Source: Acetobacteraceae bacterium H6797
GTDB taxonomy: Bacteria > Pseudomonadota > Alphaproteobacteria > Acetobacterales > Acetobacteraceae
NCBI GenBank assembly: GCA_015223225.1
Contig: JADFCQ010000001.1
Location: forward strand, 868,001 to 932,000
Length of the DNA: 64,000 bases
Direction: 5' to 3'
This document shows positions 1-64,000 of this stretch, piece by piece; position 1 is the first letter of the stretch; each line of letters begins with the position of its first letter. A model generated the notes under the pieces. It was not told the DNA's origin, made no database searches, and saw only the letters and a list, made by a program, of their open reading frames with translations. Position numbers and translations under genes: made by a program.

Positions 1-1
1 G

Positions 2-337
2 CATCTCTCCCGCCCCGCCGCCCAGGAAGACAGCCTTGCGCTTCAGGAGCTGCGCAAGCATCTCGGCCGCCTTCCTGCCGATCAGCGCGCCGCGCTGATC
101 ATGGTGACCGTCCAGGGCATGTCCTACAACGAAGTCGCCGCCGCGATGGGTTGCGCCGTCGGTACCGCCAAGTGCCGCGTCTTCCGCGCCCGCCAGCAGC
201 TGCAGGCCTGGATGCTCGGCGAGGAGAAGCCCTCCGCGCAGTCGTCCCGTCCGCAGGCCCGCTCTGGCCTCGCCTCCACCCCTCGCGCTAAAGTGGCCGA
301 CGCAACCACCGAGCGCTGGGCGCCAACCGGAGCCTGA
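2..337 (+). CDS. ECF sigma factor, C-terminal part (EcfG-type, partial)
   Basis: The reading frame is open from the window edge and ends at the TGA at 335-337, so only the C-terminal part is visible. It holds a sigma region 4 helix-turn-helix: a LPADQRAALIMV stretch, then GMSYNEVAAAMGCAVGTAKCRVFRAR, which is the -35 recognition helix pattern of ECF sigma factors. A Pro/Ser-rich tail of about 40 residues follows. The stop overlaps the start of a NepR-like anti-sigma gene by one base, and a HWE kinase comes next. That context makes an EcfG/SigT-type general stress sigma factor the best reading. The subgroup assignment rests mainly on the neighbours, because region 2 lies outside the window. Confidence 0.8.
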   Translation, partial: HLSRPAAQEDSLALQELRKHLGRLPADQRAALIMVTVQGMSYNEVAAAMGCAVGTAKCRVFRARQQLQAWMLGEEKPSAQSSRPQARSGLASTPRAKVADATTERWAPTGA

Positions 338-558
338 TGGACGAAGAGAGCAAGAAGGCTCCGTCAGCCGAAAGCGGATCTGGCATGGCAAACCCCACAG
401 GAAAGCGTGGGCGCAAGGTAGCGCCCGACGCTGCCTTCGACCTCTGGCTGCAGCGTGGCCTGCATGCTATGTATGACGGCGTGGCACAGGAGCCCGTTCC
501 CGAGGAATGGCTCAACCTGATCGCCGCGAGCATGCCGAACGCGGAACGCAAGGACTGA
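337..558 (+). CDS. nepR: NepR-like anti-sigma factor of the general stress response
   Basis: A 73-residue protein. Its central segment DLWLQRGLHAMYDGVAQEPVPEEWLNLI matches the NepR core, two short helices around an EPVP turn that normally clamp the EcfG sigma factor until phosphorylated PhyR takes NepR away. The N-terminal 30 residues are basic, Ser/Gly-rich and probably disordered, as is usual in this family. Its ATG at 337 overlaps the sigma stop codon by one base, so translation is probably coupled. The order sigma then nepR is the reverse of the arrangement I know best (nepR then ecfG/sigT). PhyR itself is not in the window. Confidence 0.75.
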   Translation: MDEESKKAPSAESGSGMANPTGKRGRKVAPDAAFDLWLQRGLHAMYDGVAQEPVPEEWLNLIAASMPNAERKD

Positions 559-562
559 GTTC

Positions 563-592
563 CGGCCCGCGGCGACAGCGGGCCGTTATTCT
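563..592 (+). terminator. Probable rho-independent terminator after nepR
   Basis: An 8-bp perfect stem (CGGCCCGC at 563-570 with GCGGGCCG at 578-585) and a 7-nt loop, followed by the T-rich run TTATTCTT. It lies directly after the nepR stop and separates the sigma/nepR pair from the kinase gene. Confidence 0.65.
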
Positions 593-677
593 TCTGGCGT
601 CCCGCCGCGCTTTTCTAATTCCTCGGCCCCTCGACGCGAGAGGCCACGGCCGAAGTGAAGGCTGAAATTCTGGCGGC

Positions 678-2438
678 ATGGCGGTTACCGTCACTCCTCT
701 GGCCCGGCGATTGCCGCGATTTCTCCGCAGCGTTCGCTCGCGCATGATTCTCCTGCTTCTGGTTGCCGGTATCCCGGTGATCGGAATCGCGGGCACGAAT
801 GCATTTCTGACCTATGATGCGGCCCTCTCCGCCGGCACGCGCGACGTTGCCCTGCTACGCGCCGCCGTCACCGCCCGCCACGGTCAGGCGCTCGAAACGA
901 TGCGCTCTTTCATGGAGCATCTCGCCGCCGACCCGGATATCCTGAACCTTGACGACCCGGCGGCCTGTTCGCGCGAACTTACCCAGCTTCGCGGCCTTTT
1001 CGAGGATCGCTACGCGAATTTCTGGCTGCTCGACACCAACGGCATCGGCCTCTGCACGGGCATCCCCTTCCCCACGGGCACCTCCTTCGCCGAAACGCCC
1101 TATTTCCGTGCCGCCATGCGGAGCAGCGGTTTCGTGATCGGCGGCTTCACCATCGGTTCGGCCAGCCGCCAGGCGGTGCTGACAGCCGCCCTCCCCGTCA
1201 GGCGCAACGGGCAGATCGTCGGTGTCCTCGGCGGCAGCTTGCGGCTCGACTTCTTCCTGCGCAGCCGCACCGACAAGACCGACGCGCCCTATGACATCTG
1301 GCTGGTGGACCGTTTCGGCGCCCGCCTGTCCCTCTCCAATGCCAGCGACGACGCCCTGCCCGCCGAAGGCGTTCTCGACGATGAGGAGGCGGAAGGCCCC
1401 AACGGGCAGCGCATCGTCAGCGGCCTCGCGCGCAACGGCAAACCCTATGCCTACGCCGAGGCCAATCTGGCCGATGACCTGCATATGCTGGTCGGCCTCT
1501 CGACAGCGGCCGTGCAGAACCAGGCGCGGGCCACGCTCACCCGCCGCCTGGTGGAACTCGCGGGCTTCCTCGCCGTCTGCCTCGCGGTCATCGCCCTCGG
1601 CGCCGATCTCGCCGTCGCTCGCCCGCTGCGCCATCTCGCCGCGCGAATGCGCGCCTGGCGCCCTGGCGCACCACTGACCAGGCACCGCCCCATGGGCGAG
1701 CCCGATGAGGTAATCGCGCTTGAAGACGCCCTGATCCAGGCCGCGAGCGCCATCGCCGCGCGGGAGCACGATCTGCGTGCCGCGCTCCGCCAACGCGATC
1801 TGCTGATGGCCGAGATCCATCACCGGGTGAAGAACAACCTCCAGATCGTGGCTTCGCTCCTGAACTTGCAATCGCGACGCCTTCGCGATGGCCCCGCCCA
1901 GGCCGAATTCGCCGCCGCGCGCGACCGGGTGCAGGCGCTTGCCACGCTTCACCGCCACCTCTACATGAATCATGATTTCGAAACGATTGAACTGAAGCCC
2001 TTCCTCGAGGAGCTGACGCGACAATTATTCGATTCCATGGTCGCCCCCGGCGATGGCCGCATCCGTGTCGTCATCGAGGCCGTGCCGCTCGAGATCGTCA
2101 CCGATCAGGCTGTCTCCCTCGCCCTGCTCGTCACCGAGGCCATCACCAACGCGCTGAAACACGCCTTCCCCGACGACCGGCCCGGCACGATCCGTGTCAC
2201 GGTCGACCGCGAGGGCGAGAAGGCAGTGCTCACCGTGCATGATGACGGCGTGGGCTCTGCCGCCAGCGCGGACGAGAACGAGGAGCCCGGCATCGGCATG
2301 ACGCTGATCCGCGGCTTCGCCCAGCATCTCGGCGGCGAGCTCGACATCTCCCATACCGAGGACGGCACCACCTTCCGCCTCACCTTCACCGTCCAGCGCC
2401 GCCGGCACGACCTCGGCACGCCTCCGCCGGCGGCATAA
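678..2438 (+). CDS. HWE/HisKA_2-family sensor histidine kinase with periplasmic dCache domain
   Basis: 586 residues. A transmembrane segment (about 21-45) is followed by a roughly 240-residue periplasmic sensor region with a dCache-like pattern (FWLLDTNGIGLCTG, then FVIGGFTIGSASRQAVLTAALPV). A second transmembrane segment lies at about 290-312, then a HAMP-like linker. The kinase core has EIHHRVKNNLQIVASLLNLQSRR, the HisKA_2/HWE phosphoacceptor motif, with the likely phosphorylated His at 382. A HATPase domain follows, with N and G boxes at EAITNALKHAF and DDGVGS. Kinases of this class feed PhyR in alphaproteobacterial general stress signalling, and its place next to nepR supports a PhyK-like role. 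The actual stimulus is unknown. Low-confidence alternative: an independent sensor that merely sits nearby. Confidence 0.85.
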   Translation: MAVTVTPLARRLPRFLRSVRSRMILLLLVAGIPVIGIAGTNAFLTYDAALSAGTRDVALLRAAVTARHGQALETMRSFMEHLAADPDILNLDDPAACSRELTQLRGLFEDRYANFWLLDTNGIGLCTGIPFPTGTSFAETPYFRAAMRSSGFVIGGFTIGSASRQAVLTAALPVRRNGQIVGVLGGSLRLDFFLRSRTDKTDAPYDIWLVDRFGARLSLSNASDDALPAEGVLDDEEAEGPNGQRIVSGLARNGKPYAYAEANLADDLHMLVGLSTAAVQNQARATLTRRLVELAGFLAVCLAVIALGADLAVARPLRHLAARMRAWRPGAPLTRHRPMGEPDEVIALEDALIQAASAIAAREHDLRAALRQRDLLMAEIHHRVKNNLQIVASLLNLQSRRLRDGPAQAEFAAARDRVQALATLHRHLYMNHDFETIELKPFLEELTRQLFDSMVAPGDGRIRVVIEAVPLEIVTDQAVSLALLVTEAITNALKHAFPDDRPGTIRVTVDREGEKAVLTVHDDGVGSAASADENEEPGIGMTLIRGFAQHLGGELDISHTEDGTTFRLTFTVQRRRHDLGTPPPAA

Positions 2439-2566
2439 GCTCCGGCGAGACGGTAACCCGCCCCCTGCGGCGGCCCGGGAGCCAGCTCGCGCTTACGTTT
2501 CCTTCTCGCGCCTGCAACCGTCGCCCATTCCGCCGCGTTTCCCTCGCAGAAGAGAGGAGACCCGTG

Positions 2567-2761
2567 ATGTTCTCGCGCTTTATCAAAGTGCTCCCCGCCC
2601 TGGCTCTCGCCGTGCCCCTCGCGGCATGTTTCGAGGAAGGGCCGGCAGAACGCGCCGGGCGCCAGGTCGATCGGGCCGCCGAGAATCTTCGCGACACCGT
2701 CGATCCGCCAAAGGGCCCCGTCGAACGCCTGGGCCGGGCCGTGGACCGCGCCACGAACTGA
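2567..2761 (+). CDS. Small lipoprotein, entericidin-like size
   Basis: 64 residues. A signal peptide (FSRFIKVLPALALAVPLAAC) ends in a lipobox LAAC with the lipidated Cys near residue 22. The short, charged mature part carries two related segments (RAGRQVDRAAENL and RLGRAVDRATN), a small internal repeat likely to form an amphipathic helix. The ATG at 2567 is preferred over the GTG at 2564 because the AGGAGA ribosome site ends six bases before it. It lies between the stress kinase and a DUF883 gene, so an envelope stress role is plausible but unproven. Confidence 0.6.
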   Translation: MFSRFIKVLPALALAVPLAACFEEGPAERAGRQVDRAAENLRDTVDPPKGPVERLGRAVDRATN

Positions 2762-2806
2762 CGCCGATCAGGTCACACTCTGGATTGGAACCGAGAGGAA
2801 AGACAG

Positions 2807-3187
2807 ATGAACGCGATCACCAAGCCCAAAGTCGAAACCCTGGCCGAGGAAATCGAGGCCCTGCGCGCCAAGCTCGAGGCCGCCATCAGCGAGCGGGGCA
2901 GCCACTCGCTGAGCGAGGCGGTCAACCGCGCCCGCGCCGCCGCCGCCGACATGGCCGCGAGCACCCGCGACATGGCCAGCACCGTCGCCTCGACGACGCG
3001 TGACGCGGCCACTACGGTTGCCTCCAGCACCCGCGAGATCGCCGGCACCGCCGCCGCGGTGGCGCAGCGCGAGGCCCAGGCGGCCGCCGGCCAGGTGCGC
3101 GCCCATCCCTTCCTGAGCGTCGCGATCGCCGCCTCCATCGGCTGCCTCGCCGGCCTGCTCATGGGCGCCTCCGCCCGCCGCGACTGA
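2807..3187 (+). CDS. DUF883 / ElaB-YqjD-like membrane-anchored protein
   Basis: 126 residues. A long Ala/Thr/Arg-rich amphipathic helix (about 10-95) shows repeated segments (STRDMASTVASTTRDAATTVASSTREIAG). One C-terminal transmembrane helix follows (FLSVAIAASIGCLAGLLMG) with a short basic end. That is the architecture of the ElaB/YqjD/DUF883 family, inner-membrane proteins linked to stationary phase that in E. coli bind ribosomes. A good ribosome site (AGAGGAAAG) precedes the ATG. It follows the small lipoprotein by 45 bases, so the two may be co-transcribed. Confidence 0.75.
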   Translation: MNAITKPKVETLAEEIEALRAKLEAAISERGSHSLSEAVNRARAAAADMAASTRDMASTVASTTRDAATTVASSTREIAGTAAAVAQREAQAAAGQVRAHPFLSVAIAASIGCLAGLLMGASARRD

Positions 3188-3197
3188 TGCGTTTCCG

Positions 3198-3224
3198 GGG
3201 CCGCTCCGCAAGGGGCGGCCCGTT
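3198..3224 (+). terminator. Probable terminator after the DUF883 gene
   Basis: GGGCCGCTCC at 3198-3207 pairs with GGGGCGGCCC at 3212-3221 (one G-U pair) around the tetraloop GCAA, and is followed by GTTT. The T tract is short, so termination may be partial. Confidence 0.5.
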
Positions 3225-3315
3225 TCCCACATAATCGCGCGAAGGTGGCTTTGACCGGCCCTCCTCCGCGTGGTCTGCTACCGCCATCCTGCCACCCTTG
3301 CGCCGAGACAACGCC

Positions 3316-3828
3316 ATGCCTTTCCGGGCCCTGCGCCTCACCGGCACGGCACTGACCGCCGAACGCCTCCGCCTCAAGCTCATCGCCCGCCGCCAGGCGC
3401 GGCGCGCCGCCTGGCTCACCCTGGCCGTGGTCGCGGCGATCGGCAGCTATATCCTCGCGCATTTCCTGGCCTGGGAACTGCTCCCCGCCACCTGGACCCC
3501 CGCCGGACGCTTCGCCTGCCTTTTCGGCGCGAATCTGGTCCTGCTCGGCCTCGGTCTCTGGTTCGGCCTGAACAGCACCCCCTCCGCGCAGGAGCGGGAT
3601 CTTCGGGTCTGGCGGGATGCCACTCTCCAGGAAGCGATGCATGGCGGCATGACCTCGCCCGCCTCGCTGATGCGCTTCGGCGAGACGATCTTCGACCTCT
3701 ACCAGCAGTTCCGTGGCTTCCGCGCCGCCCGTGCGGCCGCTACCGCGCATCCCGCGCCGCCGCCGCCCACCCCGGAACCCGCCGCCCCGGCTGCGGCCAC
3801 CTCCCCCGTGGAGAAGGTCACCCCCTGA
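3316..3828 (+). CDS. Two-TM membrane protein of unknown function
   Basis: 170 residues from the ATG at 3316; an upstream TTG at 3298 is less likely. A basic N-terminus leads into two transmembrane segments (AAWLTLAVVAAIGSYILAHFLAW and FACLFGANLVLLGLGLWFGL). A cytoplasmic stretch contains FGETIFDLYQQFRGFRAARAA, and the tail is Pro/Ala-rich. Its size and position after a DUF883 gene recall the YqjD-YqjE-YqjK arrangement, but no residue signature proves that link. I do not recognise the family with confidence. Confidence 0.6.
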   Translation: MPFRALRLTGTALTAERLRLKLIARRQARRAAWLTLAVVAAIGSYILAHFLAWELLPATWTPAGRFACLFGANLVLLGLGLWFGLNSTPSAQERDLRVWRDATLQEAMHGGMTSPASLMRFGETIFDLYQQFRGFRAARAAATAHPAPPPPTPEPAAPAAATSPVEKVTP

Positions 3829-3864
3829 TCCCGGCGTGATGCGGCCGCCTCGTCGTTGAGGTAG

Positions 3865-3885
3865 ATCGTTATCCCCAATAACAAT
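3865..3885. promoter_or_regulatory. Inverted repeat, candidate MarR operator
   Basis: ATCGTTAT at 3865-3872 and ATAACAAT at 3878-3885 form an 8-bp inverted repeat with one mismatch around CCCCA. It lies 40 bases before the MarR start codon, in an AT-richer patch within GC-rich DNA. This fits the 16-21 bp palindromes bound by MarR dimers, so autoregulation of the marR-esterase pair is the likely role. Confidence 0.5.
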
Positions 3886-3924
3886 TCACTTGACCCGGTA
3901 GGCGGTCGCGCGTCTCCTCCGCCC

Positions 3925-4398
3925 ATGGCGGATAGGCTCAACAGACCCAAAACGGCCCGCTTCAGCCCCGAGCGTGAATTCGAGGACCATGTCGGCTTTC
4001 ATCTTGGCCGCGCTCATGCCGTGATGAATGCGAGCTTCCTCGATGCCTTCGCCGATCTCGGCCTGAACCCCCGGGCCTACCGCGTCCTCGTCACGGTCGC
4101 GCGGGAGGAAGGCCTGCATGCAAGCCGCCTCGGCGACCTGATCGGGGTGAAGCGCACCAATCTCGTCCCCGTCCTGACCGCGCTGGAAGCCGAGGGCCTG
4201 CTTCTCCGCCACCCCGACGGGCAGGACGGCCGCATCCAGCGCCTCGAACCCACCGCCAAGGCCCGCGCCCTGCTGCCCACCCTGCGCAGCCGCGTCGAGC
4301 AGCACGAGGACCGCGTCCTACACGCCCTTTCCGCCGCCGAACGGGAGGCGCTGCGCGACATGCTGCGCCGGATCTGGACGGCGGCCGCTCCCGACTGA
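3925..4398 (+). CDS. MarR-family transcriptional regulator
   Basis: 157 residues with the winged helix of MarR proteins. The dimerisation helix includes HLGRAHAVMNASFLDAFADLGL. The recognition region is LHASRLGDLIGVKRTNLVPVLTALEAEGLLLRHP, followed by the wing with DGQDGRIQRLEPTAKARALL. The gene starts 27 bases before the tannase-family esterase on the same strand, and an inverted repeat lies upstream. This suggests a phenolic- or ester-derived ligand that relieves repression of the esterase, but the ligand is inference. Confidence 0.85.
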   Translation: MADRLNRPKTARFSPEREFEDHVGFHLGRAHAVMNASFLDAFADLGLNPRAYRVLVTVAREEGLHASRLGDLIGVKRTNLVPVLTALEAEGLLLRHPDGQDGRIQRLEPTAKARALLPTLRSRVEQHEDRVLHALSAAEREALRDMLRRIWTAAAPD

Positions 4399-4424
4399 CC
4401 ACCCCTCTCATTCCCGAGGTCATC

Positions 4425-6065
4425 ATGACCCATAAGACCATGCTTCTGCTGGCCACCGCCGGGCTCCTGGCCGCCCCCGCCGCCTTCGCGGCCGAGACGC
4501 CGCCAGCGGGCGGCGCCTGCGCCGCCCTGGGCAAGATCGCCAGCGACGGCCTGCGCATCACCCGCGCCGAGGCCATCCCCGCCGGCACCCTGCCCGCCGA
4601 CAACCCTGCGCGCGCGGCACTCACCGGCGCCGCCCGCGCCAGTGCCGCCCTGCCCGCGCATTGCCTCATCGAGGGCAGCCTCGACGAGCGCCAGGGCACC
4701 GGCGGCAAGCCCTATGCGGTGAAGTTCCAGCTCCGCCTGCCCGAAAACTGGAACGGCCGCTTCCTCTTCCAAGGCGGCGGCGGCATGGATGGCGTGGTCA
4801 ACGAGGCCATCGGCGCCATTCCCGTTGCCGGCGCCACGGCCCCGCCCGCGCTCAACCGCGGCTTCGCCGTCGTCTCGACCGATTCCGGCCATCAGGGCCG
4901 CGACAGCCGCGACGCCGATTTCGGCCTCGATCAACAGGCCCGGCTCGACTACGCCTATGCCGCCATCGGCAAGGTGACGGAGGCCGCCAAGGCGCTGATC
5001 ATCGCCCGCTACGGCCGCGCCGCCGACCGCAGCTATTTCATGGGCTGCTCCAATGGCGGCCGCGCCGCAATGATGGCCGCCCAGCGCTTCCCCGACGAAT
5101 TCGACGGCATCGTCGCCGGCAATCCCGGCTTCCGCCTCAGCCGCGCCGCCTCGGGCCATGCCTGGGACGTGAATGTCATGACCGGCATCGCGCCCCGCGC
5201 CGAAGACGGCCGCCCGGTGCTCGCCAATGCCTTCACCCCGGCCGAGATGAAGCTCGTCACCGAGGCCGTGCTGCAGCAATGCGACGCCAAGGACGGGCTG
5301 AAGGACGGGCTGCTCACCGCCCCCTCCACCTGCCATTTCGACCCCGCGGCCCTCCGCTGCCAGCCCGGCCAGACCGAGGCCTGCCTGCCCGAGGCCAAGC
5401 TCACCGCCCTGGTCAGCATCATGGAAGGCGGGACGGACAGCCGGGGCGAGCATATCTACTCGAGCTGGCCCTGGGATGCCGGCCTCGCCTCGGCCGGCTG
5501 GCGCGCCTGGAAGCTGGGCACCTCGCAGACCGGGCAGCCCAATTCCCTCTACGCCACGCTGACGCCCAGCTCGCTCGGCCTCTATTTCATGACCCCGCCG
5601 GTGCAGAACCTTCAGCTCGCGACGATCGATTTCGACAAGCTCCCGGCCCGCACGGCCCAAACCGCCGCGATCAACGACACGACCGGCACGATGTATACGA
5701 GCTTCACCGCCCATGGCGGCCGCATGCTCGTCTTCCACGGCAATAGCGACCCGGCCTTCTCCGCCGACGACCTGCGCGCCTATTGGAAGCAGCTCCAGGC
5801 CGATAATGACGGCGACACCGCCACCTGGGCGCGGCTCTTCATGGTGCCGGGCATGAACCATTGCGGCGGCGGCCCCGCGACCGACGATTTCGATCCGCTG
5901 ACGGCCATCCAGGCCTGGGTCGAGAAGGGCGAGGCCCCCGCCACCCTCATCGCCAAGGGCGCAAGCTTCCCCGGCCGCACCCGCCCCCTCTGCGCCTATC
6001 CGCAGGAGGCCTATTACAAGGGCGAAGGCGATCCGGAATCAGCGGCCAGCTTCGTCTGCCGCTGA
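4425..6065 (+). CDS. Tannase/feruloyl esterase family alpha/beta hydrolase, exported
   Basis: 546 residues with a clear signal peptide (LLLATAGLLAAPAAFA, cleavage near residue 22). The tannase family serine motif GCSNGGR places the nucleophile at Ser209, and the GMNHCGGG motif near the C-terminus supplies the catalytic His479. An acidic residue in NSDPAFSADD probably completes the triad. Conserved Cys pairs (LQQCDAKDGLKDG, CHFDP, CQPGQTEACL) fit the Ca-binding lid and disulfides of the family. It likely acts in the periplasm on hydroxycinnamate, gallate or similar esters; the exact substrate cannot be read from sequence. It is co-oriented with and probably controlled by the preceding MarR gene. 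Confidence 0.88.
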   Translation: MTHKTMLLLATAGLLAAPAAFAAETPPAGGACAALGKIASDGLRITRAEAIPAGTLPADNPARAALTGAARASAALPAHCLIEGSLDERQGTGGKPYAVKFQLRLPENWNGRFLFQGGGGMDGVVNEAIGAIPVAGATAPPALNRGFAVVSTDSGHQGRDSRDADFGLDQQARLDYAYAAIGKVTEAAKALIIARYGRAADRSYFMGCSNGGRAAMMAAQRFPDEFDGIVAGNPGFRLSRAASGHAWDVNVMTGIAPRAEDGRPVLANAFTPAEMKLVTEAVLQQCDAKDGLKDGLLTAPSTCHFDPAALRCQPGQTEACLPEAKLTALVSIMEGGTDSRGEHIYSSWPWDAGLASAGWRAWKLGTSQTGQPNSLYATLTPSSLGLYFMTPPVQNLQLATIDFDKLPARTAQTAAINDTTGTMYTSFTAHGGRMLVFHGNSDPAFSADDLRAYWKQLQADNDGDTATWARLFMVPGMNHCGGGPATDDFDPLTAIQAWVEKGEAPATLIAKGASFPGRTRPLCAYPQEAYYKGEGDPESAASFVCR

Positions 6066-6079
6066 GGCCAGCCAGGCGC

Positions 6080-6098
6080 GAGGGGGCAGCGCCCCCTC
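6080..6098. terminator. Shared hairpin between convergent esterase and Lrp genes
   Basis: GAGGGGGC at 6080-6087 and GCCCCCTC at 6091-6098 form a perfect 8-bp stem with the loop AGC. It sits between the ends of the esterase gene and the minus-strand Lrp gene, and its right arm overlaps the Lrp stop codon. No T run is present on either strand, so it may only slow polymerase or protect 3' ends. Confidence 0.4.
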
Positions 6099-6561
6099 AG
6101 TCATCTTCAGTGGCGGGCGCGACGGGCAGGATCGCCGTCTCCTTCGCCGAGCCGAGGGTGAGCAGCGTCTCCGTCCGCCCCACGCCCTCGGCGGCGCGCA
6201 CCTGCTCGCTCACGAAGCGCTCGAAAGCCGCCAGATCCGGCAGGCGCAGCTTCAGCAGATAGGACCAGCCGCCCGTTACGGCATGGCATTCCAGCACGGC
6301 CTCATGCCCGGCCATGGCGGCGCGGAAGCCGGCATCGGAGCCCGGCTTCACCTCCACGAAAACGAAGCCCAGCAGCGGGCAGCCCACGGCCACCGGGTCA
6401 AGGTCGGCGCGCCAGCCGCGAATGGTCTGACGCTCCTCGAGGCGCTTCACGCGCTCGGCAGTGGCGGAAACGGAGAGGCCGGAGACCTTGGCAAGCTCCG
6501 CCAGCCCCGCGGCGCCATTCTCCTGGAGGGCCACGAGGATATTGCGGTCAATTTCATCCAT
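6097..6561 (-). CDS. Lrp/AsnC-family transcriptional regulator
   Basis: 154 residues. The N-terminal helix-turn-helix is MDEIDRNILVALQENGAAGLAELAKVSGLSVSATAERVKRLEE. The C-terminal RAM ligand-binding domain has the usual pattern (FVFVEVKPGSDAGFRAAMAGHEAVLECHAVTGGWSYLLKLRLPDLAAFERFV). Such proteins sense amino acids. It lies immediately downstream of the ornithine/lysine decarboxylase on the same strand, beyond a terminator. A link to amino acid or polyamine control is reasonable but is inference. Confidence 0.88.
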   Translation of the reverse strand: MDEIDRNILVALQENGAAGLAELAKVSGLSVSATAERVKRLEERQTIRGWRADLDPVAVGCPLLGFVFVEVKPGSDAGFRAAMAGHEAVLECHAVTGGWSYLLKLRLPDLAAFERFVSEQVRAAEGVGRTETLLTLGSAKETAILPVAPATEDD

Positions 6562-6663
6562 GCGGGCGACCCTAAAGCAGAAGCGCGACCGGGGAAATCA
6601 CCCCAAGGAGCGAAAATCGCGCCTTCGGGCTGAAAGAACACGCCACGATGGCGGTTTGGCAAG

Positions 6664-6694
6664 AAAAAAGGCGGCGATGCCAAGCACCGCCGCC
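6664..6694 (-). terminator. Rho-independent terminator of the decarboxylase gene
   Basis: On the minus strand, GGCGGCG (6694-6688) and CGCCGCC (6676-6670) form a 7-bp GC stem with an 11-nt loop, followed by six T residues (6669-6664). It lies 23 bases after the decarboxylase stop. Confidence 0.8.
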
Positions 6695-6717
6695 CTCTTC
6701 ATCCGATCCGGGATCGA

Positions 6718-7848
6718 TCAGATATAATGCTCGCCCAGCGGCGCGAAGCCGTTGAAGCGCTGGCTGGCATAGGTCGTCGTATAGGCGCCCGTGGCCAGGA
6801 TCTCGATCCGGTCGCCCGCCACCAGCTTGTTCGGCAGGCGGTAGTTGCTCTTCTCGTAGAGCGTATCCGTGCTGTCGCAGGTCGGGCCGGCGATGGTCAC
6901 CGGGCCATCCGCCTCGCCATCATGCGGGGTGCGGAAGACATACTTGATCGCCTCGCCCTCGGTCTCGGCCAGGCCGCCGAAACGGCCGATGTCGAGATAG
7001 ACCCAGCGCACCGGATCGTCCTGCTCCTTGCGGGAGACGAGCACGACCTCGGCGGCGATCACGCCGGCATCGCCCGCGATGAAACGGCCCGGCTCCACCA
7101 CCAGCTCCGGCAGCGCATTGCCGAAAGCCTCGACCATGGCGCCCATGATGGCATCGCCGAAAGCGCCGATCTCGGGCACTTCCGAGCGGTAGCGCACCGG
7201 ATAGCCGCCGCCCAGGTTCACCATGCGCACATTGACGCCGGCCTGCTTCAGGTCGGTGAAGAGCATGCCGACCTTGGCGATCGCGGCCTCATAGGCCTCG
7301 GTGCGCACCTGCTGGCTGCCGACATGGAAGGAGATGCCATAGGGGTCGAGGCCCAGCTCGCCCGCACGGATCATCAGATCCTTCGCCATATCGACCTCGC
7401 AGCCGAACTTCTTCGACAGCGGCCATTCGGCGCCGACATTGCCCACGAGGATACGGCAATAGACCTGCGCGCCCGGGGCCGCGCGCGCCAGCTTCTCCAG
7501 CTCCTCGATGGAATCGAAGGCGAACATGCGCACACCCTGGTCGAAGGCGGCCTTGATGGCGCGCTCCTTCTTCACGGTATTGCCGTAGGAAATCTTGGCC
7601 GGCTCCGCGCCCGAGGCGAGGCACATCTGCACCTCCTCATAGGAGGCGGCATCGAAGGAGGAGCCGAGCGAGACGAGACGGTCCAGGATCGGAGCCGCCG
7701 GGTTCGCCTTCACCGCATAATAGATGCGGGCCGCAGGCAGCGCGGCCTGCAGACGGCGGTAGTTCTCCTCGATGCGATCCACATCGAGAACCAGGCAGGG
7801 CGTCGCCGGCTGGGCGTCGCGCAGGAAGCGGGAGACCTTGTCGGTCAT
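6718..7848 (-). CDS. Ornithine/lysine decarboxylase, fold type III PLP enzyme
   Basis: 376 residues from the ATG at 7848, which has GGAGGA eight bases upstream; an in-frame TTG at 7863 is less likely. The PLP lysine is in YYAVKANP (Lys47). The EPGRFIAGDAG motif is the conserved phosphate-contacting EPGR segment, and GPTCDSTDTLYE supplies the catalytic Cys of the partner subunit. This is the short alanine-racemase-like family of ornithine decarboxylases, which makes putrescine, or cadaverine if lysine is accepted; a bifunctional enzyme is common in alphaproteobacteria. A roughly 400-base leader precedes the gene. Confidence 0.88.
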   Translation of the reverse strand: MTDKVSRFLRDAQPATPCLVLDVDRIEENYRRLQAALPAARIYYAVKANPAAPILDRLVSLGSSFDAASYEEVQMCLASGAEPAKISYGNTVKKERAIKAAFDQGVRMFAFDSIEELEKLARAAPGAQVYCRILVGNVGAEWPLSKKFGCEVDMAKDLMIRAGELGLDPYGISFHVGSQQVRTEAYEAAIAKVGMLFTDLKQAGVNVRMVNLGGGYPVRYRSEVPEIGAFGDAIMGAMVEAFGNALPELVVEPGRFIAGDAGVIAAEVVLVSRKEQDDPVRWVYLDIGRFGGLAETEGEAIKYVFRTPHDGEADGPVTIAGPTCDSTDTLYEKSNYRLPNKLVAGDRIEILATGAYTTTYASQRFNGFAPLGEHYI

Positions 7849-8248
7849 CGCACGATCCTCCAATCCAGATAGATGGAGACCGTCCCTCTCGAAGGGTCGG
7901 CCCCAAGTTAACGAAACGGTCGAACGAACCAGCGACCAAAGAAGGACCGGTGTGGGGCCGAAGCCTTCGCCGGGGTTGCCAGAACGCTTGACGTCGTTGC
8001 GTAAACCTTTGGCCGCTCACTTAATTCGGCGGCCGGGGGCCAGAGGCACGTGCGTACTGCGTCTGAGCGGGCAGATAGAAGTCTTGCCCCGCCATCGCAA
8101 GGCCAATTTGCCGATTGGGCCGATTATTTTCGCGGGGCGGTCATGCGCCGCCGGAAAGCCAGTGGGGAAGCCTGGGGATAAGCCCCGTTTTCCCCCTGCC
8201 GCTTCATGAATGGGCCGAAATTTACACGGCCGTCACCGGTCGAAGCCC
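7849..8248 (-). promoter_or_regulatory. Long 5' leader of the decarboxylase gene, speF-leader candidate
   Basis: No gene is visible in these 400 bases between the decarboxylase and the TetR gene. On the minus strand a hairpin with one mismatch lies just before the ribosome site (GCCGACCCT at 7901-7893 with AGGGACGGT at 7887-7879). A GGGGCTTATCCCC hairpin lies further upstream, near 8173-8185. A conserved structured leader (speF RNA) is known upstream of ornithine decarboxylase genes in alphaproteobacteria. Length and position fit, but I could not confirm the consensus. Confidence 0.3.
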
Positions 8249-8923
8249 CTAGCCCTGGGGCGAATCCGGCCCGGCCGCCCCGCCCATGGCGCAGCCCTGG
8301 GCGCCATAAGAGCGGATGAAGGCCCGCGTCGCGCTCTCCACGGTGTGCTCGATATCCGCCTCGCTCGGCGGCGGCTGCACCCCGAGGGCGACGCGCATGA
8401 AGACCTCGCCACGCATCAGCGAGGCCAGGTGCCAGGCCGCTTCCTGCGGCGGCACGTCGTTCCGCAACCGCCCCAGCCGCTGCTCCTCCGCCACCCAGGC
8501 CGCCAGCCAGGCCTTCATCCTGGTGGGACCGGACCGGTAGAAGGCATTGATCAGGTCTGGAAAGCGCCAGCCCTCCGCCATGACGATCCGGTGCACGGCG
8601 ATCGCCCCCGGCGTGATCATGAAGCGCAGCCAGAACCCGCCGATGCGCCGCACCGCCTCCTCGACCGGGACGTCATGCGAAACCGCCTGGGTATCGGCCT
8701 CCAGCATCCGGCAGCGCTCCTCCACGAAGGCGGCGAAAAGCGCGTCCTTGCTGGCGAAATGCGCGTAGAGCGTGGCCTTGGAAATCCCGGCCTCCTTCGC
8801 CACCGCATCCATGCTCACTGCCGCATAGCCGCGGGCCATGAAAAGGCGCGCCGCCGCGTCCAATGCCGCGCGCTGCTTGGGGGAGACGGTCGTGTCGAGG
8901 GGCGAGAGGGTCCCGGTATCCAT
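8249..8923 (-). CDS. TetR/AcrR-family repressor of the adjacent efflux pump
   Basis: 224 residues. The N-terminal helix-turn-helix is typical: AALDAAARLFMARGYAAVSMDAVAKEAGISKATLYAHFASKDALFAAFV. The C-terminal ligand-binding part resembles the TetR_C AcrR-like class (GGFWLRFMITPGAIAVHRIVMAEGWRFPDL). It is divergent from an EmrA/EmrB-type pair, and two copies of a palindrome lie between the two starts, so it very likely represses the pump and itself. The inducer is unknown. Confidence 0.88.
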   Translation of the reverse strand: MDTGTLSPLDTTVSPKQRAALDAAARLFMARGYAAVSMDAVAKEAGISKATLYAHFASKDALFAAFVEERCRMLEADTQAVSHDVPVEEAVRRIGGFWLRFMITPGAIAVHRIVMAEGWRFPDLINAFYRSGPTRMKAWLAAWVAEEQRLGRLRNDVPPQEAAWHLASLMRGEVFMRVALGVQPPPSEADIEHTVESATRAFIRSYGAQGCAMGGAAGPDSPQG

Positions 8924-8964
8924 GCCTCACAATCTGGTGCAGCCCCGCCTTCGACGCAAGGCAG

Positions 8965-8986
8965 AACTGAACCGTCCAGTTCAGTT
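8965..8986. promoter_or_regulatory. TetR operator 1 (perfect palindrome)
   Basis: AACTGAAC at 8965-8972 and GTTCAGTT at 8979-8986 form a perfect 8-bp inverted repeat with a 6-bp spacer. It sits between the divergent TetR gene and efflux operon, six bases before a -35-like TTGACG. Confidence 0.75.
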
Positions 8987-8991
8987 CCTGC

Positions 8992-9019
8992 TTGACGATC
9001 CTGAGCCCGGCCGTAAAAC
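8992..9019 (+). promoter_or_regulatory. Predicted promoter of the emrAB-like operon
   Basis: A -35-like TTGACG at 8992-8997 and a -10-like TAAAAC at 9014-9019 are separated by 16 bp, giving transcription from about 9026. Operator 1 abuts the -35 box and operator 2 covers the -10 box and likely start site. This is the layout of a repressed promoter. Confidence 0.55.
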
Positions 9020-9038
9020 TAAACTGGACGGTTCAGTC
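9017..9038. promoter_or_regulatory. TetR operator 2 (imperfect palindrome)
   Basis: AACTAAAC at 9017-9024 and GTTCAGTC at 9031-9038 with a 6-bp spacer repeat operator 1 in inverted orientation; the reverse complement shares ACTGAACCGTCCAGTT with it. The centres lie 52 bp apart, five helical turns, so two dimers would bind the same DNA face. Confidence 0.7.
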
Positions 9039-9051
9039 GGACGACTCATCC

Positions 9052-10221
9052 ATGAATGCCTCCTCCCCCAAGACCACCCCAGACGCGGCGGCCGCCACTA
9101 CCTCCCCGGCCCGTCCGCGCCGCCGCCGGCGGGCCTGGCTGCTGCTGATCCCCCTGGCAGCCCTGGCCGTCGGCGGCTCGTGGTACTGGCAGGTCGGCCG
9201 CTTCATGGAATCGACCGACAATGCCTATGTGCAGGGCGATATCGCCGTGCTGGGCGCCCGCGTCGAAGGCGACGTGGCCGAGATCCTGGTCGGCGACAAC
9301 CAGCCCGTGACGGCCGGCCAGCCCCTCATCCGCCTCGATGACAGCGACTGGAAGGCCCGGCGCGATTCCGCCGCGGCCGACCTGCGCCAGGCCGAGGCCG
9401 CCATCGTCATCCTCAAGGCCCAGATCGAGCAGCAGCAGGCCCAGATCGCGGCCAGCGAAGCCCAAATCCCCCAGGCCGAGGCCGAGCAGGTCCGCGCCAG
9501 CGCCGATGCCCGCCGCAGCAGCGCGCTGGTCGGCGGCGGCTGGAGCAGCCGCGAGACGAACGACCGCGCCCTGGCCGATAGCCGCAAGGCGGATGCCGCC
9601 CTCATCGCCGCCCGCGCCAATGCCGGCGCCCAGCGCGCCATGCTGCCGGTGCTCCAGGCCCAGGTCGGCCAGGCCGAGGCCCGGCGCGACAGCGCCCGCG
9701 CCGCCCTGGCGCTGGCCGAGCGCAACCTCGCCAATACCGTCATCCGCGCGCCCTTCGACGGCGTCGCCGGCAATCGCGCCGCCCAGCTCGGCCAACATGT
9801 CTCGCCCGGCCAGAACCTCATCGCCGTGGCGCCGGTGCAGACCTATGTGGTCGCCAATTTCAAGGAGACGCAGCTCTCCCGCATGCGTGTGGGCCAGCCG
9901 GTCTATCTCGCCGTCGATGCGCTGAACGGCACCGAGCTGCATGGCCGCATCGAGAGCCTCTCGCCTGCCACCGGCGCGCAGTTCAGCCTGCTCCCGCCCG
10001 AGAACGCGACCGGCAATTTCACCAAGATCGTCCAGCGCGTCCCCGTGCGCATCGCGATCGAGAGCCGCGCGCCCGAAGCCAGGGATGGCGCCTTCAACCT
10101 CATCCGGCCCGGCCTCTCGGTCGAGGCCGAGGTCGATACCCGCGCCGACCCCGCCGCCCCGCGCGGCGTCTGGGGCAGCCTGACGAGCCTGCTCGGCTTC
10201 GGCCCCGCCGCCGCCGAATAA
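9052..10221 (+). CDS. emrA: EmrA/HlyD-type membrane fusion protein
   Basis: 389 residues from the ATG at 9052; the more upstream in-frame TTG lies inside the promoter. A single transmembrane segment (AWLLLIPLAALAVGGSWYW) follows a basic N-terminus. Next come the EmrA signature STDNAYVQGDIAVLGARVEGDVAEI, a long alpha-helical hairpin rich in Ala/Gln/Arg (about 95-215) and the second half-lipoyl and beta-barrel part (NTVIRAPFDGVAGNRAAQLGQHVSPGQNLIAVAP). It links the inner-membrane MFS pump encoded 24 bases downstream to an outer-membrane channel, which is not encoded here. Confidence 0.9.
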   Translation: MNASSPKTTPDAAAATTSPARPRRRRRAWLLLIPLAALAVGGSWYWQVGRFMESTDNAYVQGDIAVLGARVEGDVAEILVGDNQPVTAGQPLIRLDDSDWKARRDSAAADLRQAEAAIVILKAQIEQQQAQIAASEAQIPQAEAEQVRASADARRSSALVGGGWSSRETNDRALADSRKADAALIAARANAGAQRAMLPVLQAQVGQAEARRDSARAALALAERNLANTVIRAPFDGVAGNRAAQLGQHVSPGQNLIAVAPVQTYVVANFKETQLSRMRVGQPVYLAVDALNGTELHGRIESLSPATGAQFSLLPPENATGNFTKIVQRVPVRIAIESRAPEARDGAFNLIRPGLSVEAEVDTRADPAAPRGVWGSLTSLLGFGPAAAE

Positions 10222-10245
10222 CCGCGCCCCTCGAGGCCCGCCGCC

Positions 10246-11868
10246 ATGTCGAGCACCACGTCGAGCACCACGTCGGGCAGCATGCCGGCCGGCCCCCGCC
10301 CCGCGGCCCCGCCGGCCTCCGCGGCCGGAGCCAAGCCGCTTTCCACCGGCCAGTGGATCGGCTTCATGGCCATGGTCTTCGGCATGTTCATGGCCATCCT
10401 GGACATCCAGATCGTCTCGGCCTCCATCTCCGAGATCCAGGCCGGCCTTTCCGCGGCACCCGATGAAGCCTCCTGGGTCCAGACCTCCTACCTGATCGCC
10501 GAGATCGTCATGATCCCGCTATCGGGCTTCCTCTCGCGCGTGCTCTCCACGCGGGTGCTCTTCACCCTCTCGGCCGGCGGCTTCACCCTCTTCTCCGCCC
10601 TCTGCGCCATGGCCGACAATCTTTCGGCCATGATCATGTTCCGCGCCGCCCAGGGCTTCCTCGGCGGCGCGATGATCCCCACGGTCTTCGCCACCGCCTT
10701 CCTGCTCTTCTCCGGGCCGAAGCGCGTGCAGATGAGCGTGCTCATCGGCCTGACGGCGACCATGGCGCCCACCATCGGCCCGACGCTGGGCGGCTGGCTC
10801 ACCCAGTCCCTCTCCTGGCACTGGCTCTTCCTCATCAACGTCCCGGTCGGCGCGCTCATCGCCTTCATCGTCTGGCGCATGCCCGATATCGACCGGCCCG
10901 ATCACCGCCTCTTCCGCTTCTTCGACTGGTGGGGCCTGGCCTTCATGGCCGGCTTCCTCGGCACGCTGGAATACGTGATGGAGGAAGGCCCCCGCTGGGA
11001 CTGGCTGGCCGACCCCACGGTGCGCAACTGCGCCCTCGTCTGCCTGCTCTGCGGCATCGGCTTCTTCTGGCGCGCCTTCACCCGGCCGGAGCCCATCGTG
11101 GAGCTGCGCGCCTATGCCGACCGCAACTTCGCCATCGGCAGCGTGCTCTCCTTCAGCGTGGGCGTCGGCCTCTACGGCTCGGTCTATCTCATCCCGCTCT
11201 TCCTGGGCCGGGTCCGCGGCTATGACAGCCTGCAGATCGGCGAGGTGATGTTCATTACCGGCCTGATGATGTTCATCAGCGCGCCGATCGCGGGCCGCAT
11301 GGCCCGTGCGGTGGACCTGCGGATCATGCTCACCATGGGGCTGATCACCTATGGCATCTCCATCTGGCTCACCGCCCATCTGACGGCCACTTCCTCCTTC
11401 GCGGAACTGGCCTTCCCCCTGGGTCTGCGCGGCTTCTGCATGATGTTCATCATGATGCCGGTGAACCAGTTCGCCCTCGGCACCCTGCCCCCGGCCCGGG
11501 TGAAGAACGCCTCGGGCCTCTATAACCTGATGCGCAACATGGGCGGCGCGGTGGGGTTGGCCGCCATCAATACCGTCGTCACCGACCGCTCCTACCTGCA
11601 CCGCGTCCATCTCGGCGAGCAGGTGAACTGGGCCCGCCCCGGCGCCAACCAGTATATCGACACCATGACCGGCGCCTTCTCCGGCCGGCTCGGCAGCCAG
11701 GCCGAACTGGCGGCGATGAAACGGGTGCATGACATCGTCACCCGCGAGGCGCTGGTCCTCGCCTATAACGACGCCCTGCTCCTCATGGCCCTGCTCTTCT
11801 TCCTGACCCTGCCGCTGGTGCTCCTGGTGCGCCTGCCCAAAGCGGGGGGCGGCGGGGGCGCCCATTGA
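10246..11868 (+). CDS. emrB: EmrB-type DHA2-family MFS multidrug exporter
   Basis: 540 residues with about 14 predicted transmembrane helices, typical of the DHA2 drug:proton antiporters. The conserved DIQIVSASISEIQAGLSAAPDEASWVQTSYLIAE matches EmrB (motif D1 and the TM1-TM2 region). The sequence GGAMIPTVFATAFLLF and the TMAPTIGPTLGGWL motif C region support an antiporter. The first 35 residues are Ser/Pro/Ala-rich and include a short repeated TSSTTS segment. It forms a repressed two-gene operon with the preceding fusion protein, exporting hydrophobic toxic compounds. Confidence 0.9.
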   Translation: MSSTTSSTTSGSMPAGPRPAAPPASAAGAKPLSTGQWIGFMAMVFGMFMAILDIQIVSASISEIQAGLSAAPDEASWVQTSYLIAEIVMIPLSGFLSRVLSTRVLFTLSAGGFTLFSALCAMADNLSAMIMFRAAQGFLGGAMIPTVFATAFLLFSGPKRVQMSVLIGLTATMAPTIGPTLGGWLTQSLSWHWLFLINVPVGALIAFIVWRMPDIDRPDHRLFRFFDWWGLAFMAGFLGTLEYVMEEGPRWDWLADPTVRNCALVCLLCGIGFFWRAFTRPEPIVELRAYADRNFAIGSVLSFSVGVGLYGSVYLIPLFLGRVRGYDSLQIGEVMFITGLMMFISAPIAGRMARAVDLRIMLTMGLITYGISIWLTAHLTATSSFAELAFPLGLRGFCMMFIMMPVNQFALGTLPPARVKNASGLYNLMRNMGGAVGLAAINTVVTDRSYLHRVHLGEQVNWARPGANQYIDTMTGAFSGRLGSQAELAAMKRVHDIVTREALVLAYNDALLLMALLFFLTLPLVLLVRLPKAGGGGGAH

Positions 11869-12056
11869 GAGCCTTGTGGGCTGCGGGTTTCAGCCAGTAC
11901 CCAATTGGATGCAAAATGCGCGCGGAGCCGCTGGCGATCCCTTGTCAGCCCGCTTAGGTTGGCGTAGTCGAGCCTTCGAGACCTCAGGCCGGCAAACAAA
12001 AGGCCGCCATGGCGCTGGGCGGCCAGCGCCATAAACCCTCGCATATTGGGATCGCT

Positions 12057-14846
12057 ATGAAAGCCTACCTGGATTACCTGACCGAGATCAAAGGCAGAGA
12101 AACTCAGGGGCTCGCTCCCAAGCCGATCGACGACGGCGCGCTCGTCGCCGATCTCATCGAGATCATCAAGGACGCCGGCAGCGAGCACCGCCCGGACGCC
12201 CTGAAGTTCTTCATCTACAACACGCTGCCCGGCACCACGAGCGCCGCGGGTGTGAAGGCCGCCTTCCTGAAGCAGATCGTGCTCGGCGAAGCGGCCGTCC
12301 GGGAAATCACCCCGGCCTTCGCCCTCGAGCTGCTGTCGCACATGAAGGGCGGCCCCTCGATCCGCGTGCTGCTCGACCTCGCTCTCGGCGACGATGCCCA
12401 GATCGCCAAGCAGGCCGGTGAAGTCCTGAAGACCCAGGTCTTCCTCTACGACGCCGACATGTTCCGCCTGCGCGACGCCTACAAGGCCGGCAATGCCGTC
12501 GCCAAGGACGTGCTGGAGAGCTACGCCCAGGCCGAGTTCTTCACCAAGCTCCCGGACGTCGAGGACGAGATCAAGGTCGTCACCTATATCGCCGCCGAAG
12601 GCGATATCTCGACCGACCTGCTCTCCCCCGGCAACCAGGCCCATTCCCGCGCCGACCGCGAGTTGCACGGCAAGTGCATGATCTCGCCCAAGGCCCAGCA
12701 GGAAATCGTGGCGCTGCAGAAGCAGCACCCCGACAAGCGCGTCATGATGATCGCCGAGAAGGGCACGATGGGCGTCGGCTCCTCGCGCATGTCCGGCGTG
12801 AACAACGTGGCGCTCTGGACCGGCAAGCCTGCCAGCCCCTACGTCCCCTTCGTGAACATCGCCCCGATCGTCGCCGGCACCAACGGCATCTCCCCGATCT
12901 TCGCGACCACGGTGGACGTCACGGGCGGCATCGGCCTGAACCTGAAGAACTGGGTCAAGAAGACCGGTGACGACGGCAAGCCGATCCTGAACAACGACGG
13001 CAACCCGATCCTCGAGCAGAAATACTCGGTCGAGACCGGCACCGTCCTCAAGATCGACACCAAGGGCGGCAAACTCCGTGACGAGAACGGCCAGGAGCTG
13101 GTCGACGTCTCCTCCGCCTTCACGCCGCAGAAGAAGGAGTTCATGAAGGCCGGCAGCTCCTACGCCATCGTCTTCGGCAAGAAGCTCCAGACCTTCGCCG
13201 CCGAGACGCTGGGCGTCACCCCGCCGCAGGTCTTCGCGCCCAACAAGGAAATCTCGATCCCCGGCCAGGGCCTGACCGCGGTGGAAAAGATCTTCAACCG
13301 CAACGCCGTCGGCGTGACCCCGGGCAAGATCCTCCATGCCGGCTCCGACGTCCGCGTTCGCGTGAACATCGTCGGCTCCCAGGACACGACCGGCCCGATG
13401 ACGGCGCAGGAGCTGGAGGCCATGGCCGCCTCCGTAATCTCCCCGCTCGTCGACGGCGCCTATCAGTCCGGCTGCCACACGGCCTCGGTCTGGGACAAGA
13501 AGGCCCAGGCGAATATCCCGAAGCTCATGTCCTTCATGAACAATTTCGGGCTGATCACGGGCCGTGACCCGAAGGGCGTCTACCCGGCGATGACGGACGT
13601 CATCCACAAGGTGCTGAACGACATCACCGTGGACGACTGGGCCATCATCATCGGCGGCGACAGCCACACCCGCATGTCCAAGGGCGTCGCCTTCGGCGCC
13701 GACTCCGGCACCGTGGCCCTCGCGCTCGCCACCGGCGAGGCGACCATGCCGATCCCGCAATCGGTCAAGGTGACCTTCAAGGGCGCGATGAAGCCCTACA
13801 TGGACTTCCGCGACGTCGTCCATGCCACGCAGCAGCAGATGCTGAAGCAGTGCGGCGACAACGTCTTCCAGGGCCGCGTCATCGAAGTCCATATCGGCAC
13901 GCTGATGGCCGACCAGGCCTTCACCTTCACCGACTGGACGGCCGAGATGAAGGCCAAGGCCTCCATCTGCATCTCGCAGGACGAGACGCTGATCGAGTCG
14001 CTCGAGGTCGCCAAGTCGCGCATCCAGATCATGATCGACAAGGGCATGGACAATGCGGCGGGCACGCTGAAGGGCCTGATCGCCAAGGCCGATGCCCGTA
14101 TCGCCGAGATCCGCTCGGGCGAGAAGCCGGCCCTCGCGCCGGATGCCAACGCGAAGTATTTCGCCGAGGTGGTGGTCGATCTCGACCTGATCGACGAGCC
14201 GATGATCGCCGATCCGGACGTGAACAACGCCGACGTCTCGAAGCGCTACACCCACGACACCATCCGCCCCGTCTCCTATTACGGCGCGGCCAAGAAGGTG
14301 GACCTGGGCTTCGTGGGCTCCTGCATGGTGCATAAGGGCGACATCAAGATCGTCGCCCAGATGCTGAAGAACATCGAGAAGACGCAGGGCAAGGTCGAAT
14401 TCAAGGCGCCGCTCGTCGTCGCCGCGCCGACCTACAATATCGTCGACGAGCTCAAGGCCGAAGGCGACTGGGAAATCCTGCAGCGCTACTCGGGCTTCGA
14501 ATTCAACGACGTGGCGCCCAAGACGACCGCGCGCACCGAATACGAGAACATCCTCTATCTCGAGCGCCCGGGCTGCAATCTCTGCATGGGCAACCAGGAG
14601 AAGGCCGCGAAGGGCGATACCGTGCTCGCCACCTCGACCCGCCTCTTCCAGGGCCGTGTCGTGGAAGACTCGACGGAAAAGAAGGGTGAGTCGCTCCTCG
14701 CTTCGACCCCCGTCGTGGTGCTCTCGGCCATCCTGGGCCGCACCCCGAGCGCCGAGGAATACAAGGCCGCCGTCGAGGGCATCGACCTGACCAAGTTCGC
14801 CCCGCCCAAGACCGCGATGATCGACTCCGCCTCGGTTCACTACTGA
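12057..14846 (+). CDS. acnB: Aconitate hydratase B / 2-methylisocitrate dehydratase
   Basis: 929 residues from the ATG at 12057. The N-terminal AcnB HEAT-like domain (TLPGTTSAAGVKAAFLKQIVLGE) is followed by the swivel domain and the catalytic core. Iron-sulfur ligands and active-site motifs are visible: SGCHTASVWDKK, GGDSHTRMSKGVAFGADSGTVALA, GFVGSCMVHKGD and the paired Cys in GCNLCMGNQEKA. It interconverts citrate and isocitrate in the TCA cycle and may act on 2-methylisocitrate. Its length is somewhat above the 865 residues of the E. coli enzyme. Alphaproteobacteria often rely on AcnA, so presence of AcnB is a useful lineage marker. A strong terminator follows. Confidence 0.95.
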   Translation: MKAYLDYLTEIKGRETQGLAPKPIDDGALVADLIEIIKDAGSEHRPDALKFFIYNTLPGTTSAAGVKAAFLKQIVLGEAAVREITPAFALELLSHMKGGPSIRVLLDLALGDDAQIAKQAGEVLKTQVFLYDADMFRLRDAYKAGNAVAKDVLESYAQAEFFTKLPDVEDEIKVVTYIAAEGDISTDLLSPGNQAHSRADRELHGKCMISPKAQQEIVALQKQHPDKRVMMIAEKGTMGVGSSRMSGVNNVALWTGKPASPYVPFVNIAPIVAGTNGISPIFATTVDVTGGIGLNLKNWVKKTGDDGKPILNNDGNPILEQKYSVETGTVLKIDTKGGKLRDENGQELVDVSSAFTPQKKEFMKAGSSYAIVFGKKLQTFAAETLGVTPPQVFAPNKEISIPGQGLTAVEKIFNRNAVGVTPGKILHAGSDVRVRVNIVGSQDTTGPMTAQELEAMAASVISPLVDGAYQSGCHTASVWDKKAQANIPKLMSFMNNFGLITGRDPKGVYPAMTDVIHKVLNDITVDDWAIIIGGDSHTRMSKGVAFGADSGTVALALATGEATMPIPQSVKVTFKGAMKPYMDFRDVVHATQQQMLKQCGDNVFQGRVIEVHIGTLMADQAFTFTDWTAEMKAKASICISQDETLIESLEVAKSRIQIMIDKGMDNAAGTLKGLIAKADARIAEIRSGEKPALAPDANAKYFAEVVVDLDLIDEPMIADPDVNNADVSKRYTHDTIRPVSYYGAAKKVDLGFVGSCMVHKGDIKIVAQMLKNIEKTQGKVEFKAPLVVAAPTYNIVDELKAEGDWEILQRYSGFEFNDVAPKTTARTEYENILYLERPGCNLCMGNQEKAAKGDTVLATSTRLFQGRVVEDSTEKKGESLLASTPVVVLSAILGRTPSAEEYKAAVEGIDLTKFAPPKTAMIDSASVHY

Positions 14847-14898
14847 GGCGGCCGGGGCGCCGGAACCTTTTCCAGCGCCCTGCCGACCATGCCTGCCG

Positions 14899-14931
14899 AA
14901 GTGCCGGAGAATTTCTCCGGCACTTTTTTTG
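14899..14931 (+). terminator. Strong rho-independent terminator after acnB
   Basis: A 12-bp perfect stem (AAGTGCCGGAGA at 14899-14910, TCTCCGGCACTT at 14914-14925) with loop ATT, followed by a run of T to 14930. Confidence 0.92.
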
Positions 14932-14938
14932 TGCCCGA

Positions 14939-14965
14939 TGTCACAGGCGGCCGGGCCCGCTCGTC
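14939..14965 (+). promoter_or_regulatory. ECF41-type promoter
   Basis: TGTCACA at 14939-14945, then 16 bases, then CGTC at 14962-14965. This is the -35/-10 pair described for ECF41 sigma factors. It lies 31 bases before the start of the carboxymuconolactone-decarboxylase-like gene that is co-transcribed with an ECF41 sigma gene, so autoregulation is very likely. Confidence 0.78.
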
Positions 14966-14996
14966 CTGTTTCCGACGACAACATCGGAGACTGACA

Positions 14997-15449
14997 ATGT
15001 CCGAACGCCTGAACTACTACGCCGCCGCCCCCGAAGCCATGAAGGCCATGATGGGCATGGAGATGACTGTCCGCAGCAACGGGCTGGAGCACAGCCTGAT
15101 CGAGCTGGTGAAGACCCGCGCCTCCCAGATCAACCGCTGCGCCTTTTGCATCGACATGCATACCCGCGACGCCCGCGCCGCCGGCGAAACCGAGGAGCGC
15201 CTCTACATGCTCTCGGCCTGGGAAGAGGCGACCTGCTATTCTCCCCGCGAACGCGCTGCCCTCGGCTGGACGGAGGCCCTCACCCTCGTCTCCCAGACCG
15301 GCGCGCCCGATGCCGCCTATGAGGCGATGGCCGCCGAATTCACGCCGGAGGAACAGGTGAAGCTCACCCACGCCATCGTCACCATCAACGCCTGGAACCG
15401 CTTCGCCATCGGCTTCCGCAGCGTCCCGGCGCGCAAGGGCAGCAAATAA
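14997..15449 (+). CDS. Carboxymuconolactone decarboxylase / AhpD-like protein
   Basis: 150 residues from the ATG at 14997. The family core is clear: LIELVKTRASQINRCAFCIDMHTRDARAAGETEERL, with the CxxC-type pair in CAFC and the following His of an AhpD-like redox or peroxidase centre. Proteins of this kind are the most frequent targets of ECF41 sigma factors, and an ECF41 gene starts at the next base, overlapping the TAA. The protein probably acts in oxidative or electrophile stress; its substrate is not known. Confidence 0.88.
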   Translation: MSERLNYYAAAPEAMKAMMGMEMTVRSNGLEHSLIELVKTRASQINRCAFCIDMHTRDARAAGETEERLYMLSAWEEATCYSPRERAALGWTEALTLVSQTGAPDAAYEAMAAEFTPEEQVKLTHAIVTINAWNRFAIGFRSVPARKGSK

Positions 15450-16324
15450 TGAGCGCGGCGGCCTCCACCACTGGCGAAACGGCCTTCGCCGCGGCCCGCC
15501 CCCGGCTTGCGGCCCTGGCCTATCGCTTCCTCGGCTCCGTCGCCGATGCCGAGGATGTGGTGCAGGCCGCCTGGCTCCGCTGGCGCGAGACCGACCAGGC
15601 CCAGGTGGCCAATCCCCCCGCCTTCCTGGCCCGCATCGTCACGCGCCTCTGCCTCGACGAGCTGAAATCCGCCCGCCGCAAGCGCGAGACCTATATCGGC
15701 CCCTGGCTCCCCGAGCCCGTGGTCGAGCAGGACCCGCTGGGCGAGCGCGAGGCGGCGGAAGACCTTTCCGTCGCCCTGCTCCTCGCCCTCGAACGCCTCT
15801 CCCCGCTCGAACGCGCCGCCTTCCTGTTGCACGACGTCTTCGGCACCGATTTCGACGAGATCGCCGCCACCCTCAGCCGCAGCCCGGAAAGCGTCCGTCA
15901 GCTCGCCGCCCGCGCCCGCAACCACGTGCGCGAGGCAAGGCCCCGCTTCCCCGTCGCGCGGGACGAAGGCACCCGCCTCGCCGCCAGTTTCCAGGCGGCC
16001 GTGGCCAGCGGCGATGCCTCGGCGCTCAAGGCGCTGCTGGCCGAGAACGCCATCCTCCGCACCGATGGCGGCGGCGTCATCCGGGCCGCCATCAACCCCG
16101 TCTACGGGAATGACAAGGTCGCCCGCTTCTTCGAGGGCATCGCCCGCAAGGTGACCGACGAGCTTTCCTATACCCCCGCCTGGATCAACGGCCTGCCCGG
16201 CTACATCACCCATTGGCCCGATGGCAGCCTCCAAACCACGGCGCTGGAGATCGAATCCGGCCTCATCCGCGCCGTCTATATCGTCCGCAATCCCGAGAAA
16301 CTCGGGCATCTCCGGCCCCGCTGA
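15449..16324 (+). CDS. ECF41-group sigma factor with fused SnoaL-like regulatory domain
   Basis: 291 residues. Regions 2 and 4 are present (YRFLGSVADAEDVVQAAWLRW; LSPLERAAFLLHDVFGTDFDEIAATLSRSPESVRQLAARAR). The hallmarks of ECF41 follow: a WLPEP linker motif (near residue 83), a C-terminal SnoaL/NTF2-like extension of about 110 residues with a DGGG motif (RTDGGGVIRAA), and a terminal NPEKL matching the family NPDKL motif. In this group no separate anti-sigma is used; the extension controls activity. The start overlaps the upstream gene stop by one base. Confidence 0.9.
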   Translation: MSAAASTTGETAFAAARPRLAALAYRFLGSVADAEDVVQAAWLRWRETDQAQVANPPAFLARIVTRLCLDELKSARRKRETYIGPWLPEPVVEQDPLGEREAAEDLSVALLLALERLSPLERAAFLLHDVFGTDFDEIAATLSRSPESVRQLAARARNHVREARPRFPVARDEGTRLAASFQAAVASGDASALKALLAENAILRTDGGGVIRAAINPVYGNDKVARFFEGIARKVTDELSYTPAWINGLPGYITHWPDGSLQTTALEIESGLIRAVYIVRNPEKLGHLRPR

Positions 16325-16452
16325 CGGGGCCTCTGCAAGGAGCCTCCCCCAAGAGAATGCATTCCTCCGGCGCGGCCTTGCCCTTGCCCACAAGACTCCC
16401 CCCGTGCTAGCCCGCAAGGCCGAAACCGACCCTCGCGCCGCCGGATACCCTC

Positions 16453-16899
16453 GTGGAACAGCCGCTGATCCTCGTCCTGAACGGACCGAACCTGAACATG
16501 CTGGGCACGCGCGAGCCGGAGAAATACGGCAGCGCGACCCTCGACGACGTCGAGGCCCTCTGCGCCGAAACCGCCGACGAGCTGGGCCTCGCCATCGATT
16601 TCCGCCAGTCGAACCACGAAGGCGAGCTGATCTCCTGGGTGCAGGAATGCCGCGGCACCGCCGCCGGCGTGATCATCAACCCGGCGGGCTATTCCCATAC
16701 CTCCGTCGCCCTGATGGACGCGCTTTTCGCCGTCGATCTGCCGGTGGTCGAGGTCCATATCACCAACATCCATCGCCGCGAGGCCTTCCGCCATCACTCC
16801 TACGTCTCCCATGCGGCGACCGGGGTGATCTGCGGGCTCGGAATCCAGGGCTATGCCCTGGCCCTCCGCGCCATGGCCGGCATCGTCGCCGAGGACTGA
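16453..16899 (+). CDS. aroQ: Type II 3-dehydroquinate dehydratase
   Basis: 148 residues with a GTG start at 16453. The N-terminal [24 protein letters not shown] carries the catalytic Tyr/Arg region of the type II enzyme; the later [17 protein letters not shown] and [21 protein letters not shown] supply the Asn and His active-site residues. It performs the third step of the shikimate pathway. It is followed within eight bases by accB, the order commonly seen in alphaproteobacteria. A 9-bp inverted repeat lies upstream at 16373-16422. Confidence 0.95.
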
Positions 16900-16906
16900 G
16901 GATCAC

Positions 16907-17377
16907 ATGAAGCCCATCGAATTCGACCCCGAGGCCATCCGGGCCCTCGCCCAGATCCTGCGTGACACCGACCTCTCGGAGATCGAGCTGGTCGATGGCG
17001 AGGCGCGCATCCGCGTCGCCCGCCAGGCCCAGGTGGTGACGCAGGTGGCCATGCAGGCCCCGGTCGCGGCCGCCGCCCCCGTCGCCGCCCCGGCCGCGGC
17101 CCCGGTCGCCGCGGCCCCGGCCGCCGCCGAGCCCGAGAGCCATGCCGGCGCCGTGACCTCGCCGATGGTCGGCGTCGCCTATCTCGCCCCCGAGCCCGGC
17201 GCCGCGCCCTTCGTGACGGTCGGCGCCAAGGTCACCCAGGGCCAGACCCTGCTGCTGATCGAGGCGATGAAGACCTTCAACCAGATCAAGGCGCCCAAGG
17301 CCGGCACGGTCACGCGCGTCCTGGTGGAAAGCGGCTCGCCCGTCGAGTTCGGCCAGCCCCTCATCGTCGTCGAGTGA
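16907..17377 (+). CDS. accB: Biotin carboxyl carrier protein of acetyl-CoA carboxylase
   Basis: 156 residues. The N-terminal helical part ([24 protein letters not shown]) is followed by an Ala/Pro/Val linker and the biotinyl domain ending in [16 protein letters not shown], with biotin attached at Lys122. It carries CO2 between biotin carboxylase and the transferase in fatty acid synthesis. The gene overlaps or abuts accC. Confidence 0.96.
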
Positions 17378-17388
17378 TCGGCCGCGCG

Positions 17389-18729
17389 ATGTTCGGGAAG
17401 GTTCTGATCGCCAATCGCGGCGAGATCGCGCTGCGGGTCCACCGGGCCTGCCAGGAAATGGGCATCCGCACCGTCGCCGTGCATTCCACGGCCGATGCGA
17501 CGGCCATGCACGTCCGCCTGGCGGATGAGAGCGTCTGCATCGGCCCGCCGGCCGCGCGCGACAGCTACCTGAACATCCCGGCCCTGCTCTCGGCGGCCAC
17601 CATCACCGGGGCGGACGCCATCCACCCCGGCTACGGCTTCCTGTCGGAAAATGCCCGCTTCGCCGAGATGGTCGAAGCCCATGGCATGACCTTCATCGGC
17701 CCGACCGCCGACCATATCCGCATCATGGGCGACAAGATCGCGGCCAAGACGGCGATGAAGTCGCTCGGCGTGCCGCTGGTTCCGGGTTCGGATGGCGCGC
17801 TGAACAGCCTCGAAGAGGCTGAGGCGGTCGCGAACATCATCAAGTACCCCGTGCTCATCAAGGCCGCCGCCGGCGGCGGCGGGCGCGGCATGAAGGTCGC
17901 CCGCGGCCCCGAGGAGCTGGAGGAAGCCTGGCGCGTCGCCCGCGCCGAGGCCAAGGCCGCCTTCGGTGACGATGCGGTCTATATGGAGAAGTATCTCGAC
18001 CGCCCCCGGCATATCGAGATGCAGGTCATGGCCGATACCCATGGCAATGTGGTGCATTTCGGCGAGCGCGACTGCTCGCTGCAGCGCCGCCACCAGAAGC
18101 TCGTCGAGGAAGCCGGCAGCCCCGTGCTGACCGCCGCTGAGCGCGACGCCCTGGGTGCCACCGTCACCGCCGGCCTTGCCAAGCTCGGCTATCGTGGCGC
18201 CGGCACGCTGGAGTTCCTCTGGCAGGACGGCCAGTTCGCCTTCATCGAGATGAATACCCGCCTGCAGGTCGAGCATCCGGTAACGGAGATGGTCTGCGGT
18301 GTCGATCTCGTGAAGGAGCAGATCCGCGTCGCCGCCGGCCAGAAGCTCGGCTACGAGCAGAAGGACATCCAGTTCTCCGGCCATGCGATCGAGTGCCGCA
18401 TCACCGCCGAGGACCCGGAAACCTTCGCCCCCAACCCCGGCAAGGTCAGCACCTACCACGCCCCGGGCGGCCTCGGCGTGCGCGTCGACAGCGCGCTCTA
18501 TTCCGGCTACTCGGTGCCGCCGCATTACGACAGCCTGGTCGCCAAGCTGATCGTCCATGCGCCGACCCGCTCGGAAGCCATCGCCCGCATGCGCCGCTCG
18601 CTCGATGAGATGGTGGTGGCCGGCATCAAGACCACGCTGCCGCTGCATATGCGCATCATGGATGACCCGGAATTCCAGGCCGGCGACTATACCATCCACT
18701 GGCTCGAGCGCTTCGTCGCCAAGCAGTGA
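17389..18729 (+). CDS. accC: Biotin carboxylase subunit of acetyl-CoA carboxylase
   Basis: 446 residues from the ATG at 17389 ([16 protein letters not shown], the usual beginning); a GTG at 17374 overlapping the accB stop is an alternative. The ATP-grasp core shows the glycine loop [14 protein letters not shown], the HIEMQVMAD segment and [15 protein letters not shown]. It carboxylates the biotin on AccB using bicarbonate and ATP. Only eleven bases separate it from accB. AccA/AccD are not in the window. Confidence 0.96.
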
Positions 18730-18742
18730 CGCGTTCATGATC

Positions 18743-18770
18743 CGGGAGGGGCCGCTGCCCCTCCCGTTTT
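18743..18770 (+). terminator. Rho-independent terminator after accC
   Basis: CGGGAGGGG at 18743-18751 pairs perfectly with CCCCTCCCG at 18758-18766 around CCGCTG, and TTTT follows. Confidence 0.82.
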
Positions 18771-18982
18771 CATGCCGGCTCTCCCGCACTCACATGGCGC
18801 TTGCGCCGCCGGCGCCCCATGCCGCGGGAGGGCCAGCACTCCAAGTCTGCCTGAGCGGATTGACGCGCCAGCACCAACCCTGGACGCAAGGCCTTCTGCG
18901 CAAACGTTTCACCAATTTCCTTTACGCGGCCGACCACCTGAGGCCAGCATGGGCGAATAAGACTCCGATAAGGAAACGTCCC

Positions 18983-19969
18983 ATGCGCCTGCCCCGCCGT
19001 GCCCTTCTGGGCGCGGGCCCGCTCGTCGCGGCCCTTTCCCTTCCCGCCCTCTCCCTGCGCGCCGCCGCCCAGTCCAACTGGCCGAGCCGCCCCATCCGCC
19101 TCGTCGTGCCCTATGCGGCCGGCGGCGGCACCGACATCCTTGCCCGCGCCCTCGGCGAGGCCCTGCGCGGCACGCTGCCCCAGCCCGTGGTGGTGGAGAA
19201 CCGCGCCGGGGCCTCGGGCGTCCTCGGCACCGAGGTCGTGGCGCGTGCCGAGCCCGACGGCCATACGCTCCTCGCCGTCGTCTCCACTCATGTCATGAAC
19301 CGCTACTACCTGCAGTCCCTGCCCTATGACCCAGCGGGCGACTTCACCCCCATCGCCATGCTGGCCCGCAATACCATGGTGCTCGTCGCCTCGGCGCAGC
19401 AGCCCTTCACCGACCTCGCCGGCCTCGCCGCCGAGGCCCGCCGCCGCCCCGGCGCCATCGGCACCGGCTCCACCGAGGCACTCTCGAGCTTCATCGGCCA
19501 GGAACTCGCCCGCCGCCTGAAGCTCGACATGCCCGACGTGCAATATCGCAGCGGCGGCCAGCTCATGAACGACATCGTCGCCGGCCACCTCCCCACCGGC
19601 TGGACCAGCACGAGCAGCGCCACGCCCCATATGCCCACCGGCCGCGTGCGCCTCATCGCGACCTCCAACGCCACGCGCACGCCCTTCTACCCCGACCTGC
19701 CGACGGTGATGGAACAGGGCGTGCCGGAATTCGACCTCGCGGGCTGGGTCGCCCTTCTCGGCCCCAAGGGCATGAACCCCGCCATCAGCGCCCGCCTCCA
19801 GGCCGCACTCCAGAAGGCCTATGAGGACCCGACGCTGCGCCAGCGCTTCACCACGCTCGGCATCGAGCCGGACCTGCGCGACGGCCCCGGCCTGCGCCAG
19901 GCCATGGAGCGCGAGGACAGGCTCTGGGCCGGTGCCGCCGCCGCCGGAACGCTGCGCCGCCAGGAATGA
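18983..19969 (+). CDS. Bug-family (tripartite tricarboxylate) periplasmic binding protein
   Basis: 328 residues from the ATG at 18983. The signal peptide begins [12 protein letters not shown] and may be of Tat type because of the double Arg; cleavage is likely after AAA-Q. The mature protein has the TctC/Bug fold markers: [58 protein letters not shown] and the late [25 protein letters not shown]. Such receptors bind carboxylates. No TctA/TctB membrane partners are nearby, so this is one of the orphan Bug receptors that are numerous in this type of organism. The ligand cannot be predicted. Confidence 0.9.
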
Positions 19970-20009
19970 GCCCTCGCGCGGCGCCGCCCCTTCGCCCATA
20001 CTGCGTTGC

Positions 20010-20684
20010 GTGAGTCGCCGCACCTTCGAGATCACGCCTGAACTGATGCTGCGCGCCTATCGGGCGGGCCTCTTCCCCATGGCCGAGGGCCGGCGGGCGG
20101 AAAAGCTCTTCTGGCTCGATCCGGAATGGCGCGGCGTCATGCCGCTCGACGGCTTCCATCTCCCCCGCCGCCTGATGCGCACCGTGCTCTCCGGCCCCTT
20201 CGAGGTCACGGCCGACAAGGACTTCCCGGCGACCATCGCCGGTTGCGCCGCCCCCGCGCCGGGCCGGGAGGATAGCTGGATCAACCCCGAGATCGAGCGC
20301 CTCTTCACCACGCTCTTCGAGATGGGCTTCGCCCATTCGGTCGAAACCTGGCTGGATGGCGAGCTGGTCGGCGGGCTCTACGGCGTTTCCATCGGCGGCG
20401 CCTTCTTCGGCGAGAGCATGTTCTCTCGCGCCACCGATGCCTCGAAAGTGGCCCTGGTCCATCTCGTCGCCCGGCTGAAGCTCGGCGGCTTCACCCTGCT
20501 CGACACGCAATTCATCACCGAGCATCTGCGCCAGTTCGGCACCATCGAAATCCCCCGCGAGGCCTATAAGGCCCAGCTCGCGGCGGCCATCGACCAGCCC
20601 TCGGATTGGGAATCCGCCCCCGATCCCGCCCGGCTCGAAGCCGCCATCCGGGCGCTGCGCGGTCCCAAAGAGGGCGCGAAATAG
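20010..20684 (+). CDS. aat: Leucyl/phenylalanyl-tRNA--protein transferase
   Basis: 224 residues from a GTG at 20010. The family signature is clear: [12 protein letters not shown], then [87 protein letters not shown] and [15 protein letters not shown]. It adds Leu or Phe to N-terminal Lys/Arg of proteins, marking them for ClpAP through ClpS. In many alphaproteobacteria it follows accC directly; here a Bug receptor gene sits between them. Confidence 0.95.
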
Positions 20685-20722
20685 CTGGCATCCGCCCCCC
20701 ATCATCCTAATATGACAGTTCG

Positions 20723-22387
20723 ATGACAGGAAATGGCGCAGGAGAGTTCCGGCTCGTGCTGGAACTGGCGGGCGAGGCGGCGCTGCTGCTCTGGGGCCTG
20801 CATATGGTGCAGTCGGGCGTCCAGCGCGCCTTCGGAGCGCGGCTCCGTCAGGGGCTGGGTGTCGCGCTCGGCGATCGCTGGCGCGCCTTTCTCGTCGGCC
20901 TCGGCGTCACCGCGGCCCTGCAGAGCAGCACGGCGACCGCCTTCATGGTCGGCTCCTTCGCGGCCGGCGGCGTGCTGCCCCTGGTGCCGGCGCTGGCCAC
21001 CATGCTCGGCGCCAATGTCGGCACGGCGCTCATCGTCCAGGCGCTTTCCTTCGATGCCGGGCTGCTCTTCCCGCCCCTGATGCTAGCCGGGCTCATCGGC
21101 TTCCGCCGGGGCGGCCGCTGGCGCGATATCGGCCGCGCGGGCATCGGCCTCGGCCTCATGCTGCTCGCGCTGCATCTGATGATCGAGAGCATCGCGCCGC
21201 TCCAGGCCTCGCCCACCCTGCGCCAGGCGCTCGGGCTGCTCTCCGGCCTGCCGCTGATCGATATGGCACTGGCCGCCTTCATCGCCTGGGCCACCCATTC
21301 CTCCGTCGCGGCCGTGGTGCTCATCGCCTCCTTCGCGGGGGCGGGCGCCATCGGGGTGGAGGGCGCGCTGGCCATGGTGCTGGGCGCCAATCTCGGCACC
21401 TCGCTCAACCCGCTGCTCGCCGCGCGCGGCCAGGGCACCTCCCCCGCCCGGCTGCGCGTGCCGCTCGGCAATCTCATCAACCGCGCCATCGGCTGCGCCG
21501 TCGCCCTGCCGCTCCTGCCCTGGATCGCCCAGGGCCTCCTGGCGCTCGACCCTTCTCCCGCCCGCGTCGTCGCCCATGCCCATCTGGGCTTCAACCTGGC
21601 CCTCGCCCTGCTGACCCTGCCGCTGCTGGACCCGCTGGCCGCCCTGCTGCGCCGCCTCCTGCCCAGCGCGACCAGCGCGGAAGACCCTTCCCGCCCCCGC
21701 TACCTGGACGAAGCGGCGATCGCCAACCCGCCCCAGGCCCTGGCCAATGCCGCCCGCGAATCGCTCCGCATCGCCGATATGCTCGAGAGCATGCTCCGCC
21801 TCTCGGCCCGCGCCTTCGCCCCCGGCGGCGATCGCGATGCTGCCCGCCAGGCCGGCCAGATCGACGAGGCCTTCGACCGTCTGCATCGCGCGCTGCACGC
21901 CTATCTCGGCCGCCTGCCCGAGACGCTGAACCCCGAGGAAGCCCGCCGCCTGGCCGAAATCCGCGATTTCGCGGTCAATCTCGAGCATGCCGCCGATGCC
22001 GTCGCGCATAACCTCGTCCGCCAGGCCGCCCGCCTCGCCAAACAGGGCATCGCCCTCATGCCCGAGGACGCGGCGGAGATCGCGTCCCTGCATGAAGGCG
22101 CGCTCTCCCAGCTCTCCCTCGCCATCACGGTCTTCATGCAGGGCGATGAGGAAGCGGCGCGCAGCCTCGTGCTGCAGAAGGAGCGCCTGCGCGGCGTGGA
22201 GCGCCAGGCCGCCGCCCGCCTCGGCCGCGCCTCCCTCCCCGGCGATGCGGGCCAGGCGGCCGATCTCCATCTCGACGCGGTGCGGGACCTGCGGCGGATC
22301 GCGGGCTATCTCGCCGCCATCGGCCATCCGCTACTGCAACGCCTGGGCGCCCTCCGCTCCAGCCGGCTGGCTGGTGGAGATGATTAA
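20723..22387 (+). CDS. Na/Pi cotransporter family protein with PhoU-like domain
   Basis: 554 residues. The N-terminal half has two inverted NptA/Na_Pi_cotrans repeats, marked by LQSSTATAFMVGSFAAGG with GANVGTALIVQALSF, and ATHSSVAAVVLIASFAGAG with GANLGTSLNPLLAARGQG. The C-terminal 180 residues are helical and PhoU-like (RIADMLESMLRLSARAF; DFAVNLEHAADAVAHNLVRQAARLAK). This is the YjbB/NptA architecture, used for phosphate movement across the inner membrane, often export or low-affinity transport. Confidence 0.9.
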   Translation: MTGNGAGEFRLVLELAGEAALLLWGLHMVQSGVQRAFGARLRQGLGVALGDRWRAFLVGLGVTAALQSSTATAFMVGSFAAGGVLPLVPALATMLGANVGTALIVQALSFDAGLLFPPLMLAGLIGFRRGGRWRDIGRAGIGLGLMLLALHLMIESIAPLQASPTLRQALGLLSGLPLIDMALAAFIAWATHSSVAAVVLIASFAGAGAIGVEGALAMVLGANLGTSLNPLLAARGQGTSPARLRVPLGNLINRAIGCAVALPLLPWIAQGLLALDPSPARVVAHAHLGFNLALALLTLPLLDPLAALLRRLLPSATSAEDPSRPRYLDEAAIANPPQALANAARESLRIADMLESMLRLSARAFAPGGDRDAARQAGQIDEAFDRLHRALHAYLGRLPETLNPEEARRLAEIRDFAVNLEHAADAVAHNLVRQAARLAKQGIALMPEDAAEIASLHEGALSQLSLAITVFMQGDEEAARSLVLQKERLRGVERQAAARLGRASLPGDAGQAADLHLDAVRDLRRIAGYLAAIGHPLLQRLGALRSSRLAGGDD

Positions 22388-22444
22388 AAACAGACACTTA
22401 GAAGCCATTCCGCTAACCTGAGCGAAGGCAATCGGGCCTTTTCT

Positions 22445-22470
22445 GGCAACCCCTCCCGCTTAAGCGCGTT
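22445..22470 (+). promoter_or_regulatory. EcfG-like promoter upstream of csbD
   Basis: GGCAAC at 22445-22450, 16 bases, then CGTT at 22467-22470. The consensus for EcfG-type sigma factors is GGAAC-N16/17-CGTT; the pentamer here differs at one base. It lies 46 bases before the csbD start. CsbD genes are frequent general-stress targets, and a nepR/sigma module sits at the left edge of this window. Confidence 0.45.
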
Positions 22471-22516
22471 CTTCAGACAGGCCATCCAATGGCCATCGGA
22501 AAAGAAGGAGAACGCC

Positions 22517-22714
22517 ATGAACTCCGATACCATCAAGGGCAACTGGAAGCAGATGACCGGCAAGGTGAAGGAGCAGTGGGGCAAGCTCACTGATGACGAC
22601 CTCACCGTGATCGAAGGCCGCCGCGAACAGCTCGTCGGCCGGATTCAGGAGCGCTACGGCGTCGCCCGCGACGAGGCCGAGCGCCAGGTGAAGGACTGGG
22701 AAACCCGTCACTGA
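22517..22714 (+). CDS. CsbD-family stress response protein
   Basis: 65 residues, a full-length CsbD protein: it begins MNSDTIKGNWKQMTGKVKEQWGKLTDDDL, then VIEGRREQLVGRIQERYG, and ends with VKDWE. These small hydrophilic helical proteins are strongly induced in general stress responses; their biochemical role is unknown. A strong AAGGAGA site precedes the ATG, and a candidate EcfG promoter lies upstream. The gene is monocistronic, with a hairpin after it. Confidence 0.92.
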   Translation: MNSDTIKGNWKQMTGKVKEQWGKLTDDDLTVIEGRREQLVGRIQERYGVARDEAERQVKDWETRH

Positions 22715-22753
22715 ACCGGTTTGACTGAACCGAGATAGGTTCCGCGTTCCAGG

Positions 22754-22783
22754 CGCCGCCGGGGTCACCCCGGCGGCGTTGCG
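22754..22783 (+). terminator. Terminator hairpin after csbD
   Basis: An 11-bp perfect stem (CGCCGCCGGGG at 22754-22764, CCCCGGCGGCG at 22768-22778) with loop TCA. The following bases are only moderately T-rich (TTGCGGTTTTCTT). Confidence 0.65.
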
Positions 22784-22853
22784 GTTTTCTTGACCGGCTT
22801 CTGGGGCCGTGCCTTTGCTTCCCATCCGGCCCGGCTTTTGCTTGGCTCATCGC

Positions 22854-24290
22854 ATGACCGGACCCATCGCCTTCTCCCTGAACGGCAGGCCGACCACGCT
22901 GCCGCTGGATACCTCCCCCTCCATGTCGCTGCTGGACTGGCTCCGGGGCCCGGCGAGGCTCACCGGCACCAAGGAGGGCTGCGCCGAGGGCGATTGCGGC
23001 GCCTGCACGGTCGTGCAGGAAGAGGCCGATGGCGGCCGCACCCCGCTCAATGCCTGCCTGACCCTGCTCGGCCAGGTCCAGGGCCGGGCCATCCGCACCG
23101 TGGAGGGGCTTCGCGGCCCCGATGGCGGCCCCCATCCCGTCCAAACCACGCTGGCCGAGGCCGATGGCACGCAATGCGGCTTCTGCACCCCCGGCATTGT
23201 CATGGCCCTCTGGGCCCAGGCGCGCGAGGGGGGAGACCCGCATGAGGCCCTGGCCGGCAATCTCTGCCGCTGCACCGGCTATCGCCCCATTCTCGACGCC
23301 GCGTCCCACCTCACCGACGACGCCGTCCTACCGCCCGAGCCGCCCCCGGCCGAGCGCGTCATCGTCACCCCGACCCAGAAATTCTTCCTCCCGACCACGG
23401 TCGGCGAGGCCCTCTCCCTCCACGCCGCCCATCCCGGCGCCTGGATTCTGGCCGGAGGGACGGACCTGAACCTCCGTGTCTCCGAGCATCGCGAACGCCC
23501 GCCCGTCATCATCAGCCTGCGCGATGTGGAGGCGATGCATGCCTTCGAAAGCACGCCCGAGGCCCTGACCATCGGCGCCGCCCTGCCCTATCACCGCCTG
23601 CTCCGCCATCTCCGCGCCGAGCCGGGCTTCGGCCCCTTCGCGGAGCTGCTCTCCCGCCTCGGCAGCCGCCAGATCCGCGGCAGCGGCACGCTCGGCGGCA
23701 ATCTCGGCACCGCCTCGCCCATCGGCGACACGCTGCCCGTCCTCCTCGCCCTGAACGCCCGCCTGACCATCGCCGCCGGCGCCACCGACAGCCGCAGCCT
23801 GCCCATCGACGATTTCTTCCTCGGCTATCGGCAGACCGCGCTGATCGGGCAGGAGCTGATCACCACCATCACCCTGCCGCGCCCGCAGCCGGGCCAGTTC
23901 TTCGCCGCCCAGAAACTCAGCAAGCGCTACGACCAGGATATCGCGACCGTCGCCCTCGCCTCGCTCATCACGGTCGAGGCGGGCACCGTCACCGCCGCGC
24001 GCCTGGCCCTGGGTGGCGTCGCCGCCACCCCCATCCGCGCCAAGGAGGCCGAGGAGGCGCTGATCGGCGCGGCCTGGAGTGGCGAGAGCATCGAGCGCGC
24101 CGCCACCATCCTCTCGGCGCGGATCGCGCCCCTTTCCGACTGGCGCGCCACGGCCGATTACCGCCGCCTCGCCGCCGGCAATCTCCTGCGCCGCGCCTTC
24201 CTCACCGCCACGCGCCCCGATCTGGCGCTGGAGGTCATGGCCCTGCCCGCCCCGCATGCGCCCCGCTTCATCACGGAGGCCCCGGCATGA
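22854..24290 (+). CDS. xdhA: Xanthine dehydrogenase small subunit (2Fe-2S and FAD)
   Basis: 478 residues from the ATG at 22854. The plant-type 2Fe-2S domain has GTKEGCAEGDCGACTVV with a later Cys in NACLTL. The second 2Fe-2S domain shows QCGFCTPGIVMALWA and NLCRCTGYRPIL. The FAD-binding part follows (ILAGGTDLNLRV; GSGTLGGNLGTASPIGDTLPVLLAL), then the CO-dehydrogenase-flavoprotein C-terminal domain. It passes electrons from the molybdenum subunit to NAD in purine breakdown. It overlaps xdhB by four bases (ATGA). Confidence 0.94.
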   Translation: MTGPIAFSLNGRPTTLPLDTSPSMSLLDWLRGPARLTGTKEGCAEGDCGACTVVQEEADGGRTPLNACLTLLGQVQGRAIRTVEGLRGPDGGPHPVQTTLAEADGTQCGFCTPGIVMALWAQAREGGDPHEALAGNLCRCTGYRPILDAASHLTDDAVLPPEPPPAERVIVTPTQKFFLPTTVGEALSLHAAHPGAWILAGGTDLNLRVSEHRERPPVIISLRDVEAMHAFESTPEALTIGAALPYHRLLRHLRAEPGFGPFAELLSRLGSRQIRGSGTLGGNLGTASPIGDTLPVLLALNARLTIAAGATDSRSLPIDDFFLGYRQTALIGQELITTITLPRPQPGQFFAAQKLSKRYDQDIATVALASLITVEAGTVTAARLALGGVAATPIRAKEAEEALIGAAWSGESIERAATILSARIAPLSDWRATADYRRLAAGNLLRRAFLTATRPDLALEVMALPAPHAPRFITEAPA

Positions 24291-26551
24291 AGCTGCACGG
24301 CCCCGGCGCCTCCCTCCGCCAGGACAGCGCCCTCAAGCACACGACGGGCGAGGCCATCTTCGCCGATGACATGCCGGAACTCCCTGGCACGCTCCATGCC
24401 GCCCTCGTGCTCTCCCCCCTGGCCCATGGCCGGATCGAGGCGCTGGATCTCGCCCCCGCTCTCGCCATCCCCGGCGTCACCCACGCCCTCGGCCCGGCCG
24501 ATATCCCCGGCCGCAACAACATCTCCCCCAGCGGCAAGAGCGACGAGCAGCTCTTCGCCGAGGGAGTGGTCGAATATTGGGGCCAGCCCATGGCCCTCAT
24601 CCTCGCCACCACGCGCGATGCCGCCCTGGCCGGGGCCGGGGCCATCAAGCCCGCGCTGAGCCCCCTCCCGCCCATCCTCGGCATCGAGGCTGCGCTGGAA
24701 GCCCAGAACCTCCTCATGCCGCCCCAGGTCATCGAGCGCGGCGACTGGCAGGCCGCGCTCGCCGCGTCGCCCCGCCGCCTGAAGGGCGAGTTCCGCGTCG
24801 GCGGCCAGGAGCATTTCTACCTCGAAGGCCAGATCGCCATCGCGACGGCGGGGGAGGATGGCGAGATGGCCATCACCTCCTCCACCCAGCATCCCACCGA
24901 GGTGCAGCACATCGCCGCCCGCATCCTGGGCTGCGACTACAACCGCGTCACGGTCGGCGTCCGCCGCATGGGTGGGGGCTTCGGCGGCAAGGAGAGCAAT
25001 GCCTCCTGGGTCGCCGCCGCCGCGGCCCTCGGCGCGCGCCTCACCGGCCGCCCGGTGAAGCTCCGCCTCCCCCGCAAGGCCGACATGGCCGCGACCGGCA
25101 AGCGCCACCCCTTCCTCTATCGCTGGGAAGCGGGTTTCGACGAGACCGGCCGCCTCCACGCCCTCGATGCCACGCTGGCCGCCGATGGCGGCCATAGCCT
25201 GGACCTGACGCCTGGGGTCATCTTCCGCGCCCTGACCCATGCGCTGAACTGCCACGACATCCCCGCCGTCCGCCTCACGGGCCTCGCCGCCAAGACCAAC
25301 ACCGTCTCCAACACCGCCTTTCGCGGCTTCGGCGGCCCCCAGGGCGGGCTGCTCATGGAAGACGTCACGGCCCGGATCGCCAGCGCCCTGCGCCTGCCCC
25401 AGGAAGCCGTCCGGGAGAAGAATTTCGCCGGCGGCGAAAATGGCGACGAGACGCCCTATGGCCAGAAGCTGGAAGGCGACCTCATCCGCCGCGTCTGGGC
25501 CGAATGCCGCGCCGATGCCAGGTGGGACGAGCGCCAGGCCGAGATCGCGGCCTTCAACGCCAGCCATCCCACCTTGCGCCGGGGCCTCGGCAGCTTCGTC
25601 CTCGCCTTCGGCATCTCCTTCGGCATCATGTCGATGAACCAGGCGGGCGCCCTGGTGCATGTCTATGCCGATGGCTCCATCCGCCTGAACCACGGTGGGA
25701 CGGAAATGGGCCAGGGCCTCTTCATCAAGATCGCCCAGGTCGTCGCCCATGCCTTCGGCGTGCCGATCGAGCGCATCCTCATTACCCGCACCAGCACCGG
25801 CGAAGTCCCCAATACCGCCCCGACCGCCGCCAGCACCGGCTCCGACCTCAATGGCTGGGCCGCCTTCCAGGCCGCGACCACCATCCGCGACCGCATGGCG
25901 AAGGTCGCCGCTGCCCTCTGGTCCGTCCCGCCCGAGGAAATCGCCTTCGCCGACGACATGGTCACGGCCGGCAATCACCGCATGTCCTTCGCTGACCTGG
26001 CCCATCGCGCCTATCTCGAGCGCGTCTCCCTCTCGGCCACCGGCTTCTACAAGACGCCCGACATCCATTGGGATCCGGTGGCGATGAAGGGCCATCCCTT
26101 CTTCTACTTCTCCTACGGCGCCGCCGTGGCCGAGGTGGTGGTCGATACCCTCACCGGCGAGGCCCGCACACTGCGCGCCGATCTCGTCCAGGATTGCGGC
26201 AACAGCCTCAACCCGGCCATCGACCGGGGCCAGATCGAGGGCGCCTTTGTCCAGGGCCTGGGCTGGCTCACCAGCGAGGAGAATTGGTGGGACGATGCCG
26301 GGCGCCTGCGCACCCTCGGCCCCTCCACCTACAAGATCCCCGGCTCGCGCGACGTCCCACCGGCGCTGAACCTCCGCCTCCTCGCCGGCGCCCCCGCCCG
26401 GGCCGAAACCATCTTCCGCTCCAAGGCCGTGGGCGAGCCCCCGCTGCTCCTGCCCATCGCCGTCTGGAACGCCCTCAAGGCCGCCCTCGGCACCGACCGG
26501 CTGGACCTGCCCGCGACGCCCGAGCGGCTCCTGCTGGCCCGCAGGGGCTAA
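24287..26551 (+). CDS. xdhB: Xanthine dehydrogenase large subunit (molybdopterin-binding)
   Basis: 754 residues. Family motifs run in order: HTTGEAIFADDMPELPGTLHAALVLSPLAHGRI, EGQIAIATAGEDGEM, RRMGGGFGGKESNASWVAAAAALGARLTGRPVKLRL, NTAFRGFGGPQGGLLMED, LNHGGTEMGQGLFIKIAQVVAHAFG and DLVQDCGNSLNPAIDRGQIEGAFVQGLGWLTSEE. The FRGFGGPQG loop and the GTEMGQG loop are molybdopterin and active-site elements typical of bacterial XdhB. It oxidises hypoxanthine and xanthine to urate. No XdhC cofactor-insertion gene follows. Confidence 0.94.
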   Translation: MKLHGPGASLRQDSALKHTTGEAIFADDMPELPGTLHAALVLSPLAHGRIEALDLAPALAIPGVTHALGPADIPGRNNISPSGKSDEQLFAEGVVEYWGQPMALILATTRDAALAGAGAIKPALSPLPPILGIEAALEAQNLLMPPQVIERGDWQAALAASPRRLKGEFRVGGQEHFYLEGQIAIATAGEDGEMAITSSTQHPTEVQHIAARILGCDYNRVTVGVRRMGGGFGGKESNASWVAAAAALGARLTGRPVKLRLPRKADMAATGKRHPFLYRWEAGFDETGRLHALDATLAADGGHSLDLTPGVIFRALTHALNCHDIPAVRLTGLAAKTNTVSNTAFRGFGGPQGGLLMEDVTARIASALRLPQEAVREKNFAGGENGDETPYGQKLEGDLIRRVWAECRADARWDERQAEIAAFNASHPTLRRGLGSFVLAFGISFGIMSMNQAGALVHVYADGSIRLNHGGTEMGQGLFIKIAQVVAHAFGVPIERILITRTSTGEVPNTAPTAASTGSDLNGWAAFQAATTIRDRMAKVAAALWSVPPEEIAFADDMVTAGNHRMSFADLAHRAYLERVSLSATGFYKTPDIHWDPVAMKGHPFFYFSYGAAVAEVVVDTLTGEARTLRADLVQDCGNSLNPAIDRGQIEGAFVQGLGWLTSEENWWDDAGRLRTLGPSTYKIPGSRDVPPALNLRLLAGAPARAETIFRSKAVGEPPLLLPIAVWNALKAALGTDRLDLPATPERLLLARRG

Positions 26552-26688
26552 AAACCGCGTGAGACCCGCAACCTGGGATTTAAAAACCCTGCCAAGATGC
26601 ACGGCCCGCTGGTTGAGCCAAGACGAATAGCCTAAAAGGTCCCGCCAAAGCTCAAGCAGCCCCCTCCCGTCCAGAAAGTCCCCCCGGC

Positions 26689-29600
26689 TTGATCATCGCG
26701 CAGCCGCATCCGAAAGAAGCCGAGAGGCTTGCCGAGCTCCGCTCCCTCCGCCTGCATGACGACAGCCGCGACGCGGCGCTCGATGCCATCGCCGAAGCCG
26801 CCCGCGCCGCAACGGGGCTCGACGTCGGCTTCGTCGGCCTGATCGAGGCCGAGCACGAGCGTCTGAAGGCCATTTCGCCTCAGGCCGCGCCCAGCCTCGT
26901 GCCCCGGGACATGACTTTCTGCGCCCATGCCATCCTCTGCGACGGCCCGACCGTGGTGGAGGATGCACGGGCCGATCCGCGTTTCGCGGGCAATCCGGCG
27001 GTCACCGGCGCGCCCCATATCCGCAGCTATATCGGCATCCCGCTGCGCGGCCATAACGGCCTGCCCTACGGCACCCTGGCCGCCTATGGCACCGGCCAGC
27101 CGGACACCATCACCCCCTCGATGGTCAAGGCGCTGGAAGCCCTCGGCCGCACGACGGAGCAGCTGCTCAACGCCCGCCGCCGCCAGTTCCTCGTCGAGGC
27201 GCGGCTTCGCCACAGCAATCTCCGCTTCGACACCATCCTTGAAAGCGTCCCCGACGGCGTCGCCATCTACGACACCCAGGGCAAGCTCCGCGCGGCCAAT
27301 GCCGCCATGTTCGAGATCGCGAAACTCGCGCCCGCCACCCATGAGGCCTGGCCCAACCAGGCCGAGGGCATGCTGCGCTATCTCGCAGGCCAGGGCATCC
27401 TCGCCGCCGAACCCGCGGGCGATGGCAGCCCCGATTACGCCTTCCGCAACTGGCAGGCCCGCCTCGCCGCCGGGCAGACCTGCCGCCATGTCGGCGGCGC
27501 GCGCAACGGCGTGGTGCTCGAATGCATCGCCCGGCCCATCATGGCCCCCGCGGCCAGTTCCCAGGGCGAAGCAGACGCCGAAGTGGCCGAGGGCACGCTG
27601 ATCCTGCTGCGCGAGATCGGCCCCCGCCTCGCCGCCGAGGCCGTCGCCAAGACGCTGCGGCAGGAAAACGCCCTGCTGCGCAGCGCCGTCGAGGCCTCCC
27701 TCGCCGGCGTCACCATCAGCGACGCCTCCCTGCCCAACACACCGCTGGTCTATGTGAACCCCGCCTTCACCGCCATCACCGGCTGGAGCATGGAGGAGGC
27801 CCTCGGCCGCGACAGCCGCTTCCTCCGCCACCCCGGCAATGACGAGGCGCTGATCCAGCGCATGCGGGACGACCGGGCGGCGGGCAAGCCTTCCAGCGCC
27901 GAACTGCTCGTCACCCGCCGCGACGGCTCCAGCGCCTGGGTCGATTTCCACACCTCCGCCATCCGCGACGAACAGGGCGTGGTGCGGCATTTCGTCTCGG
28001 TGATGCGCGACATCTCCGAACACCGCGCCCTGATCGGCGAGTTGGAAGCAGCCCGCACCCTCGCCGAGGATGCGAGCCGCGCGAAGACGGATTTCCTGGC
28101 CTCGATGAGCCACGAAATCCGCACCCCGCTCAACGGCATCATCGGCATGACGACGCTGCTGCTCGCCACCGATCTCGACCCCGACCAGCGCCGCTTCGCC
28201 CAGGGCGCCCTGCAGTCGGGCGAGCTTCTGCTCGCCGTGATCAACGACCTGCTCGATATCGCCAAGCTCGAAGCCGGCAAGGTCGATCTCGAGGCCGTGC
28301 CCTTCGACCTCGCCGAAACCATCGAGGGTGCCGTCGATCTCGTCGCCGGCCGCGCCTATGAGAAGGATCTGGAAGTCGCCGTCGACTTCCCCAACGAGCT
28401 GCGCGGCCAGTGGCAGGGCGACCCGACCCGCCTCGCCCAGATCATGCTGAACCTCACCGGCAATGCGGTGAAATTCACCGATCACGGCCATGTCGTCGTC
28501 AGCGTCTCCCAGGTGGGCGGGGCGGAGGATTCCCCCCTCAAGCGACTGCGCATCGAGGTTTCTGATACCGGCCCCGGCCTCGCCCCGGAAAGCATCGAGA
28601 AGCTCTTCCAGAAATTCACCCAGGCCGACAATTCCATCACCCGCCGCTATGGCGGCACGGGCCTGGGCCTGGCCATCTCCAAGCATATCGTGGAGTTGAT
28701 GGGCGGGCAGATCGGCGTCCGCTCCCGCCTCGGCCATGGCGCCACCTTCTGGGTGGAACTGCCGCTCGAACGGCTGCCCGATACCGCCATCGCCGCCCCG
28801 CCGCCCCGCCTTGCCGGCCGCCGCGCCTTGGTGGTGGACGATATGGAGGTGAACCGCACCATCTTCCTGCGGCAGTTGCGCGATCTCGGCATCCAGGCCG
28901 ATACCGCCGAGGATGCTTTCGCGGCCAGTGCCATGATCGAGCGCGCCAATGCCCGCGGCCAGCCCTATGATCTGGTCCTGATCGACCAGATGATGCCCAT
29001 CCTCTCCGGCGTCGCCCTGGCCCGCCGCCTGCGCCATGCGGAAGACCAGCACGCGCCGAACCAGACGCGCTTCGTGCTGACCAGTTCCAGCGGCCAGACC
29101 CTCACCCCCGAGGACCGCACGCTCTTCGATTCCGTGCTCGCCAAGCCCATCCGGCACCGCGCGCTGGTCACTGCCCTCTCCCGTGCCCTGGCTGACGAGC
29201 CCACCGCGGCCAGCACGCCGCTCACCCAGGCCCAGCAGGCCGGCGGCCCCGGCGGGCGCCTCCTCCTCGCCGAGGACAACCCCATCAACCGCGAGATCGC
29301 GAGCCGCATGCTCGAAGGCGCGGGCTTCGCCGTCACGGCCGTGCCCGACGGGCGCAGCGCGCTCACCGCCGCCACCACGGGCGGCTTCGACGCGATCCTG
29401 ATGGATGTGGAAATGCCCGGCATGGACGGCGTCGAGACCACCCGGCGCATCCGCGCGCTCGGCGGGCAGGAAGGCAGCGTCCCCGTCATCGCGCTCACCG
29501 CCCATGCCATGGCCGGCACCCGCGAGCGCCTGCTGGAAGCGGGGATGAGCGATTATCTCAGCAAGCCCTTCCGCCCGGCCGAGCTGATCGAAAAGGTGCG

Positions 29601-30018
29601 CAGCGCCATCGTCCTCTCCCAGGCGAGCCTCGGCGCCATCGCGCCCCCCGCCGCCCCGGCCGCCCCCGCCGCGCCGGAAGACCTGCTCGATACCGAGACC
29701 GTCGAGGCCCTGGGCACCCTGCCCGAGGAAGATCGCCGCGCCATTTTCGGCGCCCTGGCGGCCGAGACCCCGCAGCAGCTCGCCCGCCTCGCGGCCGGCA
29801 CCGGCGCCGGGCGGCCCGAAATGGTCCGCGCCGAGGCCCATCGCATGGTCGGCGGCTCGGCTTCCTGCGGCGCGCTGCGCATGGCGGCCATAGCCCGGCA
29901 AGTGGAGGATGCGGCGGCGGCAGGCGACCTCCAGCCCGTCCCGGCCCTGGTCGAGGAATTGCGCCGCCTGATGCCGCAGACGATCGAGGCGCTGCGCAAG
30001 GGGCTGAACCTGGCCTGA
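26689..30018 (+). CDS. Hybrid histidine kinase (GAF-PAS-LOV-like PAS-HisKA-HATPase-REC-REC-HPt)
   Basis: 1,109 residues starting at a TTG; no in-frame ATG or GTG lies before the GAF domain, and a TGA bounds the frame upstream. Order: GAF (about 20-165), PAS (about 170-310), a second PAS with strong LOV resemblance (about 335-455), HisKA with MSHEIRTPLNG (His475), HATPase (NLTGNAVKFT; DTGPGLAPE; GGTGLGLAIS), a first receiver (Asp766 in LVLIDQMMP), a second receiver (Asp906 in AILMDVEMPGMDG, with Lys in SKPF) and a C-terminal HPt (His1051). No transmembrane segment is seen, so it is cytosolic. In the LOV-like domain the photoactive Cys position holds Ser376. The output regulator is not adjacent. 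Confidence 0.9.
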   Translation: MIIAQPHPKEAERLAELRSLRLHDDSRDAALDAIAEAARAATGLDVGFVGLIEAEHERLKAISPQAAPSLVPRDMTFCAHAILCDGPTVVEDARADPRFAGNPAVTGAPHIRSYIGIPLRGHNGLPYGTLAAYGTGQPDTITPSMVKALEALGRTTEQLLNARRRQFLVEARLRHSNLRFDTILESVPDGVAIYDTQGKLRAANAAMFEIAKLAPATHEAWPNQAEGMLRYLAGQGILAAEPAGDGSPDYAFRNWQARLAAGQTCRHVGGARNGVVLECIARPIMAPAASSQGEADAEVAEGTLILLREIGPRLAAEAVAKTLRQENALLRSAVEASLAGVTISDASLPNTPLVYVNPAFTAITGWSMEEALGRDSRFLRHPGNDEALIQRMRDDRAAGKPSSAELLVTRRDGSSAWVDFHTSAIRDEQGVVRHFVSVMRDISEHRALIGELEAARTLAEDASRAKTDFLASMSHEIRTPLNGIIGMTTLLLATDLDPDQRRFAQGALQSGELLLAVINDLLDIAKLEAGKVDLEAVPFDLAETIEGAVDLVAGRAYEKDLEVAVDFPNELRGQWQGDPTRLAQIMLNLTGNAVKFTDHGHVVVSVSQVGGAEDSPLKRLRIEVSDTGPGLAPESIEKLFQKFTQADNSITRRYGGTGLGLAISKHIVELMGGQIGVRSRLGHGATFWVELPLERLPDTAIAAPPPRLAGRRALVVDDMEVNRTIFLRQLRDLGIQADTAEDAFAASAMIERANARGQPYDLVLIDQMMPILSGVALARRLRHAEDQHAPNQTRFVLTSSSGQTLTPEDRTLFDSVLAKPIRHRALVTALSRALADEPTAASTPLTQAQQAGGPGGRLLLAEDNPINREIASRMLEGAGFAVTAVPDGRSALTAATTGGFDAILMDVEMPGMDGVETTRRIRALGGQEGSVPVIALTAHAMAGTRERLLEAGMSDYLSKPFRPAELIEKVRSAIVLSQASLGAIAPPAAPAAPAAPEDLLDTETVEALGTLPEEDRRAIFGALAAETPQQLARLAAGTGAGRPEMVRAEAHRMVGGSASCGALRMAAIARQVEDAAAAGDLQPVPALVEELRRLMPQTIEALRKGLNLA

Positions 30019-30211
30019 AAGCCGGGGAAGGCCCCGCCTTCCCTGGCCCAAGGCCAGTTCGGGACGCCGCTTCATCAAGCCGACGGCTCCGGCCCGGACC
30101 TCACGGCGAAAGAGCGGTCCAGCCGCCAGGGAGGCCGGCGGCCATAAAGCCGCTACGGAAAGACGGGCTCTTAAAAGACAGGGCGCCGCCAGAGCCGCCC
30201 CTAGGACCAGC

Positions 30212-30640
30212 CTATTTGCAACTCAGGATGCGCAGGTCATAGACCGGGTGCTCGAGCATATGCACCGCCGGCGCCTCGGCGAACATCCAGCCGTGGAACA
30301 CCTGCACGCCCCGGTTCCCGCTGGCCACCTCGCCGCCCGTGCCCCGGTCGGGCACGCTGTTCGAGGCGGTGCTGCGCAGATCGCCGATCTCGATCCAGGC
30401 GGCGGCATCGGCCACCTCGTCCTGCGGGCGGGACATGCAGGACCGCACGGTGATGGCGAGCGTGCCGAAAGTCACCGTCTGGCCCACCTGCGCCTTGATG
30501 ACGGTGATGCGCGCCGTGATCTTGTCCAGCGCCTGAAGCTCGGCCGTCTGCTTCGGCACCCAGTTCGGCGACTGCACCTGCGCCATGGCGGGCGCCGCGA
30601 AACCCGCCATCACGGCGAGAGCGAGAAGGGCGCGCTTCAT
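30212..30640 (-). CDS. DUF2155 family exported protein
   Basis: 142 residues with a signal peptide (RALLALAVMAGFAAPAMA). The mature part matches DUF2155: LDKITARITVIKAQVGQTVTFGTLAITVRSCMSRPQDE, then GWMFAEAPAVHMLEHPVYDLRILSC. The function is unknown; conserved Cys residues in RSC and LSC may form a disulfide in the periplasm. It is the last gene of a four-gene minus-strand operon with NDUFA12, mlaD and a small ORF, and its ATG overlaps the preceding stop by four bases. Confidence 0.88.
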   Translation of the reverse strand: MKRALLALAVMAGFAAPAMAQVQSPNWVPKQTAELQALDKITARITVIKAQVGQTVTFGTLAITVRSCMSRPQDEVADAAAWIEIGDLRSTASNSVPDRGTGGEVASGNRGVQVFHGWMFAEAPAVHMLEHPVYDLRILSCK

Positions 30641-30855
30641 GCCGCGCGCTTCGGGCTGGGGAGGGAAGAAATCATCTCGTTCAAAATCCGCCGCATCTCC
30701 GCCTCATCCACCCCCATCAGCACCGCGTCCTCGAAAGTGTCGCGCAACACCGTGGCGAGTTCCTGATGGTTCTCGGCGAGCATCTTGAGCTTTTCCCGGC
30801 AGGAGACCGGCTGTCCGTCGGCCCCCGGCCAGGAAGCGGGGGGAGAAAGGCTCAT
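30637..30855 (-). CDS. Small conserved-looking hypothetical protein
   Basis: 72 residues, no signal peptide or membrane segment. The C-terminal two thirds look helical and acidic (ELATVLRDTFEDAVLMGVDEAEMRRILNEMISSL), ending in a basic KRAA. The four-base overlaps with both mlaD upstream and DUF2155 downstream indicate that it is a real, translationally coupled gene. I do not recognise the family. Confidence 0.7.
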   Translation of the reverse strand: MSLSPPASWPGADGQPVSCREKLKMLAENHQELATVLRDTFEDAVLMGVDEAEMRRILNEMISSLPSPKRAA

Positions 30856-31400
30856 GGCCGTGCGGGTTGTCCCTGTTGCGGCGCTTGCGGCTGGTTCTGG
30901 GCGGGCGTCTGCCCCCCATTCTGGTTCTGGTCGCCCGGCTTGTTCGAGGCCAGTTCCGTCACGGAGAAGATGAACTTCCCAAGCAGCGATTCAAGGCTCA
31001 CCGCAGATTGCGTGATCTTGATCTCGCCGCCCGAGGCCAGGTCCTTGTCGGAACCGCCGGGCACCAGGGCGACGTATTTGCCGCCCAGCAGCCCCTCGGA
31101 GGTGATCTCGGCCGAGCTGTCATCGGGCAGCCGCAGCCCCCGGTCCACGTTCAGCGTCAGCACCGCGAGGAAGCTCTGCGGGTCGATGCGCTGCGAGGTC
31201 ACCGACCCCACCTTCACGCCCGCGATCCGCACATCGGCGCCGGGCGCCAGCCCGTCGATACGGTCGAACTTGGCGCTGAGCGTCAGCCCGCCCGAGGTGG
31301 TGGAGCGCCCGCTATTGCCGATGGCGAAAATGAGAAAACCGGCGGCAACCGCCAGCACGACCGCACCCGTGAGGATTTCGGCCAGATTCCTGCCCTGCAT
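30852..31400 (-). CDS. mlaD: MlaD-type MCE-domain lipid-transport protein
   Basis: 182 residues. One N-terminal transmembrane anchor (ILTGAVVLAVAAGFLIFAIG) is followed by the MCE domain (YLSAKFDRIDGLAPGADVRIAGVKVGSVTSQRI-like core with LPDDSSAEITSEGLLGGKYVALVPGGS). A long Gln/Asn/Pro-rich tail (GDQNQNGGQTPAQNQPQAPQQGQ) ends the protein. MlaD forms a hexamer that passes phospholipids between inner-membrane MlaFE and the periplasm. MlaE/MlaF are not here. It follows the NDUFA12 gene by 11 bases. Confidence 0.92.
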   Translation of the reverse strand: MQGRNLAEILTGAVVLAVAAGFLIFAIGNSGRSTTSGGLTLSAKFDRIDGLAPGADVRIAGVKVGSVTSQRIDPQSFLAVLTLNVDRGLRLPDDSSAEITSEGLLGGKYVALVPGGSDKDLASGGEIKITQSAVSLESLLGKFIFSVTELASNKPGDQNQNGGQTPAQNQPQAPQQGQPARP

Positions 31401-31411
31401 TCTGTCGACCT

Positions 31412-31771
31412 TCAGCTACCCGGGGTCCAGGCTTCGTAATCGCCGGCCGTGGTGCGGCGCTTGCCGCCCTCATAGTCATGCCCGAAGGGGCGCTCGGCCA
31501 GGGCCGTCCCGGTGGGGTTCGGCCGGTGTTCCTTGATCCAAGGGTATTTCTTCACCTCAGGCAGCGGCTCATCCACGGTGTAGTGGAGCCAGGCATGCCA
31601 CTCGGGCGGCACCTTCGAGGCATCGGCGGCACCCTTGTAGATCACGAAGCGCCGCATCCGGCTGTAGCCGTATTTGGGCTTGCGCGACTCGAAATAGCTA
31701 TTGCCGAAGCGGTCGGTTCCCACCTTGCGGTTGGTCAGCGGCGTGATCAGGCGAACGAAGAAGGACGACAT
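31412..31771 (-). CDS. NDUFA12-type NADH:ubiquinone oxidoreductase subunit
   Basis: 119 residues from the ATG at 31771. The protein matches the alphaproteobacterial homologue of the mitochondrial B17.2 subunit: LTNRKVGTDRFGNSYFESR, RRFVIYKGAADASKVPPEWHAWLHYTVDEPLPEVKKYPWIKEHRPNPTGT. It is an accessory subunit on the matrix-like arm of complex I. Its presence is a lineage marker for alphaproteobacteria. It is the first gene of the minus-strand operon with mlaD and DUF2155. Confidence 0.94.
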   Translation of the reverse strand: MSSFFVRLITPLTNRKVGTDRFGNSYFESRKPKYGYSRMRRFVIYKGAADASKVPPEWHAWLHYTVDEPLPEVKKYPWIKEHRPNPTGTALAERPFGHDYEGGKRRTTAGDYEAWTPGS

Positions 31772-31943
31772 GGTCTGAACGTCTCGACGGCAATTTTTCG
31801 AGCCGGCATGATCGCATGTTGTGCGTCGCCGCGAAAGCGTCGGACTGTATCGGCCATCTATCCACAGGCCTTTGGCCCGCGACTCGCGGTAAATTCCCCG
31901 ACTCGCCTTTCCGGTCACGGACCCACGTCCTAGACTGGGCGTT

Positions 31944-33545
31944 ATGTCACGACTGACCGGTACCTTGTGGGAAGAGGTGGCGCTGCGCCGTACGCGCGCC
32001 GCCGCCGACCCCGATGCCCTGCCCCGCCCCGTCGCCCTCCCGGCGTCGTGGGAGGATGAGGCCGCCGAGGCCCTCGCCGCCATCGCCCCCGGCGATGAGC
32101 CGGTCAGCCTGCCGCGCCTGGCCGAAGCCTGGATCGGGCGCGTCGTCGCGCGCGGCCGCAAGCTCGACCTGATCGCCAATGAGACGCGCGGCCTCGCCTT
32201 CGCCGAGTCGCTGCGCGGGCTGCTGCTCGCCCGGCGCGGCGCCCCCGGCCTCACCGCCTGGCGCGGCGAGAGCAAGGGCGAGCACCGCTTCGTGCTCAAC
32301 CTGCCCGCCTTCCTCGAGCCCGCCGAGCCCGGCGCCATGCCCGGCTTCGACATCAAGGGCTATACGGCCGCCGTCAGCACCGCCGTGCGCACGCTCGAAA
32401 TCCTGACCGGCGCCAAATCCACCCAGCTCGCCCTCGGCTTCGCCGATCTGGCCGGGCTGCTGGCGGGTTTCGGCCTGCCCTATGACGGCGCCGAGGCCCG
32501 CGCGGTGGCCGGCGCCATCGCCGCCCTCACCCGCGGCGCGGCCGAGATCGAGAGCGGCCATCTCGCCGCCCAGCTTGGCGGGCGCGAGCCCGTCTGCTTG
32601 CTCTGGCCCGTGCCGCCCGCGCATTGCGTGGTCCCCGGCCTGGCCGAGGCCGCCCGCGCGGCGATGGAAGGGGCGGCCACCGCCTCCCACGGCCTGCGCC
32701 ATGCCGCCGTGCTGAGCCTCGCCCCGGCCGATGCCATCGAAGCCCTGCTCGGCGCCGAGACGGCCGGCCTCGCCCCGGCCCCCGGCCCCACCCGCTCCGG
32801 CCTCGATGCCCAGGGCTACCCGGCCGAACTGGCTACCAAGGCCGCCCATCGCGCCGGCCGCCTCTACGATCTCCCGGTCCAAGCCCGCCCCGGCCAGCCC
32901 ATCCCGGGCCGGATCATGGCGCTGCTGGCCCCGCCCTCGCCCGACGCCCGCCTGGCGATGAGCCGCGTGGTCACGGCCTTCCTGCACGCCGCCCCACCGG
33001 TCCCGGCCGCCATCCCGGCCCCGCCCCGCGCCATCCCGGCCCCGCGCCAGCCCGAGCGCAGCGCCGCCGGCGAGCGCGGCCGCGGCACCATCCATCGCGT
33101 CACCATCGGCGGCCATCGCGTCACGCTGCGCACGGCCGAATCCAGCGATGGCGTGCTGGTCGACATCGCCTTCAGCCTCGCCAAGGAGAGCGCGGCTCTG
33201 AAGGCCATGCTCGATGCCATGGCCGAGGCGGTCTCCATCGGCCTCGCCCATGGCGTGCCGCTGGCGAGCTTCGTCGAGGCCTATGCCTATTCCACCGGCG
33301 GCACCGCCGGGGCCGTGGAGGGCGATGCCAATATCCTCCGCGCCACCTCGGTGCTGGACTGGGCCTTCCGCCGCCTCGCCCGCGACTATCTGGGCCGCAC
33401 CGACCTGCCGGACCCGGGCGAGGAGGATATCCTGCCCGAACAGCTCGCGACGCCTCCCTCCTCGGCCACGCCGCTGCTCCCGCTCGACCTGCCGGCGCAA
33501 CTCTCTCCCGCCGCCCGCCGGCGCATGCTGCGCCTCGTGGGCTAA
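31944..33545 (+). CDS. NrdJ-related protein without a reductase core
   Basis: 533 residues. The segment LALGFADLAGLLAGFGLPYDGAEARAVAGAIAALTRGAA resembles the class II ribonucleotide reductase helix usually read as LGLGYANLGALLMSHGIPYDS. The C-terminal part GHRVTLRTAESSDGVLVDIAFSLAKESAALKAMLDAMAEAVSIGLAHGVPLASFVEAY, then ATSVLDWAFRRLARDYLG, resembles the region before the NrdJ C-terminus. The radical and finger-loop motifs, such as NPCGE, and the terminal Cys pair are absent. A Pro-rich linker (about 345-375) separates the halves. It may be a regulatory or degenerate paralogue; the function is unknown. A separate reductase gene lies at 60129-62552. Confidence 0.65.
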   Translation: MSRLTGTLWEEVALRRTRAAADPDALPRPVALPASWEDEAAEALAAIAPGDEPVSLPRLAEAWIGRVVARGRKLDLIANETRGLAFAESLRGLLLARRGAPGLTAWRGESKGEHRFVLNLPAFLEPAEPGAMPGFDIKGYTAAVSTAVRTLEILTGAKSTQLALGFADLAGLLAGFGLPYDGAEARAVAGAIAALTRGAAEIESGHLAAQLGGREPVCLLWPVPPAHCVVPGLAEAARAAMEGAATASHGLRHAAVLSLAPADAIEALLGAETAGLAPAPGPTRSGLDAQGYPAELATKAAHRAGRLYDLPVQARPGQPIPGRIMALLAPPSPDARLAMSRVVTAFLHAAPPVPAAIPAPPRAIPAPRQPERSAAGERGRGTIHRVTIGGHRVTLRTAESSDGVLVDIAFSLAKESAALKAMLDAMAEAVSIGLAHGVPLASFVEAYAYSTGGTAGAVEGDANILRATSVLDWAFRRLARDYLGRTDLPDPGEEDILPEQLATPPSSATPLLPLDLPAQLSPAARRRMLRLVG

Positions 33546-33575
33546 CCCGCCCAACCCGCCTCGAAGGACATTCCC

Positions 33576-34040
33576 ATGGCCGGCCAGATCGAATCCAAGC
33601 TCGCTGCCCTCGGCATCACCCTGCCCGCGGCCCCCGCGCCGGTCGCGAATTACGTGCCCTATACCATCTCGGGCAATCTGCTGATCATCTCGGGCCAGAT
33701 CCCGCTGGTGGACGGCAAGGTCGCCTGCACCGGCAAGCTCGGCGCGGGCGTGAGCAACGAGGCCGCGAAGGAAGCCGCCCGCACCTGCGTCATCAACGTC
33801 CTGGCCCAGGCCAAGGCCGCGCTGGGCGATCTCGATCGCGTCACCAAGGTGCTCCGCCTCGGCGGCTTCATGGCCTGCGCGCCGGAATTCACCCAGCACG
33901 CCGCCGTCATGAACGGCGCCTCGGATTTCGCCGTGGAAGTCTTCGGCGACAAGGGCCGCCACGCCCGCAGCACCATCGGCGTGCCCTCGCTGCCCATGGA
34001 CGCGACCGTCGAGGTCGAAGCCATGTTCGAATTCGCCTGA
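33576..34040 (+). CDS. RidA/YjgF-family protein
   Basis: 154 residues with the Rid-family core in a slightly longer form: ANYVPYTISGNLLIISGQIPLVDGKVACTGKLG, ACVINVLAQAKAALGDLDRVTKVLRLGGFMAC and ARSTIGVPSLPMDATVEVEAMF. The Arg of ARSTIG is the residue that contacts the carboxylate of imine substrates in active RidA proteins. Its stop overlaps the start of a GNAT gene (TGATG), so the two are co-translated. It probably hydrolyses reactive enamine/imine intermediates or related metabolites. Confidence 0.88.
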   Translation: MAGQIESKLAALGITLPAAPAPVANYVPYTISGNLLIISGQIPLVDGKVACTGKLGAGVSNEAAKEAARTCVINVLAQAKAALGDLDRVTKVLRLGGFMACAPEFTQHAAVMNGASDFAVEVFGDKGRHARSTIGVPSLPMDATVEVEAMFEFA

Positions 34041-34480
34041 TGACTATCGCTGCGGCCCGCCCCTCGATCGAGCTGACCGACGCGCCGGAAGCCCCGGCCG
34101 TGGCCGCGATCAATGACGGGCTGCAGGCCTTCAACCAGGCCGCCTCCCCCTTCCCCAACAGCCGGCAGCTGGCGGTTCTGCTCCGCTGCCCGGAAACGGG
34201 CGAGGTGAAGGGCGGCCTGCTGGGCCGGACCATGCAGTTCTGGCTCTATATCGGGGTGATCTTCATCCCCGAGGCATGGCGCGGCCAGCGCCTTGGCGAG
34301 GAACTTCTCGCCCGCGCCGAGGAAGAGGCCCGCGCCCGCGGCTGCCTCGGCATGTGGCTCGACACCTATGACTTCCAGGCCCCGCGCTTCTACGAGAAGC
34401 AGGGCTTCACGAAGTTCGGCGAAATCCCCGACCACCCGCCGGGCCAAGTGCGCAGCTTCTATCAGAAGCGCTTCGCCTGA
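34040..34480 (+). CDS. GNAT-family N-acetyltransferase
   Basis: 146 residues. The acetyl-CoA-binding motif A is FIPEAWRGQRLGEELLARAEEEARARGC, and motif B is LDTYDFQAPRFYEKQGFTKFGEI. The start overlaps the RidA stop by one base. The acceptor substrate is unknown; pairing with RidA suggests a small-molecule or amino-acid-linked role. Confidence 0.88.
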   Translation: MTIAAARPSIELTDAPEAPAVAAINDGLQAFNQAASPFPNSRQLAVLLRCPETGEVKGGLLGRTMQFWLYIGVIFIPEAWRGQRLGEELLARAEEEARARGCLGMWLDTYDFQAPRFYEKQGFTKFGEIPDHPPGQVRSFYQKRFA

Positions 34481-34531
34481 GGCTTCATCCGCCGCGCAGG
34501 GCACGATCTCACGACGCGGAAACGCAGAGCC

Positions 34532-34756
34532 TCACTGGCGCATCATATCCCGTCCGCACTCATACATGCGCTCGGTCGCTTCCACGGCACCCCTGCCATC
34601 CACGGTCCAGTCCGGCTCATCGCCATAGACGATGGTCATGCGAAAACTTTCGGCCTGCAGCAAGGTCTTCATGAAAACGCCGCTCCTCTGGTCGAGAATG
34701 GCGGAGGCGACACGCTCGGCCGTCTGCCATCCTATTTTCTCGGCCGAAGGAGCCCG
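34532..34756 (-). pseudogene. 5'-truncated gene remnant (minus strand)
   Basis: An open minus-strand frame of 74 codons ends at the TGA at 34532-34534 and reads like a real protein (ERVASAILDQRSGVFMKTL, then AESFRMTIVYGDEPDWTVDG, RGAVEATERMYECGRDMM). The first ATG is at 34672, leaving only 46 residues, while coding-like sequence continues upstream of it to about 34745 and then stops making sense. A short genuine gene starting at 34672 is possible. I favour a decayed fragment. Confidence 0.4.
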
Positions 34757-34989
34757 TCACCGACGGTGAACCGGGCACCATCTACGCCCTTTTCTGCACC
34801 TGCGGCGAAGCCGGCTGCTGGCCCCTGATCGCTCATGTGAGCCTCAGTGAGGCGGCCGTCACCTGGCACCGCTTCACCCAGCCCCATCGCCCTGCACGCG
34901 ACTACACCGCCTTCGGCCCCTTCACTTTCGAGCGCCAGGCCTACGAGCGGGCCGTCGCCCTCGCCGCCTCCAGGGCCGACCGGGCCTAG
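34741..34989 (+). pseudogene. 5'-truncated gene remnant (plus strand)
   Basis: The frame ending at the TAG at 34987 encodes EPGTIYALFCTCGEAGCWPLIAHVSLSE, then TWHRFTQPHRPARDYTAFGPFTFERQAYERAVALAAS. It resembles a family of small uncharacterised proteins with a CxxCGxxGCW-type start. The frame is open upstream to 34675 but has no ATG, GTG or TTG, so the beginning of the gene is missing. It abuts the minus-strand remnant, which suggests a deletion or rearrangement between them. Confidence 0.45.
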
Positions 34990-34995
34990 CCCCCA

Positions 34996-35940
34996 TCACA
35001 GCCCCCTGAAGGCCCGGGGCGTCAGGCCCGTCTCCTCGCGAAACACTTTCGCGAAATGGCTGGGGCTGTCGTAGCCGATACGCGCCGCGATCTCGATCAT
35101 CTGCCGATCCGTCTCGCGCAGCATCGTCTTCGCATGCTCGATCCGCCGCAGGATGAGCCAGCGTGACGGGCTATGCCCCATCGTGCCGCGAAAGGCGCGG
35201 CTGAAGTGAAAGCGGCTCATCCCGCAAAGCGCGGCGAGGCGGTCGAGGTCGAAGGGCTCGGCCAGATGCGCCTCCATATCGTCCAGCGCCTTGCGCAGCT
35301 TCCAGGTCGAGAGCTGCGCGGGCCTGCGCCGGCTCCCCGCCCTCGCCTCGGCATGGCGGCGCAGCAGATGGATCGTCAGGCTCTCTACCAGCCCCTGCAC
35401 GAAGAGCCGGTTGGCCCCGGGTGCCGCGCGCAATTCCTGGATCAGCCCGGCCATCACGCCGCTGACGAAGCCATCATCGGCGCCCGAGACGTCGCGCATC
35501 CGCAAGCGGGCCGGGTCCATCCCCAGCGACAGTGCGCAGCGGCCCACCAGATCCAGCCCAAGATAGAGATGCACCACCTCGAACCCCTGCTCCCCCTTGG
35601 CCTTCCAGCGCATGAGGTAAGGCGCCTCGGCCTGCGTGAGGAAGAATGAGCCGGGCCTGACCACGCCGCCCTGCCAGTCCCCCTGAAGCTCCCGCTCCTC
35701 GACCATGGCCTCGCCGCCGACCACCCAGACGAGCAACGGCTCGGCCACCGCCGGCACCAGGATGTCATTCTCCGTCTGCCGCCGCCGGAAGATCTGCATC
35801 TCGACATCGGCCCAGGCCTCGCCCGCGCTCTGCTCGATCTTATGGCCGGGGATATGCCCCTCCAGCGCATGCCCCGCACCGCGCGGGAAGGAGCGCTTCC
35901 GGCCGGGCGAGCGGCGATCTCGCGGCTCACGCATCGGCAC
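34996..35940 (-). CDS. AraC-family transcriptional regulator
   Basis: 314 residues. An N-terminal cupin-like sensing domain (VGGEAMVEERELQGDWQGGVVRPGSFFLTQAEAPYLMRWKAKGEQGFEVVHLYL) is followed by a C-terminal double helix-turn-helix (LRKALDDMEAHLAEPFDLDRLAALCGMSRFHFSRAFRGTMGHSPSRWLILRRIEHAKTML and IEIAARIGYDSPSHFAKVFREETGLTPRAFR). It is divergent from the SDR/flavin reductase pair with a 145-bp gap, so it probably activates them. Confidence 0.9.
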   Translation of the reverse strand: MPMREPRDRRSPGRKRSFPRGAGHALEGHIPGHKIEQSAGEAWADVEMQIFRRRQTENDILVPAVAEPLLVWVVGGEAMVEERELQGDWQGGVVRPGSFFLTQAEAPYLMRWKAKGEQGFEVVHLYLGLDLVGRCALSLGMDPARLRMRDVSGADDGFVSGVMAGLIQELRAAPGANRLFVQGLVESLTIHLLRRHAEARAGSRRRPAQLSTWKLRKALDDMEAHLAEPFDLDRLAALCGMSRFHFSRAFRGTMGHSPSRWLILRRIEHAKTMLRETDRQMIEIAARIGYDSPSHFAKVFREETGLTPRAFRGL

Positions 35941-36085
35941 TCATGCCCCTGCCATCGCCCTTCCGGCGCAGTTCAGCGCAAAATCGCGATAATCCGCGCA
36001 AGACCCAAAGAGAAGCGATCCGCGACACGGCCTAGGTATCTCCCCGTCGTCAACGCCTGAACTCATCAGGAAAAGGGAGAAGACA

Positions 36086-36832
36086 ATGCAGATCAACGGT
36101 CAAGTCGCTCTCGTCACCGGCGCGTCCAGCGGCATCGGCGCCGCCATCGCGCGCAAACTCGCGGCAGAAGGCGTGATCGTCGGCCTCGCCGCCCGCCGCG
36201 AAGACAAGCTGCGTGCCCTGATGGCCGAGATTACCGCCGCCGGCGGCCAGGCCATCGTCCTCGAAACCGACGTGACCGACCGGCGCTCCTGCCAGGACGC
36301 GGCCCGGAAGCTCATCGAGCGGTTCGGCCGCCTCGACATTCTGGTGAACAATGCCGGGCTGATGCCGCTCTCCGACGTCGAGAGCCTCAAGGTCGATGAA
36401 TGGCAGCGCATGGTGGACGTGAACGTCTCCGGCGTCCTCAACGCCACCGCCGCCGCGCTGCCGCAGATGATGGCGCAGAAATCCGGCCATATCTTCAACA
36501 TGTCCTCGATCGCGGGGCGGAAGGTCTTCACCGGGCTGAGCGTCTATTGCGCGACCAAGGCGGCCGTCGCGGCCTTCTCCGATGGGCTGCGGATGGAAAT
36601 CGCGCCGAAGCACAATATCCGCGTCACCTGCGTGCAGCCCGGCGCCGTGAAGTCGGAACTCTACGACCACATCACCGAGGAGAAGTATCGCCAGCAGATG
36701 GACGAGCTGGCCGGGTCCATGACCTTCCTCGAAGGCGAGGACATCGCCGATACCATCCTCTTCGCGCTGAAGGCGCCGCCGCGGATGGATGTGGCCGAAC
36801 TCTTCGTCCTGCCGACCGAGCAGGGCTGGTGA
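36086..36832 (+). CDS. Short-chain dehydrogenase/reductase
   Basis: 248 residues of the classical SDR type: the nucleotide loop TGASSGIGAAIA, the NNAG motif (DILVNNAGLM), the active-site Ser in NMSSIAGRKV and YxxxK (YCATK). Variants of this group (with VALVTGASSGIGAAIARKLAAEGVIVGLAARR) usually prefer NADP, and the Arg residues after the second beta strand agree. Substrate unknown. It is followed 58 bases later by a flavin reductase gene and is divergent from an AraC regulator. Confidence 0.9.
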   Translation: MQINGQVALVTGASSGIGAAIARKLAAEGVIVGLAARREDKLRALMAEITAAGGQAIVLETDVTDRRSCQDAARKLIERFGRLDILVNNAGLMPLSDVESLKVDEWQRMVDVNVSGVLNATAAALPQMMAQKSGHIFNMSSIAGRKVFTGLSVYCATKAAVAAFSDGLRMEIAPKHNIRVTCVQPGAVKSELYDHITEEKYRQQMDELAGSMTFLEGEDIADTILFALKAPPRMDVAELFVLPTEQGW

Positions 36833-36890
36833 ACCAGCGCCATCGCTGCCGGCACGCCCGGCAGCGATGGCTCCCGAACGGAGAAAAGCC

Positions 36891-37448
36891 ATGAAGGAAA
36901 TCAGCGTCGAGAACGCTTTCCGTCTGATCGAGCCCGGCCCGATCCTCCTGGTCGCGACCCAGGCTTCGGGCCGGGCGAATGTCATGACCATGGGCTTCCA
37001 CATGATGGTCCAGCACGCCCCGCCGCTCATCGGCTGCGTGCTCGGCCCCTGGAACCACAGCTACCGCGTTCTGCGCGAAACCGGCCAATGCATGCTAGCC
37101 GTCCCGCGCGCGGATATGAGCGGCCTCGTCACCGCGATCGGCAATTGCTCCGGCGCGGAGACCGACAAGTTCGAGGCTTTAGGCCTCCAGACGGTGAACA
37201 AGGGCAAGCTGCCGCTGCTGTCCGATTGCCTGGCCAATCTGGACTGCCGCCTCGTCGACGAGACACTTTCCGACCGCTACCACCTCCATATCCTGGCAGT
37301 GGAGCGGCTCTGGGCCGCCGATGACTGGCGCGAGGCGCCCATGCTGCATCACCTGGGCGACGGCCGCTTCCGCCGCGATGGCCGCCTGTTCGACGAAAGC
37401 GAGGGCATGACCCGCTGGCAGGATCTCGCGGGTCTGGGCCGCCGCTGA
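36891..37448 (+). CDS. Flavin reductase-like FMN-binding protein
   Basis: 185 residues from the ATG at 36891. The flavin_reductase domain is recognised by ILLVATQASGRANVMTMGFHMMVQHAPPLIGCVLGPWNHSYRVLRETGQCMLAVPRADM and later NCSGAETDKFEAL. Members bind FMN and either supply reduced flavin to a monooxygenase or act on their own. It is probably co-transcribed with the SDR gene before it. Confidence 0.85.
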   Translation: MKEISVENAFRLIEPGPILLVATQASGRANVMTMGFHMMVQHAPPLIGCVLGPWNHSYRVLRETGQCMLAVPRADMSGLVTAIGNCSGAETDKFEALGLQTVNKGKLPLLSDCLANLDCRLVDETLSDRYHLHILAVERLWAADDWREAPMLHHLGDGRFRRDGRLFDESEGMTRWQDLAGLGRR

Positions 37449-37507
37449 GGACCTCTTCCGCTCCCACCCTTGCACGCGGCCCAAACAGGCGCACATGCTG
37501 CACCGCG

Positions 37508-38650
37508 ATGAGTGACCTCACCCTCTCCCTCCTCCCCCGTATCGCGGATATCCCCGCCGAAGACTGGGATGCCTGCGCGGGAGGCGGGAACCCTTTCGTC
37601 AGCCACGGCTTCCTGCGCGCCATCGAGGAGTCGGGCTCGGCCGGCCAGCGCACCGGCTGGCTGCCGCAGCATATCGCGCTGCGCGACGGCACCGGCCGCC
37701 TCGTCGCCGTCGCCCCCGCCTATGTCAAAAGCAATTCCTACGGCGAATATGTCTTCGACCATGGCTGGGCCAATGCCTTCGAGCAGGCGGGCGGCAACTA
37801 CTACCCGAAATTCCAGGTCGCCGTTCCCTTCAGCCCCGTCCCCGGCCCCCGCCTGCTGATCCGCCCCGACGCCGAGATTCCCTTCGCCGCCGTCGGCCAG
37901 GCCCTGGCGCAGGTGACCGACGCGCTCGATCTCTCCTCCTGCCACATCACCTTCTGCCGCGAGGCGGAATGGGAGGCGCTGGGCGAGGCCGGCTGGCTCC
38001 GCCGCCTCGGCACGCAATTCCATTGGGAAAACGAGGGCTACCAGACCTTCGACGACTTCCTCGCCGCCCTCTCCAGCCGCAAGCGCAAGCAACTCAAGCG
38101 CGAGCGCCGCGACGCACAGGCCGCCGGCCTCACCTTCCGCACCCTGCGCGGCTCCGAGGTCACGCCCGCGCAATGGGCGCGCTTCCACAAATTCTACCGC
38201 AACACGGTCGACCATAAATGGGGCAGCGCCTATCTCACCAACCGCTTCTGGCCGATGATGGCAGAGGCCATGGGCGACAAGGTGGTGCTCATGCTGGCCG
38301 AGCAGGATGGCGAGCCCGTCGCCGGCGCCCTGAACCTGCTGGGTGACGAGGCGCTTTACGGCCGCAACTGGGGCTGCCTCACCGAGGCGCCCTTCCTGCA
38401 TTTCGAGCTTTGCTATTACCAGGCCATCGACTTCGCGATCGCCCATGGCGTGAAGCGCGTCGAGGCCGGCGCCCAGGGCGAGCACAAGATCCAGCGCGGC
38501 TACCTCCCCCGCCCGACCTATTCCGCCCATTACATCCGCCACGCCGGGTTGCGCCGCGCCGTCGCCGAATTCCTCGAGCGCGAACGCTCCGCGATGATCT
38601 CCGAGATGGAAGCCCTCGCCTCGCTCTCCCCCTTCAAGTCGGCGGAATAA
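37508..38650 (+). CDS. COG3146 peptidoglycan-biosynthesis-like GNAT/FemAB acyltransferase
   Basis: 380 residues. The N-terminal part has the conserved NPFVSHGFLRAIEESGS and KSNSYGEYVFDHGWANAFEQAGGNYYPKFQVAVPFSPVPGPRLL. The C-terminal GNAT fold follows (KRKQLKRERRDAQAAGL; FYRNTVDHKWGSAYLTNRFW; GAQGEHKIQRGYLP). This protein family is often annotated as peptidogalycan biosynthesis; the true acceptor is uncertain. It is near but not clearly coupled to its neighbours. Confidence 0.85.
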   Translation: MSDLTLSLLPRIADIPAEDWDACAGGGNPFVSHGFLRAIEESGSAGQRTGWLPQHIALRDGTGRLVAVAPAYVKSNSYGEYVFDHGWANAFEQAGGNYYPKFQVAVPFSPVPGPRLLIRPDAEIPFAAVGQALAQVTDALDLSSCHITFCREAEWEALGEAGWLRRLGTQFHWENEGYQTFDDFLAALSSRKRKQLKRERRDAQAAGLTFRTLRGSEVTPAQWARFHKFYRNTVDHKWGSAYLTNRFWPMMAEAMGDKVVLMLAEQDGEPVAGALNLLGDEALYGRNWGCLTEAPFLHFELCYYQAIDFAIAHGVKRVEAGAQGEHKIQRGYLPRPTYSAHYIRHAGLRRAVAEFLERERSAMISEMEALASLSPFKSAE

Positions 38651-38727
38651 CCTCCCCCGCCCTCGCCCAGTCGCCAGAAAAAAGAAGGGGGCTTGGGGGA
38701 ATTCATTCCCCCAACCATACTCCCCGC

Positions 38728-39600
38728 GTGCTGACCTCCTACGCCCAACTCGCTGCGTCGATGGCCCTGGTCGGGGCCAATGTTGGCGTCGCCAAGCTGC
38801 TTGCCGCGGCCCTTCCCATCCCGCTCATCGCCTTCCTGCGCTGCGTGCTGGCCTGCCTGGTGCTCTACCCGCTCGCGCGCCTGGTCGACGGCCCGCGCAA
38901 GGTGCCGCGCGAGTTGATGTGGAACCTCTTCTGGCAGGCCGCCCTCGGCACGGTCGTCTATAACAGCGCCCTCCTCGCCGGCCTGCGCCTCACCTCGGCG
39001 CTGGAAGGCGGGCTGATGCTCGCGAGCCTGCCCGCCGTGGTCGCCATCGGCAGCGCGCTCTTCCTGCGCGAGCGGCTCAGCCCGCGCCAATGGGCCGCCG
39101 TCGCGCTGGCCGCCGGCGGCATGGCCGCGCTGACCCTCGCCCGCGTCGGCGCGGAAGATGGCGGCTCCATCCTCGGCAATGCGCTGGTCCTGCTCGCCGT
39201 CTGCGGCGAGGCCGCCTATGTCCTGCTCGCCAAGCGCGTCGCCGGGCGCGTGCCCGTCATCACCGCGAGCCTCTGGATGCAGGTTTTCTCCGCCGCCCAG
39301 CTCCTGCTGATCGCCCTGCCCGGCATCGGCGCCGTCGCCGCCCTGGGCGATCCGACACTCGCGGGCCTGCTGGTCTTCCACAGCCTGACCAGTTCCGTCC
39401 TGTGTTTGCTGCTCTGGTATAACGGCCTGAAGGGCGCCTCGGCGGGTATCGCGGGGGTCTTCACCATGTTCCTCCCCGCCACCTCCGCCCTCGTCGCCAT
39501 CCTCCTCCTGGGCGAGACAGCCACCGCCCTGCACGCCGCCGGCCTGGCCCTGATGCTCACCAGCATGGCCCTGGCCACCTGGCCTTCGCGCCGCCGATGA
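38728..39600 (+). CDS. DMT/EamA-family transporter
   Basis: 290 residues from a GTG at 38728; an ATG at 38761 is possible. About ten transmembrane helices in two EamA repeats: LVGANVGVAKLLAAALPIPLIAFLRCVLACLVLYPLARL, then EGGLMLASLPAVVAIGSALFLRERLSPRQWAAVALAAGG, and VITASLWMQVFSAAQLLLIALPGIGAV with LLWYNGLKGASAGIAGVFTMFLPATSALVAILLLGE. Such proteins export amino acids or related metabolites. It overlaps the following nuclease-helicase gene by four bases (ATGA). Confidence 0.88.
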   Translation: MLTSYAQLAASMALVGANVGVAKLLAAALPIPLIAFLRCVLACLVLYPLARLVDGPRKVPRELMWNLFWQAALGTVVYNSALLAGLRLTSALEGGLMLASLPAVVAIGSALFLRERLSPRQWAAVALAAGGMAALTLARVGAEDGGSILGNALVLLAVCGEAAYVLLAKRVAGRVPVITASLWMQVFSAAQLLLIALPGIGAVAALGDPTLAGLLVFHSLTSSVLCLLLWYNGLKGASAGIAGVFTMFLPATSALVAILLLGETATALHAAGLALMLTSMALATWPSRRR

Positions 39601-41597
39601 GGGCGTGGCTCTCCTACAGCGCGCCGGATTTTCTGGCCCGCGACCCGGAGGATATCGCCGGCCGCCTCGCCGCCCAGCAGGCCCATCGCGGCTTCGCCGG
39701 CACCGCCGAGCAGCAGGCCGCATGGCTGCCACAGATCATGGCCATCCGCGCAGCGCTCCAGCAGCCCGGAGCCGAAGGCTGGACCATCGCCCTCGAATAC
39801 GAACTCCTCCGGCTTGAGAAGCGCATCGACGCCATTATCCTCACCGATCGCGCCATTTTCTGCCTGGAATTCAAGACCCGCGACGCCTCCCCCGCCGCCC
39901 TCGCCGAGGCCGAGGACTATGCCCTGGACCTTCGGGACTTCCACGCCGGCAGCCGTCATCATCCCATCGTCCCCGTGCTCGTGACGGACGATGCCTTCGA
40001 CACGCTCCCCGCCCAGGCCATGCTCTTTTGGGATCGCGTCCCGCCACCCTTCCGCATCGGCGGCCAGGCTCTCGGCCCCTTTCTCGCCTGGGCGCAAAAC
40101 AGCATCCCCGACCCCGCCATCCCGCTGGATGGCGCTGCCTGGCTCGCCGCCCCCTACCGCCCCGTCCCGAACATTATCGAAGCCGCGACTATGCTCTTCA
40201 GCCTCCATGGCGTCGAAGACATCGCAACGGCCCGGGCCGATCGCCAGAACCTCACCCGCACGCGTGACGCCATCGCCCGCGCCATCACCGCCGCTAAGGT
40301 CGACAAGGCCCATACCGTCATCTTCGTCACCGGCATCCCCGGCGCCGGCAAAACCCTATGCGGCCTGAACACCGTTTTCGGCCCTGCCCGAGAGGACGGC
40401 GCCGCCTTCCTCAGCGGCAATGTCCCCCTCGTCACCGTCCTTCGCGAGGCTCTGGCGCGGGATGCCGTCTCCCGCAAACTCTGTGGCAAGCCCGAAGCCG
40501 AACGGCGCGTCAAAACCGCGCTCCAGAACGTCCATCGCTTCCTGGAAGACGGCGCCACGGACCCCACGCGCCTTCCCGCCGAACGCGTCATCGTCTTTGA
40601 CGAAGCCCAACGCGCCTGGGACGAGGCCAAGGCCCGCCAGGGGACGCAGAACAAGGCCAGCAAGCTCACCCTGAGCGAGCCCGCCCATGCGCTGGAGATC
40701 ATGGCCCGCCTTCCCGATTGGGGCGTGATCGTCGCCCTTATCGGCAATGGTCAGGAAATCAACACAGGCGAAGCCGGACTCGCCGAATGGGGCCGCGCCA
40801 TTCAGGCCGATGGCCGCTGGCGCGCCATCGCCGCCTCGCGCGCCTGGACCGCCACTGACCCCGCCCAACGCCTCGCCGACGCGCCGGGCGGCTGGCTGAA
40901 GGAAGACATGGAGCTCGACCTCACCGTCCCCATCCGCTCCGTCCGCGAGACCTACGGTGCCGCCTGGGTGGACGCGCTACTCGACGGGCGCACTAAAGAG
41001 GCCGCCCAAATCGCGCAGGAGGCCGGCGAGGCCCTCCCCTTCTTCCTCACCCGCGATATCACCGCCTGGCGTGCGGGACTGCGCGCCTTTACTCGCGGCG
41101 AGCGCCGCGCCGGCCTCCTCCGCAGTTCCGGCGCCAAACGCCTTCGGGCCGAGGGCCTCGGCGTCGAAGCGCGTGACGAAATCGCCGACTGGTTCCTCCG
41201 CCGCTGGCCGGAGGACTGCCGCAGTTCCTCCGCGCTCGAAGCCTGTGCCACGGAATACAGCTGTCAGGGGTTGGAACTCGACATCACCGGCCTCGCCTGG
41301 GGCGGTGACTTCCTCCCCCATGGCCCAGGCTGGCGCGCCCGTCGCTTCATCGGCGCCAAATGGCAGAAGGACGAGAAGGAATACGCCTTCGTCCGCAACA
41401 CCTACCGCGTCCTGCTCACCCGCGCGCGCTACGAGACGATCATCTTCGTCCCACCTGGCGACCCAGCCGATCCCACGCGCCCGCCAGCCGAATTCGACGC
41501 TCTGGCCGCCCGCCTCATCGCCGCCGGCATCCGCCCGCTCGTCCCACAAGCGAAAGAAACCAAGGCGTTACCTGCACAACCGCCGCTGCCGGTGTAA
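39597..41597 (+). CDS. PD-(D/E)xK nuclease fused to a Schlafen group 3-like (DUF2075) helicase
   Basis: 666 residues. The N-terminus (about 60-135) carries a nuclease-like core, YELLRLEKRIDAIILTDRAIFCLEFKT, with Asp78, Glu91 and Lys93 in the D-(x12)-ExK spacing. The helicase half has Walker A in FVTGIPGAGKTLCG, Walker B in VIFDEAQRAWD, a sensor-like LIGNGQEIN, and the late superfamily I motif EYSCQGLELD with RVLLTRAR. That is the DUF2075/Schlafen group 3 helicase fold. Such nuclease-helicase fusions occur in phage-defence or DNA-repair settings. Here it is translationally coupled to a transporter gene, which gives no hint of role. Confidence 0.8.
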   Translation: MRAWLSYSAPDFLARDPEDIAGRLAAQQAHRGFAGTAEQQAAWLPQIMAIRAALQQPGAEGWTIALEYELLRLEKRIDAIILTDRAIFCLEFKTRDASPAALAEAEDYALDLRDFHAGSRHHPIVPVLVTDDAFDTLPAQAMLFWDRVPPPFRIGGQALGPFLAWAQNSIPDPAIPLDGAAWLAAPYRPVPNIIEAATMLFSLHGVEDIATARADRQNLTRTRDAIARAITAAKVDKAHTVIFVTGIPGAGKTLCGLNTVFGPAREDGAAFLSGNVPLVTVLREALARDAVSRKLCGKPEAERRVKTALQNVHRFLEDGATDPTRLPAERVIVFDEAQRAWDEAKARQGTQNKASKLTLSEPAHALEIMARLPDWGVIVALIGNGQEINTGEAGLAEWGRAIQADGRWRAIAASRAWTATDPAQRLADAPGGWLKEDMELDLTVPIRSVRETYGAAWVDALLDGRTKEAAQIAQEAGEALPFFLTRDITAWRAGLRAFTRGERRAGLLRSSGAKRLRAEGLGVEARDEIADWFLRRWPEDCRSSSALEACATEYSCQGLELDITGLAWGGDFLPHGPGWRARRFIGAKWQKDEKEYAFVRNTYRVLLTRARYETIIFVPPGDPADPTRPPAEFDALAARLIAAGIRPLVPQAKETKALPAQPPLPV

Positions 41598-41608
41598 CTC
41601 CCACCCCC

Positions 41609-42487
41609 ATGCGCCTCATCGCCCTCTGCCTTGCCCTCCTCCTCACCCTCCCCCTCGCCCCCGTCCGGGCCGGCGAGCTGACCCTCGGCGCCTGGAACAT
41701 CGCCTGGCTCACCCTGCGCGCCTCCAGCGACCCGGCCCTGCCCGATGACGTCCAGCGCCGCCGCCCCGCCGATTTCGACCGTCTGCGCCAGCACGCCGCC
41801 CGTCTCGGCGCCGATGTCATCGCCTTTCAGGAAGTCGATGGCGAAGAGGCCGCCCGCCGCGTCTTCCCCGCCGATGCCTGGAACATCGCCCTCACCGACG
41901 AGGACGACATCCAGCGCCCCGGCTTCGCCATCCGCCGCGGCCTGCGCTTCACCCGCAACCCCGACCTCGCGGCGCTGGACCTGAACCCCGAGTCCCGCCA
42001 CTCCCTTCGCAAGGGCGCCGATATCACGCTGGAACTCGACGGTGGCAGCCGCCTGCGCCTGCTCTCCGTCCACCTCAAGGCGGGCTGCAGCAGCGGCCGC
42101 CTCGACGATGGCGATCGCGATTGCGAAACCCTCGCCCAGCAGATCCCCGCCCTAGCCGGCTGGATCGCCCAGCGCCGGCAGGAAGGCGTGCCCTTCATGA
42201 TCATGGGTGACTTCAACCGCCGCCTGAACCCGCGCGACGCGGTGCTGAACCGTCTCGAATCCGCCGCCCCGCTGCTGCATGTGAATGGCGGCGTCTCCAG
42301 CCCCTGCTGGGCCCGGGGCGACGGCCGTGGCCGCCCCTTCATCGACCATATCCTGGCCGGCGGCGCCGCGCGGGGCTGGGTGGTGCCCGGCAGCTTCAAG
42401 GTCGCCGTCTTCCCCGAGCAGGACCCGCGTATGCGCCAGCGCCTCTCCGACCACTGCCCCATCCTGGTCACGCTGCAGACCCCGTAA
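41609..42487 (+). CDS. Exported endonuclease/exonuclease/phosphatase-family hydrolase
   Basis: 292 residues from the ATG at 41609. A signal peptide (LIALCLALLLTLPLAPVRA) is followed by the EEP fold: TLGAWNIAWL, DVIAFQEVDGEEAA (metal Glu), LLSVHLKAGC (catalytic His), IMGDFNRR (Asp/Asn pair) and LSDHCPILVTL (final Asp-His). It is a metal-dependent phosphoesterase or nuclease of the periplasm. A Cys pair in KAGCSSGRLDDGDRDC may be disulfide bonded. A strong bidirectional terminator follows. Confidence 0.88.
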   Translation: MRLIALCLALLLTLPLAPVRAGELTLGAWNIAWLTLRASSDPALPDDVQRRRPADFDRLRQHAARLGADVIAFQEVDGEEAARRVFPADAWNIALTDEDDIQRPGFAIRRGLRFTRNPDLAALDLNPESRHSLRKGADITLELDGGSRLRLLSVHLKAGCSSGRLDDGDRDCETLAQQIPALAGWIAQRRQEGVPFMIMGDFNRRLNPRDAVLNRLESAAPLLHVNGGVSSPCWARGDGRGRPFIDHILAGGAARGWVVPGSFKVAVFPEQDPRMRQRLSDHCPILVTLQTP

Positions 42488-42504
42488 GAAGGGCGCCGTA
42501 AAAG

Positions 42505-42533
42505 AAAAAGGCCGGGTCACCCCGGCCTTTCCC
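42505..42533. terminator. Bidirectional terminator
   Basis: AAAGGCCGGG at 42507-42516 pairs with CCCGGCCTTT at 42521-42530 around TCAC, flanked by A-rich sequence on the left and T-rich on the right. It separates two convergent genes and can serve both. Confidence 0.85.
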
Positions 42534-42537
42534 GTCT

Positions 42538-44127
42538 CTACTCGCGGCGCACGCCCTGCGCCCAGGTCCGCTCATCGGCGCGGGGCTCATAGGTGAAGCC
42601 CTTGCGCGTCGCCCAGACATTGACGAGCTGATGCAGCGGGATGATCGCGAGGTCGTCCATCGCCATCTTCACCGCCTCCTGCTGCAGCTTCTCGCGCTCC
42701 TTGTCGTCGAGCGTCGCCGCCCCGCGCGCCGTCAGCTCGTCGAGCGCCGGGTTGGAATAGCGCCCGTTATTGCTCGAGCCCGTGCGCTTCGCCCGGTCGA
42801 AGGTGTTGATGATATTCACCAGCGCATAGGAAGCCTCGCCCGTGCCCGAGCCCCAGCCGCCGAGGCGCAGCGAGAATTCCTGCCGCGCATTGCGCACCGA
42901 ATAGCTCGCCCAGGGCAAAGCTTCGACCTGCGTCTGGATGCCCACGCGGGTGAACATCTGCGCCACCGCCTGGATGGTGCGCGCATCGTTCGGGTAGCGG
43001 TCGTTCGGCCCATGCAGGGTCATGCGGAAGCCGTTGGGGAAGCCCGCCTCGGCCAGCAGGCGCCTGGCCCCGTTGGGGTCATAGGGCGTCGGCTTCACAT
43101 CGGGATTGTAGCCGAAGGCGCCCGGCGGCAGCCACTGGCCGGTCGGCTGGGCGGCACCCTCCATCACGCGGTCGGAAATCGCCTCGCGGTCGATCGCCAT
43201 TGAGAGCGCGCGGCGCACCCTCAGGTCCAGCAGCGGGTTGGGCGAGATGGGCTTGCCCGCAGCATCGGTCACGAAAGGCGTCGATTCCTGCCGGGAGAAA
43301 TCCGAGATCAGATAGATCACGCGCAGGCCGAGGATCTTGTAGAGATGAACGCGCGCGTCCTTCTCCAGCTTCGCGGCATCCGAGGTCGGCACCTGGTCGA
43401 TCAGGTCCACGTCGCCCGCCAGCAGGGCGGCCGTGCGCGCGCCGTCATTGCCGATGAAGCGGTAGTTCACCCGCTCCCAAGGCTCCCGGGGGCCCACCGA
43501 ATAGGCGTCGAAGCGCGCGAGTTCCGTGCGGTCGCCCGAGCGGTAGTTCACCAGCCGATAGGGGCCGGTGCCGATCGCGGCCTTGCCCGAGTTGTAATCC
43601 TCGGTCGTCGCACCATCGCCCACGTGCTTGGAGATGATGGCCACCGATCCCAGCTCGGTCGGCAGCAGCGGCGCCGGCGCGTCGGTGTGGAATCGCACCG
43701 TCAGCGCATCGACGATCTCCACGCGCTTGATGGCGCGCACGAAGCCGCCATAGCCGCCCGGCGAATTCGGCACATTGGGCACGCGGGCGATGGTGAAGGC
43801 CACGTCCTCGGCCGTGAAGGGCTTGCCGTCATGCCAGGTCACGCCCGGCTTCAGCTTGAACTCCCACACCGTCGGCTCGATGGCCGTCCAGGAGGTCGCC
43901 AGGCCCGGCACCGGCTGGGCATTGGCATCGCGCTCGACCAGCTTGCTGAAAATATGGGCAGCCAGGCTGTTATTGGGCGCCGCATTGTAGAAATGCGGAT
44001 CGACGGAGGTGATGGCCCCGCCCACGCCGATATTGAGTGTCTGCGCCTGTGCGGCGCCTGAAACCGTCCCAGAAACGACCAGCGGCGCGCCGAGCGCGAC
44101 CGTGGCGGCGAGTAGGAATTTCTTCAT
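42538..44127 (-). CDS. Periplasmic peptide-binding protein (SBP_bac_5), paralogue A
   Basis: 529 residues. A signal peptide (LLAATVALGAPLVVSGTVSGAAQA) is followed by the dipeptide/oligopeptide binding fold: TLNIGVGGAITSVDPHFYNAAPNNSLAAHIFSKLVERDANAQPVPGLATSW, WEFKLKPGVTWHDGKPFTAEDVAFTI and LRVRRALSMAIDREAISDRVMEG. It is divergent from a closely similar receptor gene at 44233 and may share the permease complex encoded downstream of that gene. It ends in a bidirectional terminator. Confidence 0.9.
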   Translation of the reverse strand: MKKFLLAATVALGAPLVVSGTVSGAAQAQTLNIGVGGAITSVDPHFYNAAPNNSLAAHIFSKLVERDANAQPVPGLATSWTAIEPTVWEFKLKPGVTWHDGKPFTAEDVAFTIARVPNVPNSPGGYGGFVRAIKRVEIVDALTVRFHTDAPAPLLPTELGSVAIISKHVGDGATTEDYNSGKAAIGTGPYRLVNYRSGDRTELARFDAYSVGPREPWERVNYRFIGNDGARTAALLAGDVDLIDQVPTSDAAKLEKDARVHLYKILGLRVIYLISDFSRQESTPFVTDAAGKPISPNPLLDLRVRRALSMAIDREAISDRVMEGAAQPTGQWLPPGAFGYNPDVKPTPYDPNGARRLLAEAGFPNGFRMTLHGPNDRYPNDARTIQAVAQMFTRVGIQTQVEALPWASYSVRNARQEFSLRLGGWGSGTGEASYALVNIINTFDRAKRTGSSNNGRYSNPALDELTARGAATLDDKEREKLQQEAVKMAMDDLAIIPLHQLVNVWATRKGFTYEPRADERTWAQGVRRE

Positions 44128-44232
44128 TGCCCTCTAGTCTCCCGGTAACAAAGGCGGCGAAGCCTAGCGAGGACCGTGCCCGGCTGCTACAAGCGCGGCC
44201 GGATGGGCTCCGTTTTCCGGGAGATAAAACGA

Positions 44233-45825
44233 ATGCATCTGTCAGCCAGGGCGGCCACGTTGGCCGCCGTTTCGGCGTTGGCGCTTTCCGCCGCCACCGC
44301 CAACGCCCAGCAAAACAACGCGAACCTGACCTTCGCCGTCGGCGCGGCGCCTACCTCGCTGGACCCGCATTTCCACCAGCTTTCGCCGAATACGGCCGTC
44401 GCGCAGATGCTGTTCAGCAGCCTCGTGCAGACCGACGCCAATGCGCGCGTGCAGCCCGGCCTGGCTGAATCCTGGCGCGCGGTGGATGCCAATACCTGGG
44501 AATTCAAGCTCCGCCAGGGCGTGAAGTTCCACAATGGCAGTGATTTCACCGCCGAGGACGTGGCCTTCAGCTTCACCCGCTCGGCGAACGTGCCCAACAG
44601 CCCGTCCTCCTATGCGATCTACACGCGCTCGATGAAGAACGTCGAGATCGTGGACCCCTACACGATCCGCATCACCACCGACGGCCCCTACCCGCTGATG
44701 CCGCTGGACATGACGCAGCTCATGATCATCGACAAGCAGACCAACGAAGGGCTCAACACCGAGGATTACAACTCGGGCAAGGGCGCGATCGGCACTGGCC
44801 CCTTCCGCCTGGTCTCGCACCGCATGGGCGACCGCACGGAGCTCGAGCGCAACCCGAACTACTGGGGCCCCGCCCCCGCCTGGTCCCGCGTCAGCTACCG
44901 CTACATCACCAATGACAGCGCCCGCACCGCGGCCCTGCTCGCCGGCGATGTGGACATCATCGACCAGGTGCCGACCTCCGATATCGAGAAGCTGCGCAAG
45001 GATGCCCGCGTCGCCCTCTCGGAGATCACCGGCCTGCGCCTGATCTACCTGCATTTCGACCACCTGCGCGCCGACAGCTCGCCCTTCATCACGGATAACG
45101 ACGGCAAGCCGCTGGCCCGCAATCCGCTGAAGGACGAGCGCGTGCGCCGCGCGCTCTCCATCGCCATCGACCGCACGGCCATCACCCAGCGCATCATGGA
45201 AGGCTCGGCCAACCCGACCGGCCAGTTCCTGAGCCAGGGCGCCTTCGGCTATGTGCCGGGCCTCGACGCGCCCAAGGTCGATATCGAGCAGGCCAAGAAG
45301 CTGCTGGCCGATGCCGGCTACCCGGGCGGCTTCCGCATCACCCTGCACGGCCCGAACGACCGCTACCCGAACGACGCCCGCATCATCCAGGCCATCGGCC
45401 AGATGTGGACGCGCATCGGCGTGCGCACCGCCGTCGAGGGCCTGCCCTGGGCCACCTACGCCCAGCGCGGCAGCCGCCAGGACTTCTCGGTCTCCCTCTG
45501 GGGCTGGGGCATTTCCACCGGCGAAGGCTCTAACCCGCTGCGCAACCTGGTCGCGACCTGGGATGCCAAGCTCGGTTACGGTGCCTCCAACCGCGGCCGC
45601 TACTCCAACCCGCAGGTCGATGCCCTCATCGGCCAGCTGGTGAAGGAGCTTGACGACGGCAAGCGCGAGGCCCTGATCCAGGAGGCGACCCGCGTCGTCT
45701 TCAATGATACCGGCATCGCGCCCATCCACATCCAGAAGAACATCTGGGCGATGCGCCGCGGCTTCAGCCATATCCCCCGCGCGGACGAACTGAGCCGCGC
45801 GCAGGACGTCTCCCCGGCCCGCTGA
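44233..45825 (+). CDS. Periplasmic peptide-binding protein (SBP_bac_5), paralogue B
   Basis: 530 residues from the ATG at 44233. The signal peptide ends near ATANAQ. It shares long blocks with paralogue A: TSLDPHFHQLSPNTAVAQMLFSSLVQTDANARVQPGLAESW, WEFKLRQGVKFHNGSDFTAEDVAFSFTR, VRRALSIAIDRTAI, and the identical LHGPNDRYPNDAR segment. It is the first gene of the peptide ABC importer cluster, with a 247-base gap before the permease genes; a hairpin in that gap may lower downstream expression, giving excess receptor over transporter. Confidence 0.92.
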   Translation: MHLSARAATLAAVSALALSAATANAQQNNANLTFAVGAAPTSLDPHFHQLSPNTAVAQMLFSSLVQTDANARVQPGLAESWRAVDANTWEFKLRQGVKFHNGSDFTAEDVAFSFTRSANVPNSPSSYAIYTRSMKNVEIVDPYTIRITTDGPYPLMPLDMTQLMIIDKQTNEGLNTEDYNSGKGAIGTGPFRLVSHRMGDRTELERNPNYWGPAPAWSRVSYRYITNDSARTAALLAGDVDIIDQVPTSDIEKLRKDARVALSEITGLRLIYLHFDHLRADSSPFITDNDGKPLARNPLKDERVRRALSIAIDRTAITQRIMEGSANPTGQFLSQGAFGYVPGLDAPKVDIEQAKKLLADAGYPGGFRITLHGPNDRYPNDARIIQAIGQMWTRIGVRTAVEGLPWATYAQRGSRQDFSVSLWGWGISTGEGSNPLRNLVATWDAKLGYGASNRGRYSNPQVDALIGQLVKELDDGKREALIQEATRVVFNDTGIAPIHIQKNIWAMRRGFSHIPRADELSRAQDVSPAR

Positions 45826-45848
45826 AGGGCGGCCCGATAATTGCTTGC

Positions 45849-45876
45849 TCCCCCCGGCGGATGCCGCCGGAGGGGG
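45849..45876 (+). terminator. Intercistronic hairpin after the receptor gene
   Basis: CCGGCGG at 45854-45860 pairs with CCGCCGG at 45864-45870, and the stem can extend with CC/GG pairs after one mismatch. There is no immediate T run. It more probably stabilises the receptor transcript or attenuates read-through than fully terminates. Confidence 0.45.
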
Positions 45877-46072
45877 CCGGCATCGTCAGGCTTTTATGGC
45901 GCCACCCGCGCCATCGGGACTAAATGACATCTCCGCCGCCGGCCCGGCCGCGCGGCGGAGCACCCAGGGATAGCGCCCTCCGTCCCTTCCGGGCGGGCGG
46001 ATCCCCCCGATCTACGCATGGAAAACGTCTTCATCCGCGCGAGCAGCGGGCCCAAGGCGGCAAGGTGAGAGA

Positions 46073-47044
46073 ATGAGCGTCTATCTGTTGCGGCGGCTGT
46101 TCCAGGCCGTCCTCGTCATGTTGGCGATGTCCGTCATCGTCTTCATCGGCGTCTTCGCCATCGGCGACCCGGTGGAGATCCTGATCAGCCCCGACGCCGA
46201 CCAGATGGAGCGCGAGCGCGCCATCCGCGCCCTGGGCCTGGATCTGCCGCTCTGGCACCAATACCTGGTCTTCCTGGGCAATGCCCTCAAGGGGGATCTG
46301 GGGCGCTCCTTCGTCTTCAACGAACCCGCCTTGCAGCTCATCCTGCAGCGCGCGCCCGCCACGCTGGAACTGGCCTTCGGCGCGACCATCATCGCGCTGA
46401 TCATCGGCATCCCGCTCGGCCTCTATGCCGGGCTCAAGCCGAAGTCGCCGGTCTCGTCGACGATCATGGCCGGCTCCATCCTCGGCTTCTCGCTGCCTAC
46501 CTTCTGGGTCGGCCTGATGTTCATCATGGTCTTCGCCGTCCAGCTCGGCTGGCTGCCCTCGACGGGCCGCGGCGAGACGGCCGAGCTCTTCGGCATGCGC
46601 TGGTCCTTCCTCACGCGTGACGGCCTCGCCCATCTGATCATGCCCGCGATGAACCTCGCGCTGTTCAAGATCAGCCTGGTCATCCGCCTGACCCGCGCCG
46701 GCGTGCGCGAGACGATGCTGATGGATTACGTGAAATTCGCCCGCGCCAAGGGCCTGACCGAGAACCGCGTGATCTTCGTCCACGTCTTCAAGAACATCCT
46801 GATCCCCGTCGTCACCGTGGTCGGCCTGGAGCTGGGCTCCACCATCGCCTTCTCCGTCGTGACGGAATCGGTCTTCGCCTGGCCGGGCATGGGCAAGCTG
46901 ATCATCGACAGCATCAACGTCCTCGATCGCCCCGTGATCGTCGCCTACCTCATGATGATCGTGATGATGTTCATCATCATCAATCTCGTCGTCGATCTCA
47001 CCTATTCCGCGCTCGATCCGCGCGTCCGCCTGGAGAGCAAGTGA
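46073..47044 (+). CDS. Peptide ABC transporter permease (DppB/OppB type)
   Basis: 323 residues, six predicted transmembrane helices, beginning LLRRLFQAVLVMLAMSVIVFIGVFAIGDPVEILI. The coupling EAA loop is RLTRAGVRETMLMDYVKFARAKGLTENRVIFVHVFKNILIPVV. GMGKLIIDSINVLDRPVIVAYLM is typical of the DppB end. It overlaps the next permease gene by one base. Confidence 0.94.
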   Translation: MSVYLLRRLFQAVLVMLAMSVIVFIGVFAIGDPVEILISPDADQMERERAIRALGLDLPLWHQYLVFLGNALKGDLGRSFVFNEPALQLILQRAPATLELAFGATIIALIIGIPLGLYAGLKPKSPVSSTIMAGSILGFSLPTFWVGLMFIMVFAVQLGWLPSTGRGETAELFGMRWSFLTRDGLAHLIMPAMNLALFKISLVIRLTRAGVRETMLMDYVKFARAKGLTENRVIFVHVFKNILIPVVTVVGLELGSTIAFSVVTESVFAWPGMGKLIIDSINVLDRPVIVAYLMMIVMMFIIINLVVDLTYSALDPRVRLESK

Positions 47045-47973
47045 TGAGCGCGACCGCCGCCCCCACCACCCCGCCGCCGGCCGTCAAGGCCGCCAAGGTC
47101 GAGACGCCCTTCCGCCGCATGGTCTCCGAGTTCTGCGAAAGCAAGCTCGCGCTCTTCGGCCTGGTCGTCTTCATCATCATCTGCCTCCTGGCGCTCTTCG
47201 CGCCCTGGATCTCGCCGCAGAACCCCTATGACCTCGCCCAGCTCGACATCATGGACGGGCGGCTGGAGCCGGGTTCGCGCAATGCGGACGATACCTTCAC
47301 CTACTGGCTCGGCACCGACGACCAGGGCCGCGACATGCTCTCGGGCATCCTCTACGGGCTGCGCATCTCGCTGACCGTGGGCGGCGGCTCGGCCATCCTC
47401 GCCTGCGCCGTCGGCGCCTCGCTCGGCCTGCTGGCCGCCTATGCCGGCAAGAAGACCGACACGGTCATCATGCGCCTGGTTGACCTGCAGCTCTCCTTCC
47501 CCTCGATCCTCGCCGCGCTGATGATCCTCGCCTTCCTCGGCAAGGGCATCATGAACGTCGTGATCGCGCTGGTGATCGTGGAATGGGCCTATTACGCCCG
47601 CACCGTCCGCGGCACCGCCCTGGTGGAGCGCCGGCGCGAATATATCGAGGCCGCGCAGTGCCTCGCCCTGCCCACACATCGCATCATCTTCCGCCACCTG
47701 CTGCCGAACTGCCTGCCGCCGCTCATCGTCGTCGGCACCATGCAGATCGCGCGCGCCATCGCGCTCGAGGCCACGCTCTCCTTCCTCGGCCTGGGCGTGC
47801 CCATCACCGAACCCTCGCTGGGCCTGCTGATCTCCAACGGCTATGAATACATGCTCTCGGGCAAGTACTGGATCAGCTTCTATCCCGGTATCGCGCTGCT
47901 CATCACCATCGTCTCGATCAACCTGGTCGGCGATCAGCTGCGCGACGTCCTCAACCCGCGACTGAAGAAGTAA
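47044..47973 (+). CDS. Peptide ABC transporter permease (DppC/OppC type)
   Basis: 309 residues from the ATG at 47044, overlapping the previous stop. A cytoplasmic N-terminus and first transmembrane helix (LALFGLVVFIIICLLALFAPWI) are followed by the DppC signature WLGTDDQGRDMLSGILYGLRISLTVG and the EAA loop (VRGTALVERRREYIEAAQCLALPTHRIIFRHLLPNCLPPLIV). It pairs with the upstream DppB-type permease. Confidence 0.94.
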   Translation: MSATAAPTTPPPAVKAAKVETPFRRMVSEFCESKLALFGLVVFIIICLLALFAPWISPQNPYDLAQLDIMDGRLEPGSRNADDTFTYWLGTDDQGRDMLSGILYGLRISLTVGGGSAILACAVGASLGLLAAYAGKKTDTVIMRLVDLQLSFPSILAALMILAFLGKGIMNVVIALVIVEWAYYARTVRGTALVERRREYIEAAQCLALPTHRIIFRHLLPNCLPPLIVVGTMQIARAIALEATLSFLGLGVPITEPSLGLLISNGYEYMLSGKYWISFYPGIALLITIVSINLVGDQLRDVLNPRLKK

Positions 47974-47975
47974 TC

Positions 47976-48973
47976 GTGACCCAGACCCCAACCCTCGAGG
48001 TCCGGAACCTCCGTACGCATTTCTTCACCCGCGCGGGCGTCGTGAAGGCCGTCGACGATGTCTCCTTCACCGTGCCCCGCGGCAAGGTGCTCGGCCTGGT
48101 CGGCGAATCCGGCTCGGGCAAGACCGTGACGGGCTTCTCGGTGATGCGCCTGGTCGATGAACCGGGCCGCATCGCCGGCGGGCAGATCCTGTTCAAGGGC
48201 CAGGATCTCGCCAAGGCCTCGGATGAGGAGATGCGCCGCCTGCGCGGCAACCGCATCGCCATGATCTTCCAGGACCCGATGATGACGCTGAACCCGGTTC
48301 TGCGCATCGACACCCAGATGATCGAAACGGTGCAGGCCCATGCCAAGGTCAGCCGCGAGGAAGCGCGCCAGCGCGCCCGCGACACGCTCGGCATGGTCGG
48401 CATCCCCTCCCCCGACGAGCGCCTGATGTCCTACCCGCATCAGTTCTCGGGCGGCATGCGCCAGCGCGTGGCCATCGCCATCGCGCTGCTGCACAAGCCC
48501 GACCTGATCGTGGCCGACGAGCCCACCACGGCGCTCGACGTGACCATCCAGGGCCAGATCCTCGCCGAGGTGCAGAAGCTCGCCGCCGAAACCGGCACGA
48601 GCCTCATCTGGATCACGCATGACCTCTCCGTCGTCTCCGGCCTCGCCGACGACATCGCGGTCATGTATGCGGGCAAGGTCGTGGAGCATGGCGAAGTGGG
48701 CGAAGTGCTCGACAAGCCGCTCCACCCCTATACCCATGGCCTGATCGGCTCCGTCCCGTCGCGCAACAAGCGCGGCGAGCCGCTGCGCCAGATCCCGGGC
48801 ATGACGCCCTCCCTCTTCGCTCTGCCGCCGGGCTGCGCCTTCCAGGCGCGCTGCCCCCGCGCGGCCGAGATCTGTAAGCAGGAGCCCCCCTTCCGCGAAT
48901 GGCTGCCGGGCCGTGAAGCGCGCTGCTTCATCCCGCACAACGTCCCGGACGCGGCCGTGAAGGAGCAGGTGGC

Positions 48974-48977
<4 letters not shown>
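47976..48977 (+). CDS. Peptide ABC transporter ATPase (DppD/OppD type)
   Basis: 333 residues with a GTG start. Walker A is [11 protein letters not shown], the signature motif is [16 protein letters not shown], Walker B is [12 protein letters not shown] and the switch His is in WITHDL. The C-terminal oligopeptide-type domain has Cys residues ([22 protein letters not shown]) that often bind an iron-sulfur cluster in this family. It overlaps the second ATPase gene by four bases. Confidence 0.95.
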
Positions 48978-49983
<1,006 letters not shown>

Positions 49984-49987
<4 letters not shown>

Positions 49988-50583
49988 AAATCCCGCCTTA
50001 CTTCGCGCAATGGGAATCGGCCACTTCGGTGGCCGATTTCATTTCCGGGCGCGATCCCGCGACGGACCCGCTCTGGGCCGGAAGCGGCGCCGCCTCGGTC
50101 GAGGAATATGCGCTCTGGGCCGGCCACCTCTGCGGCATGGCCTGCCTGAAGATGTTCATGGCCGCACGCGGCCGGCTCCACCCCATCCAGTATTTCCGCC
50201 GCGCCGTCGAAGCCAAGGGCGGCTATGTCACCCTCCCGAACGGCGATATCCGCGGCCTCATCTATGCCGGTGCCGTCGATTGGCTGGCCGAGCAGGGCAT
50301 CCCCGCCCGCACGCTGCTGGACTTGGAAGCCGCCGATATCGCCCCGCTTCTCGGCGAGGGCCGCTGCTTCATGGCCTCGGTCCATCCCACCATCCGCTGG
50401 CCCGATCGGGGCGAGCCGCCCTCGCGCGGCGGCCATCTGGTGCTGGTCTTCGGCCAGGACGAGGCCGGGCGCCTGCGCTTCCACAACCCCTCGGGCGACC
50501 CGCCCGCGAGCCAGGCCGATGCCCGCCTCGCGCCGGCCGATTTCGCCCGCTTCTTCGCCGGCCGCGGCATCCTGCTGGGCTGA
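49984..50583 (+). CDS. C39-like cysteine peptidase encoded in the peptide importer operon
   Basis: 199 residues with a GTG start that overlaps the ATPase stop by four bases. The papain-like C39 pattern is present: HLCGMACLKM with the likely catalytic Cys50, GGHLVLVFG with the catalytic His, and FHNPSG with the following Asn/Asp. No signal peptide or transmembrane segment is seen, so it should be cytosolic, and it lacks the ABC part of bacteriocin exporters. Tight coupling suggests it processes the peptide that the importer brings in. Peptidase activity is inferred from the motifs only. Confidence 0.75.
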
Positions 50584-50780
50584 ACGCGGCCCGCCTGGAT
50601 GACCTCACCCCGCCGGGTTGGAGATTCCCTGCGGCGCACCACCACAGCCTGTTCCGCCCGCGCTCACCACCAGTGCCACGGCGCAAGACGATCCCACAAA
50701 ACCCCGGCACTTGCGCGCAACCGGCCTGCAAGCTCGACCCTCGCCGCCCTGGAGCCGTTCGCCCTGGCTCACCGCAACGC
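50584..50780. other. Intergenic stretch without a visible gene
   Basis: About 200 bases between the C39-like peptidase gene and the 70-bp repeat. No ribosome site followed by a coding-like frame is visible on either strand. Confidence 0.5.
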
Positions 50781-50850
50781 CTCTAGGCGATTGCTTTCGC
50801 GAGCACTTTACCCGATCAGATGATCCCATCCGATCGGGATCTGCTCTAGA
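50781..50850. repeat. 70-bp interspersed palindromic repeat, copy 1
   Basis: The element begins and ends with CTCTAG and contains TTGCTTTCGCGAGCA, then the inverted repeat CCCGATC (50811-50817) and GATCGGG (50832-50838). It matches the copy at 55235-55304 over its whole length with few changes. It lies between convergent genes, and its terminal CTAG supplies the stop codon (50846-50848) of the minus-strand gene. Confidence 0.85.
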
Positions 50851-51259
50851 TATCCAGCTTGATCCCACTCGCCGTCGCACTCGGCGTGACGCTCGCATAG
50901 GCCGAGGCGCTCAGCCCGGCGAGGCTCATCATCTGCCCGGCCAGCCGATAGGTCTCGCCCTCATAGCCGACATTGATCGTGTCGAGCTGCTCGCCATTGG
51001 CCAGCCTTTCGCTCGCGATCTTCTCCTTCAGCGAGAGATTGGCGACGGTGTAATCCCGGTTCGACATCCCCACCTGCTGCGACTTCAGCGCATCGAGGCC
51101 GCTCAACAGCCCCTCGAGCCGCGTCGAACCGCCCGAGTTCGGCGCCTCGGCCACCTGCGCCAGCTCGGCCGCAAAGCCGCCGCCATCCTCCGCCTGCTTC
51201 GCCTTGCTGTCCCGCGTGGGCAGGGGGCTGAGGCCGAGGGCCGATCCGATGCTCGTCAT
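50846..51259 (-). CDS. Hypothetical protein, no recognised family
   Basis: 137 residues from the ATG at 51259, which has GGAGG about eleven bases upstream. It has no signal peptide, Cys or transmembrane segment. The central part looks helical and Gln/Leu/Lys-rich (RLEGLLSGLDALKSQQVGMSNRDYTVANLSLKEKIASERLANGEQL). The tail is Ser/Ala/Thr-rich (AGLSASAYASVTPSATASG) with a hydrophobic end IKLDI, a composition seen in exported axial or flagellar-type proteins, but this is only an impression. The stop codon lies in the 70-bp repeat. Distinct from the NAD kinase gene upstream by 150 bases. Confidence 0.6.
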   Translation of the reverse strand: MTSIGSALGLSPLPTRDSKAKQAEDGGGFAAELAQVAEAPNSGGSTRLEGLLSGLDALKSQQVGMSNRDYTVANLSLKEKIASERLANGEQLDTINVGYEGETYRLAGQMMSLAGLSASAYASVTPSATASGIKLDI

Positions 51260-51409
51260 ATGCCGAAGCTCCTCCAGAGGTTCCTCACCCCCCCCCGGAG
51301 CAAGCCCCATGCCCCGCCAGACGCCCCTTTTGCGGCCCCGACCCGGCAAAAACCGCCACCTTCTCACTGCCCCGGGCCCCGACCTCGGCAAATCCTGCCT
51401 GGCGCCGCC

Positions 51410-52231
51410 TCAGACGGTGAACTGCTCCGCGATGATCCGCTCGCTCAGCCCATGGTCCGGATCGAAGAGCATGGTCAGCGCCACGCTCCGATCCTCTCGC
51501 ACCTCGACGCGCCGCACGTCGCGCACCTCGGTCGAATCCGCCGCCGCCGCCACGGGGCGCTTCTCGCCCTCCAGCACCTCGAAGACGACCACCGCCTCGC
51601 CCGGCAGCAGCGCACCCCGCCAGCGCCGGGGCCGGAAGGCCGAAATCGGCGTCATGGGCAGCAGATTGGCCCCCAGCGGCACGATCGGCCCATGCGCCGA
51701 AAGGTTATAGGCGGTGCTCCCCGCCGGCGTGGAGACGATGATCCCGTCGCAGATCAGCTCCTCCAGCCGCACCTTCCCATCCACGGTGATGCGCAGCTTC
51801 GCCGCCTGGCGCGATTCACGGAGCAGATAGACGTCGTTGATCCCCAGCGCCTCGGTCAGCACGCCATCCGCGCCCGTGGCCCGCATCCGCAGCGGATGCA
51901 GCATCGCCGCCTGGGCCGCGGCCAGCCGCTCCACAAGCCCTTCCTCGCGATATTCGTTCATGAGGAAGCCGACGGAGCCGCAATTCATCCCATAGATGGG
52001 AATGTTCCGCCCCAGCAGCCGGTGCTGCGTCTCGAGCATGAAGCCGTCGCCGCCGAGGGCGACCACCGCGGCCGCCTCCTCCGCCGGCACCTCGCCATAG
52101 CGGGCGACGAGCGCCTCGCGCTGCACCTCGGCCGCCTCCGTCGCGCGGAAGGCGATGCGCCCGGCCAGTTCCTGCACCGTCAACTGGGTTTCGGGCAGGG
52201 GCGCGGCCGTGGGGATCGGCGGGCAAGCCAT
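51410..52231 (-). CDS. nadK: NAD kinase
   Basis: 273 residues. The NAD kinase motifs are present: [13 protein letters not shown] (GGDG), [41 protein letters not shown] (NE/D region) and [25 protein letters not shown]. It phosphorylates NAD to NADP. The ATG overlaps the stop of a 30-codon ORF (TGATG) that itself overlaps the end of the DMT transporter gene, so the three may form one translational unit. Confidence 0.93.
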
Positions 52232-52323
52232 CAGGATTGCATCATCGTCATCAGCATGGCCGCATCAAGCGCCGCCTCCGCTCCCAGGGCAAGAGCCCCG
52301 GCCATGACAAAGCGCCCTCCCAC
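52231..52323 (-). CDS. Putative 30-residue small protein bridging transporter and nadK
   Basis: A GTG at 52323 shares a base with the TAG stop of the DMT transporter gene, and the TGA stop shares a base with the nadK ATG. The peptide is [20 protein letters not shown] then [10 protein letters not shown]: an Ala/Leu/Met-rich helix that may be membrane-associated. The exact one-base overlaps at both ends favour a translated coupling ORF, but no homologue is known to me and the frame could be open by chance in GC-rich DNA. Confidence 0.3.
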
Positions 52324-53231
52324 TATCGCCCCAGCACCACCAGCAGCACGCCGAAGACCACCACCAGCGCGCCCGCGATATCCGAGCGCGAGGGGCTCTC
52401 CTTGAGATACCAGCGGCTGAAAGCCAGGGTGAGCAGGATCTCCACCTGCCCCAGCGCGCGCACCATGGCCACCGGCGCCAGCGCGAAGGCCGAGAACCAG
52501 CAGGCCGAACCCAGCGCCGAAAGCGCGCCCACACGCGCCGAGAAGCGCCAGGTGGTGAAAACCGCCCGCGCCTGCTCCGGCTCGCGGAACAGCAGCCACC
52601 CGCCCTGCATCAGGATCTGCGAGAAATTCGCGCAGACCAGCACCACCAGCGCCCGCAGCACCGGGTCGTCATGCACGAGTTCCAGATTGGCCGCCTTGAA
52701 ACACACCGCGCAGAGCGCGAAGCAGAAGCCCGCCCCCAGCCCGCAAAGCGCCGCCGACTGCCCCGTGGCCTTGAGCATCCCCATCGGCGTGAGGTTCTTC
52801 CCCGCCAGCGAGAGATAGAGCACGCCCCCCACCCCGATCGCGATGCCGAGCCAGGACAGAGCCGAGAGATGCTCGCCCAGCAGGATCAGCGCCAGCACCG
52901 CGCCCTGCACCGCCTCGGTCTTGGCATAGGCCGTGCCCACCGCGAAGCCGCGCGGGCCGAAGCTCATGATCAGCAGATTGGTGCCCAGGATCTGCAGGAA
53001 CCCGCCCGCGATGGTCCAGGCCCAGAAGCCCCCCGCCCCGGTGAAGGGCGGGCTCTGCCCCGTCACGCCCGCATAGAGCGCAAGCAGCACGGCGGCCACC
53101 GGCATGCCGTAGAGATAGCGCGTCACCGCCGCCGCATTGAGGGAAAGCTGCCCGCGAAGCTTCTGCTGAAGAGCGGTCCGCCAGGTCTGGAACAGGGCGG
53201 CGGATAGGGTGGCGGCAATCCAGAGCGGCAT
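52323..53231 (-). CDS. DMT/EamA-family transporter
   Basis: 302 residues, about ten transmembrane helices in two EamA repeats (NAAAVTRYLYGMPVAAVLLALYAG; AKTEAVQGAVLALILLGEHLSALSWLGIAIGVGGVLYLSLAG; MVRALGQVEILLTLAFSRWYLKE with SDIAGALVVVFGVLLVVLG). It is probably a metabolite exporter of the inner membrane. It is divergent from the LLM monooxygenase gene and precedes nadK. Confidence 0.88.
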   Translation of the reverse strand: MPLWIAATLSAALFQTWRTALQQKLRGQLSLNAAAVTRYLYGMPVAAVLLALYAGVTGQSPPFTGAGGFWAWTIAGGFLQILGTNLLIMSFGPRGFAVGTAYAKTEAVQGAVLALILLGEHLSALSWLGIAIGVGGVLYLSLAGKNLTPMGMLKATGQSAALCGLGAGFCFALCAVCFKAANLELVHDDPVLRALVVLVCANFSQILMQGGWLLFREPEQARAVFTTWRFSARVGALSALGSACWFSAFALAPVAMVRALGQVEILLTLAFSRWYLKESPSRSDIAGALVVVFGVLLVVLGR

Positions 53232-53405
53232 TCAGGCAGGCTTTTCACAGTGTGCGGCCGCAGCATGCCAGCTTTTCCGCCCCGGTCGAGCCCCCTCCAG
53301 AGCCATGCCAGACCCCGGCTTGCCAAGCCCCCAACCCTTCGGCACAAGACCATTCGCGGAAACGCGCGCAGAATAGAAAAATCCACAGCGCTTAGAGGTG
53401 AGATA

Positions 53406-54701
53406 ATGTCCAACCGGCAAGACAGGATGATCCTGGTCGCCTTCGCCGACCCCAACCTGATCTACCAGGGCAATCCCGCCGCCCAGATGAACCCGGCGCG
53501 CTACGGCTTCCGCAACTTCATCGAGCACGCGAAACTCGCCGAAAGCGCCGGTTTCGACGCCATCTTCAAGGCCGACTTCCTCGGCTTCGACACCTCGAAG
53601 GACGTCCGCCCCCGCCCCGGCTTCGAGCCCCTGACGCTGCTGGCCGCCCTCTCGCAGCACACGCGCCGGCTCGGCCTCATCATCACGGAATCCACCTCCT
53701 TCAACGAGCCCTATAACGTCGCGCGCTACTTCACCTCGCTCGACAATATCAGCGAGGGCCGGGCGAGTTGGAACGTCGTCACCTCCTTCTACGGCGAGAC
53801 GAATTTCGGCGACGGCACCCTCCTCCCCCTCGCCGAGCGCTACGCCCGCGCCGAGGAATTCATGGCGGTCACCTACAAGCTCTGGAGCGGCTGGGGCGAA
53901 GGCGCCGTCGCCTTCACCGACAAGGGCCATGTCTTCGACGGCAGCCGCATCGCCAATACCGACCATGTCGGCCGCTACTTCCATGTGAAGGAACCGCTGG
54001 ACCTGCCGCCGGGCCCGCAAGGCCGCCCCGTCATCGTCCAGGCCGGCGCCTCCGACGAGGGCCTGGCCTTCGCCGCCCGCCATGCCGAGATCGTCTTCGC
54101 CGCCGCACCCGACATCGAATCCGGCCAGGCCTTCTATGGCGACCTCAAGCAGCGCACCGCCGCCGAAGGCCGCCCGCCCGAGCGGCTGAAAATCCTCCCC
54201 GGCCTGAACATCTTCGTCGCCGATAGTCAGGCCGAAGCGGAGGCCATCTACCAGTCGCAATTCTCCGACCGCGCCCTGCTGAAATATCGCGACAAGGTCG
54301 TGCGCGAGGCGCCGCTCTTCAAACTCGATGATCTGGACTTGGACAAAACCATTCCCGCCTCGGCCATCCCGAGCATCGAGGAACTTTCCAAGGTCGAGCG
54401 CCGCCGCAGCCGCGGCCTGCTGCTGCACAAGTCGCTCAGCCGCCCCGGCATCACGCTCCGCCGCTTCCTGACCGACATCTTCGAGTTCGGCCACCTGACG
54501 CTGATCGGCACGCCCGCCTCCATCGCCGAGGAGATGGCCGCCTGGTTCACCGCCCGCGCCGCCGACGGCTTCGTCCTGAAGGGCGGCAACGACTTCCCCC
54601 GCGTCGCCGCCGAAATCCTGCCGATCCTCCGCGAGAAAGGCCTCGTCCGCCCGCAAGCCGAAGGCCTCACCTTCCGCGAGGCGCTCTTCAGCAACGCCTG
54701 A
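53406..54701 (+). CDS. LLM-class FMN-dependent monooxygenase (NtaA/SnaA/DszA type)
   Basis: 431 residues from the ATG at 53406, preceded by AGAGGTGA. Bacterial luciferase-like fold in the NtaA/SoxA/DszA branch: ARYGFRNFIEHAKLAESAGFDAIFKADFLGF, PLTLLAALSQHTRRLGLIITESTSFNEPYNVARYFTSLDNISEGRASWNVVTSF and RPVIVQAGASDEGLAFAARHAEIVFAAAPD. It needs reduced FMN from a separate reductase and oxygenates sulfur- or nitrogen-containing small molecules. The flavin reductase-like gene at 36891 is far away and need not be its partner. Confidence 0.9.
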   Translation: MSNRQDRMILVAFADPNLIYQGNPAAQMNPARYGFRNFIEHAKLAESAGFDAIFKADFLGFDTSKDVRPRPGFEPLTLLAALSQHTRRLGLIITESTSFNEPYNVARYFTSLDNISEGRASWNVVTSFYGETNFGDGTLLPLAERYARAEEFMAVTYKLWSGWGEGAVAFTDKGHVFDGSRIANTDHVGRYFHVKEPLDLPPGPQGRPVIVQAGASDEGLAFAARHAEIVFAAAPDIESGQAFYGDLKQRTAAEGRPPERLKILPGLNIFVADSQAEAEAIYQSQFSDRALLKYRDKVVREAPLFKLDDLDLDKTIPASAIPSIEELSKVERRRSRGLLLHKSLSRPGITLRRFLTDIFEFGHLTLIGTPASIAEEMAAWFTARAADGFVLKGGNDFPRVAAEILPILREKGLVRPQAEGLTFREALFSNA

Positions 54702-54794
54702 GCCCCAGCACCCTCTCGTTGATCGACACAACCGGCCCGCGCCCTTACCATCCAGGCCGAACCGCGCTCAGCACCTCGAAAGGACGGGCCGCCC

Positions 54795-55238
54795 ATGACC
54801 ATACGCCGCGCATGGTTTCTCGACCTGCTGCTCGGCGTCATGGTCCTCGCCGGCATCGCCTATTTCTTCAGCGCCGAGGACAAGCCGAACGAGGAAGACG
54901 AGCGGCTGCGCCGGCAGATCATCGGCCGCTGGCTCGTGCCCCCGCATAGCCCCGATTACGATGACGAGCGGAAGCGCATGGTCGAGGAATTCAGCCCGGA
55001 CGGCCAGGTCACGCTCTACGTCTATACCGACGCGACCTGCAGCCAGCTCGAGGGGCAGCTATCCTTCCCCTATTCGGTGAAGAACAGGATCATCAGCTCC
55101 GTGCTGCCCAATGGCGAAGGCATCGAGAACGAAATCCTCGACATCACCGGCGACACGATGACGCTGCGCTCCCTGGATGACGATACGACCTACCCCATCG
55201 TGCGCGGCCATATCTGCGGCCGCTTCCAGGCCCCCTAG
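54795..55238 (+). CDS. Membrane-anchored hypothetical protein
   Basis: 147 residues. One N-terminal transmembrane or uncleaved signal segment (FLDLLLGVMVLAGIAYFFSA) is followed by an acidic region (KPNEEDERLR) and a beta-rich extracytoplasmic domain (IIGRWLVPPHSPDYDDERKRMVEEFSPDGQVTLYVYTDATCSQLEGQLSFPYSVKNRIISSV). The pattern of GRW followed by a roughly 90-residue beta domain recalls lipocalin-like DUFs. Two Cys (TCSQ, HICG) could pair. Its TAG stop is the CTAG end of the 70-bp repeat. Confidence 0.7.
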   Translation: MTIRRAWFLDLLLGVMVLAGIAYFFSAEDKPNEEDERLRRQIIGRWLVPPHSPDYDDERKRMVEEFSPDGQVTLYVYTDATCSQLEGQLSFPYSVKNRIISSVLPNGEGIENEILDITGDTMTLRSLDDDTTYPIVRGHICGRFQAP

Positions 55239-55304
55239 AGCCGTTTGCTTTCGCGAGCATCTTCACCCGGTCAGATGATTCCATCCGATCGGGATCCGCC
55301 CTAA
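55235..55304. repeat. 70-bp interspersed palindromic repeat, copy 2
   Basis: Same orientation and layout as copy 1: CTAGAG end, TTTGCTTTCGCGAGCA, CCCGGTC (55266-55272) with GATCGGG (55287-55293), and a final CCTAAA. It fills the gap between two convergent genes. The left CTAG gives the TAG of the plus-strand gene and the right CTA gives the stop (55301-55303) of the minus-strand methyltransferase. Confidence 0.85.
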
Positions 55305-55981
55305 ACCGCCTCCAGCCGGAAAATCGTTACCACCCGCTCGTCCCGGTCTTCCAATTCCCGCGTGACGGGCACAACAAACTTCGCCACCGGCACCAGCCCC
55401 GCCACCGGCAGATAGGCCCGCCCCGGATCGGCCACCAGCACCTCCGCCCCCGCCGCCGCGAGGCCGCGCAGCCAGGGCAGGATGTGGTTCGTCATCGGCG
55501 CCTCGTAGCAGACATCGCCCGCGATCACCGTGTCCCAGCGGCAGGGCTTGCCCACCACATCCTCATCCAGCGCCACCACGGCCGCCCCGTTCCGCGCCGC
55601 GTTGAGCCTGATCGAGGCGGTGGCCAGCGTGTCGATCTCCGCCGCCTCCACCAGCACCGCCCCCTGCTGATGCGCCACGATCGCCGCCAGCCCGCAGCCG
55701 GCCGCGAAATCCAGCACGCGCTTGCCCCGCACCAGCGCGGGATTGTCGCGGATATGCCGCGCCAGCGCCTGGCTGCCCGGCCAGGCGAAGGCCCAGAAGG
55801 GCGGCTCGACATTGTTCTGCGCCAGCCAATCCTCGGTCGCCTGCCAGATCGGCGTGATCTCCGAGGCCAGCAGCAATTCCACCTCCGGCACCATCGCCGG
55901 CCGCCCTGGCACGGTATGGGCCAGCACGAAGGCCTCCGCCTCGGCCGGCCCCCGCGCCCCGCCCTGGATCACGGCACTCAT
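55301..55981 (-). CDS. ETF beta-subunit lysine methyltransferase-like SAM enzyme
   Basis: 226 residues. Class I SAM fold: the ASEITPIWQATEDWL start and PPFWAFAWPGSQALARHI are characteristic of the METTL20/ETFBKMT group, followed by VLDFAAGCGLAAIVAHQQGA (SAM loop), EIDTLATASIRLNAARNG, and the DVCYEAPMTNHILPWL post-motif. Known members methylate lysines of electron-transfer flavoprotein beta subunit and dampen electron transfer from acyl-CoA dehydrogenases. The target is inferred by family. It ends within the repeat and precedes nothing on the same strand but RarA upstream. Confidence 0.85.
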   Translation of the reverse strand: MSAVIQGGARGPAEAEAFVLAHTVPGRPAMVPEVELLLASEITPIWQATEDWLAQNNVEPPFWAFAWPGSQALARHIRDNPALVRGKRVLDFAAGCGLAAIVAHQQGAVLVEAAEIDTLATASIRLNAARNGAAVVALDEDVVGKPCRWDTVIAGDVCYEAPMTNHILPWLRGLAAAGAEVLVADPGRAYLPVAGLVPVAKFVVPVTRELEDRDERVVTIFRLEAV

Positions 55982-55985
55982 ATTC

Positions 55986-57368
55986 TCAGCTCTCCCGCTT
56001 CGCCTTCAGCGCCGCCCAGTAATCCAGCCGCTTCTTCACGTCGCGCTCGAAACCGCGCTCGTTCGGCACATAGAAATCCGGCCTATTCGCCCCGGCCAGC
56101 GGCTCGGGGAAGAATTCCTGCCCCGAATAGGCATCGGGCGAATCATGGTCGTATTGATAGCCCTTGTGATAGCCGAGCTCTTTCATCAGCCGCGTGGGCG
56201 CGTTGAGAATATGCATCGGCGGCCGGAGGTGAGAGGTCTCCTCCGCCAGCGCCAACGCCGCCGAGAAGCCCATATAGGCGGCGTTGGATTTGGGCGCCGT
56301 CGCCACATAGGTGATGGCCTGGGCCATGAAGAGCTTCGCCTCGGGCCAGCCCACGCGCTCATAGGCGTCCCAGGCATTGATCACCTGCACCATCGCCTGC
56401 GGATCGGCCATGCCCACGTCTTCCGAAGCAGCGCAGAGCAGCCGGCGGAACACCGTCTCCGGCGCCTCGCCCGCCACCATCATCCGCGCGGCGTAATAGA
56501 GCGCCGCCTGCACATCCGAGCCGCGCAGCGATTTGTGGAAGCAGCTCAGCAGGTCGTAATGCCCGTCCCCCGCCTTGTCATGGGTCGGCATCCGCCGCTG
56601 CAGCACCTTGCCCATGGCGGCCAGGCCCATCGGCCTGTCGCCGCCGAGGGTGAAGACCTGCTCGGCCATGTTCAGCAGATAGCGCCCATCGCCGCCTGCC
56701 AGGCCCACCAGCCCCGCCCGCGCCTCCGGCAGCAGCGGCAGGGGCCGCTCCATCACCGCCTCGGCGCGCTCCAACAGCTGCTCCAGCGCCTCTTCCTCCA
56801 GCCGCCGCAGCACGAAGACCTGCGAGCGCGAGAGCAGCGCCCCGTTCAGCTCGAAGGAGGGGTTCTCCGTCGTGGCGCCCACCAGCGTCACCGTCCCGTC
56901 CTCGACCACGGGCAGGAAGGCATCCTGCTGCGCCTTGTTGAAGCGATGGATCTCGTCGCAGAAAAGCAGCGTCCCGCGCCCCGCCTTATGCCGGCGCTGC
57001 GCCACGTCGAAGACCTTGCGCAGCTCCGCCACACCGCTGCGGATCGCCGAAATCGCCTCGAAATGCAGATCCGTCGCCTGGGCCAGCAGCCGGGCGATGG
57101 TGGTCTTGCCCGTGCCCGGCGGGCCCCAGAGCATCATGGAGGTCAGGCTGCGCGCCGCGACCATCCGCCCGATCGGCCCTTCCGGCCCCAGCAGATGGTC
57201 CTGCCCCACCACCTCCTCGAGCGTCTTTGGCCTCAGCCGCTCGGCCAGCGGGCGGCGCGCATCGCCGACGAGCGCTTCCGCCCCCGCCTCGTCGGAGCCG
57301 GGGCCAGGCCCGAGATCGGGGTCGGTGTCACCAAAGAGGTCGCTGGGGGGAGCGGGGCGGCGTGCCAT
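55986..57368 (-). CDS. rarA: Replication-associated recombination protein A (AAA+ ATPase)
   Basis: 460 residues from the ATG at 57368. The RarA/MgsA features: PLAERLRPKTLEEVVGQDHLLGPEGPIGRMV, Walker A LWGPPGTGKTTIARLLA, Walker B GTLLFCDEIHRFNKAQQDAFL, sensor region VGATTENPSFELNGALLSRSQVFVL and the tetramerisation part with GSDVQAALYYAARMMVAGE. It acts at stalled replication forks. It is followed by the methyltransferase gene after four bases. Confidence 0.95.
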   Translation of the reverse strand: MARRPAPPSDLFGDTDPDLGPGPGSDEAGAEALVGDARRPLAERLRPKTLEEVVGQDHLLGPEGPIGRMVAARSLTSMMLWGPPGTGKTTIARLLAQATDLHFEAISAIRSGVAELRKVFDVAQRRHKAGRGTLLFCDEIHRFNKAQQDAFLPVVEDGTVTLVGATTENPSFELNGALLSRSQVFVLRRLEEEALEQLLERAEAVMERPLPLLPEARAGLVGLAGGDGRYLLNMAEQVFTLGGDRPMGLAAMGKVLQRRMPTHDKAGDGHYDLLSCFHKSLRGSDVQAALYYAARMMVAGEAPETVFRRLLCAASEDVGMADPQAMVQVINAWDAYERVGWPEAKLFMAQAITYVATAPKSNAAYMGFSAALALAEETSHLRPPMHILNAPTRLMKELGYHKGYQYDHDSPDAYSGQEFFPEPLAGANRPDFYVPNERGFERDVKKRLDYWAALKAKRES

Positions 57369-57465
57369 GTCGCCCACATATAGGTCATTTCGCGCCGCCC
57401 CACAGCCCGGCCCGCGCAATATCCGGCCGCATCGCCGGCCATCCGGCCCGGCCGAAAGGCCCGCC

Positions 57466-58284
57466 CTAGCCCTTCTTGCGCAGCGCCGCGACCGCCGCCT
57501 TCACCCGCAGCATCGCCACATCCTTCCGCAGCGTCTCCACCTGTCGGCGCAGCGCCGCGATCTCCTTCCGCGCCCCGAACAGCGTCACTTCCTGGATCGC
57601 CGCCAGATTGGCCCAATGGTCATCCGCGAAGCCCAGCCCGTAATCCGAGGTCAGGAAGCGGGAATTCTGCCCCACCATCCCGATATGCTGCACGGCCGAA
57701 TTCTCCAGGCAGAGAATGGCCCGCCCCGTCTCCTCCAGCCGCTTGCAGATGTCCCAGTCGAAGCGCGGCGTCGGCACCACATGGATCAGCGCATCTGCGA
57801 TCACCGGCCGCGCCCAGACGGTGCCCGCGAAACCCACCGCCTCCTTCACCAGCAGCCCCTCGCCCCGCCCGCTCGGCGCGCCGGGATGGGTATGGGCGTT
57901 GAAGAGCGACAGCACCCCATCCGTCGCCGGCCAGGCCGCCCTGATCCGCGCCAGAAAATCCCGCGCCACCACCAGGTCGGAATCCAGGCAGACCAGCAGG
58001 TCCTCCCGCCGCTTCTCGATGAAATGCCGCATCAGCCCATGGGCCGCGTAATCCGCCCGGCCCGAATTCGCCGCGCGCCGGACGAATTCCGTCTGCGGCG
58101 GGAAGAGCGGCCGCAGCGCCTCCAGCCCGTAATCCTCGCTGGCATCGTCGATCACGACGATCCCCACCTCCTCCAGCCCCTCGGCATGGCGGAGGGACCG
58201 CGCGGCCAGCGCCACGGTCTCCAGCCGGTTATAGGTCGTCACACCCAGCAGGATGCGGGGCGCCTTCGCTTCGGTTCCGCTCAT
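57466..58284 (-). CDS. Family 2-like glycosyltransferase with C-terminal coiled coil
   Basis: 272 residues. The GT-A nucleotide-binding start is LLGVTTYNRLETVALAARSLRHAEGLEEVGIVVIDDAS, and the metal-binding DxD is in LVCLDSDLVVARDFL. The C-terminal 40 residues are a charged helical coiled coil (LFGARKEIAALRRQVETLRKDVAMLRVKAAVAALRKK). No membrane segment is seen. The acceptor is unknown; it has no neighbouring polysaccharide genes. Confidence 0.85.
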   Translation of the reverse strand: MSGTEAKAPRILLGVTTYNRLETVALAARSLRHAEGLEEVGIVVIDDASEDYGLEALRPLFPPQTEFVRRAANSGRADYAAHGLMRHFIEKRREDLLVCLDSDLVVARDFLARIRAAWPATDGVLSLFNAHTHPGAPSGRGEGLLVKEAVGFAGTVWARPVIADALIHVVPTPRFDWDICKRLEETGRAILCLENSAVQHIGMVGQNSRFLTSDYGLGFADDHWANLAAIQEVTLFGARKEIAALRRQVETLRKDVAMLRVKAAVAALRKKG

Positions 58285-58449
58285 GCTCTCAGGCTAGAGC
58301 CGGCCCGCCCCGCCGCAAGCGCCGATCCATGAAAGATAAACACGGTAAGTTGGCGTCTTGAGGCACCAAAATGCAAAATACCCCCTTCCCGGATCGCATC
58401 GAAGGGCCGATGCTGCGCCCCCAGGCAAGCGAATGGGGAAGACTTCATC

Positions 58450-59838
58450 ATGGACACGACCCTCGACGACAAGGTCCTGAGCCAGCCGCTCGAGCAGCAG
58501 GCGCTGGACCATGTCTGGATCCATAGCGCGCAATGGAATGACCTCGCCAAGGGCGGGAAGCTGAAGGTCATCGAACGCGCTGAGGGCAGCTATATCTACG
58601 ACAATCACGGCCGCCGCTATTTCGACGCGCTGTCGGGCCTCTATGTCGTCAATGCCGGCCATGGCCGGAAGGAGATCGCCGAGGCCATCGGCGCTCAGGC
58701 CGCCAAGCTCGCCTATGTCTCCTCCGCGAATATGACGAATACCCCGGCCGTCCAGCTCGCCGACAAGCTCGCCTCGCTCACGCCCGGCGACCTCAACCGC
58801 ATCTTCTATTGCTCCGGCGGCTCGGAAGCGGTGGAGAGCGCGCTCAAGATCGCCAAGCAGATCCAGTCGCTGCGCGGCTTCAAGAACCGCAAGAAGATCA
58901 TCGCCCGCAAGGGCGGCTACCATGGCGCCACCTTCGGCGCGATGAGCGTCAGCCACGGCCGCAACGAGGAGTATTTCGCCCCCTTCATGGAGGGCGTCTC
59001 CTTCATCGCCTCCCCCAACCGCTACCGGAACGAGTTCGGCCTGGAAGGCGAGGCGGGCGACCTTCGCTGCGCCGAGGCGCTGGAGGAAGAGATCCTCGCC
59101 CAGGGCCCCGAGACGGTCTGCGCCTTCATCGGCGCCCCCATCTCGGCCGCCAACGGCACCCATGTCCCCTCGGCCGCCTATTGGCAAAAGATCCGCGAGA
59201 TCTGCACCCGCTACGGCGTGCTGATGATCTGCGACGAGGTCATCTGCGGCTTCGGCCGCACCGGCGCCATGTTCGCCTGCAACCGCTTCGGCGTGACGCC
59301 CGATCTGATGACCATGGCCAAGGGCCTCACCTCCGGCTACGTCCCGATGGGCGCCGTCGCGGTCAGCGACAAGGCCTATGAGGTCTTCAAGGATACCGAC
59401 GCCCAGCTCGCGCATCTACTCACCTTCGGCGGCCAGGCCGTCGCCGCCGCGGCCGCGCTCAAGAATATCGAGATCATGGAGCGCGAGGGGCTGGATACCG
59501 CCGGCCTGCGCATCGAGGCCGCGCTGGGCAAGCTCTTCGAGCCCCTGAAGGCCCACCCCACCGTGGGCGACATCCGCGGCGCCGGCGCCCTCTGGGTGCT
59601 GGACCTGGTGCAGGACAAGAAGACGAAGGAAAACTTCGGCAAGGGCCTCGCCGCCCAGCGCCACCCCTATATCCAGCGCCTCTCCGCCCTGCTGGAGGAG
59701 CGCGGCGTGCTGACCCGCCTCATGGGCACCATCCAGCTCGTCCCGCCCCTCATCGCGACGGACGCCGAACTGGCCGAGGTGGTGAAGGCGATCGACGAAT
59801 CCCTCTCCATCGCCGAGCAGGAATTCCAGTTCCGCTGA
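58450..59838 (+). CDS. Class III (omega) aminotransferase
   Basis: 462 residues. The class III fold: YDNHGRRYFDALSGLYVVNAGHGRKEIAEA, SGGSEAVESALKIAKQIQ, GGYHGATFGAMSVSHG, YGVLMICDEVICGFGRTGAMFACNRFGVTPDLMTMAKGLTSGYVPMGAV with PLP Lys at 291 (in MAKGL). This subgroup commonly uses pyruvate as acceptor with beta-alanine, taurine-like amines or polyamine-derived amines; the exact donor cannot be stated. A strong terminator follows. Confidence 0.92.
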   Translation: MDTTLDDKVLSQPLEQQALDHVWIHSAQWNDLAKGGKLKVIERAEGSYIYDNHGRRYFDALSGLYVVNAGHGRKEIAEAIGAQAAKLAYVSSANMTNTPAVQLADKLASLTPGDLNRIFYCSGGSEAVESALKIAKQIQSLRGFKNRKKIIARKGGYHGATFGAMSVSHGRNEEYFAPFMEGVSFIASPNRYRNEFGLEGEAGDLRCAEALEEEILAQGPETVCAFIGAPISAANGTHVPSAAYWQKIREICTRYGVLMICDEVICGFGRTGAMFACNRFGVTPDLMTMAKGLTSGYVPMGAVAVSDKAYEVFKDTDAQLAHLLTFGGQAVAAAAALKNIEIMEREGLDTAGLRIEAALGKLFEPLKAHPTVGDIRGAGALWVLDLVQDKKTKENFGKGLAAQRHPYIQRLSALLEERGVLTRLMGTIQLVPPLIATDAELAEVVKAIDESLSIAEQEFQFR

Positions 59839-59885
59839 CGCGAGTCCCGGGCCCCTCCAGGCCCGGAAACAGGCCCGAGAACGAG

Positions 59886-59915
59886 AAGGCGGCGCCCCAC
59901 GGCGCCGCCTTTTTT
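59886..59915 (+). terminator. Strong terminator after the aminotransferase
   Basis: AAGGCGGCGCC at 59886-59896 pairs with GGCGCCGCCTT at 59901-59911 around CCAC, followed by a T run to 59915. Confidence 0.93.
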
Positions 59916-60128
59916 CATGCGAATTTCACCGCGACTCCATGCATGCCGGACTCACGAAATTGATACCTCGCCGAAAGGCGCGGAATTCCTACATCTAGCG
60001 ACGTGAGACGCTTTCAAGACATTTCTTCAACTAAATCTGGTAGACACCTCGCGATCCCGACTCATAGTCTCGGTGCCAACAAACGCTCGCACCGCACTGA
60101 ATTCTCACAAGTCGCAAGGATCACCTGG

Positions 60129-62552
60129 ATGGATGGCTCGCTTCCCAGCGCCCGACTCCGGCGTCGTACCGTCGCGCCCGGCGCCAGCTTCGGCACCACC
60201 CCCCTCCCCGCCCGCGCCATGGACCCCGGCATGGGCCTGGCCGTCGCCCGCCGCACCGTCTTCCGCCCTTCCGACCAGGAGGATTTCGGCCGCGTCGCCG
60301 AGCGCGTCGCCCTGGGCAACCTCTCCCTGTTGGGCGAACCCGACCCCGCCGAGCAATTGGCGCTCCGCAACGCCATCGCCACCGGCGCGCTGCTGACCTC
60401 CGGCCGCCACCTCCAGCATGGCGATGCCGACCAGCCCAAGCGGAACATGGAGGTCTTCACCAACTGCTCCACCGCCATCGCGAGCTTCGCCCTCTTCTAC
60501 CTGCTGCTGAACGGCAGCGGCGTCGGCCGCGCCTATGACGATGAGCTGATCACGACCAACTGGGCCAATGCCCCCATGCTCCGGCTGCATCTCTCGCGCA
60601 GCCACAAGGACTATCCGCAGACGCGCGAAGCCCTGCACCATTTCGCGACTGAATTCTCCCTCCTCCCCTGGGGCACCACGCTCGAGAGCTTTTCCGAGGA
60701 GCAGGAAGCCGAGACCCGCGCCTTCATCGCCCGCGAGTTCACCGATGCCACCGGCGAGGAAGCCGATGGCGAGACCATCGAATTCCTCATCCCCGACAGC
60801 CGCGAAGGCTGGGCCAAGGCCGTCGAGCTTCTCGAAAGCCTCGCCTTCGAAGGCGCGCGCGAGAAGACGCTCCTGCTCGACTTCTCCGCCATCCGCCCGC
60901 GCGGCGCGCCCATCGCCGGCATGCAGGGCCGCCCCGCCTCGGGCCCCATCTCGCTCATGCGCGCCTTCCTGAGCCTGCGCCAGCATGTGCTCGAACCCGC
61001 GCGCCATCGCAGCCCGACCGACGAGGCCCTGGCACCCTGGGAACAGGCCCTGCTGGTCGATCACTACCTCTCCGTCGAGGTCCAGGTCGGCGGCGCCCGC
61101 CGCGCGGCCCGCATGGCGACGAAATCCTGGCGCGACCCGGGCATCTTCCGCTTCATCCGCGCCAAGTCCGAAGGCGGGCTCTGGACGGCGAATAACTCCG
61201 TCATGGTCGATGCCGATTTCTGGCAGGGCGTGAAACAGGCCCGCGCCGGCAGCACCGACCCGCTGCACCGCCACGCGCTGGCCGTCTTCGACGAAGCCAC
61301 CCGCTGCGGCTTCATCAATGGCGAGCCGGGCTTCATCAACGGCGACAAGCTCGACGACCACCGCACCGGCCGCGCCTGGCAGAAGCCCGCCTTCGACGAC
61401 GGGCGGGACCTGCGCTCGGCGCGCTACCAGGCGAATTACGCCGGCCCCCTCCTCGCCGAGGCCGCCCGCCGCGCCCAGCACGCGCGCTTCCCGGTCACGA
61501 CCAATCCCTGCGGCGAGATCACGCTGCACGTCACCGGCGGCTATTGCGTCATCGCCGATTTCGCGCCCCTCCTCGCCTGCCCCGAACCGCTCGACGCGCT
61601 CGTCCCCGGCATCATGCCCGACAGCCTCGCCGATCTTTGGGACAAGCGCGTGGAAGACAGCGTGCGCCTCGGCATCCGCTTCCTCATCCGCGCCAATACG
61701 ATGGATGCGCTCTACGGCGAGGAAGTCGCCCGCACCAACCGCATCGGCATCGGCCCCACCGGCCTGCACGAATGGGCCTGGGCCCGCTGGGGCTTCGACT
61801 TCCAGGACCTGCTCGACGAAAACCGCAGCGCGCCCTTCTGGCAGATGCTCGCCCGGCTCTCCGAGGTCGCGAAGGAAGAGGCCGCCTCCTACGCCGAAGC
61901 CCTCGGCCGCAACGAGCCCTTCACCGTCACCACGGTGAAGCCCGCCGGCACCACGTCAAAGCTCTTCGGCATCACCGAAGGCGCGCACCTGCCCGCACGC
62001 CAGCAATACCTGCGCTGGGTGCAGTTCAAGGGCACGAAGAAGGATGACGGCAGCTGGGCCGATGACGCCGACAAGCTCCTCCCCGAATACGAGGCCCGCG
62101 GCTACCCGGTGCGCCAGCTCCGCTCCTTCCCCGGCATGTCCATCGTCGGCTTCCCGACCCTGCCGCTGATCCAGCGCCTGGGCATCGGCGAGCGCCTGAC
62201 CACCGCCTCCGATGCCTCGCCCGAACAGCAATACCGCTGGCTCTCGCTGCTCGAACGCCACTGGATCGGCGAGGAAGGCGGCAACCAGGTCTCCTACACG
62301 CTGAAAGTCTACACCGACCGCTTCGACCTCCCCCATTTCCGCGACATGGTCCTGACCCACCAGCCCACCATCCGCTGCTGCTCGATCCTGCCCACCAAGC
62401 CCGACCACGAACTCGGCTACGAATACCTCCCCGAAGAACAGGTCCCCATGGACCGCTTCGCCGAGATCGTCGAGCGCATCAACGATCCTTCCCTGCACGA
62501 GGCGATCGACCTGGCGCATCTGCAATGCGCGTCGGGAGCGTGTCCCATCTAA
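60129..62552 (+). CDS. Adenosylcobalamin-type (class II) ribonucleotide reductase
   Basis: 807 residues from the ATG at 60129; an upstream in-frame GTG at 60003 would add 42 residues that do not look conserved. The reductase barrel has VFTNCSTAIASFALFYLLLNGSGVG (active-site Cys region), NNSVMVDADFW, NPCGEITLHVTGGYCVIADFAPL (radical Cys), TVKPAGTTSKLFGITEGAHLP, and the C-terminal redox pair CASGACPI. There is no ATP cone. It resembles the monomeric B12-dependent type that acts on nucleoside triphosphates, removing the 2' hydroxyl. The terminal CxxxxC renews the active site. Family variant is not certain. Confidence 0.85.
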   Translation: MDGSLPSARLRRRTVAPGASFGTTPLPARAMDPGMGLAVARRTVFRPSDQEDFGRVAERVALGNLSLLGEPDPAEQLALRNAIATGALLTSGRHLQHGDADQPKRNMEVFTNCSTAIASFALFYLLLNGSGVGRAYDDELITTNWANAPMLRLHLSRSHKDYPQTREALHHFATEFSLLPWGTTLESFSEEQEAETRAFIAREFTDATGEEADGETIEFLIPDSREGWAKAVELLESLAFEGAREKTLLLDFSAIRPRGAPIAGMQGRPASGPISLMRAFLSLRQHVLEPARHRSPTDEALAPWEQALLVDHYLSVEVQVGGARRAARMATKSWRDPGIFRFIRAKSEGGLWTANNSVMVDADFWQGVKQARAGSTDPLHRHALAVFDEATRCGFINGEPGFINGDKLDDHRTGRAWQKPAFDDGRDLRSARYQANYAGPLLAEAARRAQHARFPVTTNPCGEITLHVTGGYCVIADFAPLLACPEPLDALVPGIMPDSLADLWDKRVEDSVRLGIRFLIRANTMDALYGEEVARTNRIGIGPTGLHEWAWARWGFDFQDLLDENRSAPFWQMLARLSEVAKEEAASYAEALGRNEPFTVTTVKPAGTTSKLFGITEGAHLPARQQYLRWVQFKGTKKDDGSWADDADKLLPEYEARGYPVRQLRSFPGMSIVGFPTLPLIQRLGIGERLTTASDASPEQQYRWLSLLERHWIGEEGGNQVSYTLKVYTDRFDLPHFRDMVLTHQPTIRCCSILPTKPDHELGYEYLPEEQVPMDRFAEIVERINDPSLHEAIDLAHLQCASGACPI

Positions 62553-62669
62553 CTATCGAAACCGCGCAAGAGAGATTGCTTTGAGGCTCACAACAGGGCA
62601 GAGCGGCAACCTATTGCATCTACGCTTCTGAAATTCTATACGATATAGAAATGTCTTTTCGAGATAGCC

Positions 62670-63410
62670 ATGCCACAACCGCAGAACGGCGAAAGCCGGT
62701 TCTACGACATCTACATTGATGAGAGTAGCCAAACACAAAATCGATATTTGGCCTTGGGCGGCATTATTATGCCGACCCATACAGCTGCCGAATTCGAACA
62801 ATGCATGAGAGCCGCTCGGCTACCGGAGTTGCCCAGCGGTGAGCTAAAATGGGGGAAAGTTTCCGCTTCAAAATTACCAGCCTACCAACGCGTGGCGGAA
62901 TGGTTCCTGACATCGAAAGAATCGTGCATTCGAGCCGCACAATTTCATTCAATCGTTGTGGATACTCATAAAATAAAAGATAAAGCCTTCAATGGTGGTT
63001 CGCGAGAAATCGGCTTTAATAAAGAAATATATCAACTATGCCAAAAATTCGGTCGAATTAAGCCAAGTGGCCTATTTAATGTTTATCTAGATGAAAGAGA
63101 AACAAAGTCTAGCACAAATGATCTGAAAACTATCTTAAACCACGGCATCAGAAAAAAATTTCCATCCCGAGATTGGCCTTACAGGCGCGTTCATTTCAGA
63201 AACTCGTCAAGTTGCTTACATTTACAAATCGTCGACATTCTACTGGGTGCTGTTGCTTTTAGAATAAACGGCCACCGGTATGCGCCTCATGCATCTAAAT
63301 CAAAAAGCGAACTATCAGATTTAGTCCTCTCACTAGCTGGGATTCGAGACGCGAGTAAGGATACAGCGACCTACGGCCGTTTCACCGTGTGGCATCGGGT
63401 ACTGCGATGA
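62670..63410 (+). CDS. DUF3800 domain protein in an AT-rich island
   Basis: 246 residues. DUF3800 hallmarks are YDIYIDESSQTQNRYLALGGIIMPT near the start, YLDERETKSS in the middle, and LHLQIVDILLGAVAFRINGHR near the end, with the conserved Asp/Glu set suggesting an RNase H-like nuclease fold; that activity is inference from family. The gene is clearly AT-richer than its neighbours, with codons such as AAA, ATA and TTA rarely used elsewhere in this window, indicating recent transfer. A three-way junction RNA-like structure starts five bases after its stop. Confidence 0.85.
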   Translation: MPQPQNGESRFYDIYIDESSQTQNRYLALGGIIMPTHTAAEFEQCMRAARLPELPSGELKWGKVSASKLPAYQRVAEWFLTSKESCIRAAQFHSIVVDTHKIKDKAFNGGSREIGFNKEIYQLCQKFGRIKPSGLFNVYLDERETKSSTNDLKTILNHGIRKKFPSRDWPYRRVHFRNSSSCLHLQIVDILLGAVAFRINGHRYAPHASKSKSELSDLVLSLAGIRDASKDTATYGRFTVWHRVLR

Positions 63411-63414
63411 GGGG

Positions 63415-63488
63415 TCCCGCGCTCCTAGGCTATCGCCACCGTCTTTGGACGGGCCCACTGCTCTTGGCAGTGGATTTGGAGCGCGGGA
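63415..63488 (+). ncRNA. Candidate DUF3800-associated structured RNA (three-way junction)
   Basis: An outer stem of 11 bp (TCCCGCGCTCC at 63415-63425 with GGAGCGCGGGA at 63478-63488) encloses two hairpins: CCGTC/GACGG (63439-63443 and 63448-63452, loop TTTG) and CCACTGC/GCAGTGG (63455-63461 and 63467-63473, loop TCTTG). A 13-nt single strand (63426-63438) and a 4-nt strand (63474-63477) complete the junction. DUF3800 RNA motifs are known as structured RNAs beside DUF3800 genes; this one lies immediately after such a gene. The exact motif class cannot be assigned by eye. A complex terminator is an alternative. Confidence 0.65.
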
Positions 63489-63744
63489 GTGTCTCTTACT
63501 TAATATAGAATCGAACACAAGTCAATAGAAATCTATTTCAATATTACTAGGATAGAATTTTCCCTCCGCAAATATTCAAAATTTTAGGCTGAGTCTAAAA
63601 TCATTTTGATGATGAATCTGAAAGCGCCCACACAGATCCCATAGACATAGGATGACGAGTGGTGGCCCCGCGCCCCACGCACCCCTCCCCACCGCGTCGC
63701 AGCAAAAGCTCGCTCCCACCCGTCCATTTCGATAAACGGTCCTA
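63489..63744. other. AT-rich then GC-rich intergenic region without a gene
   Basis: The first 170 bases are AT-rich with no coding frame; they include the hairpin ATTTTAG (63581-63587) / CTAAAAT (63595-63601). From about 63660 the base composition returns to the GC-rich host pattern, marking the right edge of the island. Confidence 0.6.
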
Positions 63745-64000
63745 ATGACCGACGACTACAGCGCCCCCGCCCACCCCGCCGAAGCCGCCATCCTGGCTTC
63801 GGGCTGGGCCGTGGAGAGCCGCGAACTGCCCCAACTCACCCGCCTCGTCGCCCGCCGCATGCCGGCCGATCGCGATGCCGTCGCCGCCGCCCTCTGCGAA
63901 GTCCGCCGCAAGGCCTGGACCGGCCGCCTGAACGACCTCGCCAACCGCACCGGCCAGGTCTGGGTCCGCCGCGAAGACAGCGCCGCCGCGGCCGCCACCA
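63745..64000 (+). CDS. Partial hypothetical protein at the window edge
   Basis: The frame opens with the ATG at 63745 and runs off the window after 85 codons. It reads MTDDYSAPAHPAEAAILASG, then WAVESRELPQLTRLVARRMP, ADRDAVAAALCEVRRKAW, TGRLNDLANRTGQVWVRRED. GC-rich, host-like codon use. A short helical, basic start with no signal peptide. I do not recognise the family, and the C-terminus is outside. Confidence 0.55.
   Translation, partial: MTDDYSAPAHPAEAAILASGWAVESRELPQLTRLVARRMPADRDAVAAALCEVRRKAWTGRLNDLANRTGQVWVRREDSAAAAAT

Follow-up and report, generated by a model that had tools for sequence, protein, structure and literature searches.

A DUF3800 gene in Acetobacteraceae bacterium H6797 is followed by a folded element, predicted to be a four-way-junction RNA, that recurs beside the close relatives of this gene. 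The DNA analyzed here, referred to as the window, is a 64,000-nt stretch covering positions 868,001–932,000 of the forward strand of contig JADFCQ010000001.1 (assembly GCA_015223225.1), and its features are listed in Table 1. The evidence comprises a covarying structure, the pairing of the element with a DUF3800 subfamily, an opposing promoter-like sequence in most relatives, and carriage by IS1595-family transposons in some. We tentatively propose that this RNA is read from its own promoter against the DUF3800 gene and acts in trans by binding and restraining the predicted RNase-HII-like nuclease, a reading whose chances we place a little short of even.

Table 1. Features of the DUF3800-RNA locus in window coordinates
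Feature	Position	Strand	Basis or remark
DUF3800 protein gene, 246 aa, predicted RNase-HII-fold nuclease	62670..63410	+	
Possible DUF3800 promoter, TTGCAT-17-TATACG	62614..62642	+	By eye; weak, absent from consensus scan list
Four-way-junction RNA, predicted − transcription from ~63490 downwards	63415..63488	−	Fold, model, covariation, relatives' promoters
Outer stem P1, 11 pairs	Arms 63415..63425 and 63478..63488	−	
Hairpin P2, 3 pairs in the window, up to 6 in relatives	63428..63437	−	
Hairpin P3, 5 pairs	63439..63452	−	
Hairpin P4, 7 pairs	63455..63473	−	
Promoter-like hexamers for the RNA	63502..63525	−	TTGACT 63525-63520, TATATT 63507-63502; by eye

Fold of the RNA element

The structure at 63415–63488 is real. 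An earlier note on this DNA had placed a perfect 11-pair outer stem and perfect 5- and 7-pair inner hairpins at these coordinates, all correctly, and had described the arrangement as a three-way junction, overlooking a third hairpin, P2 (GGC-TATC-GCC). Because this 3-pair hairpin sits between P1 and the 5-pair hairpin, the predicted fold is a four-way junction; the three-way reading is ruled out by that fold, by covariation, and by the P2 stems of relatives. A P2 stem of 3–6 pairs can be drawn at all 21 loci, of which the short ones could be chance because the search keeps the best stem. Four of the five aligned P2 pairs change on both sides, with 75% of cells paired. The 96-nt segment 63405–63500, folded as the + strand, reaches −54.5 kcal/mol (z −5.5), and the 82-nt reverse complement of 63411–63492, representing the − strand, reaches −47.8 kcal/mol (z −7.5), with 0 of 200 shuffles as low in each case. 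The RNA 3′ side shows no clear terminator at any locus but L005, where a U run follows P1.

Conservation and covariation

Scans with an alignment of 35 proteins, composed of the window protein and 34 of the best 120 of 386 homologues, yield 19 loci in genome contigs and three in viral contigs. Twenty of these 22 loci extend past the DUF3800 stop codon; L022 is a partial gene at a contig end, and L024 ends at the stop. The RNA model matches all 20 close relatives with sequence beyond the stop, or 21/21 including the window, which scores 78.2 bits with model R1. The model was built from 17 of the 21 loci, and the four left out (L011, L016, L019, and L021) still match it, three of them being near kin of model rows; L019 gives the weakest match (25.9 bits, E 0.002). 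Carriers include Acetobacteraceae, Paracoccaceae, Sphingomonadaceae, Rhizobiaceae, Nitrobacteraceae, Reyranellaceae, Phreatobacteraceae, and Hyphomonadaceae. The conservation of a structured RNA near related DUF3800 genes, on which the earlier note had made its candidate depend, is thus borne out.

Covariation, which that note had also asked for among homologues, is present. Across 17 sequences, 20 of 28 pairs have changed on both sides and 87% of cells pair, counts that, like the promoter and strand counts below, include related loci (five Bradyrhizobium and several pairs) and are not independent. The covariation score of 0.523 compares with 0.218 ± 0.017 for shuffled alignments and falls to 0.056–0.127 when the columns are slid by 1–3. 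The tally of additional pair types, one of five measures, is unremarkable (44 vs 40.2, reached by 48 of 500 shuffles). Protein and RNA distances are correlated (Mantel r 0.72, 0 of 2,000 permutations), a result that linkage alone would also give. In two Sphingomonas species (L007 and L015), the pair lies beside the same genes, including a thiC-like gene assigned by Pfam on the L007 copy, so the pair can be inherited vertically.

Comparison with known DUF3800-associated RNAs

Both DUF3800-linked RNAs and the RNase H folds of DUF3800 proteins are already known. The DUF3800-associated RNAs in Rfam form a set of about eleven; DUF3800-I, -IX, and -XI are among the named families, and DUF3800-XI is typed as an sRNA gene. 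The window and all 20 relatives resemble this set in having a structured RNA beside a DUF3800 gene, but the window element matches none of its covariance models: the check proposed in the earlier note returns no DUF3800 family up to E 10 in 63300–63620, and the whole window gives no Rfam match at gathering scores. Likewise, no Rfam DUF3800 family reaches its gathering score in the 16 of 20 RNA-bearing relatives covered by the scan (all except L016, L017, L018, and L021), and none appears up to E 10 at the L017 region. A match of L010 to DUF3800-XI (16 bases, 10.2 bits, E 3.4) covers just a GAAA-capped hairpin and is taken as chance. A published account links DUF3800 to putative ncRNAs (PMC10910872), and DUF3800 proteins also occur in some CRISPR loci, with an unsettled function. 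Among the top matches of literature searches that covered few subscription papers, none describes this RNA family, its direction, its inversion, or the arrangement as IS1595 cargo, and none treats DUF3800, IS1595, and a transposon jointly.

Probable strand and promoter of the RNA

Sigma-70-like promoter scores on the side opposing the DUF3800 gene sum to 209.5 over the 21 loci, compared with 49.5 ± 11.9 for dinucleotide shuffles (0 of 300), using hand-entered matrices for E. coli promoters. At 15 of the 21 loci, the score is matched by no more than 1% of the shuffles of that locus, and the −10 box ends 7–10 bases from P1 in 19/21 (allowed range 3–14). L015, for instance, has TTGACA-16-TATTAT and L025 has TTGAAA-17-TATACT. 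On the opposite flank, mostly the conserved gene end, the control read in the + frame sums to 44.3 vs 6.0 ± 11.3 (0 of 300), with no locus at the 1% level. The opposing promoter is weak at six loci: the window, L006, L008, L009, L011, and L020. The hexamers seen by eye in the window are separated by 12 bases, a poor spacing compared with 16–17 in most relatives, and the best-scored window promoter is TTTCTA-18-TATATT (8.7 bits, with 8% of shuffles as good).

The non-Watson-Crick pairs, scored without preference, comprise eight G-U vs 15 A-C in the + frame: 1 vs 9 in P1, 1 vs 4 in P2, none in P3, and 6 vs 2 in P4. Since an A-C pair in the + frame is a G-U pair in the − frame, P1 and P2 favor the − strand and P4 does not. 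Fold energies favor the − strand in 13/21 loci, by a mean of −1.6 kcal/mol. L025 carries the RNA in reverse orientation with respect to DUF3800, with the promoter turned around as well. Although the strand evidence is mixed, we conclude that the element is probably a gene of its own, transcribed towards DUF3800 from a start at P1. The earlier note had folded the + strand, directly after the DUF3800 gene; rather than to a tail of that mRNA, the promoters and the L025 inversion point to a probable opposite-strand gene with its own promoter. In the window, four bases separate the DUF3800 stop codon from the element. The DUF3800 frame ends within the RNA element in L008, L009, and L012, in the first two of these at the UAG of the junction beside P1.

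The DUF3800 protein

The window protein belongs to the DUF3800 family (PF12686, 41.1 bits vs a cut-off of 21) and is modelled with a fold that it would share with RNase HII; retroviral integrase and RuvC rank low among its Foldseek matches. Residues D17, E18, D98, D141, and D189 are kept, and together with the model they suggest an active nuclease. The protein scores with both PADLOC models of PDC-M04A (E 1.8e-28 and 1.8e-18), which is a candidate system only.

For the stand-alone Bradyrhizobium DUF3800 genes, whose flanks have no mutual blastn similarity, dN/dS is 0.029–0.050 in five of six comparisons, the sixth being saturated; dS in this set is 0.5–1.8, partly near saturation. These ratios indicate that the stand-alone Bradyrhizobium copies are under purifying selection, as judged from sequence divergence. 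The transposon-borne Paracoccus DUF3800 gives a dN/dS of 0.085, and the L007-L015 and L012-L023 comparisons are saturated.

Transposon carriage and relics

Beyond the RNA, a convergent IS1595-family transposase is present in five of the 21 loci (L006, L011, L013, L020, and L025). The transposases of L006, L020, and L025 carry PF12762 and PF12760, two match NCBIfam NF033547, and L011 and L013 group with them by BLAST. In all five, terminal inverted repeats enclose a small gene, DUF3800, the RNA, and the transposase, defining transposons of 2,366 bp (L025), 2,587 bp (L020), 2,724 bp (L006), ~2.2 kb (L011), and ~2.55 kb (L013). Exact 8-bp target duplications, identified by eye, flank L025 (AATTTTTA), L020 (GGCCGCTT), and L013 (AAATTTGT), the last with its borders placed by eye three bases further outwards; L006 and L011 showed none. 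These five loci resemble IS1595-family elements in their transposase and inverted repeats and, in three cases, in the 8-bp duplication. The IS1595 family carries passenger genes; what differs here is the passengers, namely a small divergent gene besides DUF3800 and the RNA element. A skipping-rope RNA match at L020:3111-3229 (41.4 bits, cut-off 36.7) borders the Henriciella transposon on the outer side of its left end.

The small divergent gene (~50–60 aa) lies upstream of DUF3800 in L006, L013, L020, and L025, and the L011 match is limited to the first 34 of 54 positions. Three of these small proteins were searched and gave no family above cut-off; the L020 protein has 39 database matches, including itself. 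In the transposons, this gene could be the real antitoxin.

Several loci without an intact transposon contain probable relics of one. Transposase relics are found at L018 (E 2e-5), L009 (0.004), and the closest relative of the window, L004 (3e-4), and small-gene relics at L014 (E 2e-7), L018 (2e-5), and L004 (0.005). An off-frame L025 small-gene query produced chance matches down to E 5e-4, so the L004 small-gene and L009 transposase relics rest also on place and orientation. L009 additionally keeps a left terminal repeat (score 18.7). At loci where the transposase and small gene appear decayed, DUF3800 and the RNA are intact. The relics in L018, L004, L009, and L014 make some stand-alone pairs appear to be former transposons in which the protein and the RNA were retained.

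The window shows no transposase or small-gene relic at E 0.05, and its best terminal-repeat score is 2.9, compared with 22.9–31.2 for the repeats forming the matrix; the window copy is accordingly rejected as an IS1595-family transposon. We infer that it is a survivor that lacks the transposase and small gene. The proposal in the earlier note of a mobile two-part unit thus holds for some relatives, which are IS1595-family transposons; the window itself yielded no transposase, terminal repeat, or relic.

Distribution of the pair

The DUF3800-RNA pair is rare. A class-wide search of 385 genomes with the RNA model, under strict filters that may lose weak matches, recovers only the window's own genome, and the protein alignment finds five distant DUF3800 genes in the same genomes besides it. 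One close and complete DUF3800 gene (389.6 bits) is added by the family set (397 genomes) and one further close case (381.3 bits) by the phylum set (378 genomes), both with the RNA. The Limobrevibacterium copy was found again in the genome sets as L033, and the Thermopetrobacter copy probably as L225. One truncated close DUF3800 gene (L003 in genome G013; 55% identity over 74 residues, after which it ends) has no RNA.

The RNA model matches at none of 22 distant DUF3800 loci searched (5 + 6 + 11, the set without L237-L240 and L241-L252). Known RNAs beside distant DUF3800 genes are limited to tRNAs in 20 loci, and none was found at six further loci, one of which is P1 rlfA. Conversely, no RNA without DUF3800 was detected in the 385 class genomes, with filters strict enough to lose weak matches. 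Viral stretches picked by short P4 patterns contain no RNA among the 185 matches listed (best 21.1 bits), and two single-protein queries found no further relatives in viral contigs. Among plasmids and phages there is no close relative, all 103 and nine records being below 60% identity. The DUF3800 genes of L023 and L024 lie at the extreme end of viral contigs and are perhaps host sequence beside an integration site.

Possible role of the RNA

We prefer restraint of the nuclease to a cofactor role for the RNA because the element is self-closed with no visible guide-like end, its promoter is opposed to the gene, and it outlives the transposon together with the protein. In the proposed mechanism, the RNA would be transcribed from its own promoter, opposing the DUF3800 gene; the DUF3800 nuclease would bind the four-way-junction RNA and be held in check by it; loss of the short-lived RNA, or phage infection, would free the nuclease; and the protein and RNA would form an addiction or defence pair outliving its transposon. 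Type III toxin-antitoxin systems, in which an RNA restrains a nuclease, would be alike in this respect. Their architecture, a repeat RNA upstream of and co-directional with its partner, is not the one found here, where a single unit, probably with a promoter of its own on the opposing strand, lies downstream of a gene from a different protein family.

The RNA could alternatively be a working cofactor of the nuclease (a scaffold, substrate selector, or guide holder), as in transposon-borne RNA-guided nucleases. TnpB and IscB are transposon-carried RNase-H-type nucleases with an omega RNA, and the present system resembles them in combining an RNase-H-type nuclease and an RNA on a transposon. It differs in that the RNA is internal, away from the transposon edge, and closed by P1, and in that the protein model is nearest RNase HII. 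No variable guide-like end is visible in the element itself, since the closing stem has 10–11 bp and the 3′ flank is the end of the neighboring gene. We consider this cofactor role unlikely, but it stands close to the restraint reading, and the small divergent protein may share control. An antisense regulator, pairing with the 3′ end of the DUF3800 mRNA through convergent transcription in the manner of a type I antitoxin, would suit the opposing promoter and the placement of stop codon and RNA, 2–9 bases apart or overlapping in 20/21 loci. If on the opposing strand, the RNA would by position be antisense to the 3′ end region in these 20 loci, the relation expected of type I toxin-antitoxin systems, but not in L025, where it is intact with its promoter; such pairing would also work without a conserved branched structure, whereas the helices here covary. 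Together with L025, this covarying branched fold makes antisense action improbable.

The same L025 inversion argues against a simple mRNA tail. Were the element only a terminator or 3′ UTR fold belonging to the DUF3800 mRNA, or a bidirectional terminator shared by convergent genes, the strong outer stem and its place right after the stop codon would be accounted for; speaking against this are three inner hairpins with covariation, a promoter that enters the element from the other side, and a scan of 62540–63745 that found no terminator-like site, leaving such a role very improbable. Still less probable is an element working as DNA, a cruciform or hairpin that would serve in transposition, for example as a site for the transposase or the DUF3800 protein. 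Its presence inside a transposon in five loci and the mixture of G-U and A-C mismatches across helices would fit, but the element is intact at loci without a transposase, is not placed at transposon ends, and has a promoter at a near-fixed distance, which implies transcription.

Returning to restraint by the RNA, a wider and rather doubtful extension is an undescribed transposon-borne, RNA-controlled nuclease module, in which the cloverleaf RNA restrains DUF3800, the small protein adds a second control, and IS1595 transposition spreads the unit, leaving behind a stand-alone addiction or anti-phage pair. Such a module, if true, would explain why many DUF3800 genes adjoin structured RNAs. The effect of the RNA on the protein becomes testable with a ~75-base part and one 246-residue protein, aided by strong covariation, a likely transcription direction and start, a natural inversion, a predicted protein fold with its active site, and unit borders defined by a transposon.

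Arrangements at distant DUF3800 loci

A different three-way-junction structure occurs in Moorella phage MCACPph1 (L238:2208-2294) at the stop of a distant DUF3800 gene (28% identity), with z −7.3 on the + strand and −8.0 on the − strand, and a U run follows it on the − reading. It has no Rfam match, and no comparable structure lies within ~150 bases past the stop in 12 related viral loci (best z −4.6). In genome G943 (L226), a more distant DUF3800 gene (32% identity over 148 residues) also lies beside the small divergent gene and a co-directional IS1595 transposase, without the RNA. On a Methylobacterium bullatum plasmid (L240), a match to an IS1595-like transposase is followed ~120 bases downstream by a distant DUF3800 gene (29%), and a strong simple hairpin (z −10.1) is found near 2781–2870.
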